Of a stretch of DNA of 54,201 bases, positions 1-54,201 are shown piece by piece (positions within the stretch are counted from its first letter, which is position 1; each line of letters starts with the position of its first letter). Under the pieces are notes generated by a model, which saw only the letters and a list, made by a program, of their open reading frames with translations, made no database searches and was not told where the DNA came from. Origin of the DNA: Spirochaetae bacterium HGW-Spirochaetae-4 (GTDB lineage Bacteria; Spirochaetota; Spirochaetia; Sphaerochaetales; Sphaerochaetaceae); contig PGXU01000020.1 in NCBI GenBank assembly GCA_002839335.1, forward strand, positions 1 to 54,201, in the 5' to 3' direction. A program made the translations under genes and the position numbers.

Positions 1-95
1 ACGCACGGGTGAAACTCAAATCGCTGTATCCTATCGTGAGAAAGGAATCAGGGTATGCATCTCTTAATATTTAAATATCATTGGGACAATACACT

Positions 96-347
96 AGTGG
101 TCTGTAAACAATAGTCCTTTACTTTCCTTCGGTCTAAGCGGTGTGTGGCGGCGTTCGTGTCGAATCAGATATCTAGATTGCCAAACGAAGTGAGTGGAGA
201 GGGACCAAGAAGTTGGTCCTCTTTCCCGAACGAGTGCAGGCAACGTGAGGTGCCCGATGGTACCTTTCATATCCGATCCTCCTTGGCCTAGCCACGCTCC
301 GCTTCCACTCGAAGTCAACTGACAAGTCTTAAGCTTTACAGACCACT
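96..347. mobile_element. MITE-like element with 13-bp terminal inverted repeats
   Basis: AGTGGTCTGTAAA at 96-108 is perfectly inverted as TTTACAGACCACT at 335-347, bounding 252 bp with no transposase. Such a short, non-coding segment with perfect inverted ends resembles a non-autonomous transposon (MITE). No clear target-site duplication is visible in the flanks. It lies next to a truncated GGDEF gene and carries one hairpin-repeat copy inside. The mobile assignment is inference; it could be a decayed insertion sequence. Confidence 0.5.
178..250 (+). repeat. Hairpin repeat unit R1, copy A
   Basis: This copy matches the units at 4197-4268 and 4288-4358 over about 70 bp, from TTGCCAAACGAAG to GGCAACGTGAGG. 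Its inner stem is GGACCAA/TTGGTCC, where the other copies have GGACCAT/ATGGTCC, so paired bases have changed together. A TACCTTTCAT tail follows at 261-270. Confidence 0.8.
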
Positions 348-359
348 AAGTGGATCAGA

Positions 360-677
360 TCAACGCTGGTCCTTTTCCTTCTGGTAGGTGACTCGGTCGA
401 ATCGTCTGTATACATGGTTTCCCGAACGTTTCGCCGTAAACATAGCGAACTCCACCATATACAAATCGCCGATCGCATGTCCATACATGTCGTTTTTCCC
501 TTTGAAGTTGGCTATATCGACATAACAGAACACATCTTGCGCATCGGGATGCTGGTTGATCAACATCTGCATCTCAGACCGGTACTGGTAACGGCTGACC
601 AGGTGTGTCAACGGGTCATAACGATAGTATGATGAGGAAGGCTGAAAAGAAAGGTATCGATGCCCCAGGGCGAGCAC
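360..677 (-). pseudogene. Remnant of a GGDEF (diguanylate cyclase) gene
   Basis: About 85 residues match the front half of a GGDEF domain: DPLTHLVSRYQYR resembles the DxLTGLxNR start, and VDIANFKGKNDMYGHAIGD resembles the D-x-D-x-F-K-x-x-N-D-x-x-GH-x-x-GD segment. The signature region has decayed to RRFDRV, so the GGDEF loop is missing, and no N-terminal sensor part is present. The fragment is bounded upstream by the composite hairpin repeat and downstream by the inverted-repeat element. Those insertions or rearrangements probably destroyed the gene. A cyclase product is not expected. Confidence 0.65.
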
Positions 678-760
678 TGGAAAGTAAAGGCTTCTCCTCC
701 TTTACCGCCACAAGAGGCGAGGTGTGGATCCTTACGTTGCCTGCACTCGCTTTGTCTGGC
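655..760 (-). repeat. Composite hairpin repeat R1+R2, copy D (deleted form)
   Basis: Read on the minus strand, it begins with an R1 unit that has lost its central hairpin. GCCAGACAAAGCGAG joins directly to TGCAGGCAACG, as if the two GCGAG direct repeats flanking the hairpin had recombined. It continues into R2-like sequence (GGATCCACACCTCGCC) with three weak hairpins and ends near a TACCTTTC tail. It lies between the LysE-family gene and the GGDEF remnant. Confidence 0.6.
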
Positions 761-762
761 GG

Positions 763-1368
763 TTAAAAGATATTGACTATTCCGGTCATATCCACTGCTA
801 TCAGTATCAACAATATCGCCAACACCATGTTGATCGCGCGAGCGATCTTCGGTTGGTGCATGAACCTTGCTATCGCGCTACCGAAGAATGTCCACGTGGT
901 GGTGGATGAGAAGCTCAATGTCGCAAACGCAACCGATACGCTTATGAACGAGAGGGCAGTCTTGGGCAACTCGACAAGAAACGTACCGTACAGCGTAAGT
1001 CCATAGATGATCACCTTCGGGTTCAACATTTGTAGGATGAATCCATTGATGAAGCGCAAGGGCTTCCTTTGTTCCTTGTCCACGTCATAGGTTGCTTTGA
1101 ACGTGTGGTAGGCAAGCCAAAGTATATACAGGGCACCGATAATGGATAGGACACGCTCGAACTCTGGCACCACATGTAGGAGCGTGCTGGACAGTAGTGC
1201 GCAAAAGCTGAGGATGAGAACGAAGCCAACCCAAATGCCTATGAGAAAAGGGAACGTCTTCCTATATCCATGGTTGATGCCCATTGTTGCGGCGATAATG
1301 TTGTTCGGCCCCGGTGAAAATGTCGTAATGATGGCAAAAGGTATCAATGCCGCAAAATCTATGTTCAT
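763..1368 (-). CDS. LysE/RhtB-family amino-acid exporter
   Basis: This 201-residue integral membrane protein has about six hydrophobic helices and the N-terminal family signature FSPGPNNIIAATMG (residues about 18-31), typical of LysE/RhtB translocators that export amino acids or homoserine-type compounds by proton antiport. Length and topology match the family. The second conserved feature, a helix start like GFILQMLNPKVIIYGLTLYG, is present near residues 109-128. The gene stands alone, with repeat debris at its 3' end. The substrate cannot be read from the sequence. Confidence 0.9.
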   Translation of the reverse strand: MNIDFAALIPFAIITTFSPGPNNIIAATMGINHGYRKTFPFLIGIWVGFVLILSFCALLSSTLLHVVPEFERVLSIIGALYILWLAYHTFKATYDVDKEQRKPLRFINGFILQMLNPKVIIYGLTLYGTFLVELPKTALSFISVSVAFATLSFSSTTTWTFFGSAIARFMHQPKIARAINMVLAILLILIAVDMTGIVNIF

Positions 1369-1508
1369 ACCGGTATCCTACCGAGATTCGAAAAAGAATG
1401 AAAGGTGTCGGTATATCGTCTGGTGCTTTTTGTATCCCCTTGGAAAGGTAGTCAATTATTGAATAAATATAATATTTGAATGCTTATAACTAAAAATAAA
1501 TTACAGTT

Positions 1509-1523
1509 GTTAAACACGTTAAC
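1509..1523. promoter_or_regulatory. Inverted repeat upstream of the lipoprotein gene
   Basis: GTTAA-ACACG-TTAAC lies 48 bp before the start codon at 1571 and just upstream of a TATGCT hexamer (1535-1540). It could be an operator for either of the divergent genes. No cognate regulator is identified. Confidence 0.3.
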
Positions 1524-1570
1524 CAAAATTGTTGTATGCTATGGAGCATACGATAAAAGGTAGGTTCTAC

Positions 1571-2035
1571 ATGATTTCGAAGAAGTGGTTGTTGCTCGTG
1601 ATGTGTGCGTTGATGGTCCTGTTGTTTGTTGGATGTGAAGCAGCTGAAGCTGTCCCACAACCTAGGGATCTGGTTGTGGTGAATGGCACCACGGATGTGG
1701 AGATTGTGGGAATTGGGATAACACCTTATGCCTTTGGGCTAAGAATCTCCGAACCGGAAGATGATTTCCATCTATTCGGGGAAGATGCTTTGGAGGTGGG
1801 GGAGGATTTTTCCATTGTTCTTTCTCCCTTCATATATCGGATCGATATACGTGTGAGATATGAAAATGATGGAATGGACTACCCAATGAACAAACTTGTT
1901 ATTATCGATTATCCCGAAGTTTCTGAGAGCCCTGTTACCATCACATTGATCAACGATGGAAATATCGACTTTCCAGGTTACACCATCGAGGTAACCGGCG
2001 ACTATCTAGTGTATGATGTGCCGGATGTCTCTTAG
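1571..2035 (+). CDS. Hypothetical lipoprotein
   Basis: The likely start at 1571 gives MISKKW followed by a hydrophobic stretch and the lipobox LFVGC, with the modified cysteine about 22 residues in. Lipid anchoring is therefore expected. The mature part of about 132 residues is acidic and beta-rich in appearance, with no recognised domain. A phrase such as VVVNGTTDVEIVGIGITP resembles surface proteins with a single beta-sandwich, but this is only an impression. The gene is monocistronic and divergent from the LysE-family gene. Function unknown. Confidence 0.7.
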   Translation: MISKKWLLLVMCALMVLLFVGCEAAEAVPQPRDLVVVNGTTDVEIVGIGITPYAFGLRISEPEDDFHLFGEDALEVGEDFSIVLSPFIYRIDIRVRYENDGMDYPMNKLVIIDYPEVSESPVTITLINDGNIDFPGYTIEVTGDYLVYDVPDVS

Positions 2036-2422
2036 CTGTACACGTACGTGACGAAAAGATCACAAGTTTTAAAAATTACCCGTATAGCGCAAAAATTTGC
2101 TAATTGACTGATTATACCTCTTCCGCACTCCATACATGAAATTGTCTGTTCTAGTATCGAAAGAGTAGGAAGAGGTGTCAGATGCGCGATGTCTATGCAA
2201 AAAATTCCAGAACGAATATCTGTGAAATCTCAATAAACGTATAGAAACAAAGAAGATAACCGTTTGTTGAGTTCTCGGTACTTTTGTCACTACTATGGTT
2301 GTCGATCGAAATGATTCATCGTCAGATGACATGTGTGATCTTTGTTCATACTTGTCACAACCTTGTACATGACATACGACAAAAAATGTCCCAGGTTGAC
2401 CAAATCGGAAAACCGAAGGGGA
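2036..2422. other. Long upstream region of icd with a hairpin and a repeated motif
   Basis: No coding sequence is supported. At 2071 the motif AAAAATTACCCGTAT begins, followed by GCAAAAATTTGC; a near copy lies at 3809 beyond icd. At 2116-2176 ACCTCTTCC-N2-ACTC pairs with GAGT-N-GGAAGAGGT, making a long stem around a roughly 30-base loop. This could be a small RNA or a structured leader. Minus-strand frames in the stretch show no protein character. Confidence 0.4.
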
Positions 2423-2451
2423 TTAACAAGCCCATACCTTTCTGATAGAAT
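2423..2451 (+). promoter_or_regulatory. Predicted sigma70-type promoter of icd
   Basis: TTAACA (2423-2428), a 17-bp spacer and TAGAAT (2446-2451) lie 55 bp before the icd start codon. Confidence 0.5.
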
Positions 2452-2506
2452 TGCCCATGTTATCAAATTGCTACCGATGCAAATAATCAAACTACGAGGA
2501 ATACCA

Positions 2507-3715
2507 ATGGAACAAAGAGTGACCATGAGCAGCAGGGGCCTGGTTGTCCCTGACAATCCGACCATACCCTATATTGAAGGCGACGGAATCGGTCCCGATA
2601 TCTGGGCAGCCGCTGTCAAAGTCTTCGACGCCGCGATTGAGAAGTCCTATGGTACGAAGAGAAAGATAATATGGAAGGAAGTCCTTGCCGGTGAGAAGGC
2701 CTTCAAGACAACCGGAGAGTGGTTGCCGAAAGCGACCGAAGATGCCCTCAAAGATTATTTGGTTGGTATCAAGGGACCGTTGACCACACCTGTCGGTGGA
2801 GGGTTCAGAAGTCTCAATGTGACAATACGTCAACGCCTCGACCTGTTTGTCTGTCTGCGTCCGGTAAAGTACTATCCTGGAATTCCTTCACCTGTGAAAA
2901 GACCTGAACTTGTCGACATGGTTGTGTTCCGCGAGAACACCGAGGATGTCTATGCCGGATATGAGTTGAAAGCTGGTGAGAAGGATACGTTGGAACTGAT
3001 CGCCCACCTGAAGCAACGCTATGGTTGGGACATCCGTCTCGATAGCGGAATCGGAATCAAACCGGCTAGCGAAACAGGCTCCAAGCGACTCATCCGTGCA
3101 GCTATCAAGTATGCGATCGAACACAAGCAACCCTCTGTGACGCTGGTGCACAAGGGGAATATCATGAAATACACAGAAGGAGCTTTCCGCGAGTGGGGGT
3201 ATGAAATCGCCCGCGAGGAGTTCGGGGATCACACGGTTACCTGGGATGACCTGGTGGACGGTAAGGTTCCCGAGGGCAAGGTCCTGATAAAAGATGTCAT
3301 TGCCGATGCATTTCTTCAGCAGATCCTTACCAGACCGAGCGAATACCACGTGATCGCGACCATGAATCTCAATGGAGATTACATGTCCGATGCGCTTGCA
3401 GCCCAGGTGGGTGGTATCGGAATTGCTCCCGGAGCGAATATCAATTATGAGACAGGAAATGCCGTTTTCGAAGCGACCCACGGGACAGCTCCGAAGTATG
3501 CGGGCTTGGATAAGGTCAATCCCAGTTCGGTAATCCTTTCAGGCATGCTGATGCTCGATTATTTGGGTTGGTCCGAAGCGGCCACTCTGATCGACAAGGG
3601 TGTTACAGGTGCATTGCTGGCCAAGGAAGTCACGTATGACTTTGCCCGGCTTATGGACGGTGCGACCGAAGTATCCTGCAGCAAATTCGGCGAGTGTATA
3701 ATCGCACACATGTAG
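2507..3715 (+). CDS. icd: NADP-dependent isocitrate dehydrogenase
   Basis: This 402-residue protein closely follows the E. coli Icd family and should oxidatively decarboxylate isocitrate to 2-oxoglutarate in the cytoplasm. The substrate loop GGGFRSLNV (residues 97-105) holds the serine equivalent to E. coli Ser113. The [11 protein letters not shown] segment and the NADP-selecting Lys-Tyr of GTAPKYAG are present. The ATG at 2507 is chosen because CGAGGA lies six bases upstream; the longer open frame from 2342 adds sequence without family similarity. The gene is monocistronic, ended by a strong hairpin. No isocitrate dehydrogenase kinase is in view. Confidence 0.95.
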
Positions 3716-3732
3716 GTTTCCTCCCCGATATG

Positions 3733-3764
3733 AAGGCCCTTTCAGAGCAATCTGTCAGGGCCTT
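3733..3764 (+). terminator. Terminator after icd
   Basis: AAGGCCCT pairs with AGGGCCTT, and inside it CAGA pairs with TCTG around a GCAA tetraloop. A T-rich run (TTTATAAT) overlaps the 3' arm. It begins 18 bases after the icd stop codon. Confidence 0.85.
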
Positions 3765-4196
3765 TATAATGTCTCCAACCAAGAAAGGATAAAAAGGCAG
3801 ATGTAGGCAAAAATTACCCGTATCTGGCAAATAATTGCTATTTAGTCAAAAGCACTTGTGACAATTGAAGGTATTTCGTCACCTGGATAGGGAAAAATTT
3901 CCATTGTGGAATGTAAGATGTCTGGGGAAGTGCGTAGCCGGCATCGGACAGTCCGGGTGCAGTAATACCAATAAGGTCCTGTCAAATATGGAGCAATTCC
4001 AAAAAGTTTAGGGAAAACCATAGACATCCTTCGCTATTCGCTGTATCGAAAGTGGATATACCATCATCCACATGTCATAAGTAAACACCGTACACACCTA
4101 TGACATTCACGTAATCTTCTCACATTACCCCTTTTTCATTCGATTTCTATCGAGAAAAGCTACTTTCCCATGCTATGCTTCGATAGTCCGATTTGA
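3765..4196. other. Gene-free stretch between icd and the repeat cluster
   Basis: No coding sequence is credible. It contains the second copy of AAAAATTACCCGTAT (from 3809), followed by GCAAATAATTGC, and an 8-bp inverted repeat ATGTCATA (4072-4079)/TATGACAT (4099-4106). These may be regulatory or remnant sequence; no function can be assigned. Confidence 0.4.
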
Positions 4197-4268
4197 TTGC
4201 CAAACGAAGCGAGCGGAGAGGGACCATGCAATGGTCCGCTATCCCGAGCGAGTGCAGGCAACGTGAGG
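4197..4268 (+). repeat. Hairpin repeat unit R1, copy B
   Basis: A unit with ends TTGCC/GGCAA able to pair, a central GGACCAT-GCA-ATGGTCC hairpin, and GCGAG direct repeats on both sides of the hairpin. It is the first of a tandem pair with a 90-bp period, and its tail GCCTTTCAT joins copy C. Confidence 0.85.
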
Positions 4269-4287
4269 TGACGGAAGGAGCCTTTCA

Positions 4288-4358
4288 TGCCAAACGAAGC
4301 GAGCGGAAAGGGACCATGCAATGGTCCGCTATCCCGAGCGAGTGCAGGCAACGTGAGG
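4288..4358 (+). repeat. Hairpin repeat unit R1, copy C
   Basis: Nearly identical to copy B (CGGAAAGGG in place of CGGAGAGGG) and 90 bp downstream of it. It runs straight into the three-hairpin unit R2. Confidence 0.85.
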
Positions 4359-4444
4359 ATCCATACCTCGCCCCTTGGGGCGGGAAAGGAGGCTTAGCCT
4401 CCTAAGTCCAGGGCTTGCCCTGGGGGAGGTATTGATACCTTTCA
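4359..4444 (+). repeat. Three-hairpin repeat unit R2
   Basis: The outer arms ATACCTC and GAGGTAT can pair over 7 bp. They enclose three back-to-back palindromes: CGCCCC-TT-GGGGCG, AGGAGGC-TTA-GCCTCCT and CCAGGGC-TT-GCCCTGG. The unit ends with GATACCTTTCAT and lies about 27 bp before the start codon of the acetolactate decarboxylase gene, so it would be part of that gene's 5' leader if transcribed. A diverged copy is at 655-731 (minus) and a fragment at 38631-38665. Confidence 0.75.
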
Positions 4445-4470
4445 TTGATTTTGTAAAGAAGAGGTATTCC

Positions 4471-5301
4471 ATGCAACATGCCCACAGTTCCTCCACTCGT
4501 CGTCTGGCAACAATCGTACTGATAATTCTAGTGATAGTCTTTTCTAGTTGTTCCTCAACTACCGGTATCAAGGAGGAATCGGACAGCTTGTACCAGGTGT
4601 CCATGCTCAATGCCCTGATGCTTGGTGATTACGATGGATTTGTCACACTCAGGGAACTGTCGACCAAGGGTAATCTCGGAATAGGAACCTTTGATGGACT
4701 GGATGGTGAAATGATATTCCTGGATGGGGTGATGTACAAGGCTCTGCATACTGGAGCAGTGGAACAACAACCGATGGATGAAACCACGCCATTTGCAGTC
4801 GCTACATACTTCACCAGGGATTTTGGTTTGGAATCAACAGCCTTGTTCAAGGATATCGAAGCATTCAAAGAACAGTTGGATGTTCTGGTCGAATCCAATT
4901 CGGCAGACTTCAATTGCTTCTACGCCGCAACTATTACCGGTACATTTTCCATGGTCCATGTGCGCAGTGTTCCACCACAAGAGAAACCATACAAGGTGCT
5001 GTCGCAAATTGCTGCCACACAGCCCGAATATATCTACGAAGATATTGAAGGAACCATTGTGGCTTTCCGCAGTCCCGAATATGTGGACAAGATCAACCTG
5101 CCGGGTTGGCACCTGCATTTTATCTCTGAAGACAAATCGAAGGGTGGACATTTGTTGGATGCCACCATGCAAGGGGGAACCTTTGCGCTCGACGAGATTC
5201 GGGAGTTCGAGATGGTTCTGCCTGATCGGGAATCCTTTGCGAGCATGGCTGTCGCCACGGACTTGCAAGCGCAGACCGTAAAGGTTGAAGGTAAGGAATA
5301 A
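4471..5301 (+). CDS. budA: Acetolactate decarboxylase, lipoprotein form
   Basis: This 276-residue protein matches alpha-acetolactate decarboxylase, which converts acetolactate to acetoin. Family landmarks are LGDYDG (51-56), GTFDGLDGE (72-80, with the conserved glutamate) and the zinc ligands His214, His216 and His227 in GWHLHF and GGHLLD. The first 27 residues form a hydrophobic leader ending in FSSC, a lipobox, so the enzyme is probably exported and lipid-anchored. Many family members are cytoplasmic, though a secreted Brevibacillus enzyme is known. The start at 4471 follows GAAGAGG. No acetolactate synthase gene is adjacent. The upstream leader contains repeat R2. Confidence 0.9.
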   Translation: MQHAHSSSTRRLATIVLIILVIVFSSCSSTTGIKEESDSLYQVSMLNALMLGDYDGFVTLRELSTKGNLGIGTFDGLDGEMIFLDGVMYKALHTGAVEQQPMDETTPFAVATYFTRDFGLESTALFKDIEAFKEQLDVLVESNSADFNCFYAATITGTFSMVHVRSVPPQEKPYKVLSQIAATQPEYIYEDIEGTIVAFRSPEYVDKINLPGWHLHFISEDKSKGGHLLDATMQGGTFALDEIREFEMVLPDRESFASMAVATDLQAQTVKVEGKE

Positions 5302-5310
5302 TGCAAAAAA

Positions 5311-5334
5311 ATTGGAGCCATTTCTGGCTCCAAT
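5311..5334. terminator. Terminator between converging budA and the RRM gene
   Basis: ATTGGAGCCA-TTTC-TGGCTCCAAT is a perfect 10-bp stem. The A-run at 5304-5311 becomes a T-run on the minus strand, so it is canonical for the RRM gene. It may also stop budA transcription. Confidence 0.85.
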
Positions 5335-5356
5335 CGATTATCCGAACTATTAGGAA

Positions 5357-5635
5357 CTAATAGCGATAGTCGTTGCGGGGAGTCCGGGGCTTTGCAATTG
5401 CTTCGTTTACACGAAGATTGCGACCGTCCAGGTCCTGACCATCAAGCTGGGAAATTGCAGCAACTGCTGCACTGTCATCTTCCATCTCGACAAAACCGAA
5501 ACCCTTGGGGCGGCGTGTTTCACGATCGATGATGATGTTTGCACTCACAACGGTACCGTACTGAGCGAAAAGGTCCCAAAGTTGTTCTTCGGTGGTGTTG
5601 TAACTCATGTTACCAACATAAATTTTCTTTGCCAT
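5357..5635 (-). CDS. RNA-binding protein with one RRM domain
   Basis: This 92-residue protein is almost entirely one RNA recognition motif: RNP2 IYVGNM (residues 5-10) and RNP1 KGFGFVEM (44-51), followed by a short basic tail. It resembles the small glycine-poor RRM proteins of cyanobacteria and spirochaetes, which bind single-stranded RNA. Start MAKK at 5635 is preferred because GAAGGA lies eight bases upstream; the alternative ATG nine bases earlier overlaps that site. The gene is monocistronic. The target RNA is unknown. Confidence 0.93.
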   Translation of the reverse strand: MAKKIYVGNMSYNTTEEQLWDLFAQYGTVVSANIIIDRETRRPKGFGFVEMEDDSAAVAAISQLDGQDLDGRNLRVNEAIAKPRTPRNDYRY

Positions 5636-5857
5636 GATAAGCATCCTTCACAGGCATAAGCCTGTTCACAAAATTATTGCTCCATTTTGGCAGTCTAGAA
5701 CTCGTAACCTGTCTGCTGGAGTGTGTCAGTGAAGAACGCATACATACAAAGCAAGGATTCCGAAAGGTCCGCAACGCAAAATTGTTAAGCACAGGTAGGA
5801 TAGCATGTACACAACTAATAGTCAATCACATTGCAAGCATGTGAACGATCAATATTT

Positions 5858-7231
5858 TTATCGCAAGAATTTTCGTACCAACTTGTGCTTGAGATCGGTG
5901 TAGGGGTGGTAGCGGAAGGGCAGGTCGATCCGATTGGATTTCTTTACCATACCCTTGTAATGGGTGAATGTATCGAAACTGGCTTTTCCATGGTACGAGC
6001 CCATGCCACTTTCTCCGATACCACCGAACCCCATATGCGAAGTAGCCATATGGATTATGGTGTCATTGATGCACCCGCCTCCAAAAGAGACTTGTCTTGT
6101 GAATCGTTGCTCGGTCTGCTTGTCAGTGGTAAAAATATACAATGCGAGCGGTTTTGCCCTCGACTGGATCAACCCGACAGTCTCATCGATCGAAGTGAAT
6201 GCAATGATCGGCAAGAGCGGACCGAATATCTCCTCCTGCATGATCGCACAGTCAAACGTAATCCCATCGATTACGGTCGGGGTAATGTGGAGAGTCTCCT
6301 CGTCCCCAGTACCGCCAAAAAGGACCTGTCCCTCCTGCATGAGATTCATGAGCCGGTGGAAATGCTTCTTATTGATGATTGAAGGAAGTTTCGAGTAGTC
6401 ACCTTGTGGAAAGAAATTTTCGATTTCCTGTTTCAAGTAGGTAATGAACGAATCCTTTACCTGCCGATCGACCAAAACATAGTCGGGGGCAATACAGGTT
6501 TGTCCGGCATTGAGGAATTTCCCGAAGGCGATACGTTTTGCAGCCAATGCGACGTCTGCAGTCGAATCCACGATAGCAGGACTCTTGCCCCCGAGTTCCA
6601 GACTAACCGGTGTCAGGTGCTTCGAAGCCTTCTCCATTACAATTCGTCCCACCTCCACGCTACCTGTGAAGAAGATGTAATCGAATCGTTGTTCCAGCAA
6701 CGCCTCGTTTTCCTTGCGTCCTCCTTGTACCACTGCGACGTGGCCCTTGTCGAATGTGTCGGAAATTATGTTCGCAACCACCCGGCTGGTAGCGGGTGCA
6801 TATGCTGAAGGTTTGAGCACGACAGTATTACCGGCACAGACTGCTCCTATCAGCGGAGCCATGCATAATTGGAACGGATAATTCCACGGTGCCATGATCA
6901 ACACCACGCCATAGGGTTCTGGAACCATGAAGCTTTTTGCCGGAAATTGTACCAATGGCGTTTTGACCCGTTGGTTCTTGGACCAAGTTCCCATATGTTT
7001 GAGCAGATAACGCAATTCGTCGAGGACGATACCGATTTCTGTCATGTACCCCTCGAAATCGCTTTTATGCAAATCCGCATGCAACGCTGCAAGTATATCC
7101 TGTTCATGCGCGAGAATCGAATTCCTGAGTTTCTGCAGCGCAATTTTTCGTGCGGCAATACCAAACATGCCCCCCTGTGATAAGAAGGCACGTTGTTGTT
7201 CAATCAGCTTGTTATAGTCCATCAGGGTCAT
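5858..7231 (-). CDS. Aldehyde dehydrogenase (ALDH3-like)
   Basis: About 457 residues with a complete NAD(P)-dependent aldehyde dehydrogenase fold: APWNYPF near 114-120, cofactor-site FFTGSVEVG (187-195), catalytic-base LELGGKSP (Glu212) and nucleophile GQTCIAP (Cys246). Length and motifs fit the ALDH3 branch, which oxidises fatty or aromatic aldehydes to acids. The start at 7231 overlaps the upstream stop codon as ATGA, suggesting translational coupling; ATG at 7222 is an alternative. It is the last gene of a minus-strand group with two membrane proteins and a cyclic-nucleotide-binding-domain protein. Confidence 0.93.
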   Translation of the reverse strand: MTLMDYNKLIEQQRAFLSQGGMFGIAARKIALQKLRNSILAHEQDILAALHADLHKSDFEGYMTEIGIVLDELRYLLKHMGTWSKNQRVKTPLVQFPAKSFMVPEPYGVVLIMAPWNYPFQLCMAPLIGAVCAGNTVVLKPSAYAPATSRVVANIISDTFDKGHVAVVQGGRKENEALLEQRFDYIFFTGSVEVGRIVMEKASKHLTPVSLELGGKSPAIVDSTADVALAAKRIAFGKFLNAGQTCIAPDYVLVDRQVKDSFITYLKQEIENFFPQGDYSKLPSIINKKHFHRLMNLMQEGQVLFGGTGDEETLHITPTVIDGITFDCAIMQEEIFGPLLPIIAFTSIDETVGLIQSRAKPLALYIFTTDKQTEQRFTRQVSFGGGCINDTIIHMATSHMGFGGIGESGMGSYHGKASFDTFTHYKGMVKKSNRIDLPFRYHPYTDLKHKLVRKFLR

Positions 7232-7659
7232 TCTTGAATCTGTGTGATTCCTGCGAGGACGATCAAGTGCAATACGACCTGTTCGATCCAGACAAACCAA
7301 CCCGATCCGTCGAAACGACCGAAATCGATCGTGAGGAAATCAAGTATGACGATAAGTGCAAGCCAGATTATCCACACACTGGTCATGGCAATCTTCACGA
7401 AATTTGCTGGCATGCTGGGAACGAAGAACGCGGCTCCGAGGAATATGCCGCACACAAGTTCGACCGTAGAGAGGACATACAGCAAGAACTCGCGGTCTCC
7501 CCCGAATATATTTGAAATTTCCCGGGAAAGCTCTCCACCCGTACCTCTCCCGGAAGAGAAGCCAATAATTCCCATCGCAACAAACAGCAGTGCGATCAAT
7601 ATCTGCAATGCTTTTTTCGATGCGATAAGTTGTAACGATGCCCTAGGTCCCTTTGCCAT
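7228..7659 (-). CDS. Hypothetical membrane protein
   Basis: A 143-residue protein with about four membrane helices: residues about 18-35, 62-82, 88-108 and 118-138. No residue motif beyond the hydrophobic pattern is recognised; a distant DoxX-like four-helix relationship is possible but unproven. Start MAKG at 7659 follows AGGAGG with six-base spacing. It overlaps the aldehyde dehydrogenase start by 4 bp, so the two are probably made together. Confidence 0.75.
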   Translation of the reverse strand: MAKGPRASLQLIASKKALQILIALLFVAMGIIGFSSGRGTGGELSREISNIFGGDREFLLYVLSTVELVCGIFLGAAFFVPSMPANFVKIAMTSVWIIWLALIVILDFLTIDFGRFDGSGWFVWIEQVVLHLIVLAGITQIQE

Positions 7660-7734
7660 ATCCAACCTCCTGAAAATACGTAGTGATATCTAAGAGTTAC
7701 ATCATCGCACGAAATGTAATGGAATACCATTGTG

Positions 7735-8442
7735 TCAGGCGGGGACCCCGGCCATGGCTTCCATCCCATTGTACATCGCGTGCATGAGCTTGAAGTACCC
7801 ACAGATCACAACCAGTTCCGCGCTTTCCTCGACCATCGTCATCAGGGAAGACCTGATACGTAGGATATTGTACAGATAGGCCTCTCCCATCTCCAATACC
7901 AGGATGGTTCCGATTCCCACTGCGATAATAAGAACTATGTGCATCAGCTTGGCCCGGCGGGATGGTATGAAATGTTGTAGGGTATCCCGCAGTGCATACA
8001 CGAAGAGCACCAGACCGAAAAGGGCGATCGGCCCGTATATGAGGACCCATGCGAACCCTTCGAGAAAAGTTCCTGTTCCCAAATTGGTAGCATTTCCAAT
8101 CTTTTCACCTATCCTCTCATGTATACCCAGCATTTCATCCGCTGCCAGGAATACGGCGGCACCGGCAAGTACCTGGAAAAACAGTTTCGATAACCGGGAA
8201 AGCCGTTTGTCCGTGTCGATGCGTACAATCGCATAGGCAGGCAAGAAGCACAGGAACATACCCATCGATTCCAACCAGCTGGCGAACGAGCCTTCGATTC
8301 GTAGATCGAGCTCATACCACAACCCGGTGAACCCGATCGCATCGTACTGGGTGAATTCGTTGAGGATCATCCAGAGGACCAACACCACGCTGAGGATCAA
8401 CAGGATCCTGTAGATATCTTGGAGCAAACGGTTCATCTTCAT
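7735..8442 (-). CDS. Hypothetical polytopic membrane protein
   Basis: A 235-residue protein with about six hydrophobic helices. An acidic/His cluster DEMLGIHERIGE lies near residue 105 at a membrane boundary, and a further acidic cluster EESAEL lies near residue 207. Such clusters could bind metal, but no named family is assigned. The start codon lies 4 bp after the stop of the cyclic-nucleotide-binding gene, implying cotranscription. A 75-bp gap separates it from the next membrane protein. Confidence 0.75.
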   Translation of the reverse strand: MKMNRLLQDIYRILLILSVVLVLWMILNEFTQYDAIGFTGLWYELDLRIEGSFASWLESMGMFLCFLPAYAIVRIDTDKRLSRLSKLFFQVLAGAAVFLAADEMLGIHERIGEKIGNATNLGTGTFLEGFAWVLIYGPIALFGLVLFVYALRDTLQHFIPSRRAKLMHIVLIIAVGIGTILVLEMGEAYLYNILRIRSSLMTMVEESAELVVICGYFKLMHAMYNGMEAMAGVPA

Positions 8443-8446
8443 AGGG

Positions 8447-8923
8447 TTATAACTTCTTTTTTGATACCAAAGCCAGCAACTTGTCCGTAGACCTGAGCCT
8501 TCGACTGATATCCCTTGCCAGATTCATGATTATCATTGTGTAGATCAACAAGTGTGATTTGGAGAGCTTGTACAGATCCCGGTTTGTCAGGGTAATGGCC
8601 TTGACATCGGTCAAGCAAATTACCGAAGCCGCGCAGGGTTGAATATCGATCAGCTCCATTTCACCAAAGGAGTCGCCATCGTGCAATATCGTGATTTCCC
8701 GTTCTGAATCGTTGCCGTTTTCGGGATGCTTTTGGATAGAGACATTCCCTTGTACAATAAAATAGACCGTATTGTTAGGTTCTCCCTGGTGGAGAATGAC
8801 TGTTCCCTTCGGATATGCCGACTCATCCAGCAACGGCTTCACCTCATTGAGGTCGGCATCGCTCAAGCCACCAAACATGCTGTGCTTGCACAAGAAATCG
8901 TTGCTCAACGTACATTCTGACAT
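8447..8923 (-). CDS. Cyclic-nucleotide-binding-domain protein without an effector domain
   Basis: A 158-residue protein made of one cNMP-binding beta-roll: PKGTVILHQGEPNNTVYFIVQG (38-59), then the phosphate-binding cassette region GEMELIDIQPCAAS (87-100), and a C-terminal helix. There is no helix-turn-helix, so it is not a CRP-type DNA-binding regulator. The cassette arginine that usually contacts the cyclic phosphate is cysteine here (Cys97), so classical cAMP binding is doubtful. It heads the operon with two membrane proteins and an aldehyde dehydrogenase and may be a regulatory subunit acting by protein contact. Its promoter leaves almost no leader. Confidence 0.88.
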   Translation of the reverse strand: MSECTLSNDFLCKHSMFGGLSDADLNEVKPLLDESAYPKGTVILHQGEPNNTVYFIVQGNVSIQKHPENGNDSEREITILHDGDSFGEMELIDIQPCAASVICLTDVKAITLTNRDLYKLSKSHLLIYTMIIMNLARDISRRLRSTDKLLALVSKKKL

Positions 8924-8928
8924 GCTTT

Positions 8929-8957
8929 ATGATACCCTGCCTTTCAGGAGTACGCAA
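8929..8957 (-). promoter_or_regulatory. Predicted promoter, nearly leaderless
   Basis: On the minus strand TTGCGT (8957-8952), 17 bp and TATCAT (8934-8929) lie only five bases before the ATG at 8923. Transcription would begin at or beside the start codon. No close Shine-Dalgarno sequence is present. Confidence 0.5.
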
Positions 8958-9056
8958 GGTCTTGCATGATAAGATCTTCTGGTAGGAATCCAAAACGTTG
9001 GTATCTAGAACTAAAAATTGTACTTATTAAAATAATATATGCGATACAAAATCGTA

Positions 9057-9085
9057 TTGACGTTTGCCTGGCCTTTTCGTATATT
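9057..9085 (+). promoter_or_regulatory. Predicted promoter of the FMN reductase gene
   Basis: TTGACG (9057-9062), a 17-bp spacer and TATATT (9080-9085) form a strong sigma70-type promoter 38 bp before the ATG. Confidence 0.65.
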
Positions 9086-9086
9086 C

Positions 9087-9102
9087 AGTTTATAACTAAA
9101 CT
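9087..9102. promoter_or_regulatory. Operator-like inverted repeat at the FMN reductase start site
   Basis: AGTTTA-TAAC-TAAACT begins one base after the -10 element, where a repressor would block transcription. The cognate regulator is not apparent nearby. Confidence 0.4.
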
Positions 9103-9122
9103 ATTTAATGGAGTGAAACATC

Positions 9123-9701
9123 ATGAGTGTTCCCAAAATTGGCATTATCATAAGCAGTACCAGAGCCGTTCGTGTAGGCGAACAGGCGGCAAAATATGTA
9201 CAGGAAATCGCATCCAAGCGCACCGACCTTTCCTTTGAATTGATCGACTTGCGTGATTTTCCCATGCCGTTCTTCGATGAAGTGGCATCCAACGCCTATG
9301 TGCCTTCGACAAATCCAGTCGCGCAAAAGTGGCAGAAGAGGGTCGCCGAGTTCGACGGGTATATTTTCGTCACCGCGGAGTATAACAACAGCATCACTGC
9401 TGTATTGAAGAACGCGCTCGACTATGCCTATCCCGAATGGGCACGCAAGCCTGCGGCCTATTTCGCTTACGGCAGTGCTGGTGGAGTTCGAGCTGTTCAG
9501 CATCTGAAGGACATATGTGTCGAGTTGCAGATGGCTCCGGTTCGACAGGGTGTCTATATCCAGGGCAGTGAATTCTTCCCGATCATGAACGGGCAGAAAC
9601 AGGTCAAGGAACTTACCTATCTTGAACCCCTAGTCGTACAGATGCTCGACCAGCTCTCATGGTGGACTGTGGCGTTGAAGAATGCCCGGGAAAACAACTA
9701 G
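9123..9701 (+). CDS. NADPH-dependent FMN reductase family protein
   Basis: A 192-residue flavodoxin-fold protein of the NADPH-dependent FMN reductase/chromate reductase family. Motifs are the N-terminal phosphate loop IISSTRAVRVGEQ (10-22), FVTAEYNNSITAVLKNALDY (about 80-99), typical of the flavin site, and YGSAGGVRAVQHL (about 115-127). It should bind FMN in the cytoplasm and reduce quinones, azo dyes or metals with NAD(P)H. GGAG precedes the ATG. It is monocistronic with its own promoter and terminator; an inverted repeat at the start site suggests repression until an inducer is present. Confidence 0.92.
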   Translation: MSVPKIGIIISSTRAVRVGEQAAKYVQEIASKRTDLSFELIDLRDFPMPFFDEVASNAYVPSTNPVAQKWQKRVAEFDGYIFVTAEYNNSITAVLKNALDYAYPEWARKPAAYFAYGSAGGVRAVQHLKDICVELQMAPVRQGVYIQGSEFFPIMNGQKQVKELTYLEPLVVQMLDQLSWWTVALKNARENN

Positions 9702-9727
9702 TCCTTATATCGTATGCAAGCTCTACT

Positions 9728-9754
9728 AAGGGGAAGGCCATTGGTCTTCCCCTT
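9728..9754. terminator. Bidirectional terminator
   Basis: AAGGGGAAG pairs with CTTCCCCTT around a GCC/GGT inner stem, between the converging FMN reductase gene and the exported-protein gene. Confidence 0.75.
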
Positions 9755-9792
9755 GATGCATTATCCCCCGCATGGGGTTTCCCATACGGGAT

Positions 9793-10404
9793 TTACCACA
9801 TGGTGTCCCAGAGGATCCGTGTTGCGATTGCTACCTCGAATCCCCCCAGTTCTCCAACACCGATTCCCATGTTCCCGGTATTTCCTGCGAACGACCATCC
9901 CCCTTGCATGGTGACCCGAAATGCGCGGGTAACGGCAAGTTCTCCTCCGATATGTGCGGCGGCATGGAAAAACCGCTGGACATGTGCTGTCTCATAGCCT
10001 TCCTCACTATCGGTATTCTCCAGATATCCGGCTGTGATACCTCCGACAGACAATCGGACCAACGGGTGGAACCGCCACTCGGAACATGGCGTGAATGTGA
10101 GTTCCGTTCCTGTGGCCAGCGAGAAGGCAGCTTCGACATCGGCTGTAGATAGACCAAATTCGGCATGTTCGAAGTCGGAGAGCAAGGTGAGCGTGGAGTA
10201 TGCTCCGACGGCAACCGATGGCCCCAGTTGGATACCTGTATGCAGACTTCCGGTTGGAAGCAGATCCCCTTCGATACCGACGGTTCCTCCACCTACCTCC
10301 AGGTACCAACGCAATGGTTTGGCACCGGATACCCCGGCGGACACTTGGGTGGCAATGCAGCAGAGTAGGGCTGCAAGAACGATGATCGCGATTTTCTTGT
10401 TCAT
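9793..10404 (-). CDS. Exported beta-barrel-like protein
   Basis: A 203-residue protein with a classical signal peptide (MNKKIAIIVLAALLCCIATQVSA, cleaved after ALS/VSA-like small residues). The mature part alternates glycine-rich, aromatic-tipped strands and ends in an aromatic residue (DTMW), as in small outer-membrane beta-barrels. No named family is recognised. It is transcribed divergently from the tetR gene. AAGGAG lies 12 bases before the ATG, which is longer than usual. Its role could be structural or pore-forming, but this is only inferred from shape. Confidence 0.65.
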   Translation of the reverse strand: MNKKIAIIVLAALLCCIATQVSAGVSGAKPLRWYLEVGGGTVGIEGDLLPTGSLHTGIQLGPSVAVGAYSTLTLLSDFEHAEFGLSTADVEAAFSLATGTELTFTPCSEWRFHPLVRLSVGGITAGYLENTDSEEGYETAHVQRFFHAAAHIGGELAVTRAFRVTMQGGWSFAGNTGNMGIGVGELGGFEVAIATRILWDTMW

Positions 10405-10548
10405 GGTCTGGACTCGCTCCTTGGCAATGATGAGATATGCCTATCATGCTCTGTCACACGTAGCCGAACCATCGGACAGGTGTTTGATTTCTTCCTTCGG
10501 CAGCTACGAACTAAGTATGAGATGGAATGGAATTTTTTCCGTACCCTA

Positions 10549-10577
10549 TTGACCAGCGTTCGCAAATTGAATAACAT
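10549..10577 (+). promoter_or_regulatory. Predicted promoter of the tetR-hydrolase operon
   Basis: TTGACC (10549-10554), 17 bp and TAACAT (10572-10577). The -10 element is buried inside the first of two tandem palindromes. Confidence 0.65.
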
Positions 10578-10598
10578 CTGTTATATAACATACGTTAT
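10571..10598. promoter_or_regulatory. Two tandem 14-bp operators
   Basis: ATAAC-ATCT-GTTAT (10571-10584) is followed without a gap by ATAAC-ATAC-GTTAT (10585-10598). Both are perfect inverted repeats with four-base centres. They cover the -10 element and the start site of the tetR operon, the expected arrangement for autorepression by the TetR-family protein encoded directly downstream. Confidence 0.75.
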
Positions 10599-10616
10599 AT
10601 CTAGAAGGAGGTCGGT

Positions 10617-11195
10617 ATGCCACCAAGAGTGAACGTCACAAGCAATCAAATCCTTGAAGCAACTTTCGCCCTCACTCGGGAACAAGGGTACGAATCGGTG
10701 AACGCACGAAGCATTGCCAAAAGGATCGGGTGCTCCACCCAGCCGGTATTCAGCCGGTTCACCTCGATGGATGAGCTGAAACATGCCTTCCACACATACC
10801 TCGGCGAATATTTTAACGGTTATGTCATGAAAAGGATGGTAGGGGAGAATCCCTTCCGCCAAGTGGGACTTGCCTACATTTCGTTCGCAAAAGAGGAACC
10901 AAATCTGTTCAGGGTCCTGTTCATGTCCGACATCCAGAAAATCGACGGTTTTACCGGTTTTTTCAGCGATGCCGACAACGTGGAAGTCGCCGCGCAGCTT
11001 TCGAAGGGATTGGGCATATCCTTTGAAGGGGCCAAGCGGCTCTATATGAAATCTTGGATTTTCGCGCATGGGATAGCTTCCATGATCGCAACGAATAGCA
11101 TCCAGCTCTCCGATGGTGACATCCAGGAGATGCTTGGATCTTCTTATCGCGCATTCCTAGTACAGGAAACAATGAACAAAGGGGTAGATGGATGA
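10617..11195 (+). CDS. TetR/AcrR-family transcriptional regulator
   Basis: A 192-residue regulator with the N-terminal TetR helix-turn-helix (about residues 10-50: ILEATFALTREQGYESVNAR, then IAKRIGCSTQPVFSRF). Its C-terminal ligand domain resembles the WHG type, including the aromatic-rich AYISFAKEEPNLFRVLF. The start at 10617 follows AAGGAGG. It is translationally coupled by a 4-bp overlap to a membrane-anchored hydrolase, and two adjoining palindromes cover its own promoter. A sensible model is a repressor that is relieved by a substrate or product of the hydrolase. Confidence 0.93.
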   Translation: MPPRVNVTSNQILEATFALTREQGYESVNARSIAKRIGCSTQPVFSRFTSMDELKHAFHTYLGEYFNGYVMKRMVGENPFRQVGLAYISFAKEEPNLFRVLFMSDIQKIDGFTGFFSDADNVEVAAQLSKGLGISFEGAKRLYMKSWIFAHGIASMIATNSIQLSDGDIQEMLGSSYRAFLVQETMNKGVDG

Positions 11196-12493
11196 TTGCT
11201 TTGGTGGTTCTCTTCGTGTTGGTGGCAGTAGAAGTGATTTTCTTGGTAATCGAGCGCACACGCGCCGTATCGGTACGGCGAAGTCTGCGTCTGACGTGGT
11301 TGATACTGGGGGCAGTGTTTCTTGCATCCATGGTGTCACCGCTTCTCGATTGGCGTTCCAGTTGGATGGGACTCGCGTGTATCCTGTCGGTTCAATCGGT
11401 ATATTCGCTGGTTGTCCTTCTGGGAAAAGACAAAGTACACCGGGGGTTACCCAAACAACGGAAAGTGGGGATGTCGGTATTGCGGATATTCCTGTATCTG
11501 ATTCTCGTTGCTCCACTCTTCTTGTTTCCCGGATCCAAGCACATGCAGGTAACCGGTCCCTATGCCGTTGGTACCGAGACCTATACATGGACCGACGTAT
11601 CCCGGGATGAGGCATTCACGCCTGAAGCCGACCAGCGGAAAGTCACTGTGCAGTTTTGGTATCCCGAACAGGCGGACGGAACCTATCCACTGGTGGTATT
11701 CTCCCATGGTGCCTTCGGGTATCGTATGAGCAACCATTCCACGTTCATGGAATTGGCCAGCAATGGGTATGTGGTCTGCAGCATCGACCACCCCTACCAT
11801 TCCTTCATGACACGGCAGGTCGACGGGAATAGGGTGATTGTCGACATGGATTTCCTACAGACTGCCATGGCTGTGGAAAACGGACAAATCGAAGGCCTTC
11901 AACTCTACGAATTGGAACGGTCCTGGATGGCCTTGCGTACAGGTGACATGAATTTCGTATTGGATACGATTCTCGAGAACGTGCATGCCGAACTGACCGA
12001 AGGGGTATTCACGCATATCGCGGACGATTCGATCGGGGTCATGGGACATTCCATGGGAGGAGCGACCGCAGCTGCGATCGGTCGGGAACGCAGTGAGGTC
12101 GATGCGGTGGTGGTGTTGGACGGAACGATGATGGGTGAAACCATCGGATATTCCGACGGGGTGGAGCAGTTCGAACTCCAAATGTATCCCAAAACCATAC
12201 TCAACGTGTTCAACGAGGACCATGCCAAGCAGGCAGAAGAACTAGGCGATTCCTATTCGAACACCTACATGCACAACCGCTCGGATCTCTCGCACCAGGC
12301 GGTGGTAATAGGCTCCGGGCACTTGAATTTCACCGACCTTCCGCTGGTATCGCCTGTATTGGCGAACCTTTTGGGAACCGGTACCGTGGACGCCGAATAT
12401 TGCATGCAAGTGACCAATTCCCTGGTGTTGGAATTCTTTGACCGGACCTTGAAAGGGAAGGGCCAGGCCGTAGCGCGCGAACGAATATTCTGA
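11192..12493 (+). CDS. Membrane-anchored alpha/beta hydrolase (PAF-acetylhydrolase-like)
   Basis: A 433-residue protein with about four N-terminal membrane helices (residues 1-115) and then an alpha/beta-hydrolase domain. The triad can be placed as Ser287 in GHSMGG, Asp310 in VLDGT and His377 in GSGHLNFTD; the oxyanion region is FSHGAFG. This order resembles platelet-activating-factor acetylhydrolases and dienelactone-hydrolase-like esterases. The catalytic domain would lie outside or against the membrane, so an acylated lipid or ester substrate is plausible. It shares an autoregulated operon with the TetR-family gene. Confidence 0.85.
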   Translation: MIALVVLFVLVAVEVIFLVIERTRAVSVRRSLRLTWLILGAVFLASMVSPLLDWRSSWMGLACILSVQSVYSLVVLLGKDKVHRGLPKQRKVGMSVLRIFLYLILVAPLFLFPGSKHMQVTGPYAVGTETYTWTDVSRDEAFTPEADQRKVTVQFWYPEQADGTYPLVVFSHGAFGYRMSNHSTFMELASNGYVVCSIDHPYHSFMTRQVDGNRVIVDMDFLQTAMAVENGQIEGLQLYELERSWMALRTGDMNFVLDTILENVHAELTEGVFTHIADDSIGVMGHSMGGATAAAIGRERSEVDAVVVLDGTMMGETIGYSDGVEQFELQMYPKTILNVFNEDHAKQAEELGDSYSNTYMHNRSDLSHQAVVIGSGHLNFTDLPLVSPVLANLLGTGTVDAEYCMQVTNSLVLEFFDRTLKGKGQAVARERIF

Positions 12494-12509
12494 GAAGTGG
12501 AAAGGCTGG

Positions 12510-13238
12510 TTAGAGGGCGCTTTGGGGTACAACCAGGCGCTCTACACCGTCGATGACGATATACAGACCGAGTCCGAGCAGACTGAGCAACACTATTCCC
12601 GAATACATGCCGATGTAGTAGGCCATGACCCAGCTGTTCATGATGTAATATCCCAATCCATAGGTAGCGGCATAGTTTTCACTGATAAAGAGCACCGACA
12701 ACGAGATTCCCACTGTTATGCGAAGCGAAGAGAATATCCGAGGCAAAATTGCCGGCCACAGGATGTCCTTGAGGATTTGCCGTGGTTTCAAATGGTAGGC
12801 GCGGGCAAGTTCAAGGAACTGCACCGGTATCTCCTTCACGCCATCCCGAATCGTTACTGCCGCTGGAAAGAAGATGATGACAGCGATAAGGATGATCTTG
12901 GAAAGGTCCCCTATCCCGAAGAGCACCATGAAGATGGGAAGGAAAGCGATCTTGGGAAGCGGATAGAGCAGGTAGAGAACCGGTGAGACCACTTGGTCCA
13001 AAGCCTTGAATCGACCCGCCACCATACCGGTAGGAATGGCGAAGAAAAGCGCGAGCATCATCCCCATGAAGATCCTGTACAGCGAGAATAGCAGGTGCAG
13101 ATAGGTTTTCCCCTCTCCCATGCTCCTGACCAAATGGACAAGGACCAGGTGCGGAAACGGAACGATAGGTGATGCCAACACCCAGGCGAGGGCATACCAG
13201 AGAACCAGGACAATCGTAGTACCACGTACATATTTCAT
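12510..13238 (-). CDS. ABC transporter permease (nitrate/sulfonate/taurine type)
   Basis: A 242-residue membrane protein with about six helices and the cytoplasmic EAA-like loop FLELARAYHLKPRQILKDILWPAILP (about 140-165), which contacts the ATPase. Family SsuC/TauC/ThiX. It is the last gene of a minus-strand operon with a lipoprotein receptor and an ATPase; its ATG overlaps the ATPase stop by 4 bp and follows GGAGG. The imported substrate could be a sulfonate, nitrate or thiamine precursor; sequence alone does not decide. Confidence 0.92.
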   Translation of the reverse strand: MKYVRGTTIVLVLWYALAWVLASPIVPFPHLVLVHLVRSMGEGKTYLHLLFSLYRIFMGMMLALFFAIPTGMVAGRFKALDQVVSPVLYLLYPLPKIAFLPIFMVLFGIGDLSKIILIAVIIFFPAAVTIRDGVKEIPVQFLELARAYHLKPRQILKDILWPAILPRIFSSLRITVGISLSVLFISENYAATYGLGYYIMNSWVMAYYIGMYSGIVLLSLLGLGLYIVIDGVERLVVPQSAL

Positions 13239-13930
13239 GCCGGACCTCCAAGTTGGGCCCTAAGCACCTTCTCCAACGCGAAGAATTCGGTCCGGTTGCG
13301 CAAGTCCTTGGCACCATGGTGCGGATTTTCCGTTTCGAAACGTATACCATCCGGCTGCATGACAAGAATCCTGGAACCCATGAATATCGCCTCCTGGATG
13401 CTGTGGGTGACCATGATCAGGGTGATGCCTTTGGTAATTACGAATTCCTTGATCTCCTGTTGCAGCAGTTCCCTATTCTGTTCATCGAGTGCGGCCAACG
13501 GTTCGTCCAGCAACAGCAGCCGCGGATTCCTGACGAGGCTTCGGACCAGGGCGACCCGTTGCCTCTCTCCACCGCTGAGCTGTTGCGGATACTTTTTCCT
13601 GTGTCCGTACAGACCCATCCGATCCAACAGCATTTCGGCTTGCCCCACGTAATCCTTGGTAAGCCCCAGCAACACATTTCCAAGGACCGTTTTCCAGGGG
13701 AGCAACCGATCCTGTTGGAACATGATGCTGCAAGCCTCGGTGCCACCGGTAAGCGACAACGTCCCCTGTGATAGTGGAAGGAGACCGGCAATGGCGTAGA
13801 GCAGGCTGGTCTTGCCGCATCCGCTTTTTCCGATGATGCTGACCATCTCGCCCGGTTTTACTGCCAGGGTGAAATTGGCGAAAGCAATATGCCTGGGGTA
13901 ATCGAGGCGGGCATCGGAGATGGTGACCAT
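13235..13930 (-). CDS. ABC transporter ATP-binding protein (SsuB/TauB type)
   Basis: A 231-residue ATPase with Walker A GKSGCGKTS (about 34-42), Q-loop FQQDRLLPW, signature LSGGERQR, Walker B LLLLDEPLAALDE and the switch histidine in MVTHSIQEA. It powers import through the neighbouring permease. The PWKTVLGNV sequence after the Q-loop is typical of the nitrate/sulfonate/taurine subfamily. The start lies 2 bp from the receptor gene's stop, consistent with one transcript. Confidence 0.95.
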   Translation of the reverse strand: MVTISDARLDYPRHIAFANFTLAVKPGEMVSIIGKSGCGKTSLLYAIAGLLPLSQGTLSLTGGTEACSIMFQQDRLLPWKTVLGNVLLGLTKDYVGQAEMLLDRMGLYGHRKKYPQQLSGGERQRVALVRSLVRNPRLLLLDEPLAALDEQNRELLQQEIKEFVITKGITLIMVTHSIQEAIFMGSRILVMQPDGIRFETENPHHGAKDLRNRTEFFALEKVLRAQLGGPA

Positions 13931-13932
13931 TG

Positions 13933-14886
13933 CTATTGCCGCACGAACCGTGGATCAAGCATTGCGGATGGTTCCAATATGTATTCCCTACCGGTGACAG
14001 TTCCTGTCCATGCAATGATCTCCTTGGTGAATCCATCGCTAGGCAACCGCGGAGCATGATATTCGGGGAGATGCATTGTATCCCGTACCGCAGGTGGCAG
14101 GTTCGGAATCACTTTCATGAGGACATCGCGCGCCAGTTCGGGATTCCGCTGCAGATCCGCTACTGCCCGTCCATAGGCGATGTGGAATGAACGGATAGCC
14201 GATTCTTTTTCGGCGATCGCCGATTTCGTGAATGCAATGATATTCAGGCTCTCGCTGGGGATTCCCTCGAATACGATTTTTTCCAATCCACGCAAGGCGC
14301 CGATCGATGCGAACGGCTCGGGGAATATACCGGTGTCCAATTGCCCGGAGACTACCGCCTCGAGTCGAGCCGGTATTTCATTGATAAAGACTTTCTCAAT
14401 CTCGTACTTCGGTGCAAGGTACTGTTCCAACAGATAGTTGGTGACACTGATCTCCATGGTTCCCGCCGAGACCGACTTCTTTCCGTCCAACGGCCCTGTC
14501 GCGAGCAACGGGAAATCTCCGTCGGTGGAGAGGGTCCCTGTCAGCGCGAAATCGCTGTCTGTTTGTGTTATCAGTGCAACCAGGTCGGTCATTGCTCCGT
14601 CGACCTGTCCGGTCTGCAAAGCGGTCTGCCGGTTCTGTCCGTTGGTGAAGAGGATCAACTCGACATCGACTCCCTCTTGCGTAAAGTAGCCTTCCTGCAG
14701 GGCATGGTAAAATGGAGCCGAATCGACCGCACTCATCATACCGACCTTCAATGTTGGCAAGGGCTCGGTACGGATGGATTCTTCAATGGTGGTATTGGCA
14801 CTGGTTTCGGTTTTAGGTTTGTTGCACCCGGCGAGTGCAAGGACAGTTGTAAGTATACAGAGTATTGCGATGATTCGGTTGCGCAT
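13933..14886 (-). CDS. Substrate-binding lipoprotein (NMT1/ThiY-like)
   Basis: A 317-residue protein with signal peptide and lipobox ALAGC (Cys21), so it is membrane-anchored on the outer face of the inner membrane. The mature part follows the NMT1/SsuA-type fold: LKVGMMSAVDSAPFYHALQEGYF near the N terminus, the ligand-site phrase NGQNRQTALQTGQVDGAM, and GQLDTGIFPEPFAS. It delivers the ligand to the permease and ATPase encoded directly downstream. GAGAGG precedes the ATG. Ligand identity is open (sulfonate, pyrimidine or related). Confidence 0.9.
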   Translation of the reverse strand: MRNRIIAILCILTTVLALAGCNKPKTETSANTTIEESIRTEPLPTLKVGMMSAVDSAPFYHALQEGYFTQEGVDVELILFTNGQNRQTALQTGQVDGAMTDLVALITQTDSDFALTGTLSTDGDFPLLATGPLDGKKSVSAGTMEISVTNYLLEQYLAPKYEIEKVFINEIPARLEAVVSGQLDTGIFPEPFASIGALRGLEKIVFEGIPSESLNIIAFTKSAIAEKESAIRSFHIAYGRAVADLQRNPELARDVLMKVIPNLPPAVRDTMHLPEYHAPRLPSDGFTKEIIAWTGTVTGREYILEPSAMLDPRFVRQ

Positions 14887-14956
14887 ATGGAGCCTCTCAA
14901 GTAAGAATTGGCCTACTGTATCACGTCAACATGTTTTTCGACAACAATACTGCCAT

Positions 14957-17446
14957 TCAATCGTCGCCTTGGACCAACTGGGTCAGCAATCTTGTCAGCT
15001 CGGGGTCGTACTTGGAGCCAGCTTCCATCGAGAGCTTTCCAAGGGCTTCCCTGTCGGACAATCCCAACCCGTCGGGTTCTGCGGTTGTCATGAGTGCATA
15101 ACTGTCGGCCAGGGCAAGAATGCGTCCCTGGAGGGGTATGGCAGACCCTTTCAAGCCGCTGGGGTATCCGGTTCCGTCCCACCGTTCATGGTGTGAAAGG
15201 ACGAACTCCGCGATCGCTCCATACTGCGAGGCTGCGCTCAAGATATTGTAGCCGACTTCAGGGTGTCGAAGCACCGTGCCTCCCTCAAGCTCATCCGCAA
15301 GGCCTTCGGTTGCCAGAAATTCAGAGCCCAGGGCGACCTTGCCGATATCGTGCATGATCCCTGCCAACTCCATCTCATCCACTTCATCATCCGACAATCC
15401 CGCATGTTCGGCGATCATGCGGCAGAGTTTGCCAACCCGTTCGCTATGGATTTGTTCCTCGGGATTCTGACTGAAGAGCGATGACAGCAATTGGTCGATG
15501 ATCCGTTTTCTGATTTGCGGTCGCTCGGCGACTTTCTTCCGGTACATTTCATGTTCGGCCTCCCTGAACAATTCATCCATATTGTTCGAACGGACCAGTT
15601 TTACCGATTTTCCAAACGATACCGATACAGGCATGTCCTTCACCCGTGCGTCGGCAATGGACGCATTCATCCTGTCAATAATGACATTCGCATACTCCGC
15701 ATCGGTATTGGGTAAGAGGATTACAAATTCATCGCCACCGATTCGCGCCACGATATCGGTTTCCCGGCATTCCTTTCGCAAGATATCGGCAACGGTGCGC
15801 AGCAAGGTGTCTCCAGCATCATGCCCAAAGGCATCATTGGTGAGTTTGAGGTTGTTGACATCGGCGATGACGAGCACCAAAGGACAATAGCGGACATGGT
15901 TCAACCGGTGGACTTCCTCTTCGAATGCCCGTCGATTCTTCAGGCCGGTCATCGGGTCGCTATAGCTGAAGTGCAGAATCCGTTCCTGCTTGTTCCGTTT
16001 TTCGGTACAATCCCTGAATACAAGCACCACGCCGTCGACATTCCCCGAAGCGTCGAAAATAGGAGAGGCGATCGCTTCGATTGGAATCGTTTCGCCGTGC
16101 CGTGAAACCAACACTTCGTTGGTACCGGCCTCGACCGATTTTTTGGTCCCGATCGACCGTTCGACAATATCTTCTTCGCCAAAATTCAGGATCTTGCGAT
16201 AGAACTGGCCTACCGCATCGGCATACTCCCACCCGGTCAAGGTTTGTGCCACACTGTTGATCACATCGATATGTCCGCTTCGACCGAGCGCGATGACCCC
16301 ATCGCCAACGGACAACAAGGTTGTTTCCAGACGGGCCTTCTCCAAGGCAAACTGGTTCTGCACCACTTTCGATTGTGTTATGTCGTCGATAATCGCGGCG
16401 AACAGCAACGGTTCGGGAGAATAGGCCGATATCCTCAGGTGCTTGCCAAGATGCGGCGTATAGCGTTCGACGATTTTCGGGTTGCCCGATTCCACTACGC
16501 TTCTAAACATCTCGATCCATTCGGTCCTGTCGCCAAGAAAAATATTGTCGACCGAAGTACCCAGGATTGTTTCAGCGGACTTCTCGATTATCTCCTCAAA
16601 CCGCCTGTTCACACTAAGTACAATCGCATCGAGCATCCGGTGGTCGGCATCTTCCTCGATCCTACACACCAGAAGTCCTTGGTTCATCTGTTCAACCAGC
16701 TTTCGTTGGCTGCTTTCACTCTTCTCCAACGCCGCCTGGGCCTGTTTGAATCTGGTAATGTTGGTATGGGTTCCGCTCATGACCAAGGGTTCACCTAAAG
16801 CCGACCATTTGGTTACCTTTCCCCGGTCAAGCACCCACACCCACGTCCCTGTCTTATGGTGCATCCGGAATTCGACTTCATAGAAATCCTGCTTGCCGGC
16901 CAACACTTCCTGCAAATGAGTTTCCGCAACTTTCAGATCATCGGGATGGGTGAGGTTGCGCCACGTATGGATGGAGAAGGGAGATAGTTCGTCTAGCGTG
17001 TACCCCACAATCTCTGCCCAGCGGGCATTGATCTCAGATATGCCGGTAGGGATATCCAATACCCACGTGCCGACATTGGTACCCTCGATGACACTTGACA
17101 GCTTGTCATTGATGGCCCGCAATTCCTCTTCTATGCGGTCGCGGACTCTTTTCTCCTCGCGAGTGTGCTTGAGTCCGCCTAAGGTCATGAGAAAATTGAG
17201 GAGTATTAGAAGGAATGAGCCTGCTATCACAACAATGCTGCTGGTGAGCGTGTCTTCTTCCATTAGTCGCTGGGATTGTCCAACCAGATCGCCATGCAAT
17301 TGGGTTATCTGGCCCAACTCCTTATGCAAATCATCCATGGTCCGGTTTATACTGACCAGACTGATTGCCGCAACAAATATGATTATGCACGAAAAGGCAA
17401 TGAACGATAGGATGAGTCTTCTTTCTGTCGAACGCTCATGATCCAT
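14957..17446 (-). CDS. PAS-GGDEF-HD-GYP bifunctional cyclic-di-GMP protein
   Basis: About 829 residues from the ATG at 17446, chosen because GGGGAAG precedes it; an ATG at 17479 has no ribosome site. Two membrane helices (about 10-30 and 68-90) are followed by three PAS-like regions (about 110-240, 250-360, 375-490). A GGDEF domain has an intact GGDEF at 570-574. An HD-GYP domain has HD at 699-700 and GYP at 760-762. It should both make and break cyclic-di-GMP, switched by small signals sensed by the PAS domains. It lies 70 bp upstream of the ABC operon on the same strand and might share some transcription. Confidence 0.93.
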   Translation of the reverse strand: MDHERSTERRLILSFIAFSCIIIFVAAISLVSINRTMDDLHKELGQITQLHGDLVGQSQRLMEEDTLTSSIVVIAGSFLLILLNFLMTLGGLKHTREEKRVRDRIEEELRAINDKLSSVIEGTNVGTWVLDIPTGISEINARWAEIVGYTLDELSPFSIHTWRNLTHPDDLKVAETHLQEVLAGKQDFYEVEFRMHHKTGTWVWVLDRGKVTKWSALGEPLVMSGTHTNITRFKQAQAALEKSESSQRKLVEQMNQGLLVCRIEEDADHRMLDAIVLSVNRRFEEIIEKSAETILGTSVDNIFLGDRTEWIEMFRSVVESGNPKIVERYTPHLGKHLRISAYSPEPLLFAAIIDDITQSKVVQNQFALEKARLETTLLSVGDGVIALGRSGHIDVINSVAQTLTGWEYADAVGQFYRKILNFGEEDIVERSIGTKKSVEAGTNEVLVSRHGETIPIEAIASPIFDASGNVDGVVLVFRDCTEKRNKQERILHFSYSDPMTGLKNRRAFEEEVHRLNHVRYCPLVLVIADVNNLKLTNDAFGHDAGDTLLRTVADILRKECRETDIVARIGGDEFVILLPNTDAEYANVIIDRMNASIADARVKDMPVSVSFGKSVKLVRSNNMDELFREAEHEMYRKKVAERPQIRKRIIDQLLSSLFSQNPEEQIHSERVGKLCRMIAEHAGLSDDEVDEMELAGIMHDIGKVALGSEFLATEGLADELEGGTVLRHPEVGYNILSAASQYGAIAEFVLSHHERWDGTGYPSGLKGSAIPLQGRILALADSYALMTTAEPDGLGLSDREALGKLSMEAGSKYDPELTRLLTQLVQGDD

Positions 17447-17499
17447 TGTGGCTTCCCCATTTCTTTGGATAGATTTCATTTTATTTGTTGACCTGTGTA

Positions 17500-17528
17500 G
17501 TTATACGGCAGGTTGAACAGTTATGCAA
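17500..17528 (-). promoter_or_regulatory. Predicted promoter of the GGDEF-HD-GYP gene
   Basis: On the minus strand TTGCAT (17528-17523), 17 bp and TATAAC (17505-17500), 53 bp before the chosen start codon. Confidence 0.55.
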
Positions 17529-17634
17529 TATTGGAATTCTGTTTCAGTGGTAAATATTTCATAACTTTGAGATTTCATGGTAAATTCATATGGTTGCAAT
17601 ATCTGGCTGAATTCCACTTTAAACTTCGGGTAGC

Positions 17635-17664
17635 TTGCCTATCGTCTGTTTCCATGCGTATGCT
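17635..17664 (+). promoter_or_regulatory. Predicted promoter of the MFS-DUF4180 pair
   Basis: TTGCCT (17635-17640), 18 bp and TATGCT (17659-17664), about 25 bp before the ATG at 17690. Confidence 0.4.
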
Positions 17665-17689
17665 ATACGTCAGGAGACGACACAAACCC

Positions 17690-18922
17690 ATGGAAGAAGC
17701 GACGGTACAAAAGAGGAATTTCACTGCATTCCTGATCCATGCCCTGTTCTTGGCATTGACGCTCAACTTCATCGATATAAACACTGTGGTTCCGAGCATG
17801 CTCTCCCAAGCCGGCGGAACCGCCGTCCATATGGGAATCCTATCGGCGATCATGATAGGTGGCACCAAGTTCATGCAACTGGTCTTCGCCGGTATGATCG
17901 TACCTTTGCGAAAGAAGAAACCAGCCTTGCTTGTGGGCATATACATCCGGGTAGCCGCATTGCTTGTCCTTGGCCTTTTCTTGGGAAACCTGGGGGGTGA
18001 GGCATTTTGGAAAGTATGGACCATCATCCTGGTCATGACGATATTTTCGTTCAGTGGAGCATATGCCAACATTTCCTACACCGATATCATGGGAAAGGTC
18101 ATTCTTCCAGAAAAGCGAAAGAAGCTGCTTGTGGTAAAACAGTTGATCTCCAGTGTCGGGGTAATCGTCTCTGCCCTTCTGGTGAAGGTGATACTTTCCC
18201 AGGTATCGTATCCAGCCAACTACAGCCTGCTGTTTCTTCTTGCCGGGTTGCTGTTGCTCTTGGGAACCATAGGATTCTGGATGATCCTGGAACCGGCCGC
18301 ACCTGCCCCTGCCAGGACACCGCTTCGTGAAAAGTATCGCGAGTTCTGGAATGTATTGAAAGATGATCCCAATTTCCGAAAATATCTGTTCCTCATCAAT
18401 ACGAGCGGGGTGATCGTTTCGACCCTGCCGTTCCTTCTGTTGTATGGAAGATCCCGGTTTCCCGTCGACGGGGGAATGACCGGAACATTCCTGTTGGTGC
18501 AGATGGTAGGAGCCCTGGGAGCCAACATTGCCTTGACCCTGTTCTCGAAAGGCCAACGGTACCGCTCCATGATCTATCTGTTTGTCATAGTCAGCGCATC
18601 GACACCACTGGTGGCTTTGCTGTTGCCCGCGACCCCGCTTTGGTACTCATTGGTGTTCCTTCTCAGCGGTATTTCGTTTACCATCAGCCAAATCGTATCT
18701 TCCGGGGTCTTGTTGGAGATTTCCACCAATGAGAATCGGGCGGTCTATACAGGACTTTCCGGTGCCGGTTCGATCATGCAGGTGGTGTATCCCTTGCTCG
18801 CCGGGTATCTGGTGGGTGTCATCGGGTTCCCTGCGGTATTCATCATGACTAGTCTGTACATTGTGTTGGGACTGTATGCAGCCAAGACGATCCATTGTGA
18901 GCGCCTCGTCGGCGCCAATTGA
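17690..18922 (+). CDS. MFS transporter
   Basis: About 410 residues with roughly twelve membrane helices and a central cytoplasmic loop (REKYREFWNVLKDD, about 205-220), as in major facilitator transporters. Positive loop residues such as LRKKKPA and PEKRKK follow helices 2-4, consistent with MFS topology. ATG 17690 is taken as the start; AGGAG lies 13 bases upstream, a long spacing, but upstream in-frame ATGs have no ribosome site. It is followed after 9 bp by a DUF4180 gene. The substrate is unknown. Confidence 0.85.
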   Translation: MEEATVQKRNFTAFLIHALFLALTLNFIDINTVVPSMLSQAGGTAVHMGILSAIMIGGTKFMQLVFAGMIVPLRKKKPALLVGIYIRVAALLVLGLFLGNLGGEAFWKVWTIILVMTIFSFSGAYANISYTDIMGKVILPEKRKKLLVVKQLISSVGVIVSALLVKVILSQVSYPANYSLLFLLAGLLLLLGTIGFWMILEPAAPAPARTPLREKYREFWNVLKDDPNFRKYLFLINTSGVIVSTLPFLLLYGRSRFPVDGGMTGTFLLVQMVGALGANIALTLFSKGQRYRSMIYLFVIVSASTPLVALLLPATPLWYSLVFLLSGISFTISQIVSSGVLLEISTNENRAVYTGLSGAGSIMQVVYPLLAGYLVGVIGFPAVFIMTSLYIVLGLYAAKTIHCERLVGAN

Positions 18923-18931
18923 GGATATACT

Positions 18932-19285
18932 ATGGAAGTTGTTGAAAGGAACGGAAAGGCCATTGCCCTTTTCGATACAAGTACCCGCGTCGAACAGGCC
19001 TCCGACATGCTGGATCTTATGGCGACCGCTTGGTACCAAGGCCACTGCATAGGTATGGTTATGGACAAGGATAGTCTTCCGAAGGATTTCTTCACATTAT
19101 CCAGTGGTATTGCCGGAGAGATTTTGCAAAAATTCTCGAACTACCAATTCAAGATCGCCATCGTCGGCGACTTTTCCTCCTATGTGAGCAAAAGCCTGCA
19201 GTCCTTCATATACGAATGCAACAAAGGCAATTCAGTGTTTTTTGTTCCTACCGTTGAAGAAGGTCTCGATAGGTTGGCGCGATGA
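18932..19285 (+). CDS. DUF4180-domain protein
   Basis: A 117-residue soluble protein that matches DUF4180 over its whole length: DSLPKDFFTLSSGIAGEILQKF near residues 47-68 and KIAIVGDFSSYVSKSLQSFIYECNKG near 74-99. The family has no established function. It is probably cotranscribed with the MFS transporter immediately upstream. Convergent with the isomerase gene, with a hairpin between them. Confidence 0.88.
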   Translation: MEVVERNGKAIALFDTSTRVEQASDMLDLMATAWYQGHCIGMVMDKDSLPKDFFTLSSGIAGEILQKFSNYQFKIAIVGDFSSYVSKSLQSFIYECNKGNSVFFVPTVEEGLDRLAR

Positions 19286-19292
19286 ATTGAAA

Positions 19293-19321
19293 AGGGGAGT
19301 AGCATGTACGTCCACTCCCCT
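19293..19321 (-). terminator. Terminator of the lacI-isomerase operon
   Basis: AGGGGAGT/ACTCCCCT stem; on the minus strand it is followed by TTTTCAATTC. It may also stop the converging transcript. Confidence 0.7.
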
Positions 19322-19345
19322 CGGATTCGGGATGTTGCCGTATAT

Positions 19346-20320
19346 CTATTTGAAGAACGTCTCGCGCAGCCAGCGTTGTGACTTGACGGCATCACCGGTT
19401 GTTACCAGGTCACGGATCTGTTCCATAACTTCTGCGGTAAGCTTGTTTTCCAGCATCTGGAGGAAGAGTACACTTTCTCGCAAGGCTCCTTGACCGTCTT
19501 CACGGTAGGGGTACTGGTCCATGGAGAACCACCCGTCATAGTTTGTTTCCTTCAACCAGAAAAGTGTTTCCACATAGAGCGGGAAATGTACCGATCCCAC
19601 GATCATGTCATCGTCCCATGCGCCGTAATTGTCATTGAAATGCATATGGAAAAGCTTTCTTCCGTATTCCTGCAGTATAACGACGGACTCGGCGACATTT
19701 TCTCCCGCAACAAATGCATGTCCGGTATCTATGCAGACGCCAACATTATCCAATCCGGTCTCCTTGGCGAGCAGTAGGGTATCCGAAGCACGTGCCATGA
19801 ACGAGAAGTTGCGGGGTTCCTTCGGTTTGTATTCCAAGGCAAACTTGATATCTGGTGCCGATTCGGCGACTTTCCTGATATTTTCCATCAGCCAATTTCT
19901 TTCGCGCACCAGGTGGGATTGCAGTACATAATCGTATCCATCCTGACCTGGCCAGATGTTAAGGGTGTCGCATCCCAAACGTCGTGCCATTTCTACACAT
20001 TCGAATGTATAGTCAAGTGCTTGATTGCGTATGTCGGGATCCTTCGCGGACAACGTCCCTCGCCCCCAACGCTTTTGGCTGAAATGATCGGGGATAATCG
20101 ATGCGCAACGCAATCCATATTTTTCCAGCAACCCACCGATTGTATCCACGGTATCCATCGAAACATCCCATGTCCCAACCAGCTCAACCCCTTCGACCCC
20201 ATCGATTTCCGATGCTTGGCGGATCAAGGTTTCCTTCGGTAATTCATCCTTGTATCCGGAAGAAAGGAAACGGTCACAAGTGTTTCCCAGATTGCCCAGA
20301 ATTATCGAATACTTGCTCAT
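19346..20320 (-). CDS. Sugar isomerase/epimerase, TIM-barrel (rhamnose-isomerase-like)
   Basis: About 324 residues of xylose-isomerase-like TIM-barrel sequence. Metal-site candidates are Glu in FALEYKPKEPRNF, Asp and His in CIDTGHAF, and His in FHMHFNDNYGAWDDD. The EYKPKEP motif resembles the L-rhamnose isomerase of Pseudomonas stutzeri, so ketose-aldose isomerisation is likely, but the sugar is not fixed. Start MSKY at 20320 follows AAGGAGG. It sits 16 bp after lacI and divergent to a sugar ABC transporter. No kinase or aldolase accompanies it. Confidence 0.85.
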   Translation of the reverse strand: MSKYSIILGNLGNTCDRFLSSGYKDELPKETLIRQASEIDGVEGVELVGTWDVSMDTVDTIGGLLEKYGLRCASIIPDHFSQKRWGRGTLSAKDPDIRNQALDYTFECVEMARRLGCDTLNIWPGQDGYDYVLQSHLVRERNWLMENIRKVAESAPDIKFALEYKPKEPRNFSFMARASDTLLLAKETGLDNVGVCIDTGHAFVAGENVAESVVILQEYGRKLFHMHFNDNYGAWDDDMIVGSVHFPLYVETLFWLKETNYDGWFSMDQYPYREDGQGALRESVLFLQMLENKLTAEVMEQIRDLVTTGDAVKSQRWLRETFFK

Positions 20321-20336
20321 GAGCGACACCTCCTTG

Positions 20337-21356
20337 TCACGTGCGTTCTTGTACACTCTCACGGATAATCAAAGCACCTCCTACCAACAAACCGGTAGGG
20401 TAGTGTGTCCGTTTTGAATTCAATCGCTCTACCAGCATTCGTGCCGCAGAGCTTCCGATATATTTGTTCGGTACCTTGATAGTGGTCAGGTGCGGTTCCA
20501 TCATCGACGACATGGGTAAATCATCAAATCCAATAATCGAAACATCGGCGGGAACAGAGAAGCCGCTCTCTTTCAGAGCCTTGATTACGCCGAATGCTGC
20601 CACGTCATTGTAGCAGAAGAGAGCTTGTGGCAAGCGATTACCCTTTTTAAGATGTCCCATCATATCCTGATAGGCGCCAGGAAAACCCGGTCGTACCTGA
20701 ATAAGCGAATCGACTCCAATTGTTTTTGAGAAGTGGTCCATGGCAAGGCGATACCCCCGTTCACGCATGATTACATTGCCCGATTTAATGGAGCAGGTCA
20801 CCATGCCGATATCCTTGTGGTTTGTTTTCGAGAAGTAACCCACGATATTGTGGACAGCTCCAATGTTGGCCATATTCACAAAATCAACGGATATGTGTTC
20901 GAAGTATGTGTCCATGACAACGTACGGAATTGGCAACGCGGACAGTGCCAGGATATCCTCAGCCTCCAATTCAGTTCCAAGTATTATGATTCCCTTCGGT
21001 TGCTTGTCCTGTAGTTCACTAAGGAATTTGGGAATCGGTTCGACCCGGTGGTTGTAGATCTCGAATGTATACCCGAATTCCTTCACGACATGGTTCATGC
21101 CATCGATGTAGTCCATTATGAAACTATTTTGGTCCTCGTTGAGGATCAACCCGTGTTTCCGTAATCGTGCGAACATGATGGTTCCATTGTTCTCATGGAG
21201 ATAGGAGCGTTCTCCAGGTACGCGATAATCCATATCTTTCGCAAGTTGGATAATTCGCATCCGTGTCTCGTAACTGACTCCCTTCTGTCCATTCAAAGCC
21301 AATGAAACGGTGGTCTTCGAGACTCCAGCCTGTTCCGCAATTTCCTTGATACCCAT
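20337..21356 (-). CDS. LacI-family transcriptional regulator
   Basis: A 339-residue repressor with the N-terminal LacI helix-turn-helix (IKEIAEQAGVSKTTVSLALNG, residues 3-23), hinge YRVPGERSY, and a sugar-binding periplasmic-protein-like domain ending in GFDDLPMSSMMEPHLTTIKVP, the usual corepressor/inducer segment. It should control the facing transporter and its own isomerase partner. A promoter (TTGACA-17-TATGCT) ends six bases before its ATG, so the mRNA may be leaderless. An 18-of-22 palindrome lies immediately upstream of its -35 element. Confidence 0.94.
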   Translation of the reverse strand: MGIKEIAEQAGVSKTTVSLALNGQKGVSYETRMRIIQLAKDMDYRVPGERSYLHENNGTIMFARLRKHGLILNEDQNSFIMDYIDGMNHVVKEFGYTFEIYNHRVEPIPKFLSELQDKQPKGIIILGTELEAEDILALSALPIPYVVMDTYFEHISVDFVNMANIGAVHNIVGYFSKTNHKDIGMVTCSIKSGNVIMRERGYRLAMDHFSKTIGVDSLIQVRPGFPGAYQDMMGHLKKGNRLPQALFCYNDVAAFGVIKALKESGFSVPADVSIIGFDDLPMSSMMEPHLTTIKVPNKYIGSSAARMLVERLNSKRTHYPTGLLVGGALIIRESVQERT

Positions 21357-21362
21357 TGTTCC

Positions 21363-21391
21363 AGCATATCGCGCAACCGAGTTGCTGTCAA
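21363..21391 (-). promoter_or_regulatory. Predicted lacI promoter, nearly leaderless
   Basis: On the minus strand TTGACA (21391-21386), 17 bp and TATGCT (21368-21363), then only GGAACA before ATG at 21356. This is a consensus-quality promoter with no room for a Shine-Dalgarno region. Confidence 0.65.
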
Positions 21392-21394
21392 ACA

Positions 21395-21416
21395 GTTTAA
21401 TAAAATTTAGTTAAAC
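21395..21416. promoter_or_regulatory. Candidate LacI-family operator
   Basis: GTTTAA-N2-AAATTT-N2-TTAAAC, a 22-bp palindrome with 18 of 22 positions symmetric, centred in the divergent region and 3 bp upstream of the lacI -35 element. Even-symmetric operators with a central pair are usual for LacI-family repressors, though the centre here is AT rather than CG. Confidence 0.5.
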
Positions 21417-21521
21417 CATTCACTTTTACCGTGAAATAGTGCTTATTTTGCTGTGTATTCAACTAATTTCTCTATTTTGTAAAGCGAATTTATGCTATTT
21501 ACTAAAATATTTAATTACTAT

Positions 21522-21550
21522 TTGACTTCTCATTTTGGCTAGGGTAAAAT
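21522..21550 (+). promoter_or_regulatory. Predicted promoter of the sugar ABC operon
   Basis: TTGACT (21522-21527), 17 bp and TAAAAT (21545-21550), 30 bp before the binding-protein ATG. Confidence 0.7.
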
Positions 21551-21580
21551 GTGCGCAGACACTGTAAGGAGGAACACAGT

Positions 21581-22585
21581 ATGAAGAAAGTTATTGCTCT
21601 TGTTCTGCTTGTCCTTTTAGTCATGCCGGTCTTGTTCGCTGCTGGCCAGGCTGAGAAAAAAGGTGGTTATGAAATTGTTGTCGTACCGAAGGATGCATCC
21701 AATCCTTGGTTCGTCCGCATGAAAGTCGGTGTGGATGAGTATGCGAAAGAAACCGGTTTGAACGTGTATCAACGAGGTACTCCGCAAATCGATGCGACAT
21801 TGCAGGCCCAGCTTATCCAGGATCTGATTGCCCAGGGAGTCGATGCATTGTGTGTTGTTCCGGTCGACCTTGAATCCTTGGAACCGGTACTTGGTCAAGC
21901 AAGAGATGCCGGAATCGTCGTAGTTACCCACGAAGGCGCAGCCTTGGAGAACGTCGATTACGATATCGAAGCATTCAGTAACGCTGGTTATGGTGCATTC
22001 ATCATGGACAACTTGGCCGAAGCCATGGGTGGAGAAGGCGTTTATACGACCATGGTTGCTTCATTGACAAATGGTTCGCACAACGAATGGGCTGATGCCG
22101 GAGTGGCACACCAGAAGTCCGCATATCCAAAAATGCAACTGCTTGATGCGGAAAAGCGGGTCGAATCTTTCGATAACGGCGATGTGGCCTATAACGTTGC
22201 CAAGGAATTGTTCAAGAAATATCCCAACCTAAAGGGAATCATGGGAACATCCTCATACGATGCACCCGGAGTCGCCCGTGCCATCGAAGAACTTGGCTTG
22301 ATTGGAAAGGCCTTCACTTCAGGAACCGGTATGCCGTTGGACAACGCTGCCCTTTTGGAAAGTGGGGTTGTCAAATCGTTGACACTCTGGGATCCTGCGC
22401 TTGCCGGCAAGGCAATGATTGCGTTGGCAGTAAAGGTACTTGATGGTGACAAGATCGAGGGAACCGTTGATCTTGGTGTCGATGGGTATACCAATATGAA
22501 ATTCAAAGCAGGAAGCGATACAGTCCTCGAAGGTGAAGGCTGGATTGTCATCAATGCCGACAACGTGTACGATTTCGGCTTCTAA
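21581..22585 (+). CDS. Sugar ABC transporter substrate-binding protein
   Basis: A 334-residue periplasmic-binding protein of the ribose/rhamnose/AI-2 type. Signal peptide MKKVIALVLLVLLVMPVLFAA is cut before GQAEKKGG; there is no lipobox cysteine. Typical fold-I features are VVPKDASNPWFVRMKVGVDEYAKE, the inter-lobe VVPVDLESLEPVLGQARDAGIVVVTHE, and a C-terminal GEGWIVINADNV. The start at 21581 follows AAGGAGG. It leads the operon with one ATPase, two permeases and a GATase-like protein, opposite lacI. A hairpin directly after it probably lowers downstream expression. Confidence 0.92.
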   Translation: MKKVIALVLLVLLVMPVLFAAGQAEKKGGYEIVVVPKDASNPWFVRMKVGVDEYAKETGLNVYQRGTPQIDATLQAQLIQDLIAQGVDALCVVPVDLESLEPVLGQARDAGIVVVTHEGAALENVDYDIEAFSNAGYGAFIMDNLAEAMGGEGVYTTMVASLTNGSHNEWADAGVAHQKSAYPKMQLLDAEKRVESFDNGDVAYNVAKELFKKYPNLKGIMGTSSYDAPGVARAIEELGLIGKAFTSGTGMPLDNAALLESGVVKSLTLWDPALAGKAMIALAVKVLDGDKIEGTVDLGVDGYTNMKFKAGSDTVLEGEGWIVINADNVYDFGF

Positions 22586-22603
22586 TGTAACAAATTGTAT
22601 TCA

Positions 22604-22635
22604 TGCCCTGCCTTTCTACTGCGAACGGCAGGGCA
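22604..22635 (+). terminator. Hairpin between binding-protein and ATPase genes
   Basis: TGCCCTGCC (22604-22612) pairs with GGCAGGGCA (22627-22635). It begins 18 bases after the binding-protein stop and has a weak T-rich tail, consistent with an attenuating or 3'-protecting hairpin. Confidence 0.65.
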
Positions 22636-22692
22636 ATGTTGTATTATGGTACAAGACTGTTTGTCCAGGATTCTCTTGAAGGGGGGTACGTC

Positions 22693-24177
22693 ATGGCGGA
22701 GAGCCTTCTCAAGGCCGTAGACATCTATAAATCGTTTGTTGGGGTACAGGCGCTCAAAAAGGTGAACTTTGAAATCAAACCTGGAGAAATCCACTGTCTT
22801 GCAGGCGAGAATGGTAGTGGGAAATCCACGTTGATCAAGATTATCAGCGGAGTCTATTCCCCCGATGACGGACATATGGAATTCGACGGGAAATCATATT
22901 CGAAGATCACGCCGATCGAGGCGATCAAGAATGGGATTCAAGTCATCTACCAAGACTTTTCGGTCTTTCCCAATTTAACGGTCATGGAAAATCTTGCTTT
23001 CAATAGTGAATTGGCCGATCGTCGGCATCTGGTGAACTGGAAACGTATGCGTGAGATTGCCGAGGAAGCTGTCGCCAAGATTGATTTCAAGGTTGACCTT
23101 GATGCCTTGGTCGGGAATCTGACAGTTGCTGAGAAGCAGATGATTGCGATAAGTCGTGCCCTCATGTTCAATACGAAACTGATAATCATGGATGAACCGA
23201 CCACCGCTTTGACCAAGAAAGAGGTTCGCAATCTCTTCAATATCATCCTGAAACTCAAGGAGAGGGGAATTGCGATTCTCTTTGTGAGTCATAAACTCAA
23301 TGAAGTATTTGAAATCTCGGAAAACTTCACCATCCTTCGAAGTGGAGAGTTGGTGGCAACCGGATCCACTTCCGAATTGGACGCGAAAAAATTCTCATAC
23401 TATATGACCGGGCGGGATTTTCAGCAACGGCATTTTGTTCCCGTCAACCTTTCGGAAAATCCGATCTTCGAGGCAAGAGGAGTTGGGATGGGCGGGCGGT
23501 TCACCGATGTGTCGTTTGCCGTACATCGCGGAGAAATCCTTGGTATCACCGGATTGCTCGATTCTGGCCGTACCGAATTGGCCCTCTCGATATTTGGAAT
23601 CAAACCGATCGAAACCGGGCAGTTTCTTGTCGATGGAAATCCGGTACGGATCAGTAGTCCGCAAGTAGCGATCGGAAACAATATCGGATATGTTCCTGAG
23701 GATAGGTTGAGCGAAGGATTGTTCCTGTCCCAAAGCATCGCGGACAATATCGTGATATCGGAAATCGATCGTCTTGTGAAAAGTGCCGGAATCCTGGACA
23801 AGAAAAAGCGATCCGCTGAAATTGATAAATGGGTTAATGAACTCGCAATCGCGACTCCAGATCCAAATAATGCCTGTCAAACCCTTTCGGGTGGGAACCA
23901 GCAACGGATAGTCTTGGCAAAATGGTTGGCATGCAATCTGGATGTATTGGTCCTGAATGGACCGACTGTAGGTGTGGATATCGGTTCCAAGCATGATATA
24001 CATGGGATATTGCAGCAATTGGCTAAGGAAGGTCTTGGTTTGATTATAATTTCAGACGACCTGCCGGAGGTCTTGGAAAACTGCTCCCGCGTGCTTGTCA
24101 TGAAAGCCGGTCGGATTGTCGCGGATATGAACGCTGGAGAAACTGATGAGAAGACAATTTTGTCATACATGCTATAG
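22693..24177 (+). CDS. Sugar ABC transporter ATP-binding protein (RbsA type)
   Basis: A 494-residue protein with two fused ATPase domains, as in RbsA/XylG/AraG. First Walker A GENGSGKST (38-46), Walker B IIMDEPTTALT; second-domain signature LSGGNQQR and ATP-loop lysine region GITGLLDSGRTE, where the canonical Walker A is degenerate as usual in this family. The start at 22693 follows a GGGGGG-rich site; upstream in-frame sequence lies inside the hairpin and is not coding. It powers import by the two permeases encoded next. Confidence 0.93.
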   Translation: MAESLLKAVDIYKSFVGVQALKKVNFEIKPGEIHCLAGENGSGKSTLIKIISGVYSPDDGHMEFDGKSYSKITPIEAIKNGIQVIYQDFSVFPNLTVMENLAFNSELADRRHLVNWKRMREIAEEAVAKIDFKVDLDALVGNLTVAEKQMIAISRALMFNTKLIIMDEPTTALTKKEVRNLFNIILKLKERGIAILFVSHKLNEVFEISENFTILRSGELVATGSTSELDAKKFSYYMTGRDFQQRHFVPVNLSENPIFEARGVGMGGRFTDVSFAVHRGEILGITGLLDSGRTELALSIFGIKPIETGQFLVDGNPVRISSPQVAIGNNIGYVPEDRLSEGLFLSQSIADNIVISEIDRLVKSAGILDKKKRSAEIDKWVNELAIATPDPNNACQTLSGGNQQRIVLAKWLACNLDVLVLNGPTVGVDIGSKHDIHGILQQLAKEGLGLIIISDDLPEVLENCSRVLVMKAGRIVADMNAGETDEKTILSYML

Positions 24178-24189
24178 GGAGGTCCTGTC

Positions 24190-25230
24190 GTGGAAATGAA
24201 AACCCAAACACTACTCAAGAAACTGTCACGGCGCAACGAACCCTACATATTCCTGGTGTTGTTGGCACTTTGCCTTCTGATCGAGGTGCGCTCGGGGCAG
24301 TTTTTTTCCTCGAACAATCTTGTTGATATAGCTTCTGCACTCATTGTTCCCGGACTGTTCGCCATTGGGGCTTTCATGGTGATAGTTTCAGGGGGGATCG
24401 ATGTATCCTTTCCCGCTTTGGCTTCGTTGAGTGTGTATGCAACCACCAAATACCTGTTGGACACCAACTACCAGGGTGGTGTATGGGTGGCGATAGTCAT
24501 GGCTTTAGCGATTGGTGCGGTGCTTGGTGCCTTCAATGGCCTATTCATTGGTTATTTCAAGTTGCCGGCATTGATAGTCACCCTTGGTTCGTCAAGCGTG
24601 TTCAAGGGAATTATGCAAGGAGCCTTGAACAGCAAGCAACTTACCACAATCCCGGTCGGAATGCGCGAATGGGGGACCTCCTCGCTTTTCATCGCCAAGA
24701 ATCCTGTCTCCGGATTGACCAGTAGAATGCCCGTAGCCTCCCTTGCCTTCGTGATAGTGCTGGCGCTCGTTTTCCTCATGTTGAGGTATACCATGTTTGG
24801 ACGTGGTATCTATGCGATCGGTGGAAGTGAAGCAAGTGCACACAGGGCAGGATTCGGTGTGGTGAAGACAAAGTTCATCATGTACATCATGGTCGGCATG
24901 ATAGCGAGCTTGGCGGGAGTCATACGCGTATGCATGATGCAACAGGCCCACCCGACCAATATGCTGGGGATGGAAATGAATATTATCGCTGGAGTGGTAC
25001 TTGGAGGAACAGCAATCACAGGTGGAAGGGGAACATTGCTCGGTTGCATGTTGGGAACGCTACTCATTGTCATTGTCGAGAATTCATTGATTCTCCTGGG
25101 TGTTCCCACGTCTTGGAAAAGCGTATTCACCGGGGCCTTGATTATTATCGGAACCGGAGTGAGCGCCTATCAAGTGATCCGAATGAATAGTACCAGAAAA
25201 ATCAAGGCAAAAATCCAGGAGGTTGTATGA
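24190..25230 (+). CDS. Sugar ABC transporter permease 1
   Basis: A 346-residue permease of the ribose/rhamnose-type BPD_transp_2 family with about ten membrane helices. The phrase GGIDVSFPALASL and the late INIIAGVVLGGTAITGGRGTLLG-like segment are family hallmarks. The GTG at 24190 is taken as the start because GGGAGG lies seven bases upstream; ATG six bases later is possible. Its 3' end overlaps the next permease by 4 bp, and the two probably form a heterodimer. Confidence 0.9.
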   Translation: MEMKTQTLLKKLSRRNEPYIFLVLLALCLLIEVRSGQFFSSNNLVDIASALIVPGLFAIGAFMVIVSGGIDVSFPALASLSVYATTKYLLDTNYQGGVWVAIVMALAIGAVLGAFNGLFIGYFKLPALIVTLGSSSVFKGIMQGALNSKQLTTIPVGMREWGTSSLFIAKNPVSGLTSRMPVASLAFVIVLALVFLMLRYTMFGRGIYAIGGSEASAHRAGFGVVKTKFIMYIMVGMIASLAGVIRVCMMQQAHPTNMLGMEMNIIAGVVLGGTAITGGRGTLLGCMLGTLLIVIVENSLILLGVPTSWKSVFTGALIIIGTGVSAYQVIRMNSTRKIKAKIQEVV

Positions 25231-26261
25231 TGGAACGGAATACGATGCAACCTTTGGCCAGATTCGAGAAGCTGTATTCGAATGACCGACATCTTTGGCG
25301 GCTCATCTTTCTAATCATTGTGTGGATGATTTTCATTGCCATCACGCGATTCAGCCGTTTCTATTCCCTGTTGAATTTCCAGACCATGGCAGCCCAGTTT
25401 CCCGAATTCGGATTGATGAGTCTAGGTGTCATGCTTTGCATGATTACCGGAGGTATCGACTTGTCGGTGGTAGGTATCGCGAACTTGACCTCCATCTTGA
25501 TGGCTTACCTGTTGATACAAATGACCAATGCCTCTGGAATGATCCCTGCCTATGCCATTCCATTGGTGTTTGTCTTGGCTGTCGGTATTGGAGCAGCACT
25601 TGGAATCTTCAATGGAATTCTGGTCTCCAAGTTTCACATTCCCCCTATTTTGGCGACCATGGGTTCGGGAGAATTGTTCACTGGAATATGTCTAGCCCTC
25701 ACCAAGGGCAATGCGGTAAGCAAGTTTTCACGAACCTACGCACGTACCATCAACAATCGGATATTCGATTTGATCCCGGTCCAATTGGTGATTTTCATCG
25801 TCATGGCGATCTTGATCTGGTTCCTATTGTCCAGGACAGTATTCGGGACGAAACTGTATATGTTGGGAACCAGCGCCACCGCCGCAAAATTCAGCGGGCT
25901 GAAAACCGATCGACTTCTGATCAAGACCTATATGCTCTCAGGCGTTTGTGCTGCGCTTGGCGGGATGATCATGTTGGCAAACTACAACTCCGCCCGGGCC
26001 GACTATGGAACGGTCTATACGCTGCAATGTGTGTTGATTGTTGTATTGGGAGGTGTCAACCCGGTCGGAGGCAAAGGGAAGATAAGTGGCGTGGTTCTTG
26101 CTATCATTTTGTTGCGTATGCTGGAAACCGGGCTCAATCGGTTCCCAACTATCAGCAGCTACTATATTTCCCTGATTTGGGGCGGAGTATTGATTCTCAT
26201 AATGGTCTTGAATTATTTCACCGAGAACACTCCAAGGTTTCGAAAGAAGATAGCAAGGTAA
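25227..26261 (+). CDS. Sugar ABC transporter permease 2
   Basis: A 344-residue permease of the same family as its upstream neighbour, with matching elements GGIDLSVVGIANL and CVLIVVLGGVNPVGGKGKISG. Two unlike permeases, as in RhaP/RhaQ or LsrC/LsrD systems, make the pore. AGGAGG lies four bases before ATG 25227 and seven before ATG 25230, so either start may be used. It overlaps permease 1 by 4 bp. Confidence 0.9.
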   Translation: MMERNTMQPLARFEKLYSNDRHLWRLIFLIIVWMIFIAITRFSRFYSLLNFQTMAAQFPEFGLMSLGVMLCMITGGIDLSVVGIANLTSILMAYLLIQMTNASGMIPAYAIPLVFVLAVGIGAALGIFNGILVSKFHIPPILATMGSGELFTGICLALTKGNAVSKFSRTYARTINNRIFDLIPVQLVIFIVMAILIWFLLSRTVFGTKLYMLGTSATAAKFSGLKTDRLLIKTYMLSGVCAALGGMIMLANYNSARADYGTVYTLQCVLIVVLGGVNPVGGKGKISGVVLAIILLRMLETGLNRFPTISSYYISLIWGGVLILIMVLNYFTENTPRFRKKIAR

Positions 26262-26287
26262 ATGGCAGTTGGATAGTGGGAGGAAAT

Positions 26288-27049
26288 ATGAAAATGGTAA
26301 AAGTCCTATTGGTTGGAGAGTCCTGGATGTCGGTGAGCACGCACCACAAGGGTTTCGATCACTTTTCATCCGCCACATATGAGACCGGCCATTATTTTTT
26401 GAAAAAGGCGTTCGACGAGAGCAAATTCATTGAATATACCCACATACCGGCACACGAAGCCGCCGAGCGGTTTCCTGAGACTCTTGAAGAATTGGATCCA
26501 TACGATGTGGTTATCCTCAGCGATATCGGTGCCAATACACTGCTGTTGAGTAGAAAAGTCTTCATCGAAGGACACACCGCGCCAAACAGGTTGCGTCTCA
26601 TAAACGATTGGGTTTCCAAAGGTGGCGGATTATGCATGTGCGGTGGGTACCTGTCCTTCGCAGGATTCCAAGCTTCTGCAAAATATTTCCGAACACCGCT
26701 CGAGGAAGTCCTTCCAGTGCAGATCTACCCATTCGACGATAGGGTAGAGACCCCTGAGGGTGTGGACGTCTCAATTGAAATGCCCGATCATCCGATTTTG
26801 GATGGCGTTCCATCTCCTTGGCCCTATCTATTGGGATACCAGGAAGTTTCAATGAAATCGGAGGCCCAGCTCATAGCAAAAACCCAATATAACCATCCGT
26901 TGCTTGCTGCTATGGACTATGGGAAAGGCCGTTCCATGGCGTGGATGACCGATATTGGTCCACATTGGTGTCCAAGGAGTTTTACCGAATGGATCGGATA
27001 TGCCAAGATCTGGCAGAATGCCATGCAATGGTTGTCCCGACATAGGTAA
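26288..27049 (+). CDS. GATase1-like protein of unknown role
   Basis: A 253-residue soluble protein resembling the putative glutamine amidotransferase-like family (GATase1_like/ThuA-type fold): YDVVILSDIGANTLLLS near residues 77-93, WVSKGGGLCMCGGYLSFAG near 108-126 and a C-terminal GKGRSMAWMTDIGPHWCP. The Cys in GGGLCMCGG stands near the usual nucleophile elbow but a full Cys-His-Glu triad is not evident. The start at 26288 follows GGGAGG. It is the last gene of the sugar transporter operon, so it probably acts on the imported compound. Confidence 0.75.
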   Translation: MKMVKVLLVGESWMSVSTHHKGFDHFSSATYETGHYFLKKAFDESKFIEYTHIPAHEAAERFPETLEELDPYDVVILSDIGANTLLLSRKVFIEGHTAPNRLRLINDWVSKGGGLCMCGGYLSFAGFQASAKYFRTPLEEVLPVQIYPFDDRVETPEGVDVSIEMPDHPILDGVPSPWPYLLGYQEVSMKSEAQLIAKTQYNHPLLAAMDYGKGRSMAWMTDIGPHWCPRSFTEWIGYAKIWQNAMQWLSRHR

Positions 27050-27088
27050 TTCAAAGTTCCAAGAGCACAAACGAATTGAATTCTCTAT

Positions 27089-27103
27089 TAGTCCGGCGGA
27101 CTA
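27089..27103. promoter_or_regulatory. Palindrome upstream of the AraC-type gene
   Basis: TAGTCCG-G-CGGACTA is a perfect 15-bp palindrome, 40 bases after the GATase-like gene and about 100 before the regulator. It may be an operator or a weak termination hairpin. Confidence 0.3.
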
Positions 27104-27200
27104 CCGACGAACCGTTGATCCAAGCTCTCCAAATTGTGCATGGTAAGAGAGGATTCGATTCACCACGTCGTGTATGTTCAGAAGTGCCAGGAGGTAAAAC

Positions 27201-28064
27201 ATGGAATGGATCGCCAGATTGAACGAAGCTGTCTCCTACATGGAGAACAATCTCGATAAGGAGATCAGTTACGAGCGTGCGGCACGGATCGCTTGTTGTT
27301 CGACCTTTCACTTCATACGGATGTTCACGTTTATCGCCGGAATCCCATTGTCCGAATACGTCCGACGCAGGCGGCTGACATTGGCTGCATTCGATATCCA
27401 ACGAGGAGACGGAAAGATTGTCGATATCGCATTGCGATACGGATACGAATCCCCAACTGCATTCAATCGTGCATTCCATGTTGTCCATGGCATGAGTCCA
27501 TCGGAAGCGAGAAGAGCCGGGGTTGTACTCAAGGCGCACCCACGGATGATTTTCAGCATGGCAATCACAGGAGGAGCCGAAATGCAGTATCGAATCGAGA
27601 AGAAAGAGAGTTTCACTATCGTTGGGGTAGGACAACATTTCTCCGTGAAAATGGAAGAATGTTTCGAAGAGGTTCCCAAGTTCTGGCAACGTACGATCCA
27701 ATCGGGGGAGATTCCCCGGATCATGGAATATTTGGATAGGGAACCACAGGGATTGCTCGGTGTCTGTGGAAATATGGAGGGTGATGATTTCGATTATTTC
27801 ATAGCAGTGGCATCCACCAGGAAGGCCGGGGACAGCTTTGTCGAGTACAGGATTCCCGCAAGCACGTGGGCGATATTCGAATGCATCGGACCCATGCCGC
27901 ACGCCATACAGGACCTACAGCGAAGAATCATAACCGAATGGTTGCCCATTTCAGGATACGAATACAGCAATGCACCCGATATTGAGGTGTATTTTGCCGG
28001 GGACCAGCAGGCGAACGATTATCGATGCGAGGTATGGCTCCCGGTTACCAGGAAGTCCGATTAG
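27201..28064 (+). CDS. AraC-family regulator with a GyrI-like ligand domain
   Basis: A 287-residue protein. The N-terminal AraC/XylS domain (about 1-105) has two helix-turn-helices, YERAARIACCSTFHFIRMFTF and IVDIALRYGYESPTAFNRAF, and the GMSPSEARR close. The C-terminal part (about 125-285) is a GyrI-like effector-binding domain, as in Rob/BmrR-type regulators that sense hydrophobic drugs. AGGAGG precedes the ATG. It is convergent with an MFS exporter, sharing 4 bp at their ends, and may control that exporter. Confidence 0.92.
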   Translation: MEWIARLNEAVSYMENNLDKEISYERAARIACCSTFHFIRMFTFIAGIPLSEYVRRRRLTLAAFDIQRGDGKIVDIALRYGYESPTAFNRAFHVVHGMSPSEARRAGVVLKAHPRMIFSMAITGGAEMQYRIEKKESFTIVGVGQHFSVKMEECFEEVPKFWQRTIQSGEIPRIMEYLDREPQGLLGVCGNMEGDDFDYFIAVASTRKAGDSFVEYRIPASTWAIFECIGPMPHAIQDLQRRIITEWLPISGYEYSNAPDIEVYFAGDQQANDYRCEVWLPVTRKSD

Positions 28065-29308
28065 GACTGCACTTCGGTGGGGGCTTCGGCGATATCCGGA
28101 GCTCCCGCCGCCACCAGTTTCTTGTTTCCCAACATGGCCCATCCCAGGATTGTCATAAGTATGCTGGTTACCAACAGGAGCCATTCGATCTCGATGGCAT
28201 CGGAAAGGGGACCGAACACCAACATCGAAAGCGGCATGACCGAACTGGAGATCATGGTGAATACACCGAACACCCGACCCAGGTATCCTTCCTCGACTTT
28301 CTGCTGGAGCAAGACCGTGAAGGGCGTGTTGAATAGCGGCATGGAAATGCCGATGACCGCCATGAAGGCCAAGTAGATCCAGAATATGGGGATAATACCA
28401 AGAGCCAGGGTCGCCAGCCCCGTTATGATCGTACTGAATGCCATGGTATGCAACTTGTTTGCGAAGCCGCCCCAGGAGGCAATGAGCAATCCTCCCAGCA
28501 TCATCCCGCCTGAGAACGCCACTTCGATTGCCGTGAGACGCCACACATCGCTACCGAAACTTCGGGTCACCTGCAATGGGGTCAAGAAGGCCAACGGTGT
28601 CACGAATACGAAGAATGCGGCACAGAACGCGAATAGGACTTTTATAAACCCATGGTTGTTGATGTAGCGTATGCCGTCACGCATATCGGAGAAATAGCTG
28701 AATTCCTGATGCTCCTTGGCTTTTCCATGGATAGGAATTTTCAGGAAGAACGAGAGGATTGCAATGGCGATCGCAGCTGTCACAACATCGATGGAAAAGA
28801 TCGATTGGATTGGACTGAGGGTGAGTAGTGCCCCACTGAGCATCGGTGTGACAATAGTTACCAACGACTGCACGCTTCCGTTCAAGCCGTTTACCCGGGT
28901 CAACTTCTCCTGTGGCACGATCTGGGGGAGTAGGGCACTTACCGCTGGTGTTTGGATACCCGTCCCAAAGGAACGTATCAACAATACGGCGAACAATTGC
29001 CATATCGCATCTTGTCCAAGATAGAAGAGGATCGCCATTCCAAGGGTGACCAGTGCAATGAGCGCATCCGCGAATATTATCAATCGTTTACGGTCGAACC
29101 GGTCGGCCCACACACCGGCAAATGGTGAGATGATAAGTGTCGGAATGAATCCACACAGGATCGAGACAGTCATCATGACTCCCGACTGCGTCACAAGTGT
29201 TATGTGCCACATGATCGCGTACTGGACCAACATCGAACCGAACAAGCTGATATTCTGACTTACCAAAAAGAGTATCGTATCATGTTTCCATGTTTTTTCA
29301 CGTTTCAT
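28061..29308 (-). CDS. MFS exporter (macrolide/enterobactin efflux type)
   Basis: About 415 residues and twelve membrane helices of the MFS_3 type. Features are FLVSQNISLFGSMLVQYAIMWHIT at the N terminus and the loop-2/3 motif GVWADRFDRKRLI, which is the MFS signature of drug efflux pumps such as MefA and EntS. Start MKREK at 29308 is preferred to an upstream codon because GGTGGA precedes it. The gene ends 4 bp inside the converging AraC/GyrI gene. A drug or siderophore substrate is likely. Confidence 0.9.
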   Translation of the reverse strand: MKREKTWKHDTILFLVSQNISLFGSMLVQYAIMWHITLVTQSGVMMTVSILCGFIPTLIISPFAGVWADRFDRKRLIIFADALIALVTLGMAILFYLGQDAIWQLFAVLLIRSFGTGIQTPAVSALLPQIVPQEKLTRVNGLNGSVQSLVTIVTPMLSGALLTLSPIQSIFSIDVVTAAIAIAILSFFLKIPIHGKAKEHQEFSYFSDMRDGIRYINNHGFIKVLFAFCAAFFVFVTPLAFLTPLQVTRSFGSDVWRLTAIEVAFSGGMMLGGLLIASWGGFANKLHTMAFSTIITGLATLALGIIPIFWIYLAFMAVIGISMPLFNTPFTVLLQQKVEEGYLGRVFGVFTMISSSVMPLSMLVFGPLSDAIEIEWLLLVTSILMTILGWAMLGNKKLVAAGAPDIAEAPTEVQS

Positions 29309-29434
29309 AGCAAATCCACCCGTAGGACAGAAATATACCAACCGACACATTGTACGGCTAGTGGCAACCCGAAATTTCCTGAAAAGTTACGCCTCCGATA
29401 CTTTGACCCCAAATACCGATGTCCCGGAATCGAT

Positions 29435-29821
29435 TCAATAGAACCCTTTGCCCGGAATCACATGCCGTATGCCACCCCGAGGGTCCTCGACATCTCCACT
29501 CCGCCGTGGAATCAAATGGATGTGGCAATGGAAAATTGTCTGGCCAGCGGCTTTTCCAACATTTATCCCCACATTGAAAGCCAGGACAGAAGGGTCTTGT
29601 TTTTGGATTTCGTCTCGCATCAAACGCAACAGCTCGTGGCAATCGGACAATTCCGTATCCGACAGGTCGAAGTATTCCGTGATGTGGCGTTTCGGTATGA
29701 CCAATGCATGGAGCGGTGTAACCGGTGAACTGTCGTACATGGCATATGCAGAGGTGTTTTCATGTACGATGCGTAAGGACTTTTGTTTGCAGAAGACGCA
29801 CATAGTCGGATTGTGATCCAT
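29435..29821 (-). CDS. HIT-family nucleotide hydrolase
   Basis: A 128-residue protein with the histidine-triad motif HCHIHLIP near residues 97-104 and the family's N-terminal CVFC pair. Proteins of this kind hydrolyse nucleoside phosphoramidates or dinucleotides such as Ap4A. The start at 29821 follows GAAGAGGAG. It is monocistronic, with a promoter about 20 bases upstream. Confidence 0.95.
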   Translation of the reverse strand: MDHNPTMCVFCKQKSLRIVHENTSAYAMYDSSPVTPLHALVIPKRHITEYFDLSDTELSDCHELLRLMRDEIQKQDPSVLAFNVGINVGKAAGQTIFHCHIHLIPRRSGDVEDPRGGIRHVIPGKGFY

Positions 29822-30163
29822 CCAGATCTCCTCTTCCTGCATATAACAACAAACGGAGCTGATATGCAACAGCATGGCAACAGTACCAGATAAATATTTA
29901 ACTGATTACAATATTTGCATCAATACAATAAATAGGGCACTCCAAGGCAAAATTTTCCTGATTATTTTCTGGTCTTGCTATTCGCGGGTGGTGCAATTTC
30001 CCGACTTGCTGTGTAGAATCCAAGGTGATGTATCCTCTAGTGATCTGAGCTGACACGAACGAAGTCCATCTGTTCAATAGGCCCAAGAAAAGCAAAGATT
30101 AGGATGATACAGATCACTAGCTTCCCATCCATCGTAAAATTTGATACAGGAGGAAATAGTATC
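29822..30163. other. Intergenic region between the HIT gene and the next operon
   Basis: It contains the HIT promoter and an 11-bp perfect inverted repeat, CTAGTGATCTG (30037-30047) and CAGATCACTAG (30110-30120), 62 bp apart. No gene is seen. The repeat pair could be two operator half-sites or the ends of a large stem. Confidence 0.4.
29841..29869 (-). promoter_or_regulatory. Predicted promoter of the HIT gene
   Basis: On the minus strand TTGCAT (29869-29864), 17 bp and TTATAT (29846-29841), 19 bp before the ATG. Confidence 0.5.
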
Positions 30164-30622
30164 ATGAAATATATGAAGATGCTTCTGTTTGTCATGCATG
30201 TGGTAATCGGTGTAGGTGCTTTGGGTGGTGGGTATGCGTGTATTGTCGAACCTCTGGCTCCCCTTGGAGCACCACTTTCGATGCTGGAAGGATCGCCATT
30301 CGAATCCTTTCTCATACCGGGTCTGGTCCTGTTCGGACTATTCGGTATAGGCAACATTGTCGGTGCGGTGTTTCTGGCCAAAAAGGTCACGTGGCATGGA
30401 TATATCGCCGGAGTGTTGGGTAGTGGTATGGTGATTTGGATCGTGATCCAAGTCCTGATTATCGATACAATAGCATTCCTCCATATTCTGTTCTTCTTCA
30501 TCGGGATTGTCGAGGCGACCATCGGGTTGGCCATGCTGTTGCAGGCGGATCTGTTTCCTGCTCCCTTGGTCCGAAAAGTTGCGTTAAAACTGTTTGCGCC
30601 CTCGAAAGCTGCCCAAGGGTGA
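30164..30622 (+). CDS. Hypothetical membrane protein
   Basis: A 152-residue protein with four predicted membrane helices (about 5-25, 47-70, 77-98, 103-125). The start MKYMKMLLF at 30164 follows AGGAGGA. It leads a group with an FMN-binding protein and an FtsX/MacB-type ABC transporter, so it may be a membrane partner, but no family is recognised. Confidence 0.75.
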   Translation: MKYMKMLLFVMHVVIGVGALGGGYACIVEPLAPLGAPLSMLEGSPFESFLIPGLVLFGLFGIGNIVGAVFLAKKVTWHGYIAGVLGSGMVIWIVIQVLIIDTIAFLHILFFFIGIVEATIGLAMLLQADLFPAPLVRKVALKLFAPSKAAQG

Positions 30623-30644
30623 TGATACCCAATCGGAGTCAATC

Positions 30645-31043
30645 ATGAAAAAACGATATATCGTTCTATTGGTATTGCTTGTGGTCATAGTTGTTGGGGC
30701 AGTGGGAGTCCGAAGTTTCATCCGGAAATCGGAAGTAGCCCTGAACCAACTGTCGGCCCTGTCGATTGAAAATCCGGACCTCTCCAAGATTGCCGACGGT
30801 ATATACGAGGGGTCCTACGAAGCCTTTCCCGTCAAGGTGGTTGTGACCGTCGAGGTCGCCGACCATAGGATTGTCTCGGTCGACTTGAAGGAACACCGCA
30901 ATGGCCAGGGGAAGCCAGCCGAATCCTTGCTACCACGCATCGTGACTACCCAGAGTGTTGAGCTTGATGCGGTTGCGGGTGCGACTTACAGCAGTAAAGT
31001 GATTCTCAAAGCTGTTGAACAGGCTCTGCTTCAAGGTCGATAG
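30645..31043 (+). CDS. Membrane-anchored FMN-binding-domain protein
   Basis: A 132-residue protein: an N-terminal anchor helix (residues 4-24) and then an FMN-binding domain ending DAVAGATYSSKVILKAVEQAL. The GAT motif carries the threonine to which ApbE-type enzymes attach FMN covalently in related flavoproteins. The domain should face outside the inner membrane and pass electrons. It precedes an ABC transporter of the FtsX/MacB type, with the membrane protein upstream. The electron partner is not identified. Confidence 0.82.
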   Translation: MKKRYIVLLVLLVVIVVGAVGVRSFIRKSEVALNQLSALSIENPDLSKIADGIYEGSYEAFPVKVVVTVEVADHRIVSVDLKEHRNGQGKPAESLLPRIVTTQSVELDAVAGATYSSKVILKAVEQALLQGR

Positions 31044-31080
31044 TGATCTGTGAGGACAACACGTTGGGGAGTTTTGGAAT

Positions 31081-33435
31081 ATGTTTTTAAAAATTGTGAT
31101 GAACGATGTTCGGAGAAAGAAGATCATTTCTGCGACTGTCCTGGTGTTTATTACCATGGCCGTTGTCCTTGGTTCCAGTGCGACGAATATCATTGCGAAT
31201 CTGATGCAGTCGATCGCACAGCTCAAGACCCATGCGGTTCCATCGGATCTTACACAAATGCACATCGGTCCCTACGACCAGGCGGCGGTCGATAGATTGG
31301 TTGCTACACTGGGGGAGCATATTGCCGAACAGGAAACGATGTTCCTATTGAATATCGAGGGAAGCGATATCCATTTCGGAGCGAATCGGACCATGGTCGA
31401 CACGGTGCAAGATATTTCCTTTGTCGTACAGAACCGAAAATTCGACTTTATCTTGGATTTGGACAACCGGAAACTGGAAATCAAGGCGGGTGAGGTCGCA
31501 GTTCCCATCTATTTCATGAAAACCTACAGCCTGAACCTTGGCGACGTACTTCGGGTGGAATCCCGGGGATTCCGGAAGGAATTCGTCATTTCCGATTATG
31601 CCAGGGATTTCGAGATGAATTCGGCATTGGCTTCCTCGAAACGGTTTGTCATCAACCAGGCCGATTATGACGAAATGCTCGCACACCAAGTCGGTGACAT
31701 GGAATATCTGATCGAATTCAAACTACATGAGCATGGCGACCTGCGGACAGTGCGGAACGCCTATAGGAAAGCCGGATTGCCCTCCAATGGTCCGACCATC
31801 GAGGGAAAACTCTTCTCCCTGTTCAACGCCTTGTCCGATGCGGCAGTGGTCATGGTTATCGTGCTCATCAGCCTGTTGCTGGTGGTAGTGGCGTCCCTTT
31901 GCATCCGATTGACCTTCCTCGCGACAATCGATGAGGATCTGAGAGAAATCGGTGTCATGAAAGCCCTGGGCATATCCAGGAAAGACATCAGGAATGTCTA
32001 TCTGACGAAATACAAGATCGTTGCTGCCGTTGCGGGTGTAATCGGGTATGGGTTATCGTTCCTTGTTGTCCGAGCATTCAATGGCAATATGCGGTTGTAC
32101 CTGTCTTCGGACCTGTCGGGAAGCCTGCAATATGTGCTCTCCCTGGTTGCACCCATAGCGATTTATCTGATTATCGTACTGTACTGTCGAAGTGTATTGG
32201 GGAGGATCGATGCAATCTCGGCGACCGAGGCATTGCGGTCCGACATCATGCAACGGGGAAAGCACCGGAAATACCGGTTTCCACTCTTGAAGAACAGGTT
32301 TCTCGGTACCAGCACCTATATGGGGCTGCGGGATGTCGCCATCCGAATCAAGCTCTATCGGTTGTTGTTCTTCATTTTCATCGTGTGCACATTCATAGCG
32401 ATTCTGCCGTTGAATGTGTTCAACACCATGAATTCACCGAAGTTCTCCACCTACATGGGAATCGGGCAATGCGATGTTCGGATCGACCTGAGGAAAACCG
32501 ACACGATAACGGCCGACTTCGAAAGGTTGCTGGCCGAACTTGAAAACGATTCCGATATCGAAAAGCATGCTGCTTATATCACGTGTTCATACCCGGCCAT
32601 GACAGCGGACGGTAGATGGGAATACATAATCATCGAAACAGGAGATTTTTCGGTATTCCCCTTGCAGTACTTGGAAGGGGAGGCTCCCTCTGACGCTGGA
32701 GAGATTTCCCTCTCATTCGCACAAGCATCTGCGGATGGGTTGGATAAGAAGATCGGTGACACGGTGGTCGTCCAAGTCGGAGGGGTAGATAAGCAGCTGA
32801 AGGTGAGTGGTATCTACCAGGACATCACCAATGGGGGGAAGACCGCAAAAGCCGGTAGTTCCCTCGGTTTGCAGCACGATGCGATCCTCTGGTACATGGT
32901 GAATCTGGATATCGCTCCACATGCGGACGTGTCGGCGAAAATGGCACATTACCAATCGACCTACGCATCCGCCCAGGTGAATGGGATCAAGGAATACGCC
33001 AGGCAGACGATGGGGAATATCATCCGACAGATGGGTGCTATCGTGATCGGAGGACTTGCGATCGCAATTGTTGTCATGGTGTTGATAACGGCGTTGTTCC
33101 TCAAGATGTTGTTGTCGAAGGACATGTCCCAGATTGCGATCATGCGCAGTATCGGGCTGTCGACCCGGCAAATCGAACGCCAGTATATGGCCGGAACGAT
33201 GGTGGTCCTGCTTCCAGGCATCATCCTGGGAGTTCTGGCGGCCGATTATCTGGGTGAGATACTGGTCAGCATGGCCATGTCCTCGATGGGTGCGGCCAGC
33301 ATACGGTTCGTGGGTATCGCGTGGCAGACATGGCTGGTATACCCGCTGTTGATAATCGTTGTCGTGGGCATCACCCTGTCGTTGAGTTGCAAGGTTGCAG
33401 TCGCCGAAGACCTTTCGGTGGTGCTTAGAAGTTGA
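31081..33435 (+). CDS. FtsX/MacB-type ABC transporter permease
   Basis: A 784-residue protein with an N-terminal helix and periplasmic domain, then two FtsX-type four-helix clusters: about 250-370 (with LREIGVMKALGISRKDIRNVYLTKYKIV) and about 645-780 (SQIAIMRSIGLSTRQIERQYMAG). A second large extracytoplasmic domain lies between them. Such permeases move lipoproteins, peptides or toxins, or transmit force, rather than import solutes. Its ATPase follows after 47 bp. GGGGAG lies about ten bases before the ATG. Confidence 0.9.
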   Translation: MFLKIVMNDVRRKKIISATVLVFITMAVVLGSSATNIIANLMQSIAQLKTHAVPSDLTQMHIGPYDQAAVDRLVATLGEHIAEQETMFLLNIEGSDIHFGANRTMVDTVQDISFVVQNRKFDFILDLDNRKLEIKAGEVAVPIYFMKTYSLNLGDVLRVESRGFRKEFVISDYARDFEMNSALASSKRFVINQADYDEMLAHQVGDMEYLIEFKLHEHGDLRTVRNAYRKAGLPSNGPTIEGKLFSLFNALSDAAVVMVIVLISLLLVVVASLCIRLTFLATIDEDLREIGVMKALGISRKDIRNVYLTKYKIVAAVAGVIGYGLSFLVVRAFNGNMRLYLSSDLSGSLQYVLSLVAPIAIYLIIVLYCRSVLGRIDAISATEALRSDIMQRGKHRKYRFPLLKNRFLGTSTYMGLRDVAIRIKLYRLLFFIFIVCTFIAILPLNVFNTMNSPKFSTYMGIGQCDVRIDLRKTDTITADFERLLAELENDSDIEKHAAYITCSYPAMTADGRWEYIIIETGDFSVFPLQYLEGEAPSDAGEISLSFAQASADGLDKKIGDTVVVQVGGVDKQLKVSGIYQDITNGGKTAKAGSSLGLQHDAILWYMVNLDIAPHADVSAKMAHYQSTYASAQVNGIKEYARQTMGNIIRQMGAIVIGGLAIAIVVMVLITALFLKMLLSKDMSQIAIMRSIGLSTRQIERQYMAGTMVVLLPGIILGVLAADYLGEILVSMAMSSMGAASIRFVGIAWQTWLVYPLLIIVVVGITLSLSCKVAVAEDLSVVLRS

Positions 33436-33482
33436 GCAACCTGTGAAAAGAATCGAATAGAGACCAGTTGGTGGAGGATCAT

Positions 33483-34250
33483 ATGCGTACCATGTTGGAA
33501 GCAAGGAATATTCATAAGAAGATAGCGTTGGGTGAGGACAATGTCCTGCACATCCTGAGGGATGTCGACCTGCAGATCGGGGAGGGGGAGTTCGTCTCCA
33601 TCATGGGTCCGTCGGGCAGCGGCAAGTCGACCCTGCTTTATACGGTGAGCGGTATGGACAGGATCACCAGTGGCAGCGTGGTGTTCATGGACCAGGAAAT
33701 CAGCTCATTGAAGGAAGAGTCGCTATCGAAACTGCGTCTGGACCACATGGGATTCATTTTCCAGGATATCAACCTTCTGAAGAACCTCTCGTTGATCGAC
33801 AATATCATGTTCCCCGCGCTACTGGAAAAACATGCCGACAAGAAGGCCGTGCATGAAAAGGCGAAAAAGTTGATGGAAATGACCGGTATTGCCACGCTGG
33901 CCGACAACAGCATCACTCAAGCGTCGGGGGGACAGTTGCAGCGGGCGGGTATTTGCCGTGCTTTGATCAATGAGCCGGCCATGATTTTCGGCGATGAACC
34001 GACCGGAGCGCTGGATTCCAAATCGGCGGCAGAGATCATGGCGATACTTGCCCAGATCAACAACCAGGGGACGACAGTGATGTTGGTGACGCACGATATG
34101 AAGGTTGCTGCCAAGACACAACGGGTCCTCTACATGGTGGATGGATGCATTGTCGCGCAAAAGCATCTGGGTCCCTATGAGGAATCGTCGGACACCCTCG
34201 TCGATCGGGAACAGGAACTCATGGGGTGGTTGGTGACGAACGGCTTCTAA
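33483..34250 (+). CDS. ABC transporter ATP-binding protein (LolD/MacB type)
   Basis: A 255-residue ATPase with Walker A GPSGSGKST (about 40-48), Q-loop FIFQDINLL, signature ASGGQLQRAGICRAL, Walker B MIFGDEPTGALD and the switch His in MLVTHDM. The LDSKSAAEIM phrase is typical of the MacB/LolD class that drives FtsX permeases. The ATG at 33483 follows GGTGGAGG, and an in-frame TTG further up is not needed. It energises the permease encoded immediately upstream. The C-terminal DTLVDREQELMGWLV extension is not a known domain. Confidence 0.94.
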   Translation: MRTMLEARNIHKKIALGEDNVLHILRDVDLQIGEGEFVSIMGPSGSGKSTLLYTVSGMDRITSGSVVFMDQEISSLKEESLSKLRLDHMGFIFQDINLLKNLSLIDNIMFPALLEKHADKKAVHEKAKKLMEMTGIATLADNSITQASGGQLQRAGICRALINEPAMIFGDEPTGALDSKSAAEIMAILAQINNQGTTVMLVTHDMKVAAKTQRVLYMVDGCIVAQKHLGPYEESSDTLVDREQELMGWLVTNGF

Positions 34251-34314
34251 CCACATGCATGCTTGAATCGCATGGACAAATTGCCCTATCCTATGGTCGA
34301 GGGAGGGGCTCGCT

Positions 34315-34830
34315 ATGAATACATTGGCCCGTCTATTGGCAAGGCAGCTGTTGGCAGCCTTGAGGACCGTACAATTCTGTATCGAAAATTGTCCCGATAC
34401 GGAATGGCAACAGGATCACGGAGACTATCCATTTTCACAAGTAGTGTTCCATACACTTTTCTATACCGATTTCTATCTTGGACGAGATACCATTCCTTTC
34501 AAGCAACAGGTCTTCCATCTCGAGCATCAACAGATTTTCAAGGATTATGAGGAGATGGCGGATGTGCTGCCAACCGAATTGTATTCCCGGGAATTCTGTC
34601 TGGAGTATCTCGGGCATTGCCGGTCCAAGATCAAGGAGGTGCTGGCCTCGGAGTCTGCAGGTGCCTTGGCTGCGGGGTCGGGTATCTCTTTCAGGAAGAT
34701 GAGCCGGGCCGAGTTGCATGTGTATACGACCAGGCATATCCAGCATCATGCGGCACAACTCGGTTTCCGTCTGCAACGTATCACGGGAAAAGAAATGCCA
34801 TGGATCAGTGGAGAATCCGAATCCTTGTGA
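34315..34830 (+). CDS. DinB-family protein
   Basis: A 171-residue four-helix-bundle protein of the DinB/YfiT type. Likely metal-ligand histidines are in VVFHTLFYTDFYLG (near residue 46) and RHIQHHAAQLGFRL (near 139-143), forming the family's three-histidine site. Members act as thiol-dependent transferases or stress proteins, but the role here is unknown. GGGAGG precedes the ATG, which lies 64 bp after the ABC ATPase. Confidence 0.9.
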   Translation: MNTLARLLARQLLAALRTVQFCIENCPDTEWQQDHGDYPFSQVVFHTLFYTDFYLGRDTIPFKQQVFHLEHQQIFKDYEEMADVLPTELYSREFCLEYLGHCRSKIKEVLASESAGALAAGSGISFRKMSRAELHVYTTRHIQHHAAQLGFRLQRITGKEMPWISGESESL

Positions 34831-34833
34831 GGG

Positions 34834-35904
34834 TCACTGCGGGGGCTGGTTGCGTGTGCTGATGAGTTTAACCGCATCCTGGATGTCGAAGAACGCATCG
34901 ACCACCACAGGGTCGAAATGCTTGCCACTTTCATCCGATAGTATGGCCATTGCCTCGGTATGTGGCATGGCCCGCTTGTATACCCGCTCGCTGGTGAGCG
35001 CATCGTACACATCGATAATCGCCATGAGTCTGCCGGGCAAGGGGATATCGGTGCCTTTCAGTCCCTGCGGGTAGCCTTTGCCGTCGAACCGTTCATGGTG
35101 GTACTGGATTATCGCTCGGGCCACTTCCATGAAGTCGACGATCGGATGGTCCTTCTCCTGTTGGTAATACAGTGCATTGACACCGAATTCCACATGCCGT
35201 TTCATATGCTCGTATTCATCCGCGGTCAGTTTTCCCGGTTTCAACAGGATGTTGTCGGGAATCCCAACTTTTCCGATATCATGCAACGGCGCTGTCCTTA
35301 CAAGGTCCGCCTGGAATTCAGGAGAAATCCTATAGCCGGGCAAGTCCAGGCTTGCGATTTTTTGGGCAAGGACCTGCATGATCTTCGCAGTCCTACGGAT
35401 ATGGGCACCGGTTTCGATATTCCGTACTTCCAGGAGCTGGACAAGCGCCTGGACCGTAGCTTCCTGTGTCTGGTCCATGCGTTCCTGGTTACGTGAAACA
35501 GCTGCCTGGAGGACCTGGTTGTGGGCCTGTATGACCTTGGTTGCCTTGGCCAGGCGCAAATGAACCTCAACCCGTTTGAGCAACGCAAGGAAATTCAAGG
35601 GCTTGCGGATATAATCGACAGCACCCAATTCCAATGCCCTGACTTCACTTTCCACTTCGTCGAAGTTTGTCAGCACTATGATGGGAAGCGTCTGATTCTT
35701 GCTTTCCATTGCCTGCAGAAATTCGAATCCATTCATGTTCGGCATATGGAGGTCCAGGATGATCATGTCGATATCGGGATATGCCGACAATTTGTCGAGT
35801 GCCTCCAATCCGTCTCCAGCTGTAATAGTGGCGTAATCGGCAAGTGCACCTGTAATTATCAATGTGTCGGTTTTTGAATCCTCGACAATGAGAATCGTAT
35901 CCAT
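34834..35904 (-). CDS. Response regulator with HD-GYP output
   Basis: A 356-residue protein from MDTILIVED at 35904. Receiver domain (1-120) has the acidic pair VEDS, phospho-acceptor Asp51 in ILDLHMP and Lys101 in IRKPL. A coiled segment links it to an HD-GYP domain with LHDIGKVG near 230 and HHERFDGKGYPQG near 290, which should hydrolyse cyclic-di-GMP. No partner kinase is adjacent. An upstream hydrophobic in-frame extension is not family-like and lacks a ribosome site. Convergent with the DinB gene. Confidence 0.94.
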   Translation of the reverse strand: MDTILIVEDSKTDTLIITGALADYATITAGDGLEALDKLSAYPDIDMIILDLHMPNMNGFEFLQAMESKNQTLPIIVLTNFDEVESEVRALELGAVDYIRKPLNFLALLKRVEVHLRLAKATKVIQAHNQVLQAAVSRNQERMDQTQEATVQALVQLLEVRNIETGAHIRRTAKIMQVLAQKIASLDLPGYRISPEFQADLVRTAPLHDIGKVGIPDNILLKPGKLTADEYEHMKRHVEFGVNALYYQQEKDHPIVDFMEVARAIIQYHHERFDGKGYPQGLKGTDIPLPGRLMAIIDVYDALTSERVYKRAMPHTEAMAILSDESGKHFDPVVVDAFFDIQDAVKLISTRNQPPQ

Positions 35905-35934
35905 TCGAGCTCGTTCCAATTTCCCCAGCGGGGA

Positions 35935-35962
35935 AGTATAGGCGAAATACCAACAGACCCAA
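35935..35962 (-). promoter_or_regulatory. Predicted promoter of the HD-GYP response-regulator gene
   Basis: On the minus strand TTGGGT (35962-35957), 16 bp and TATACT (35940-35935). A small CCCCGCTGGGG hairpin lies in the leader just after it. Confidence 0.5.
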
Positions 35963-36144
35963 GGTAAGTATATGACAACCCAAATCGCTAGTAAACAAAA
36001 ACATCGTTTAAATTTTGCACAATACACAAAGATTAACCGTGCGAGTGGGGATAAAGTCTTGAAGCTTCATTTGGAGGGTATGTGTCGGGTGCTGGAAAAA
36101 AATCACATTGTGTCATATCATGCGCGTCATGTGCGGTTGTGGAC

Positions 36145-36939
36145 ATGGATACACGAATGAAACAGTATAAGACACCTATAACAAGAAAATTATCCATGTA
36201 CGGGTTCGATCTCGTTGCGGGTGGGCATATCTACCATGCATTACTCGATTTCGATATCTCAAACCTCAGGTCGATCCTCCGGCAACACCGACGGGATGGA
36301 GAGGGTGGCTCGCTATTGGCTTTCCTCCTCAAAGCCATAGGGAAATGTCTGAAGGATGTTCCCGAGCTCAATGCCATGATCAATTACCGCAAGACCACCC
36401 GCTTTGATAGTGTCGATATCAATATCCCCATCGAAGTCGAGTACAAGGGTGAGTTGATCCCCAAACAACTGGTTATCCGCGACATCAACAACAAGACGAT
36501 TGGAGACGTGGATGCACAAATCCATGCGTCCAAGCACGACGACGTAGAGACAAGCGGCTATATCTCCTCTCCGGTTGTCCGTTGGTTCCTGGACATGCTT
36601 CCCAAGAGCATGGTCTTATTTCTATTCAGGAGAATCCTGGGCAACCACAAGACTGTCCGTAAGCTCTCGGGTACCGTATTTGTCACATCGGTGAGCATGT
36701 TCTCGAACATTCCTGGATATGCAGTACCCTATGCTGGTGGTCCAAACGCTGTTTCTTTTGCGCTTGGCAGCACCATAAAAAAACCGGTTGTGGTGAACAA
36801 TGCAGTGGAAATCAGGGAAATCATGCACATTTCCGTGAGTTTCAACCATGATCTGGTCGACGGCGCCCCTGCCGCACGCTTTCTCAACCGGTTCAGATTC
36901 TATGTGGAAAAGTCTCCACAGGCAGTCATGGAAAACTGA
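36145..36939 (+). CDS. Stand-alone E2-like acyltransferase catalytic domain
   Basis: About 264 residues resembling the catalytic domain of 2-oxoacid dehydrogenase E2 proteins, with the active-site HDLVDG (H-x-x-x-D-G) in FNHDLVDGAPAARFLNRF near the C terminus and IEVEYKGELIPKQLVIRDINNKT earlier. There is no lipoyl domain, no E1/E3-binding domain and no E1 or E3 gene nearby, so it is not an ordinary pyruvate dehydrogenase part. Chloramphenicol acetyltransferases share the same fold and motif. Start codon uncertain (36145 or 36157); no strong ribosome site. Confidence 0.82.
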   Translation: MDTRMKQYKTPITRKLSMYGFDLVAGGHIYHALLDFDISNLRSILRQHRRDGEGGSLLAFLLKAIGKCLKDVPELNAMINYRKTTRFDSVDINIPIEVEYKGELIPKQLVIRDINNKTIGDVDAQIHASKHDDVETSGYISSPVVRWFLDMLPKSMVLFLFRRILGNHKTVRKLSGTVFVTSVSMFSNIPGYAVPYAGGPNAVSFALGSTIKKPVVVNNAVEIREIMHISVSFNHDLVDGAPAARFLNRFRFYVEKSPQAVMEN

Positions 36940-36956
36940 GGGGGGGGCACATCCGC

Positions 36957-37382
36957 TCAGCTTTGGTAGTGGTCGATGGCCTGTTTGGTAAAATCAATTG
37001 CATTGGCGAAGTCCTGTTTGTTCGGATGTCCAAGGCCGACGAAAAGAATATTGCCCCTGCATACAAACTCCTTGGGGAATACCTCGATTCCATTCTCGAA
37101 CAATACCGCACGGACCTCTTTCTGGAAAAATTTCTTGCTTGCACACGAAGTTATAAGGACCGCATGCTTGACCATAGAGGAGTCGATTTTTTTCACATAT
37201 TCGACTAGTTCAGGGTTGCTTCTTCCGCCATAGATGCCACCTACCACAATCAGCAGGTCGGTGTTGTGCAAATCGGGACTTGATTTTGCATCGAGCGCCT
37301 CGAGTTCCAGCGCATCTGCAATAGCATGCGCAATCTTTCTTGAGTGTCCTGTCTTGGTCATATACAAGATTTTTCTAACCAT
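36957..37382 (-). CDS. Flavodoxin-like protein
   Basis: A 141-residue flavodoxin-fold protein with the FMN phosphate loop MTKTGHSRKIA near residues 7-17 and the later VVGGIYGGRSNPEL around 46-59. It should carry one FMN as a soluble electron carrier or modulate a partner. Start MVRKILY at 37382 follows AAGGAGG, which lies inside the end of the upstream GGDEF gene; the two genes overlap by 8 bp and are likely translated together. Confidence 0.88.
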   Translation of the reverse strand: MVRKILYMTKTGHSRKIAHAIADALELEALDAKSSPDLHNTDLLIVVGGIYGGRSNPELVEYVKKIDSSMVKHAVLITSCASKKFFQKEVRAVLFENGIEVFPKEFVCRGNILFVGLGHPNKQDFANAIDFTKQAIDHYQS

Positions 37383-38547
37383 GTAGTGCCTCCTTGTTTG
37401 AAATTTCGGTATTTCGACATTTGATGCGTTTATGCATATACATACGGTCATCGGCGACTTTCAAAAGTTCGTCAACCGTTTCACCATCTTCGGGGAACAT
37501 CGCGTTTCCGATACTTACCGAAAAATGCAGATCGAACTCGCCGATAGTTGTAGGAGTTTCCAAGACATGTACCAACCGTTCGCGTAGCGTTTCCCTGCAC
37601 TCCCTGTTTCCTGCGCAATCTATCAGTAGGATGAATTCATCGCCGCCATACCGGATTGCGGAATCCGTGGGTCCCAAATGGTTGTTGAGAATGTCGGCAG
37701 CCTTCTTGAGTACTTCATCGCCAAAGATGTGTCCACGGGTGTCATTGATAAGCTTGAACCCGTTGATATCGATGATAGCCACACAAAAAGACCTCTTTGT
37801 CCCATTCTGATTTCCACCAAGACGTGTGGAGAATGTCTCCATCATCCACAATCTGTTGTACAAACCGGTGAGTGGATCCCGACGAGCTGTATCCCAGAGG
37901 GTCTGTTGTGTGCGGATATTGAGGATGACCACGAGGCCAAATGTCCAACCGAGCGACCATGGAGTCAAGGTGAAGAAAATCACGGTGGTCATGGATGTGT
38001 TGATCTGTTCCGAATCGACCATACCCGAAAGCGCCATGGACCAGCGGTAGCTGAAAGCTGCAAGCAAGAGTACGAACATTCCGGCGATGATTCCATATAT
38101 CACCCCTTCCATTCCCTTGTGTCGGATCAACAGCACATAGATGATTACCAGGAGGATCACACAGAGCAGGAGGTCGTTCACCAGGTACCGTGCGCGGGCG
38201 TTCTCCAGATTGATTGTGGTCGAGGCCATATAGACAAGGAAATAGAACAACTCGGCTATCAGCCGATTTCTGTATCCGAAGGAAAACCGACGAAACCGAA
38301 GGATTCCCTCAAGAATCAACAGGAGCGTACCGATTGCCGATATGTTGTTCAGGATTATCGCAATATTTCCGATCTGGGGTTCAAGCCACAGGGGAACATA
38401 GCCAAAAGTGCAGACGATAGATGCCAAAGCCCAGATTCCAGGACCCTCCACATGACGGTTGATACGCCATAGGAAAACCAAAATAACTGACGTCGTAAAT
38501 CCAACGGTCAACAGGACCAAACCAAGCGTAGGAAAATGAAGCGACAC
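37375..38547 (-). CDS. Membrane GGDEF protein (diguanylate cyclase)
   Basis: A 390-residue protein with about seven membrane helices (residues 1-210) and a C-terminal GGDEF domain with the intact motif GGDEF at 301-305, preceded by DPLTGLYNR. It should make cyclic-di-GMP in response to a membrane or ligand signal; the helical sensor resembles 7TM-type input domains. The flavodoxin gene overlaps its 3' end by 8 bp. A fragment of repeat R2 lies about 84 bp upstream of its start. Confidence 0.92.
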   Translation of the reverse strand: MSLHFPTLGLVLLTVGFTTSVILVFLWRINRHVEGPGIWALASIVCTFGYVPLWLEPQIGNIAIILNNISAIGTLLLILEGILRFRRFSFGYRNRLIAELFYFLVYMASTTINLENARARYLVNDLLLCVILLVIIYVLLIRHKGMEGVIYGIIAGMFVLLLAAFSYRWSMALSGMVDSEQINTSMTTVIFFTLTPWSLGWTFGLVVILNIRTQQTLWDTARRDPLTGLYNRLWMMETFSTRLGGNQNGTKRSFCVAIIDINGFKLINDTRGHIFGDEVLKKAADILNNHLGPTDSAIRYGGDEFILLIDCAGNRECRETLRERLVHVLETPTTIGEFDLHFSVSIGNAMFPEDGETVDELLKVADDRMYMHKRIKCRNTEISNKEALHG

Positions 38548-38630
38548 CTGGACCCCCTGGTACTTGATATCCTCCCGAGTATAATATGCGCCTCTGAATA
38601 CTGCAATCTCTCGTCAGGATTTCTGTAGTC

Positions 38631-38665
38631 GTCCAGGGCTTGCCCCGGGGTGTTGCTACCTTTCA
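38631..38665 (+). repeat. Fragment of hairpin repeat R2
   Basis: GTCCAGGGCTTGCCC followed by CGGGGTGTTGCTACCTTTCA matches the third hairpin and tail of the R2 unit at 4359-4444. It lies between two GGDEF genes and has no coding potential. Confidence 0.6.
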
Positions 38666-38738
38666 GTTGTTATATCGAACAGGAATTTCTGGAAGATTTT
38701 ACAATTGTCCGACCATAAGAACTTACCAATCCTATATC

Positions 38739-40088
38739 TCAGGCGAACACCACCATATTCCGACCTTGATCCTTTGCCACATACAGGGCCTTGTCCGCCG
38801 ATTTGATGAGGGCATGTTCATTCTCGACATTGTATTCGGGGTAGGACGCGACACCGATACTGATCGTGACACGGATCTGGATATCACCCATTTGGATGAT
38901 GCTCTCCTCCACCATATGACGGAGTCGTTCCGCGATGTATGCACAGTCCTTCTTGTCGGCACCCGGAAGTATGACAATGAATTCCTCGCCGCCATATCTT
39001 ATTGTCAAATCCCCTTTCCGTGCGGCCATTGCGGTGATCTTGGCAAGATTGACCAGGACCTTGTCACCGACAGTATGCCCGTACGTATCGTTCACTCTCT
39101 TGAAGTGGTCGATATCGAAAATCAGCAAGCCGAGGGGGAGGTGGGTCCGAACCGATCGGGAGAACTCCTCGGTCAACCGGGTCATGCCGAATCGTCGGTT
39201 GTAGAGTCCGGTCAACGGATCATTTGCAGCCAATTTCTGCAGTTGGTCATAGGTTATGGCATTGTTCAGGGCCAAGGAGAAGCATTGGTTGAACATTTCA
39301 AGTGTTTGCAAGGACCTGTTCGAAAGTATCCTACGTGTTGCGATGACCAGAAGTCCGAGGGGAACATCCTTGTATACTATTGGCAAGGTAAGGACTTCAT
39401 CAGGTTGGAAACTCAACAACGTGCAATCGATTGCCAATTTGCCCTCGAATACATTCCGCTGCATGATCGAAGATTCGAACAATTTCCATAGGTTCTCGTT
39501 TGCGACGATTCCCGATGGATCTTTGATGCCAAAGGAATAGATGACCTCGAATTCTCCACCCCGTTCAATGATGACCGCGCCTGCATCCGCATCCAGATAC
39601 CGTAGGATCCTGTCCACAGCATTCTTCGCCAGAATCTCCAACTCCAATTGTGATGAGAGCAGGTTGTTGAACGACCGGACCGCGGATTCCGATGCGATGG
39701 AATTTGATAAGGCCTGCAGCAACGTGTTGTAGGCTTGGGCGCTCTCACCCAGCTCATCCGCCGAATCCACAGGAAGCAGGCACTCTTGGGAATCACAGTC
39801 CTCCAAATCAGACAGGCTCTTTGCATCGTTGAGTTTTCCAACAATGAATTGCATTTTTTTTGATAATAGACCGATACGCTTTCCCACGACTGTTTTGGCA
39901 AGCATGATATTGATCGTACCGACAATTACTCCCGCAACAATGCAACTGAGAAAGAATGGCACTGTCATGACATAAGCACTGGGGATTCCCATTACAAGCA
40001 TGAAGAATGGAAACACGATTCCAATCAATAATCCAAAACTCGACATGTAGATGGCAAGATCAAGAAAAACCTTTTTTGTTAGTCGCAT
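38739..40088 (-). CDS. GAF-GGDEF diguanylate cyclase
   Basis: About 449 residues from MRLTKK at 40088 (GGGGGA precedes it). Two N-terminal helices (about 8-30, 37-62) and a HAMP-like linker lead to a GAF-like sensor (about 150-285) and a GGDEF domain with GGEEF at 366-370, the active variant. It should produce cyclic-di-GMP under control of the GAF ligand. The next gene downstream on this strand, 191 bp away, is another GGDEF protein. Confidence 0.92.
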   Translation of the reverse strand: MRLTKKVFLDLAIYMSSFGLLIGIVFPFFMLVMGIPSAYVMTVPFFLSCIVAGVIVGTINIMLAKTVVGKRIGLLSKKMQFIVGKLNDAKSLSDLEDCDSQECLLPVDSADELGESAQAYNTLLQALSNSIASESAVRSFNNLLSSQLELEILAKNAVDRILRYLDADAGAVIIERGGEFEVIYSFGIKDPSGIVANENLWKLFESSIMQRNVFEGKLAIDCTLLSFQPDEVLTLPIVYKDVPLGLLVIATRRILSNRSLQTLEMFNQCFSLALNNAITYDQLQKLAANDPLTGLYNRRFGMTRLTEEFSRSVRTHLPLGLLIFDIDHFKRVNDTYGHTVGDKVLVNLAKITAMAARKGDLTIRYGGEEFIVILPGADKKDCAYIAERLRHMVEESIIQMGDIQIRVTISIGVASYPEYNVENEHALIKSADKALYVAKDQGRNMVVFA

Positions 40089-40576
40089 ATGTCCCCCATT
40101 TCTTGAGAATCCGTGTATCAGATGATGTTTTTGATGTGACAGCATATCATATTTCGGACGATTGGCAATACAGGAAATAACAAATTCAGTGCATTTGGAT
40201 TGCTGTGGTGAACGAGGTATCCGAAGACCTTCGGATATGTCATGCGTTGTAAGATGGGGTCCTTTTTTGGACGAAGTTCCGAACGATTTTACACGATGCG
40301 TAAACCATGGGGAAAGTTAGCCCAGCGAATCGATCTTCCAGTAAGCAACTCGTATTCCAAAGAATACATGATAGCTTAGCGGGTATCGACACGCCGATTG
40401 TTGGGGTTGCGCTATCTCCGACACAAAGCTACCCGGACATCCGAATCTTCGCTTGCATCGTAGTGATACTGGGATTCGTGATTCGTGAACGTAATTATAA
40501 ATCTTTTCAAGTATTGTAAATATAGTTAATTGTTGATAGAATTTAATAGTAAATAATTATAAGTATGGAGTAATTG
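40089..40576. other. Gene-free region upstream of the exported-protein gene
   Basis: No credible coding sequence; a 70-residue frame at 40307-40519 has no protein character. A perfect hairpin TATCCGAA-GACC-TTCGGATA lies at 40218-40237. The last 80 bases are very AT-rich. The promoter for the upstream minus-strand gene lies at 40141-40168. Confidence 0.45.
40141..40168 (-). promoter_or_regulatory. Predicted promoter of the GAF-GGDEF gene
   Basis: On the minus strand TTGCCA (40168-40163), 16 bp and TATGCT (40146-40141), 52 bp before the ATG. Confidence 0.5.
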
Positions 40577-41191
40577 ATGAAAAAAGTATTAGTCTGTGTT
40601 CTGATGTTGTCTATTGTCGCTGGAAGTGTATTCGCTGTTGGCTTTGTCGGGGGCAATGTGTTTGTCGGCAACGATTCGTTCGAAGAGGAAAATCGGGAAA
40701 CATCCATCGATCAACTTGGACTGGTCTTGTCAGGAGCCCATTATGTAGGGGAAACACCCGGAATTGGCATCGGGTATACCATTGGTGTTGGATTTGCTTC
40801 GGCGTCGTATACATCAGGTGTTTTCGAATGGGATGTGGAAACCGACCCGTTTTCGTTCAACGCTTCTGTAGCTGCCCAATATATAGTGGGATTAAACGAA
40901 GCCGCATACATTGAGTTCGGAGTTGGTCTGGGATACCTTGGGGTTGCCTCTACCTATTCCCTTCTGGGTGAAGAATATGTCGCATTGCTGAACATCACAA
41001 AATTCGAGATGAAAACCGGTGGTATCATTACGATTTCCAAAGGTCTGAACGTTGGGGCCGGTGCGGTATTCTCCTTTCCCTTGGCCGTGACCGGAACATT
41101 TGATTCCTCTTCCGAGTCGTCGCCTCCCGACCTCTCTTTCGATAGCGGTTTTGGTGTAAAGGGATACCTCGGGACGTATATCAAGTATTAA
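40577..41191 (+). CDS. Exported beta-barrel-like protein
   Basis: About 204 residues. The signal peptide MKKVLVCVLMLSIVAGSVFA is followed by glycine-rich alternating strands, such as GIGIGYTIGVGFASASYT and GVGLGYLGVAST, ending in GYLGTYIKY. This pattern suggests an outer-membrane beta-barrel of about eight to ten strands. The start at 40577 follows GGAG. A terminator separates it from the transporter operon. No named family is assigned. Confidence 0.7.
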   Translation: MKKVLVCVLMLSIVAGSVFAVGFVGGNVFVGNDSFEEENRETSIDQLGLVLSGAHYVGETPGIGIGYTIGVGFASASYTSGVFEWDVETDPFSFNASVAAQYIVGLNEAAYIEFGVGLGYLGVASTYSLLGEEYVALLNITKFEMKTGGIITISKGLNVGAGAVFSFPLAVTGTFDSSSESSPPDLSFDSGFGVKGYLGTYIKY

Positions 41192-41220
41192 AAGTATTGA
41201 TCGGGAAATCCCATCATGCA

Positions 41221-41250
41221 AACGGGTAGGCCTGCATGTGCCTACCCGTT
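41221..41250 (+). terminator. Terminator after the exported-protein gene
   Basis: AACGGGTAGGC pairs perfectly with GCCTACCCGTT over 11 bp around CTGCATGT. It isolates the next operon's control region. Confidence 0.85.
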
Positions 41251-41274
41251 GTTGTCTCCAGAGCATTGCCGCGA

Positions 41275-41346
41275 TCGGTTCTATCGGCTAGCGTTCCGGT
41301 TCAGGTCGGGATTTGACCGGTTCGGAAGGAATCTGACCCTGTTCAT
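41275..41346 (+). promoter_or_regulatory. Array of four direct repeats at 21-bp period (LytTR-type boxes)
   Basis: TCGGTTCTA (41275), CCGGTTCAG (41296), CCGGTTCGG (41317) and CCTGTTCAT (41338) start exactly 21 bp apart, all with a GTTC core. LytTR regulators bind pairs of 9-bp repeats with a central GTT, about two helical turns apart. The last repeat ends 10 bp before the -35 element, in an activator position. The likely binder is the LytTR protein at 47995-48747. Confidence 0.7.
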
Positions 41347-41356
41347 CGGATTCTTT

Positions 41357-41385
41357 TTGAATACGATTGTACATGGATATACAAT
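41357..41385 (+). promoter_or_regulatory. Promoter of the transporter-kinase operon
   Basis: TTGAAT (41357-41362), 17 bp and TACAAT (41380-41385). ATTGTA (41366-41371) and TACAAT form a 6-bp inverted repeat with an 8-bp spacer across the promoter, a possible second operator. Confidence 0.65.
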
Positions 41386-41409
41386 GCGGCATCATCTTCA
41401 GGAGGTTTT

Positions 41410-42495
41410 ATGATGAAACGTTTATTGGTAATCGTCATGTTCATCGCATGCGCCACGATGGTTTTTGCCGCAGGTGCACAGGAAAGTGCCGCTCCCGCAG
41501 CAGATGCCGGCCACGGTGAAACAGAGTTGGTCGTCTATAGTACGATTTTCGCAGAGTATGCGGAAGCAATGAAGGCAGGCTTCGAAGCCTTGCACCCGGG
41601 AGTCACCGTCAATGTGTTGAACCCAGGTGGAACAGAAGCCATGTTCAAGAAATTGGAATCAGAATCAGCCAATCCACAGGCAGACGTCGTGCACGCCGGT
41701 TCGATGATCAATTATCAACATGCGATTGAAATGGGTCTATTGGAGCCCTATGCTCCACAAGCACCTGGTTTCAAATCCTCCATTCCCGTAGGCGGTAGCA
41801 GACTTGAGCTGAGCCACCCGGAGAATTACTACCATGTCTGGTCGTTGATGTTTACTGGTGTCATGTACAACACACAAGTACTCGAGCGGTACAACCTGCC
41901 TATTCCCAGGACCTACACGGACCTGACCAATCCAGTCTACAAGGACCAGATTATCAGCGCAGACCCCTTGAAGTCCTCGACCGCAAGCTCGAACGTTGTC
42001 GCCATGTTGCAGATCTACGGAGATGAAGCTCCCAAGTTGTGGGAAGGCATCAACGCCAACCTGCCGTACTATTCCGGCTCAAGCTCCCGTATCTACACAT
42101 TGGTCAGCAAGGGTGAGTTCGCCATGGCCATTGGTCTCTCTCGTCCAGCCCTGGTTGCGATGCAAGAAGGCTATCCGGTCAATTTCCTGTTCCCCGAAGA
42201 CGGAAGCCAGGTCTATGACAACTCCATGGCTTTGGTCAAAGGTGCCAAGCACCCCAACCTGGCAAAAGAGTTCATCGACTACATCTTGAGTGATGAAATG
42301 CAGCTCAAGGGCGCCGAGTATCTCTATATCCCCGTGAAACAGGGCGTCATGGACCCCTCGTTGCCGGTTAGCCTTGAAAGCGTCACAAAGGATATGGGCA
42401 CTATCTACGCTCCGGATCCCGCGCTCGCAGAAGAGAATCGTGAACTGATCCAAAACACCTTCGGTGAATACATCAGAACCAAAGGCACGAAATAA
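41410..42495 (+). CDS. Extracellular solute-binding protein (FbpA/AfuA type)
   Basis: About 360 residues. The signal peptide ends VFAAGAQES without a lipobox cysteine. The mature part has the ferric-ion/organophosphate binding-protein fold: LVVYSTIFAEYAEAMKAGFE, MYNTQVLERYNLPIPRTYTDL and SKGEFAMAIGLSRPAL. Related proteins bind ferric iron, 2-aminoethylphosphonate, phosphoglycerate or hexose phosphate. AGGAGG lies four and seven bases before two adjacent ATGs. It opens the operon with two fused permeases, one ATPase and a two-component pair and would present the ligand to both transport and sensing. Confidence 0.9.
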   Translation: MMKRLLVIVMFIACATMVFAAGAQESAAPAADAGHGETELVVYSTIFAEYAEAMKAGFEALHPGVTVNVLNPGGTEAMFKKLESESANPQADVVHAGSMINYQHAIEMGLLEPYAPQAPGFKSSIPVGGSRLELSHPENYYHVWSLMFTGVMYNTQVLERYNLPIPRTYTDLTNPVYKDQIISADPLKSSTASSNVVAMLQIYGDEAPKLWEGINANLPYYSGSSSRIYTLVSKGEFAMAIGLSRPALVAMQEGYPVNFLFPEDGSQVYDNSMALVKGAKHPNLAKEFIDYILSDEMQLKGAEYLYIPVKQGVMDPSLPVSLESVTKDMGTIYAPDPALAEENRELIQNTFGEYIRTKGTK

Positions 42496-42507
42496 TACCA
42501 AAGCCCG

Positions 42508-42534
42508 GCCCACACCACCAATCGTGGTGTGGGC
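42508..42534 (+). terminator. Hairpin between binding-protein and permease genes
   Basis: GCCCACACCAC (42508-42518) pairs with GTGGTGTGGGC (42524-42534), followed by TTTCGATTTC. It probably reduces read-through to make binding protein in excess. Confidence 0.75.
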
Positions 42535-42554
42535 TTTCGATTTCACTGGAGCAC

Positions 42555-44183
42555 ATGATGAAGAAAACCTACGTATTTTCCTGGTTCCATATAGCCTATG
42601 CAGTAGCAACGCTTTTTCTATTCATGTTTCTATTGCTGCCGATCGTTAAACTATTCACAGGATCATTCAGCATGATCTTCGCAAGTGAGGATCCACTGCC
42701 AGCAGGATTCTTCACCTATCTTCTTCGTGTAACAGGCAACACATTGCGCATGGCATTCCTCACCACAGGATTTGCCGTACTTATCGCCGTCCCGTTGGGA
42801 TTCCTGATCGCCAAACTGCAGATTCCCGGTGCCTCCATTTTTCTGGGCGTCCTATCGATTCCCTTGATTACCCCGGCATTCATCTCCAGCTTCGCCACCA
42901 TCATCCTACTGGGCAATAGTGGTGTACTCACCATGTTCTTCGAGTTGTTGGGTATCGATCTTCCCTCCATCTATGGCCTTCGAGGTCTCGTGATCACTCA
43001 GGTGTTGCACGCGATGCCCTATGCATTGCTGTTGATCATTACCGGATTGAAGACTGTTCCCCGCCATCTTGAAGAGGCTTCCATGTCCTTGGGAAACAGT
43101 GCGCTGAAAACCCAGTTCTCGATCGTACTTCCCTACATTTCTCCCCATATCCTCATGGCGGCCCTCATGGTTTTCCTCACATCCATGGGCGATGTCGGTG
43201 GTCCGTTGATCATCGGTGGCAGCTACCAGGTTATTTCCACCGGAATATACAACAACTTCATCACCTACATGGGTGACGAGCGCATTCCGATTATCTTCGG
43301 GGCATGGACCTTGGTCTTGTCGTTCATCATGCTGTTCATCGTAAGCCGCCTGATGAAGTTGACCGAAATAAAGCACAGGTTCAGGATCGGGCAGATGACC
43401 TATGATCGTCCGAAGGCCCGCAAGGCTGGATTGGTTCTGCTTGTATTCGTTTCCCTGATATTCATGGCACCCTATATCGCCATTGTCATCCAATCGTTCG
43501 GAACCATCTGGGCCTACGATTGGTTGCCCCGTGAATTCACCACCAACAACTATGTGAAGGCCCTGAGTGACATCTTGCCGATCAGGAACACCATCATCCT
43601 CCTTCTGACAGTCACCCCGATCCTGGTGGTTCTCAGTGTGATCTTCGCCCATATGTTCAAGAACCGGAAGATGCTGCGCTGGATCAACTATTTCACGTTG
43701 TTGCCATTCACCATACCGGGAGTTATCATCGCGGTGAGCCTTTTGCAGACCTATTCGGGGGTTTCCTTGGGTCGCAGGGACCTGATCGCCTCGGTGTACA
43801 TACTGATCATAGCGATCAGCATCCGGCGGCTTCCATTCGTCCTGAAGATCATCGAGGCCGGTTTTTCCAAGATCGACGATTCCCAGCAGGAGGCTGCCTT
43901 CAGCTTGGGGGCATCCGACGTCAAAGCCTTCTTCTCAGTTCTGCTCCCACAGTTGAAGCCCGCCATATCCATGGCTATAGTCATCGGTATGATCAAGGTT
44001 GTCACGGAACTCTCGTCCAGTTTGATGTTGAATCCACCCGGATGGAGAACCATGTCGCTGTATATCGCCTATTTTGTCGAAGAAGGGTTCCTCTCACGAG
44101 CGGCTGCCATGGGTGTTGTGCTCATAGCGATTGTCGGAATCGGAACAGCCATATCCAACAGTATGAAGAAAAAGGTAAGGTAA
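42555..44183 (+). CDS. Fused two-domain ABC permease (FbpB type)
   Basis: A 542-residue permease with two tandem six-helix halves, as in FbpB/AfuB. The first EAA loop is PRHLEEASMSLGNSALKTQF and the second DSQQEAAFSLGASDVKAFF, both intact for docking the ATPase. The start is one of two adjacent ATGs (42555 or 42558) after GGAG. A second permease of the same architecture lies downstream, fused to a histidine kinase. This one is presumably the transporting partner of the shared ATPase. Confidence 0.93.
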   Translation: MMKKTYVFSWFHIAYAVATLFLFMFLLLPIVKLFTGSFSMIFASEDPLPAGFFTYLLRVTGNTLRMAFLTTGFAVLIAVPLGFLIAKLQIPGASIFLGVLSIPLITPAFISSFATIILLGNSGVLTMFFELLGIDLPSIYGLRGLVITQVLHAMPYALLLIITGLKTVPRHLEEASMSLGNSALKTQFSIVLPYISPHILMAALMVFLTSMGDVGGPLIIGGSYQVISTGIYNNFITYMGDERIPIIFGAWTLVLSFIMLFIVSRLMKLTEIKHRFRIGQMTYDRPKARKAGLVLLVFVSLIFMAPYIAIVIQSFGTIWAYDWLPREFTTNNYVKALSDILPIRNTIILLLTVTPILVVLSVIFAHMFKNRKMLRWINYFTLLPFTIPGVIIAVSLLQTYSGVSLGRRDLIASVYILIIAISIRRLPFVLKIIEAGFSKIDDSQQEAAFSLGASDVKAFFSVLLPQLKPAISMAIVIGMIKVVTELSSSLMLNPPGWRTMSLYIAYFVEEGFLSRAAAMGVVLIAIVGIGTAISNSMKKKVR

Positions 44184-44189
44184 CGTACT

Positions 44190-45281
44190 ATGTCTGAAAT
44201 AATCATCGAGCGTCTGCAGAAGAATTTTGGAAATACCGAGGCAGTCAGGGATTTGTCGATTTCGATCGAGAAGGGTGAACTGGTCTCCCTGCTCGGACCT
44301 TCGGGTTGTGGCAAGACGACATTGCTGCGCATGGTGGCTGGTTTCGAGAGTCCTACGAGCGGAAAGATATTTCTCCGGGAGCGTAACCTCGTCGAAGTTC
44401 CCCCACAAAAACGGAACATCGGGATCGTATTCCAGGATTATGCGATTTTCCCGACCATGAACGTGTTCAACAATGTCGCCTACGGACTGAAGATCAAGAA
44501 ATTCGACAAACAGCAGATTGCTTCTCTAGTGGCCGAATATTTGGAATTGGTGGGGCTGACCGGCTATGAGAAGCGGATGCCGGCGCAGTTGTCGGGTGGG
44601 CAGCAGCAACGTGTTGCACTGGCAAGAGCGTTGGTGATCAAACCCGATGTGCTGTTGCTCGACGAACCGTTGTCGAATTTGGACGCTGCCTTGCGGCTCA
44701 ATATCCGCAAGGAAATCCGGAAGATCCAACAGGCTTTGGGAATCACCACGATCTTCGTCACGCATGACCAGGAGGAGGCCCTCTCGATCTCAGACAAGGT
44801 GTTTGTCATGCGACAAGGCGAGTTGATGCAGGGAGGTGCCCCTGAAGTGATTTATCGTCGACCGAACAACGACTTTGTGGCCGGTTTCATTGGGAAATCC
44901 AATATCATGTACGGTAAGGTTCTGGATTACACCGACGGCGTGACCAGTGTCGAGGTCAACGACAAGACCTTCCATGTGAAGACCGACGAGGTTATCGCGA
45001 AGGGCACCGAAGTCTGGGTTTCTTTGAGACCACAATATATTCGCCTCAACGAGCAGTCGACCGACACCTATGACAATACCTTCCACGGAACGATTAACTA
45101 TATCGAATATCTTGGAGGTCTTGTAAAAGGCGAAATCCTGATGTCTAATGGACTGACGTTGGAATTCGAACAACCGATCAGGGGCAATTCAGCTCCCGAT
45201 CTACAGAAATCCCAGGAAGTATCGGGGATATTCTCTTCCGATGATCTGGTGGTGGGGAGAAATATCCGCCGGATGGACTGA
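44190..45281 (+). CDS. ABC transporter ATP-binding protein (FbpC/PotA type)
   Basis: A 363-residue ATPase with Walker A GPSGCGKTT (36-44), Q-loop VFQDYAIFP, signature LSGGQQQR, Walker B LLLDEPLSNLD and switch-region FVTHDQEEAL. A C-terminal TOBE-like regulatory extension follows (about 240-360). It is the only ATPase in the operon, so it would serve the upstream permease and could also bind the kinase-fused permease downstream, which keeps EAA-like loops. The start lies 6 bp after the permease stop. Confidence 0.95.
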   Translation: MSEIIIERLQKNFGNTEAVRDLSISIEKGELVSLLGPSGCGKTTLLRMVAGFESPTSGKIFLRERNLVEVPPQKRNIGIVFQDYAIFPTMNVFNNVAYGLKIKKFDKQQIASLVAEYLELVGLTGYEKRMPAQLSGGQQQRVALARALVIKPDVLLLDEPLSNLDAALRLNIRKEIRKIQQALGITTIFVTHDQEEALSISDKVFVMRQGELMQGGAPEVIYRRPNNDFVAGFIGKSNIMYGKVLDYTDGVTSVEVNDKTFHVKTDEVIAKGTEVWVSLRPQYIRLNEQSTDTYDNTFHGTINYIEYLGGLVKGEILMSNGLTLEFEQPIRGNSAPDLQKSQEVSGIFSSDDLVVGRNIRRMD

Positions 45282-45319
45282 GGTCCACAATACCGCCCGA
45301 TAGAGAGGTCCAGGATCAG

Positions 45320-47998
45320 GTGAATAGAGTAGTGGCACGAATTCCCAGGATTCTACTCCTGCTTCCACCGATCCTATTGGTGATCGGCTTCCTATTGGTG
45401 CCTATCGTACATCTTTTGACCAAAGGGTTGGGTTCGGCTTTGACAGCAGCCGAACCCTTGCCCGCATATCTGTGGCCCCATTTGCTCAATGTGACGAAAA
45501 ACACCTTTATCCTCGGTTCCCTCGCGACCTCGATTTCCCTGCTGGTCGCCTTGCCGCTTGCTTTCCTGCTGGTGCGGACCAATGTATTCGCTTCCCGCTT
45601 CTGGCTATCGCTGTTGACCATCCCCATGATCACTCCACCGTTCATCATGGCATTCGCTGTGCTTTCGTTGTATGGCCGAAGCGGCATCGTATCGCTGTTG
45701 TTCCAGCGCATCGGTGTATTCTTTCCCCATATTTTCGGACTCCCCGGACTCCTGATCAACCAATTGATCGTCTCGATACCGTATGCGACCTTCATTATCG
45801 CCGCCGGATTGCAGGGAGTGCCAAGGCATATCGATGAGACGGCGGCTTCCTTGGGGACTTCGAATATGCGTGTCCTGTTCGACCTCACCATCCCGTGCAT
45901 CTCTCCGCATATCATCATCTCCGGACTCATGATTTTCCTCATGGCTATCGGAGATATCGGTGGTCCGTTGGTGATTGGAGGCGGTTATGCGGTACTTTCA
46001 TCGGAAATCTATACGAATTTCCTCTCACTGTTGAACGATGAACGCGTCGCCTTGATATTCAGCCTATGGATCATATTGCTGTCGTTTCTGCTATTGGCAG
46101 TCGTCAATCGTCTGATCAGGTCCACAACCCGTGAATACCGCAGGGGGCTTTTTCCCGTGGTGTATCGGTTGGGAACCTTCCGGGTACCCGCGACCATGTT
46201 TGTTGTGATTGTCTTCGTGCTGTTGCTGGCACCATTTCTCATGACATTGGTGCAATCGTTCATCACAATCTGGAGTTACGACCTGTTGCCCCAGGGCTGG
46301 ACCCTGTTGAATTACAAGAGGGTGTTCAAGACACCCGGAATGCTGCTCGACACCTTGCGCATGTCGGTGTTGGCAACCTCTGTGATTGTGTTTTTCGGGC
46401 TCGTCCTGGGACACACCATGTACTTCAAGCGGGCCTGGCGGTTCATCGACTATATTCTGGTGATTCCGTTCGTCCTTCCCGGTATCGTGTTGGCGGTCGG
46501 GGTCTTGGGTGCCTATGCGGGATTCTTTCCCCAAAACCATCCCATTCCATTCTATACCCTGTTGTTGTTTACCATAATCGCCCGCCGGTTGCCTTTCAGC
46601 CTGAAGACCCTCGAAGCGGGATTCCTTGTTGCCGATTCCCGGAGGGAGGAGGTCGCAAGAAGCCTGGGGAGCAACCAATTGACATCATTTCTCCACATCA
46701 CGCTGCCCCAAATGAAATCATTCATCTTTGCCGCATTCATAATCGGTTTGGTGAAGACTTCCACCGAATTGTCTGCATCACTCATATTGGCTCCACCCAA
46801 CTGGAAGAGCCTGTCGCTGGGAATCATGCATTTCATCGACCAGGGCCAACTCTCGATGGCCGCCGCCCTCAGCATCATGTTGGTTGCGGTGGTAGGGTTG
46901 GGGACCGCACTGGTCGCCTTCTGGTCGCAGAAACCGGTGGGGGTGGAGCAGAAGCAATCGCACGATGCCCTTGAACGGTTGATTCTCGGCAGGACTCCCA
47001 TGGCGCTCTATGAGGGTTCCGCGAAGCGGAGGAAACAGAAACAAGGGCTAGGCTTGTATCGTCGTTCACGGGAACCGTTTCTGGTCATAGTGGACCGTAA
47101 GGGTATTGTCGAGGCCAACCACTCGTTTTTGAGACTTGTCGGAGCCGATTCCTTGGCTCAAGTGCAAGCGGAAAGTAGCTTCTCGACACTATTCTTCGGA
47201 GACCGCGAGGTGTTGGAGTTGTTCACTTCCATGGAATCGATCGAGAATAGGGCCACCTCCATGTTGGTTCTCGATGGGAGCCGTATTCCCATTATCCTGA
47301 ATGCCTACGTCATGTTGACCACCGATGGGTTCAAGCGGGTTGTCTTCTACTGCCGCAAGGTAACGGGACGTTCAAGGCGGGTCAAGGAATACACCCGGTT
47401 GCGAGAACGGATGATGCTTGCCCAACAGATGGCACTGAAGGCCCAGATCACCCCCCACTTCCTGTTCAACTCGCTCAACAGTGTCATGCAACTGGTGGAC
47501 AGCAATCCCAAGGAAGCGAATGAGACATTGCAGAATCTGGCTGACCTCTACCGGTACATCCTCTCTTCCACCAAACTCGATTTGGTTCCTGTTTCCGACG
47601 AGATCGCGTCCATGCACCATTACCTTGGGGTCGAGAAGGCCAGGTTTGGCAAGAAGCTTACCTACAAGGTCGAGATGGACCCGCTGGTCGCAAACTTCCA
47701 GATTCCGCCCATGTTGATCCAACCGATCGTGGAGAATGCTGTCAACCATGGGGCGAAGGCGACCGGTGAGATAGATATCACCGTTTCGGTGTATCCGAGT
47801 AGGGACGGTGTGAAAATATGTGTGGAGGATCGTGGAGACAGCGTGTTCGATCCCTTGGAAGTCGCCACCGGGACCGGAACGGGGCTGAAGAATGTTGAAG
47901 GAAGATTGTTCGCATTGTATCATAGGAAAATCGCGTACGAGCGAAAGAGTGGTGGTGGTCTCATGGTTACCATGACGATTCCAAGGAATTTGCCATGA
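45320..47998 (+). CDS. ABC permease fused to a LytS/YehU-type histidine kinase
   Basis: An unbroken 892-residue frame. Residues about 1-545 are a two-half FbpB-type permease with EAA-like loops IDETAASLGTSNMRVLF and SRREEVARSLGSNQLTSFL. Residues about 575-690 are PAS-like. Residues about 695-892 are a complete kinase: acceptor His713 in QITPHFLFNSLN, N-box LIQPIVENAVNHG and G-box TGTGLKNVEGR. The GTG start follows AGGA. It overlaps its LytTR regulator by 4 bp. A likely transporter-derived sensor; whether it also transports is unknown. Confidence 0.92.
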   Translation: MNRVVARIPRILLLLPPILLVIGFLLVPIVHLLTKGLGSALTAAEPLPAYLWPHLLNVTKNTFILGSLATSISLLVALPLAFLLVRTNVFASRFWLSLLTIPMITPPFIMAFAVLSLYGRSGIVSLLFQRIGVFFPHIFGLPGLLINQLIVSIPYATFIIAAGLQGVPRHIDETAASLGTSNMRVLFDLTIPCISPHIIISGLMIFLMAIGDIGGPLVIGGGYAVLSSEIYTNFLSLLNDERVALIFSLWIILLSFLLLAVVNRLIRSTTREYRRGLFPVVYRLGTFRVPATMFVVIVFVLLLAPFLMTLVQSFITIWSYDLLPQGWTLLNYKRVFKTPGMLLDTLRMSVLATSVIVFFGLVLGHTMYFKRAWRFIDYILVIPFVLPGIVLAVGVLGAYAGFFPQNHPIPFYTLLLFTIIARRLPFSLKTLEAGFLVADSRREEVARSLGSNQLTSFLHITLPQMKSFIFAAFIIGLVKTSTELSASLILAPPNWKSLSLGIMHFIDQGQLSMAAALSIMLVAVVGLGTALVAFWSQKPVGVEQKQSHDALERLILGRTPMALYEGSAKRRKQKQGLGLYRRSREPFLVIVDRKGIVEANHSFLRLVGADSLAQVQAESSFSTLFFGDREVLELFTSMESIENRATSMLVLDGSRIPIILNAYVMLTTDGFKRVVFYCRKVTGRSRRVKEYTRLRERMMLAQQMALKAQITPHFLFNSLNSVMQLVDSNPKEANETLQNLADLYRYILSSTKLDLVPVSDEIASMHHYLGVEKARFGKKLTYKVEMDPLVANFQIPPMLIQPIVENAVNHGAKATGEIDITVSVYPSRDGVKICVEDRGDSVFDPLEVATGTGTGLKNVEGRLFALYHRKIAYERKSGGGLMVTMTIPRNLP

Positions 47999-48747
47999 AG
48001 AAGAGTGTATGTATCATAGATGACGAGTTTCGTTCCCGTGAACGTATTCGGGATATCTTGGCCGATAGCGAGGAATATACCATTGTCGGCGAGGCCGACA
48101 ACGGCAGGGCGGCGGTGGAGCTCATCGACCGGGCCTTGCCCGATATTGTCCTTCTTGATATCAAGATGCCAGGTCTTTCGGGCTTCCAGATATTGCAGGA
48201 GGCAACCCACAAGCCTTCGGTGATCTTCATAACCGCGTATAATGAACACGCGGTGAGGGCGTTCGAGGTCCATGCAGTGGACTATGTGCTCAAGCCGTTC
48301 CAGGACAAGCGGTTGTTCGATGCACTCGCACGGGTACCGAATACCACGGTCCCTGGCGATACGATACTCCAGCAGTTGGGAACTATGGTGGAAGGAACGG
48401 TCCAACCAAAACACTATCTCAAGCGCTTCACGGTCAAGGACCGGTTCGAGTTCAAGGTTATCGATGTCCAGGACATCGATTACTTCTCCACCGAGGACAG
48501 CTTTGTTTTCCTGCATACCGACGGAGTCCGGTATGTTGTGGAGAAGAGTTTGGCCCAAATCGAGGAGAGTGTCAGTCCGGAACTGTTTTTCCGGGTACAC
48601 AGGAAGTCGTTGGTAAACCTCAACAGGGTGGAGCGGATCCTACCGTGGGGGCGCGGACGGTATGTCCTCAAGTTCTCCAACGAGGAACGGGTCCATGTGA
48701 GCAAAGAGAAGACCCGCGAGCTGAAGGCCCTCATGGGGTTGTTGTGA
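47995..48747 (+). CDS. LytTR-family response regulator
   Basis: A 250-residue regulator. The receiver domain (1-120) has acidic Asp9/Asp10, acceptor Asp55 in LLDIKMP and the conserved lysine in YVLKPF. The C-terminal LytTR DNA-binding domain (about 145-250) has VKDRFEFKVIDVQDIDYF and FFRVHRKSLVNLNRVERI, the usual landmarks. The ATG overlaps the kinase stop by 4 bp. The 21-bp-period repeats upstream of the operon are its probable target, giving a feedback loop. Confidence 0.95.
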   Translation: MKKSVCIIDDEFRSRERIRDILADSEEYTIVGEADNGRAAVELIDRALPDIVLLDIKMPGLSGFQILQEATHKPSVIFITAYNEHAVRAFEVHAVDYVLKPFQDKRLFDALARVPNTTVPGDTILQQLGTMVEGTVQPKHYLKRFTVKDRFEFKVIDVQDIDYFSTEDSFVFLHTDGVRYVVEKSLAQIEESVSPELFFRVHRKSLVNLNRVERILPWGRGRYVLKFSNEERVHVSKEKTRELKALMGLL

Positions 48748-48791
48748 ATTCGAGTCGCCGGTGCTATTGACCATTAAAAATTACCAAGATA

Positions 48792-48820
48792 TTGCACACC
48801 TCACGTGTGAGTGATACACT
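48792..48820 (+). promoter_or_regulatory. Predicted promoter of ktrB, nearly leaderless
   Basis: TTGCAC (48792-48797), 17 bp and TACACT (48815-48820), ten bases before ATG 48831. CTCAC-GT-GTGAG lies within the spacer and could be an operator. No Shine-Dalgarno sequence is present. Confidence 0.5.
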
Positions 48821-48830
48821 ACCGCCCATC

Positions 48831-50132
48831 ATGAGAACTCCGATGCGGAAGACGCTTCCGCCAAGTCAGTATCTGATTTCCGGGTTTTTTGCAATCATAC
48901 TCGTGGGATCAGCATTGCTTTCGCTTCCCTTTGCCCACCGTGAGGGCATCCAACTTGCATATATAGACGCACTGTTCACATCATTCAGCGCCGTTTGTGT
49001 GACCGGGCTGGTTACCGTGGATGTGGCAGCAACGTTCACCCTATTCGGTAGGGCTATAATTGCCGTATTGATACTGTTGGGTGGCATGGGCTTTGCCGCG
49101 GTCATCATGTCCATCGTGTTGATGCTGGGGTGGGACGTCGGTATCTCGCAACGTACCCTGCTCAGCGAAGCCTACAACCTAGGCACGCTCAGAGGTACAT
49201 TGGTAATCGTAAAGACAGTCGTATTCGCCTCGGTGATGTTCCAAATTGTGGGAACCGTGCTGGGGTACTTTGTGTTTCGTCTGGACTATTCTCCGCTCGA
49301 TGCGTTGGGACATGGCCTGTTCCATGCAATTTCAGCTTTCAACAATGCCGGATTCGATCTCATGGGGAATTTCGACAGCATGATGAATTATCGGCACAAT
49401 GTCTTGCTCAATCTGCTTACCATGTTCCTGATCGTTTCGGGTGGATTGGGCTTTTTCGTGCTCAGCGATGTCTTCCGCAAACGGTGGAATTTTCGGAAGT
49501 TCACCATGCATACCAAGATTGTATTGAGCGTGACCGCATTTCTCATTGTCTTTGGGACGGTGGTCATTTCCCTGGTCGAGCGAATGGATATCCTTTCGGC
49601 GCTTTTCCAGAGTGTCACGGCCCGTACCGCGGGATTCAATACCATCGATACCGGCTCCCTTTCAACGTTCAGCCTATTCTTTGTGGTGCTGCTCATGTTC
49701 GTGGGAGCCTCGCCCGGTTCCACCGGTGGTGGTATCAAGACGACCACGACCTTTGCGATCTGGTTGAGTCTCATGAGCCTTGCTTTCGGAAAACAACCTG
49801 CTGCCTTCAAACGTCGTATTCCCGAAGACAGTCTGCTCAAGGCATTCCAGGTCCTCATGTTGGCTTTGTTGACTGTTACATTCGGTTCCTTGGCATTGGC
49901 CCTGTTCGAAGGACAACACTTTTCCTTCATGCAGCTGATGTTCGAAGGTGTTTCGGCCTTCGCGACGGTCGGATTATCGACCGGAATCACAACCGAAATA
50001 GGCTCCGGGGCGAAAATAGTACTTATGGTGATGATGTTTGTGGGTAGACTTGGACCGATTACGGTCGCGACAAGTCTCAAGACCCGGGAAGCGCGCCTCA
50101 AGCATGTTGAGGAACGCATATTCATTGGTTGA
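48831..50132 (+). CDS. ktrB: Potassium-uptake channel subunit KtrB/TrkH
   Basis: About 433 residues with the four membrane-pore-membrane repeats of TrkH/KtrB. The filter loops are AVCVTGLVTVD, AFNNAGFDL, ARTAGFNTID and FATVGLSTGI, each with the conserved glycine that lines the potassium path. Length favours the shorter KtrB type over TrkH. The gate subunit KtrA is encoded 20 bp downstream. ATG 48831 is chosen; ATG 48843 is possible. Transcription should begin close to the start codon. Confidence 0.93.
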   Translation: MRTPMRKTLPPSQYLISGFFAIILVGSALLSLPFAHREGIQLAYIDALFTSFSAVCVTGLVTVDVAATFTLFGRAIIAVLILLGGMGFAAVIMSIVLMLGWDVGISQRTLLSEAYNLGTLRGTLVIVKTVVFASVMFQIVGTVLGYFVFRLDYSPLDALGHGLFHAISAFNNAGFDLMGNFDSMMNYRHNVLLNLLTMFLIVSGGLGFFVLSDVFRKRWNFRKFTMHTKIVLSVTAFLIVFGTVVISLVERMDILSALFQSVTARTAGFNTIDTGSLSTFSLFFVVLLMFVGASPGSTGGGIKTTTTFAIWLSLMSLAFGKQPAAFKRRIPEDSLLKAFQVLMLALLTVTFGSLALALFEGQHFSFMQLMFEGVSAFATVGLSTGITTEIGSGAKIVLMVMMFVGRLGPITVATSLKTREARLKHVEERIFIG

Positions 50133-50152
50133 AAAATTCTAGAGGTGAAACG

Positions 50153-50830
50153 ATGAAACATTCAGGACATGACGTGAATTCTTTCGGTATTATCGGGCTG
50201 GGCCGTTTCGGGACAGCCTTGGCCTTGGAGCTTGTGAAGGCAGGCAAGGATGTGGTCGTGCTCGAAATCGACGAATCCAAACTCAACGCGGTCAAGGATA
50301 TCATCGAACATATCTATCCTGTCGATGAAATTACGCAGGATATCCTGATAGACTCCGGTATTTCCCATTGTGGAACCGTAATCGTATGTATTGGAAAAGA
50401 TATCGAGAGCAACATCCTCGTCACATTGAATGTATTGGAACTTGGTGTCCCGCGTGTAATCGCGAAGGCGAACAGCGACGATCATGGACGTGTCCTGAAG
50501 AAGATCGGTGCCGAGGTGATCTATCCCGAAGTGGAGATGGGTACTCGCTTGGCCAAGTCCCTGGTCACCCTGAGAACCTTGGATTTCCTTGAATTGGATG
50601 AGGATATATCGATATCCGAGATACTGCTTTCCAAGCATTTCGATAACAAGACCGTGGACCAGCTCAATTTCAGGAAGCGCTTCAAACTCAATATCATCGC
50701 GATAACTCACAATGATAAGACCGAGGTCGATATCGCACCCGATACGCTGCTGTATACAAATGACGAGATTGTGGTTATCGGACGCAACGAGGATCTCCAG
50801 CAGTTCCAGAATTACAACTCGCGTCCTTAG
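50153..50830 (+). CDS. ktrA: Potassium-channel regulatory subunit KtrA
   Basis: A 225-residue protein with an N-terminal RCK/TrkA-N Rossmann domain (GLGRFGTALALELVKAGKDVVVLE near 12-35, with GxGxxG) and a TrkA-C domain (about 140-225). It forms a cytoplasmic ring that gates KtrB on binding ATP/ADP or NAD(H). ATG 50153 follows AGAGGTGAAA. It lies 20 bp after ktrB and is cotranscribed. Confidence 0.94.
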   Translation: MKHSGHDVNSFGIIGLGRFGTALALELVKAGKDVVVLEIDESKLNAVKDIIEHIYPVDEITQDILIDSGISHCGTVIVCIGKDIESNILVTLNVLELGVPRVIAKANSDDHGRVLKKIGAEVIYPEVEMGTRLAKSLVTLRTLDFLELDEDISISEILLSKHFDNKTVDQLNFRKRFKLNIIAITHNDKTEVDIAPDTLLYTNDEIVVIGRNEDLQQFQNYNSRP

Positions 50831-50959
50831 ACCTACGCGGTCCTGTAGTGACCATGCCCTGTTACATACACAATACCTCTGTATTGGCCTAGGAATCTTT
50901 CCTGGGCAATCTTTCGTACAAGAGCCAATCGATATCGATAAATCTGGTTAAGAAAAAGG

Positions 50960-50988
50960 TTGACAGATGTAATTTATCATTTTAACAT
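50960..50988 (+). promoter_or_regulatory. Predicted promoter of the mrp operon
   Basis: TTGACA (50960-50965), 17 bp and TAACAT (50983-50988). The -10 element lies inside a long palindrome. Confidence 0.65.
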
Positions 50989-50999
50989 GTGTTAAAATG
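50978..50999. promoter_or_regulatory. 22-bp operator palindrome at the mrp promoter
   Basis: CATTTTAACA-TG-TGTTAAAATG: perfect 10-bp arms around a two-base centre, covering the -10 element and the start site. This is the position of a repressor site. The regulator is not encoded in view. Confidence 0.65.
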
Positions 51000-51055
51000 T
51001 TGAATTGAGATTCCGATACATCGTCAAGCAACAATCCCATACAAGGGGCGTACTG

Positions 51056-51553
51056 ATGAAAGGTTTTCTTGTCCGATTGAAAGCACTGCTGGTTCTGTAC
51101 GCGGTGTGGCTCGCTCTCATGGCTCCGCTTTCGACCCAGGATCTGGCGGCAGGGTTGGGTATAGTCCTCGTATTGGTGTTGTTGCCATTGCCAGGATTGT
51201 CGATCTACCGTGAAATATCGTTGGCTCCGAAGCGAATCCTGTTCTTCATCCTCTATATCGGTGTCTTGTTGATCGAGATATGCAAATCGAATATCGACGT
51301 CGCATTGCGTGTGGTTCAACCGGTCATTCCTATCCAACCGGGAATCGTCAAGGTATCCACAAGACTGACTTCGAGATTGGGCCGTTGGGTACTAGCCAAT
51401 TCCATCACCCTAACTCCCGGAACCATTACGGTCGAAACAAAGGGTGGGGACCTGTATATCCACTGGATTTCAGTAACCGCCGATGACGTCGACTCCGCAA
51501 CCAAGAAGATTGTGAACCAATTCGAGAAATATCTGGAGGTAATCTTTGGCTAA
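51056..51553 (+). CDS. mrpE: Mrp/Mnh antiporter subunit E
   Basis: A 165-residue membrane protein of the MnhE/MrpE family. It has hydrophobic helices near residues 8-27, 30-46 and 56-75, then the soluble tail with KVSTRLTSRLGRWVLANSITLTPGT, the family's conserved core. Start MKGFLV at 51056 follows an AAGGGG site. It is first in a tightly packed operon E-F-G-MbhD-B-C-D for sodium or proton exchange. Confidence 0.92.
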   Translation: MKGFLVRLKALLVLYAVWLALMAPLSTQDLAAGLGIVLVLVLLPLPGLSIYREISLAPKRILFFILYIGVLLIEICKSNIDVALRVVQPVIPIQPGIVKVSTRLTSRLGRWVLANSITLTPGTITVETKGGDLYIHWISVTADDVDSATKKIVNQFEKYLEVIFG

Positions 51554-51806
51554 TACCATATTCCTCATCGCGGCCGCCATCATGTTGGTAGCCATGACCA
51601 TCGCATTCTTCCGCATCATCCGGGGACCTGAACTGGGTGATAGGATTGTCGCACTCGATGCCATGACCATCATGGCGCTCTCGGCAGTCGCCTTCTTGGC
51701 GCATCACCTGGGACGAGCCATCTATCTGGATGTGGCGCTTGTGTACGGCTTGATCAGCTTTCTCGGGGTCGTAGCGGTCGCCAGACATATGGAAAGGGGG
51801 CTATGA
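51546..51806 (+). CDS. mrpF: Mrp/Mnh antiporter subunit F
   Basis: An 86-residue three-helix protein of the MnhF/MrpF family, with RIIRGPELGDRIVALDAMT near residues 23-41, a conserved motif of the subunit. The start is a TTG at 51546, supported by GGAGG six bases before it; the gene overlaps mrpE by 8 bp. Part of the membrane arm of the cation antiporter. Confidence 0.9.
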   Translation: MANTIFLIAAAIMLVAMTIAFFRIIRGPELGDRIVALDAMTIMALSAVAFLAHHLGRAIYLDVALVYGLISFLGVVAVARHMERGL

Positions 51807-51807
51807 T

Positions 51808-52203
51808 ATGGAAATTCTTGCCATAATCGGTTCGTTCGTCTCCCTGATCGGAGCGTTCTTCCTGCTTCTTGCGGCAATAGGAATCATCCGGATGCCGGAT
51901 ACCTATAACCGCATGCAGACAGGTACGAAGGCAACCACCTTGGGAAGCATGCTCTTCTTTGTCGGGATAGGACTGGCACATCCATCGTGGTGGACCAAAC
52001 TCCTCATCCTCACCGTGTTCATATTCCTTACAAATCCACTCTCTTCCCATGTGCTGGCCAGGGCGTTGCACTTCATTGGCAAGAGCCCCTTGGTCGAGCC
52101 GTATTCTGGACCGTCGGTACGGGATGATCTCGCTTTCGATGAGGCACAAGCCGTGTTGGCCGCCGAAGGTTCCCGGCAGATGGAGAAGGGGGAAGCCGAA
52201 TGA
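51808..52203 (+). CDS. mrpG: Mrp/Mnh antiporter subunit G
   Basis: A 131-residue protein of the MnhG/MrpG family. Three helices and the conserved IIRMPDTYNRMQTGTKATTLGSML near residues 26-49. An acidic C-terminal tail (about 100-131) is longer than average. It starts 1 bp after the mrpF stop and its end overlaps the next gene by 4 bp. Confidence 0.9.
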   Translation: MEILAIIGSFVSLIGAFFLLLAAIGIIRMPDTYNRMQTGTKATTLGSMLFFVGIGLAHPSWWTKLLILTVFIFLTNPLSSHVLARALHFIGKSPLVEPYSGPSVRDDLAFDEAQAVLAAEGSRQMEKGEAE

Positions 52204-52508
52204 GTCAGCTCATGCTCGTCCTGTTCGGACTGTTGATGCTTGTTGGGGCCGTCGCCGCCCTCTACCTGAAGGATACCGTCTCCGCAATCCTGGCCGCCGG
52301 ATCGGTATCGTTGGTGGCTAGCCTGGTATATCTGCTCCTCGGTGCCCCGGATGTCGCCATGACCGAAGCCGCTATCGGATCGGCCTTGACGACAGTGGTC
52401 TTCCTATTCTCGTGGGCGCGGATACAACATCGTCCCCAACCGTCCAAAAGCTCGCAATCCGAGGAGACCGATTCGAACCCTGATGATCAGGAGGACCACC
52501 AGCTATGA
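52200..52508 (+). CDS. MbhD-like/DUF4040 antiporter subunit
   Basis: A 102-residue protein with three helices and the phrase GAPDVAMTEAAIGSALTTVVFL near residues 49-70, matching MbhD/DUF4040 and the C-terminal part of MrpA. In bacterial Mrp operons this segment is normally part of the large MrpA; here it is separate, as in archaeal Mbh complexes. It has a polar, charged tail. It overlaps both neighbours by 4 bp. Confidence 0.87.
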   Translation: MSQLMLVLFGLLMLVGAVAALYLKDTVSAILAAGSVSLVASLVYLLLGAPDVAMTEAAIGSALTTVVFLFSWARIQHRPQPSKSSQSEETDSNPDDQEDHQL

Positions 52509-53221
52509 TGAAACGTCTGATCATAATCCTGGCATTGGCTGCGATTGCCCTCGGATTCTTTCCCCTTGCGATGCGGATTTCGGGAGACTCCGGTCTCACG
52601 GCCCTCGCCACGCACTATGTCGAGGCGGGTGCGGATGAATTGGGCGCGGCGAACCTCGTGACCTCCGTGGTTGTCAGTTATCGCGGATTGGATACGTTGG
52701 GTGAAGTAATGGTCCTGTTCACGGCAACGACCGGTGTAACGGCTCTGTTGGTTGCCGGGAAATCCAAATCCCACAAGAAGGAAAAGGATTCGGAACCTGA
52801 TGGTGATGGACGTCGCGAAGGCTCTGAACTGCTTGCGACCGGTGCCGCCTTTCTGTTTCCGATCCTGATTCTGTTCGGCATCTACATCTTTCTCAATGGA
52901 CACCTTACACCGGGAGGCGGATTCCAAGGTGGGGTCGTACTGGCCTCCGCGTTCCTGTTGCTGCTGTTCTCGGACTGTCGCCTGGAGCTCAACCATGCCC
53001 TGTTGAAAGGTGCCGAAGCCATCTCTGGCGCTGCATATGTCGCTGTTGGGCTGCTCGGCCTTTGGTTGGCTGGTGGATTTCTGGACCCGCGGTTTCTTCC
53101 GGCAGGAGAATTCGGCCAACTGTTCAGTGCCGGAGCGATTCCCATCATCTATATCCTGATCGGTATCAAGGTCGGATCCGAATTGACCGGCATTGTCGAT
53201 GCCATGCGGAGGTGTTCCTGA
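52505..53221 (+). CDS. mrpB: Fused MbhE-MrpB antiporter subunit
   Basis: A 238-residue protein in two parts. Residues 1-85 resemble MbhE (NLVTSVVVSYRGLDTLGEVMVLF); a charged linker (about 86-105) joins an MnhB/MrpB domain with HLTPGGGFQGGVVLASAFLLL near residues 131-151. In archaeal Mbh clusters these are usually two genes (mbhE, mbhF). The ATG overlaps the preceding gene by 4 bp. Confidence 0.87.
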   Translation: MMKRLIIILALAAIALGFFPLAMRISGDSGLTALATHYVEAGADELGAANLVTSVVVSYRGLDTLGEVMVLFTATTGVTALLVAGKSKSHKKEKDSEPDGDGRREGSELLATGAAFLFPILILFGIYIFLNGHLTPGGGFQGGVVLASAFLLLLFSDCRLELNHALLKGAEAISGAAYVAVGLLGLWLAGGFLDPRFLPAGEFGQLFSAGAIPIIYILIGIKVGSELTGIVDAMRRCS

Positions 53222-53577
53222 TGACGCACATAGTGCTGGCAATCGGTTTCCTATTGGTATGTATAGGATTCTGGGGACTGATGACACGAAGGGAAGTCTT
53301 TCGCATGATAATCAGCTTTTCCCTGTTGGACACCGGAGTCCATGTGATCATGGTCGGTATCGGCTATGTCCGCGCAGGTACCGCCCCAATTTTTGACGAG
53401 GCACTCGCAGTCGCGGGCGCTGTCGGCAAGGTGGTCGATCCCGTTCCGTCCGCATTGGTCCTGACCGCAATCGTCATTGGATTGGCAGTGACTGCACTTA
53501 TGCTCAGTTTCGCCATCCGTTTGCACGCCTCCCGTGGAAGCCTGGCAGTCGATGACATGAAGGAGTTGAAATGGTAA
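53221..53577 (+). CDS. mrpC: Mrp/Mnh antiporter subunit C
   Basis: A 118-residue NuoK-like protein with three helices, of the MnhC/MrpC family; the C-terminal stretch PVPSALVLTAIVIGLAVTALMLSFAIR is characteristic. The A of its ATG is the last base of the preceding stop codon. It would form part of the ion-translocating membrane arm. The next gene overlaps it by 7 bp. Confidence 0.92.
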   Translation: MTHIVLAIGFLLVCIGFWGLMTRREVFRMIISFSLLDTGVHVIMVGIGYVRAGTAPIFDEALAVAGAVGKVVDPVPSALVLTAIVIGLAVTALMLSFAIRLHASRGSLAVDDMKELKW

Positions 53578-54201
53578 GCCCACTATATCTCATCGCGATG
53601 CTGCTGGGTGCGGCATTTCTCCATCCACTCATCCAAAATCGCAGCAAGCTGGCCGGACAGTTGGTGGTGCTGGTGGTACTTGGGGCAACCGTAGCGATAC
53701 CCCTGCAATGGCTGATGGCCTTGGATATCGCAACGATGCAAGCAGTCGTATTCCAGACAGCCGGATTCACGGCTCCCCTTTCCATCAACCTGCAGGTCGG
53801 AGTCGAAGAGTCCCTGTTCCTGGTCATCATCAATGGTGGGGCTTTGTTCAGCGCCTTGTATTTTTTCCGTAGAAGGACCCGGGAGTGGGAAGGCTCAGCA
53901 CAGATACTGTTGATGACGTTGGTCTTGGGGGTGAATGGGTTGGTGCTGGGAAGGGACTTGTTCAACCTATTCGTATTCATGGAAATCTCGTCACTCTCAC
54001 TGTATGCCCTGGTTGCGACCACGAAGACCGCGAATTCCTACGAAGCGGGAATCAAACTCATGGTTGCAGGTGGGATCGCCTCGGCATTGTTCCTCATCGG
54101 TGTTGTTTTCCTCTACCGCATGACAGGCACATTGAATCTCGATGACATGATCGCCAACAAGCAGGTGTTGGACAACAAGGTGGGAATCACCGCACTGTTT
54201 C
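53571..54201 (+). CDS. mrpD: Mrp/Mnh antiporter subunit D, truncated by the window end
   Basis: The first 210 residues of a NuoL/NuoM-type antiporter subunit; the reading frame is still open at the window end. Starts ATG GTA at 53571. Recognisable features are LVLGVNGLVLGRDLFNLFVFMEISSLSLYAL (about 119-149), containing the conserved glutamate of the proton-translocating helix, and MVAGGIASALFLIGV after it. It is related to complex I subunits and is the pore-type subunit of the operon. Confidence 0.9.
   Translation, partial: MVSPLYLIAMLLGAAFLHPLIQNRSKLAGQLVVLVVLGATVAIPLQWLMALDIATMQAVVFQTAGFTAPLSINLQVGVEESLFLVIINGGALFSALYFFRRRTREWEGSAQILLMTLVLGVNGLVLGRDLFNLFVFMEISSLSLYALVATTKTANSYEAGIKLMVAGGIASALFLIGVVFLYRMTGTLNLDDMIANKQVLDNKVGITALF

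Follow-up and report, generated by a model that had tools for sequence, protein, structure and literature searches.

The signalling of substrate arrival from importers to the cell has mostly been studied with transporter and kinase as separate proteins. Fusions of the two are known, among them the CbrA type (PMC7096432, PMC13022988) and Ks-Amt5 (PMC5764959). CbrA and CrbS/RpuS, called transceptors (PMC7096432, PMC13022988), combine a transporter domain, a PAS domain, DHp and CA in one chain, as does the protein described here. For the membrane part they have a secondary symporter (SLC5) in a single chain, with a STAC linker, whereas ours is an ABC importer permease, which normally needs a substrate-binding protein (SBP) and an ATPase, with a LytS-type kinase and a LytTR regulator. 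Pfam found neither an SLC5 nor a STAC domain in our fusion. For Ks-Amt5 of Kuenenia, recruitment of a whole transporter fold to sense for a C-terminal kinase, as we propose here, has been proven (PMC5764959). Ks-Amt5 differs in being a trimeric ammonium transporter with a HisKA kinase and with neither PAS domain nor SBP, and no ammonium transporter or HisKA domain was found in our fusion by Pfam.

Other systems share parts of this arrangement. In BceAB-BceS an ABC transporter also informs a kinase, but these are separate proteins in a complex (PMC10314905), and the transporter is a peptide-resistance ABC transporter rather than an SBP-dependent importer. LytS, YpdA and BtsS (5TMR) have the same His_kinase and HATPase type with a LytTR regulator, but their membrane domain resembles ECF S-components and not a BPD_transp_1 permease (PMC11109136). 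The closest solved structure to our permease part, FbpBC of Thermus thermophilus (9j4r), has two fused halves and no kinase. UhpC is related to the transporter UhpT. UhpC, UhpB and UhpA are like our system in that uptake of organophosphates is induced by a sensing complex in the membrane that includes a kinase, but they are separate proteins with an MFS fold and without an ABC importer (UhpB/UhpC sensing: PMC4546632).

Here we describe a locus in which an importer permease and a kinase are covalently joined, with an unfused paralogue of the permease alongside as a natural control. The initial annotation had put forward that no fusion of an ABC importer permease to a histidine kinase was described; none was found in the literature searched, with most subscription papers outside it, and the claim holds provisionally. 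The new element relative to the known transporter-kinase transceptors is thus, provisionally, the ABC importer. We propose that the pore itself probably signals nutrient arrival and turns its own operon on.

Results

The window, by which we mean the whole 54,201-nucleotide stretch analysed, contains an operon with two complete membrane pores, one ATPase, one SBP and one regulator (Table 1). The kinase is joined to the second pore. Its open reading frame (45320-47998, + strand) runs from a GTG start to TGA without a break and encodes 892 residues. Pfam identified, all in one chain, BPD_transp_1 as two stretches, both above the PF00528 cut-off, His_kinase at residues 702-780 (PF06580, 82.1 bits against a cut-off of 25.2) and HATPase_c at 799-889 (31 against 26.4). 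The N-box (VENAVNHG, residue 804) and G-box (GTGTGLKN, residue 851) accompany the acceptor His713, as in a LytS-type kinase. The unbroken frame and the full LytS/YehU-type kinase of the initial annotation were therefore both borne out, the latter by Pfam and motif positions, and the two EAA-like loops that it had described as kept were found at residues 170 and 441.

Two BPD_transp_1 halves, each with an EAA-like loop, are the pattern of the two-half FbpB/ThiP type I importer permeases. The permease part also keeps the GDxGxPLxIGG and TELSxSL motifs. The label FbpB-type, given earlier, proved right for the fold, which matched 9j4r over 485 residues (Z 35.2, rmsd 3.0); as to the substrate it is a tentative name. 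The match to TIGR03262 (PhnU2, 2-aminoethylphosphonate permease), at 156.8 bits, fell under the trusted NCBIfam cut-off of 593.

Table 1. Features of the operon and its upstream region, with examples of related kinases; positions are those of the window unless a locus is named.
Feature	Position	Strand	Remarks
Three 9-bp direct repeats	41296..41346	+	probable LytTR regulator site
Repeat 1, CCGGTTCAG	41296-41304	+	
Repeat 2, CCGGTTCGG	41317-41325	+	
Repeat 3, CCTGTTCAT	41338-41346	+	
Promoter-like site, TTGAAT-17-TACAAT	41357..41385	+	10 bp past last repeat; 9/12 matches
SBP, SBP_bac_6 group	41410..42495	+	Pfam; nearest solved relatives 8x1a, P5PA, AfuA
P1, unfused two-half permease	42555..44183	+	paralogue of fused permease (39% identity)
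ABC ATPase with TOBE_2 domain	44190..45281	+	sole ATPase of operon
Fusion, permease part (residues 10-536)	45347..46927	+	two BPD_transp_1-type halves; EAA loops at residues 170, 441
Fusion, basic linker (537-586)	46928..47077	+	low model confidence; pLDDT <50 at 550-552, 554-585
Fusion, PAS-like domain (587-680)	47078..47359	+	sub-threshold Pfam, predicted structure, PDB matches
Fusion, His_kinase (702-780; His713 at 47456-47458) and HATPase_c (799-889)	47423..47986	+	Pfam, structure matches, motifs
LytTR response regulator	47995..48747	+	receiver Asp55 and LytTR domain; start overlaps fusion stop by 4 bp
~690-aa kinase relative	L070 2796-4862		
~690-aa kinase relative	L071 5927-7978		
~690-aa kinase relative	L073 6453-8492		

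In an AlphaFold model of the fusion (mean pLDDT 83.9, 56 sequences), the helical permease extends to residue 536 and is followed by a linker of low confidence (~550-585), a domain of PAS-like fold (587-680) and the DHp and CA domains of the kinase. The PAS-like region claimed from the sequence was below threshold by Pfam (PAS_9, 21.6 bits against 27), and its predicted fold is PAS-like. PDB structures matching the model include PAS/LOV-histidine kinases, and the nearest solved relative of the same kinase type is GanS (6swj, 6swk). Each of the PDB matches listed spans either the permease or the kinase part, with no permease-kinase chain among them. With a transporter fold and a signalling module in one chain, the architecture is that of a transceptor in our working sense.

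The low confidence of the linker between TM12 and the PAS domain suggests that it may be flexible, in which case tight coupling by mechanical means is less evident. Cytoplasmic signals are a common input of PAS domains, and such a linker would also suit a protein in which the permease part simply tethers the kinase to the membrane and the PAS domain responds to a cytoplasmic signal, independently of transport. We consider this improbable: a permease of 530 residues, under purifying selection and with ATPase-docking loops, exceeds the needs of an anchor, and the same SBP, P1 and ATPase partners recur across four families. A sensory role for the permease part itself is the reading that we prefer.

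Full-length orthologues of the fusion were found in three other genomes, at 96% (L009), 69% (L010) and ~36% (G570, locus L067) identity. In all three the SBP, P1 and ATPase genes adjoin the fusion, and the order of the operon's genes is the same in L009 and L010. The initial annotation had asked whether the junction might be an assembly fusion. That neighbouring genes were joined by an assembly error or a frameshift can be ruled out, as independent assemblies contain the fusion at all three levels of identity and purifying selection acts on both sides of the junction. In G570 (L067 12714-13580) some 630 bp separate the regulator (13345-14100) from the fusion, and a frame open in the opposing direction lies between them.

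Two further copies are incomplete. That of G603 (L068) runs off the contig edge, with regulator and binding protein following; its P1 and ATPase sit on a separate contig. The G540 copy is decayed, with stops and internal deletions. Across L069 3719-9748, stops or frame breaks and apparent deletions affect the SBP, P1 and fusion genes, and the ATPase and regulator frames are open, a pattern that could reflect either a system in decay or errors of assembly.

Counting the truncated and decayed copies, the carriers belong to four families, all within one class of spirochaetes. When 393 genomes sampled from the phylum were searched at E 1e-60, the genome of the window was the sole match; the remaining carriers came from searches of the class, family and order. 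By group searched, the fusion was found in 3 of 139 genomes (the window's own counted), 1 of 4 and 1 of 26, and in the order of G540 in one of eight, all eight from a single family. Neither the fusion nor the binding protein was found in the genus-mate G224. G601 has a P1-type permease on a contig that ends just past the ATPase and is uninformative on the fusion. The searches that reached beyond the Spirochaetota were a scan for close relatives in 84,980 species genomes, which gave two loci in all, and a tblastn of plasmids, where the matches listed were to the permease only and none spanned 80% of the query. Because the searches of genomes and literature were bounded, both the restriction to spirochaetes and the undescribed status of the fusion are provisional.

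The presence of P1, which the initial annotation had not noted, means that the fused permease is a duplicate and need not be the working pore. In all six species pairs compared it was less conserved than P1, with identities such as 71 against 89%, 37 against 57%, 39 against 61% and 46 against 68%. Between the window and L010, dN was 0.08 for the SBP, 0.09 for P1 and 0.13 for the ATPase, as against 0.24, 0.25 and 0.20 for fused permease, kinase and regulator, respectively. The fused permease thus has a dN close to those of the kinase and regulator and unlike those of P1 and the SBP, which suggests that it evolves with the signalling parts.

EAA-like loops are kept in both pores, so either could dock the ATPase, and as the importer motifs are largely retained in the fused copy it might itself transport. 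The fused permease could then be a working second importer that shares the SBP and ATPase, with the kinase reading its transport cycle much as in BceAB-BceS. The complete FbpBC fold would fit this, as would the EAA loops, the GDxGxPLxIGG and TELSxSL motifs, and the purifying selection on the permease part (dN/dS of 0.047 against L009). CbrA, moreover, is reported both to transport and to act as a kinase (PMC7096432). We nevertheless think such flux sensing unlikely, as the operon already has a dedicated and far better conserved permease in P1, and only 99 of the 255 columns invariant among the P1 proteins are retained in all fused copies. The rate pattern is the one expected of a permease maintained for its signalling and not for transport in bulk and, though it falls short of proof, the divergence data favour a sensor role over a reading of the main transporter's pumping.

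In a permease tree, the P1 proteins grouped with the fused permeases in a single clade (100/100) that excluded the remaining spirochaete permeases of the tree. This fits a duplication inside the operon, with the branching within the clade left unresolved. The kinase tree placed the fusions in a single group at 64/71, so that one origin of the fusion is favoured, weakly. Relatives of the kinase of ~690 residues have, in those examined, a different N-terminal membrane or sensor region followed by a PAS domain and a LytS-type kinase, and several of them, in spirochaetes, adjoin sugar-type ABC genes and a LytTR regulator. This group is the likely source of the kinase part, and the simplest history is that the sensor part of such a kinase was swapped for the duplicated permease. 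Besides truncated or broken fragments, open frames of the kinase group in 395 genomes of the class were of ~685-755 or 905-917 residues, and no other fusion of the group was found among these genomes.

The repeats lie between the SBP gene and the gene preceding it and form an array with a period of exactly 21 bp and gaps of 12 bp, the cores lying at 41299, 41320 and 41341 and the consensus being CC[GT]GTTC[AG][TG]. There is a degenerate fourth core at 41278. Over both strands of the 54-kb window it is the sole triple of GTTNRK at 20-22 bp steps. The same array is present in L009 and similar ones in G540 and G603, with steps of 20-21 bp and all 5' of the SBP gene; in G570 the region 5' of the SBP gene had no paired repeat. 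Shuffled sequences matched the observed pair count upstream in 0 of 4000 cases for the window, 0.05% for L009, 0.025% for G540 and 0.25% for G603. As the GTTNRK core was picked after viewing the array in the window, and with an eye to the published work on LytTR, the array is tested more fairly in the other genomes; of these G540 and G603 are the more independent, since L009 is a near copy of the window.

LytTR sites are direct repeats of 9-11 nt with gaps of 11-13 nt, often 10 bp before the -35 element (PMC4847170, PMC6193735). The operon pairs a regulator that has receiver and LytTR domains with 9-nt repeats and 12-nt gaps upstream. It seems probable that the array binds this regulator. One promoter-like site was found downstream of the repeats, against 0.6 expected from shuffles, which is weak taken alone.

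The nearest solved relatives of the SBP are 8x1a, P5PA (pyridoxal phosphate) and AfuA (hexose phosphates). Phosphate is held by Ser37 and Thr150 in AfuA and by Thr37, Ser147 and Thr149 in P5PA (PMC4546632, PMC8427247), and in our alignment the phosphate-holding loops line up with conserved residues of the SBP, a GGT loop and the SST of DPLKSSTA falling at about these positions. The sugar-binding His205 and Asp206 of AfuA are replaced (SRP). The predicted structure of the SBP was too poor for use (pLDDT 41.6, five sequences). The protein looks like a member of the organophosphate-binding AfuA/P5PA/PhnS group more than the iron-binding FbpA, and our best guess is a phosphorylated or phosphonate ligand. 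An iron importer, as the name would imply, is not supported, P5PA and AfuA being among the nearest solved SBPs. AfuA had itself been annotated for iron and proved to bind sugar phosphates (PMC4546632).

Discussion

The fused protein appears to us, on balance, to be a transceptor derived from a duplicated importer permease, which senses the loaded SBP and autoregulates its operon. P1, the ATPase and the SBP would form the working importer. The second permease still has an importer fold, with its pathway motifs and the loops for docking the ATPase, and would have gained a PAS-LytS kinase at its cytoplasmic end. Docking of the ligand-loaded SBP, possibly together with the shared ATPase, would shift the conformation of the fused permease, and the change would pass through the PAS domain and the DHp helix to alter how active the kinase dimer is. 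The kinase would then pass phosphate to the LytTR regulator transcribed with it, and binding of this regulator to the 21-bp-spaced repeats would raise transcription of the operon, giving substrate-induced autoregulation. As the initial annotation put forward, the protein may sense at its pore either the delivery of ligand or the state of pumping.

Whether this amounts to a new class of receptor, in which a duplicated ABC importer pore joined to a kinase uses the importer's own SBP and ATPase and autoregulates through LytTR, seems to us evenly balanced. It would add ATP-driven, SBP-dependent importers to the transporter-kinase transceptors, beside symporters and ammonium transporters. Altering one permease and not the other would part transport from sensing, a long-standing difficulty.

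The operon has neighbours on both sides. Just 5' of it, a gene at 40574-41191 encodes a small predicted secreted or outer-membrane-like protein and is kept in L009. An inverted repeat after this gene (41222-41250, acgggtaggc ... gcctacccgt), absent from the terminator scanner's list, is possibly its terminator. The potassium-uptake genes TrkH and TrkA (48792-50830 and 51005-53577) begin 45 bp past the regulator; they are not retained beside the fusion in L010 and were left out of the system. Beyond them lie genes resembling an Mrp-type antiporter operon.
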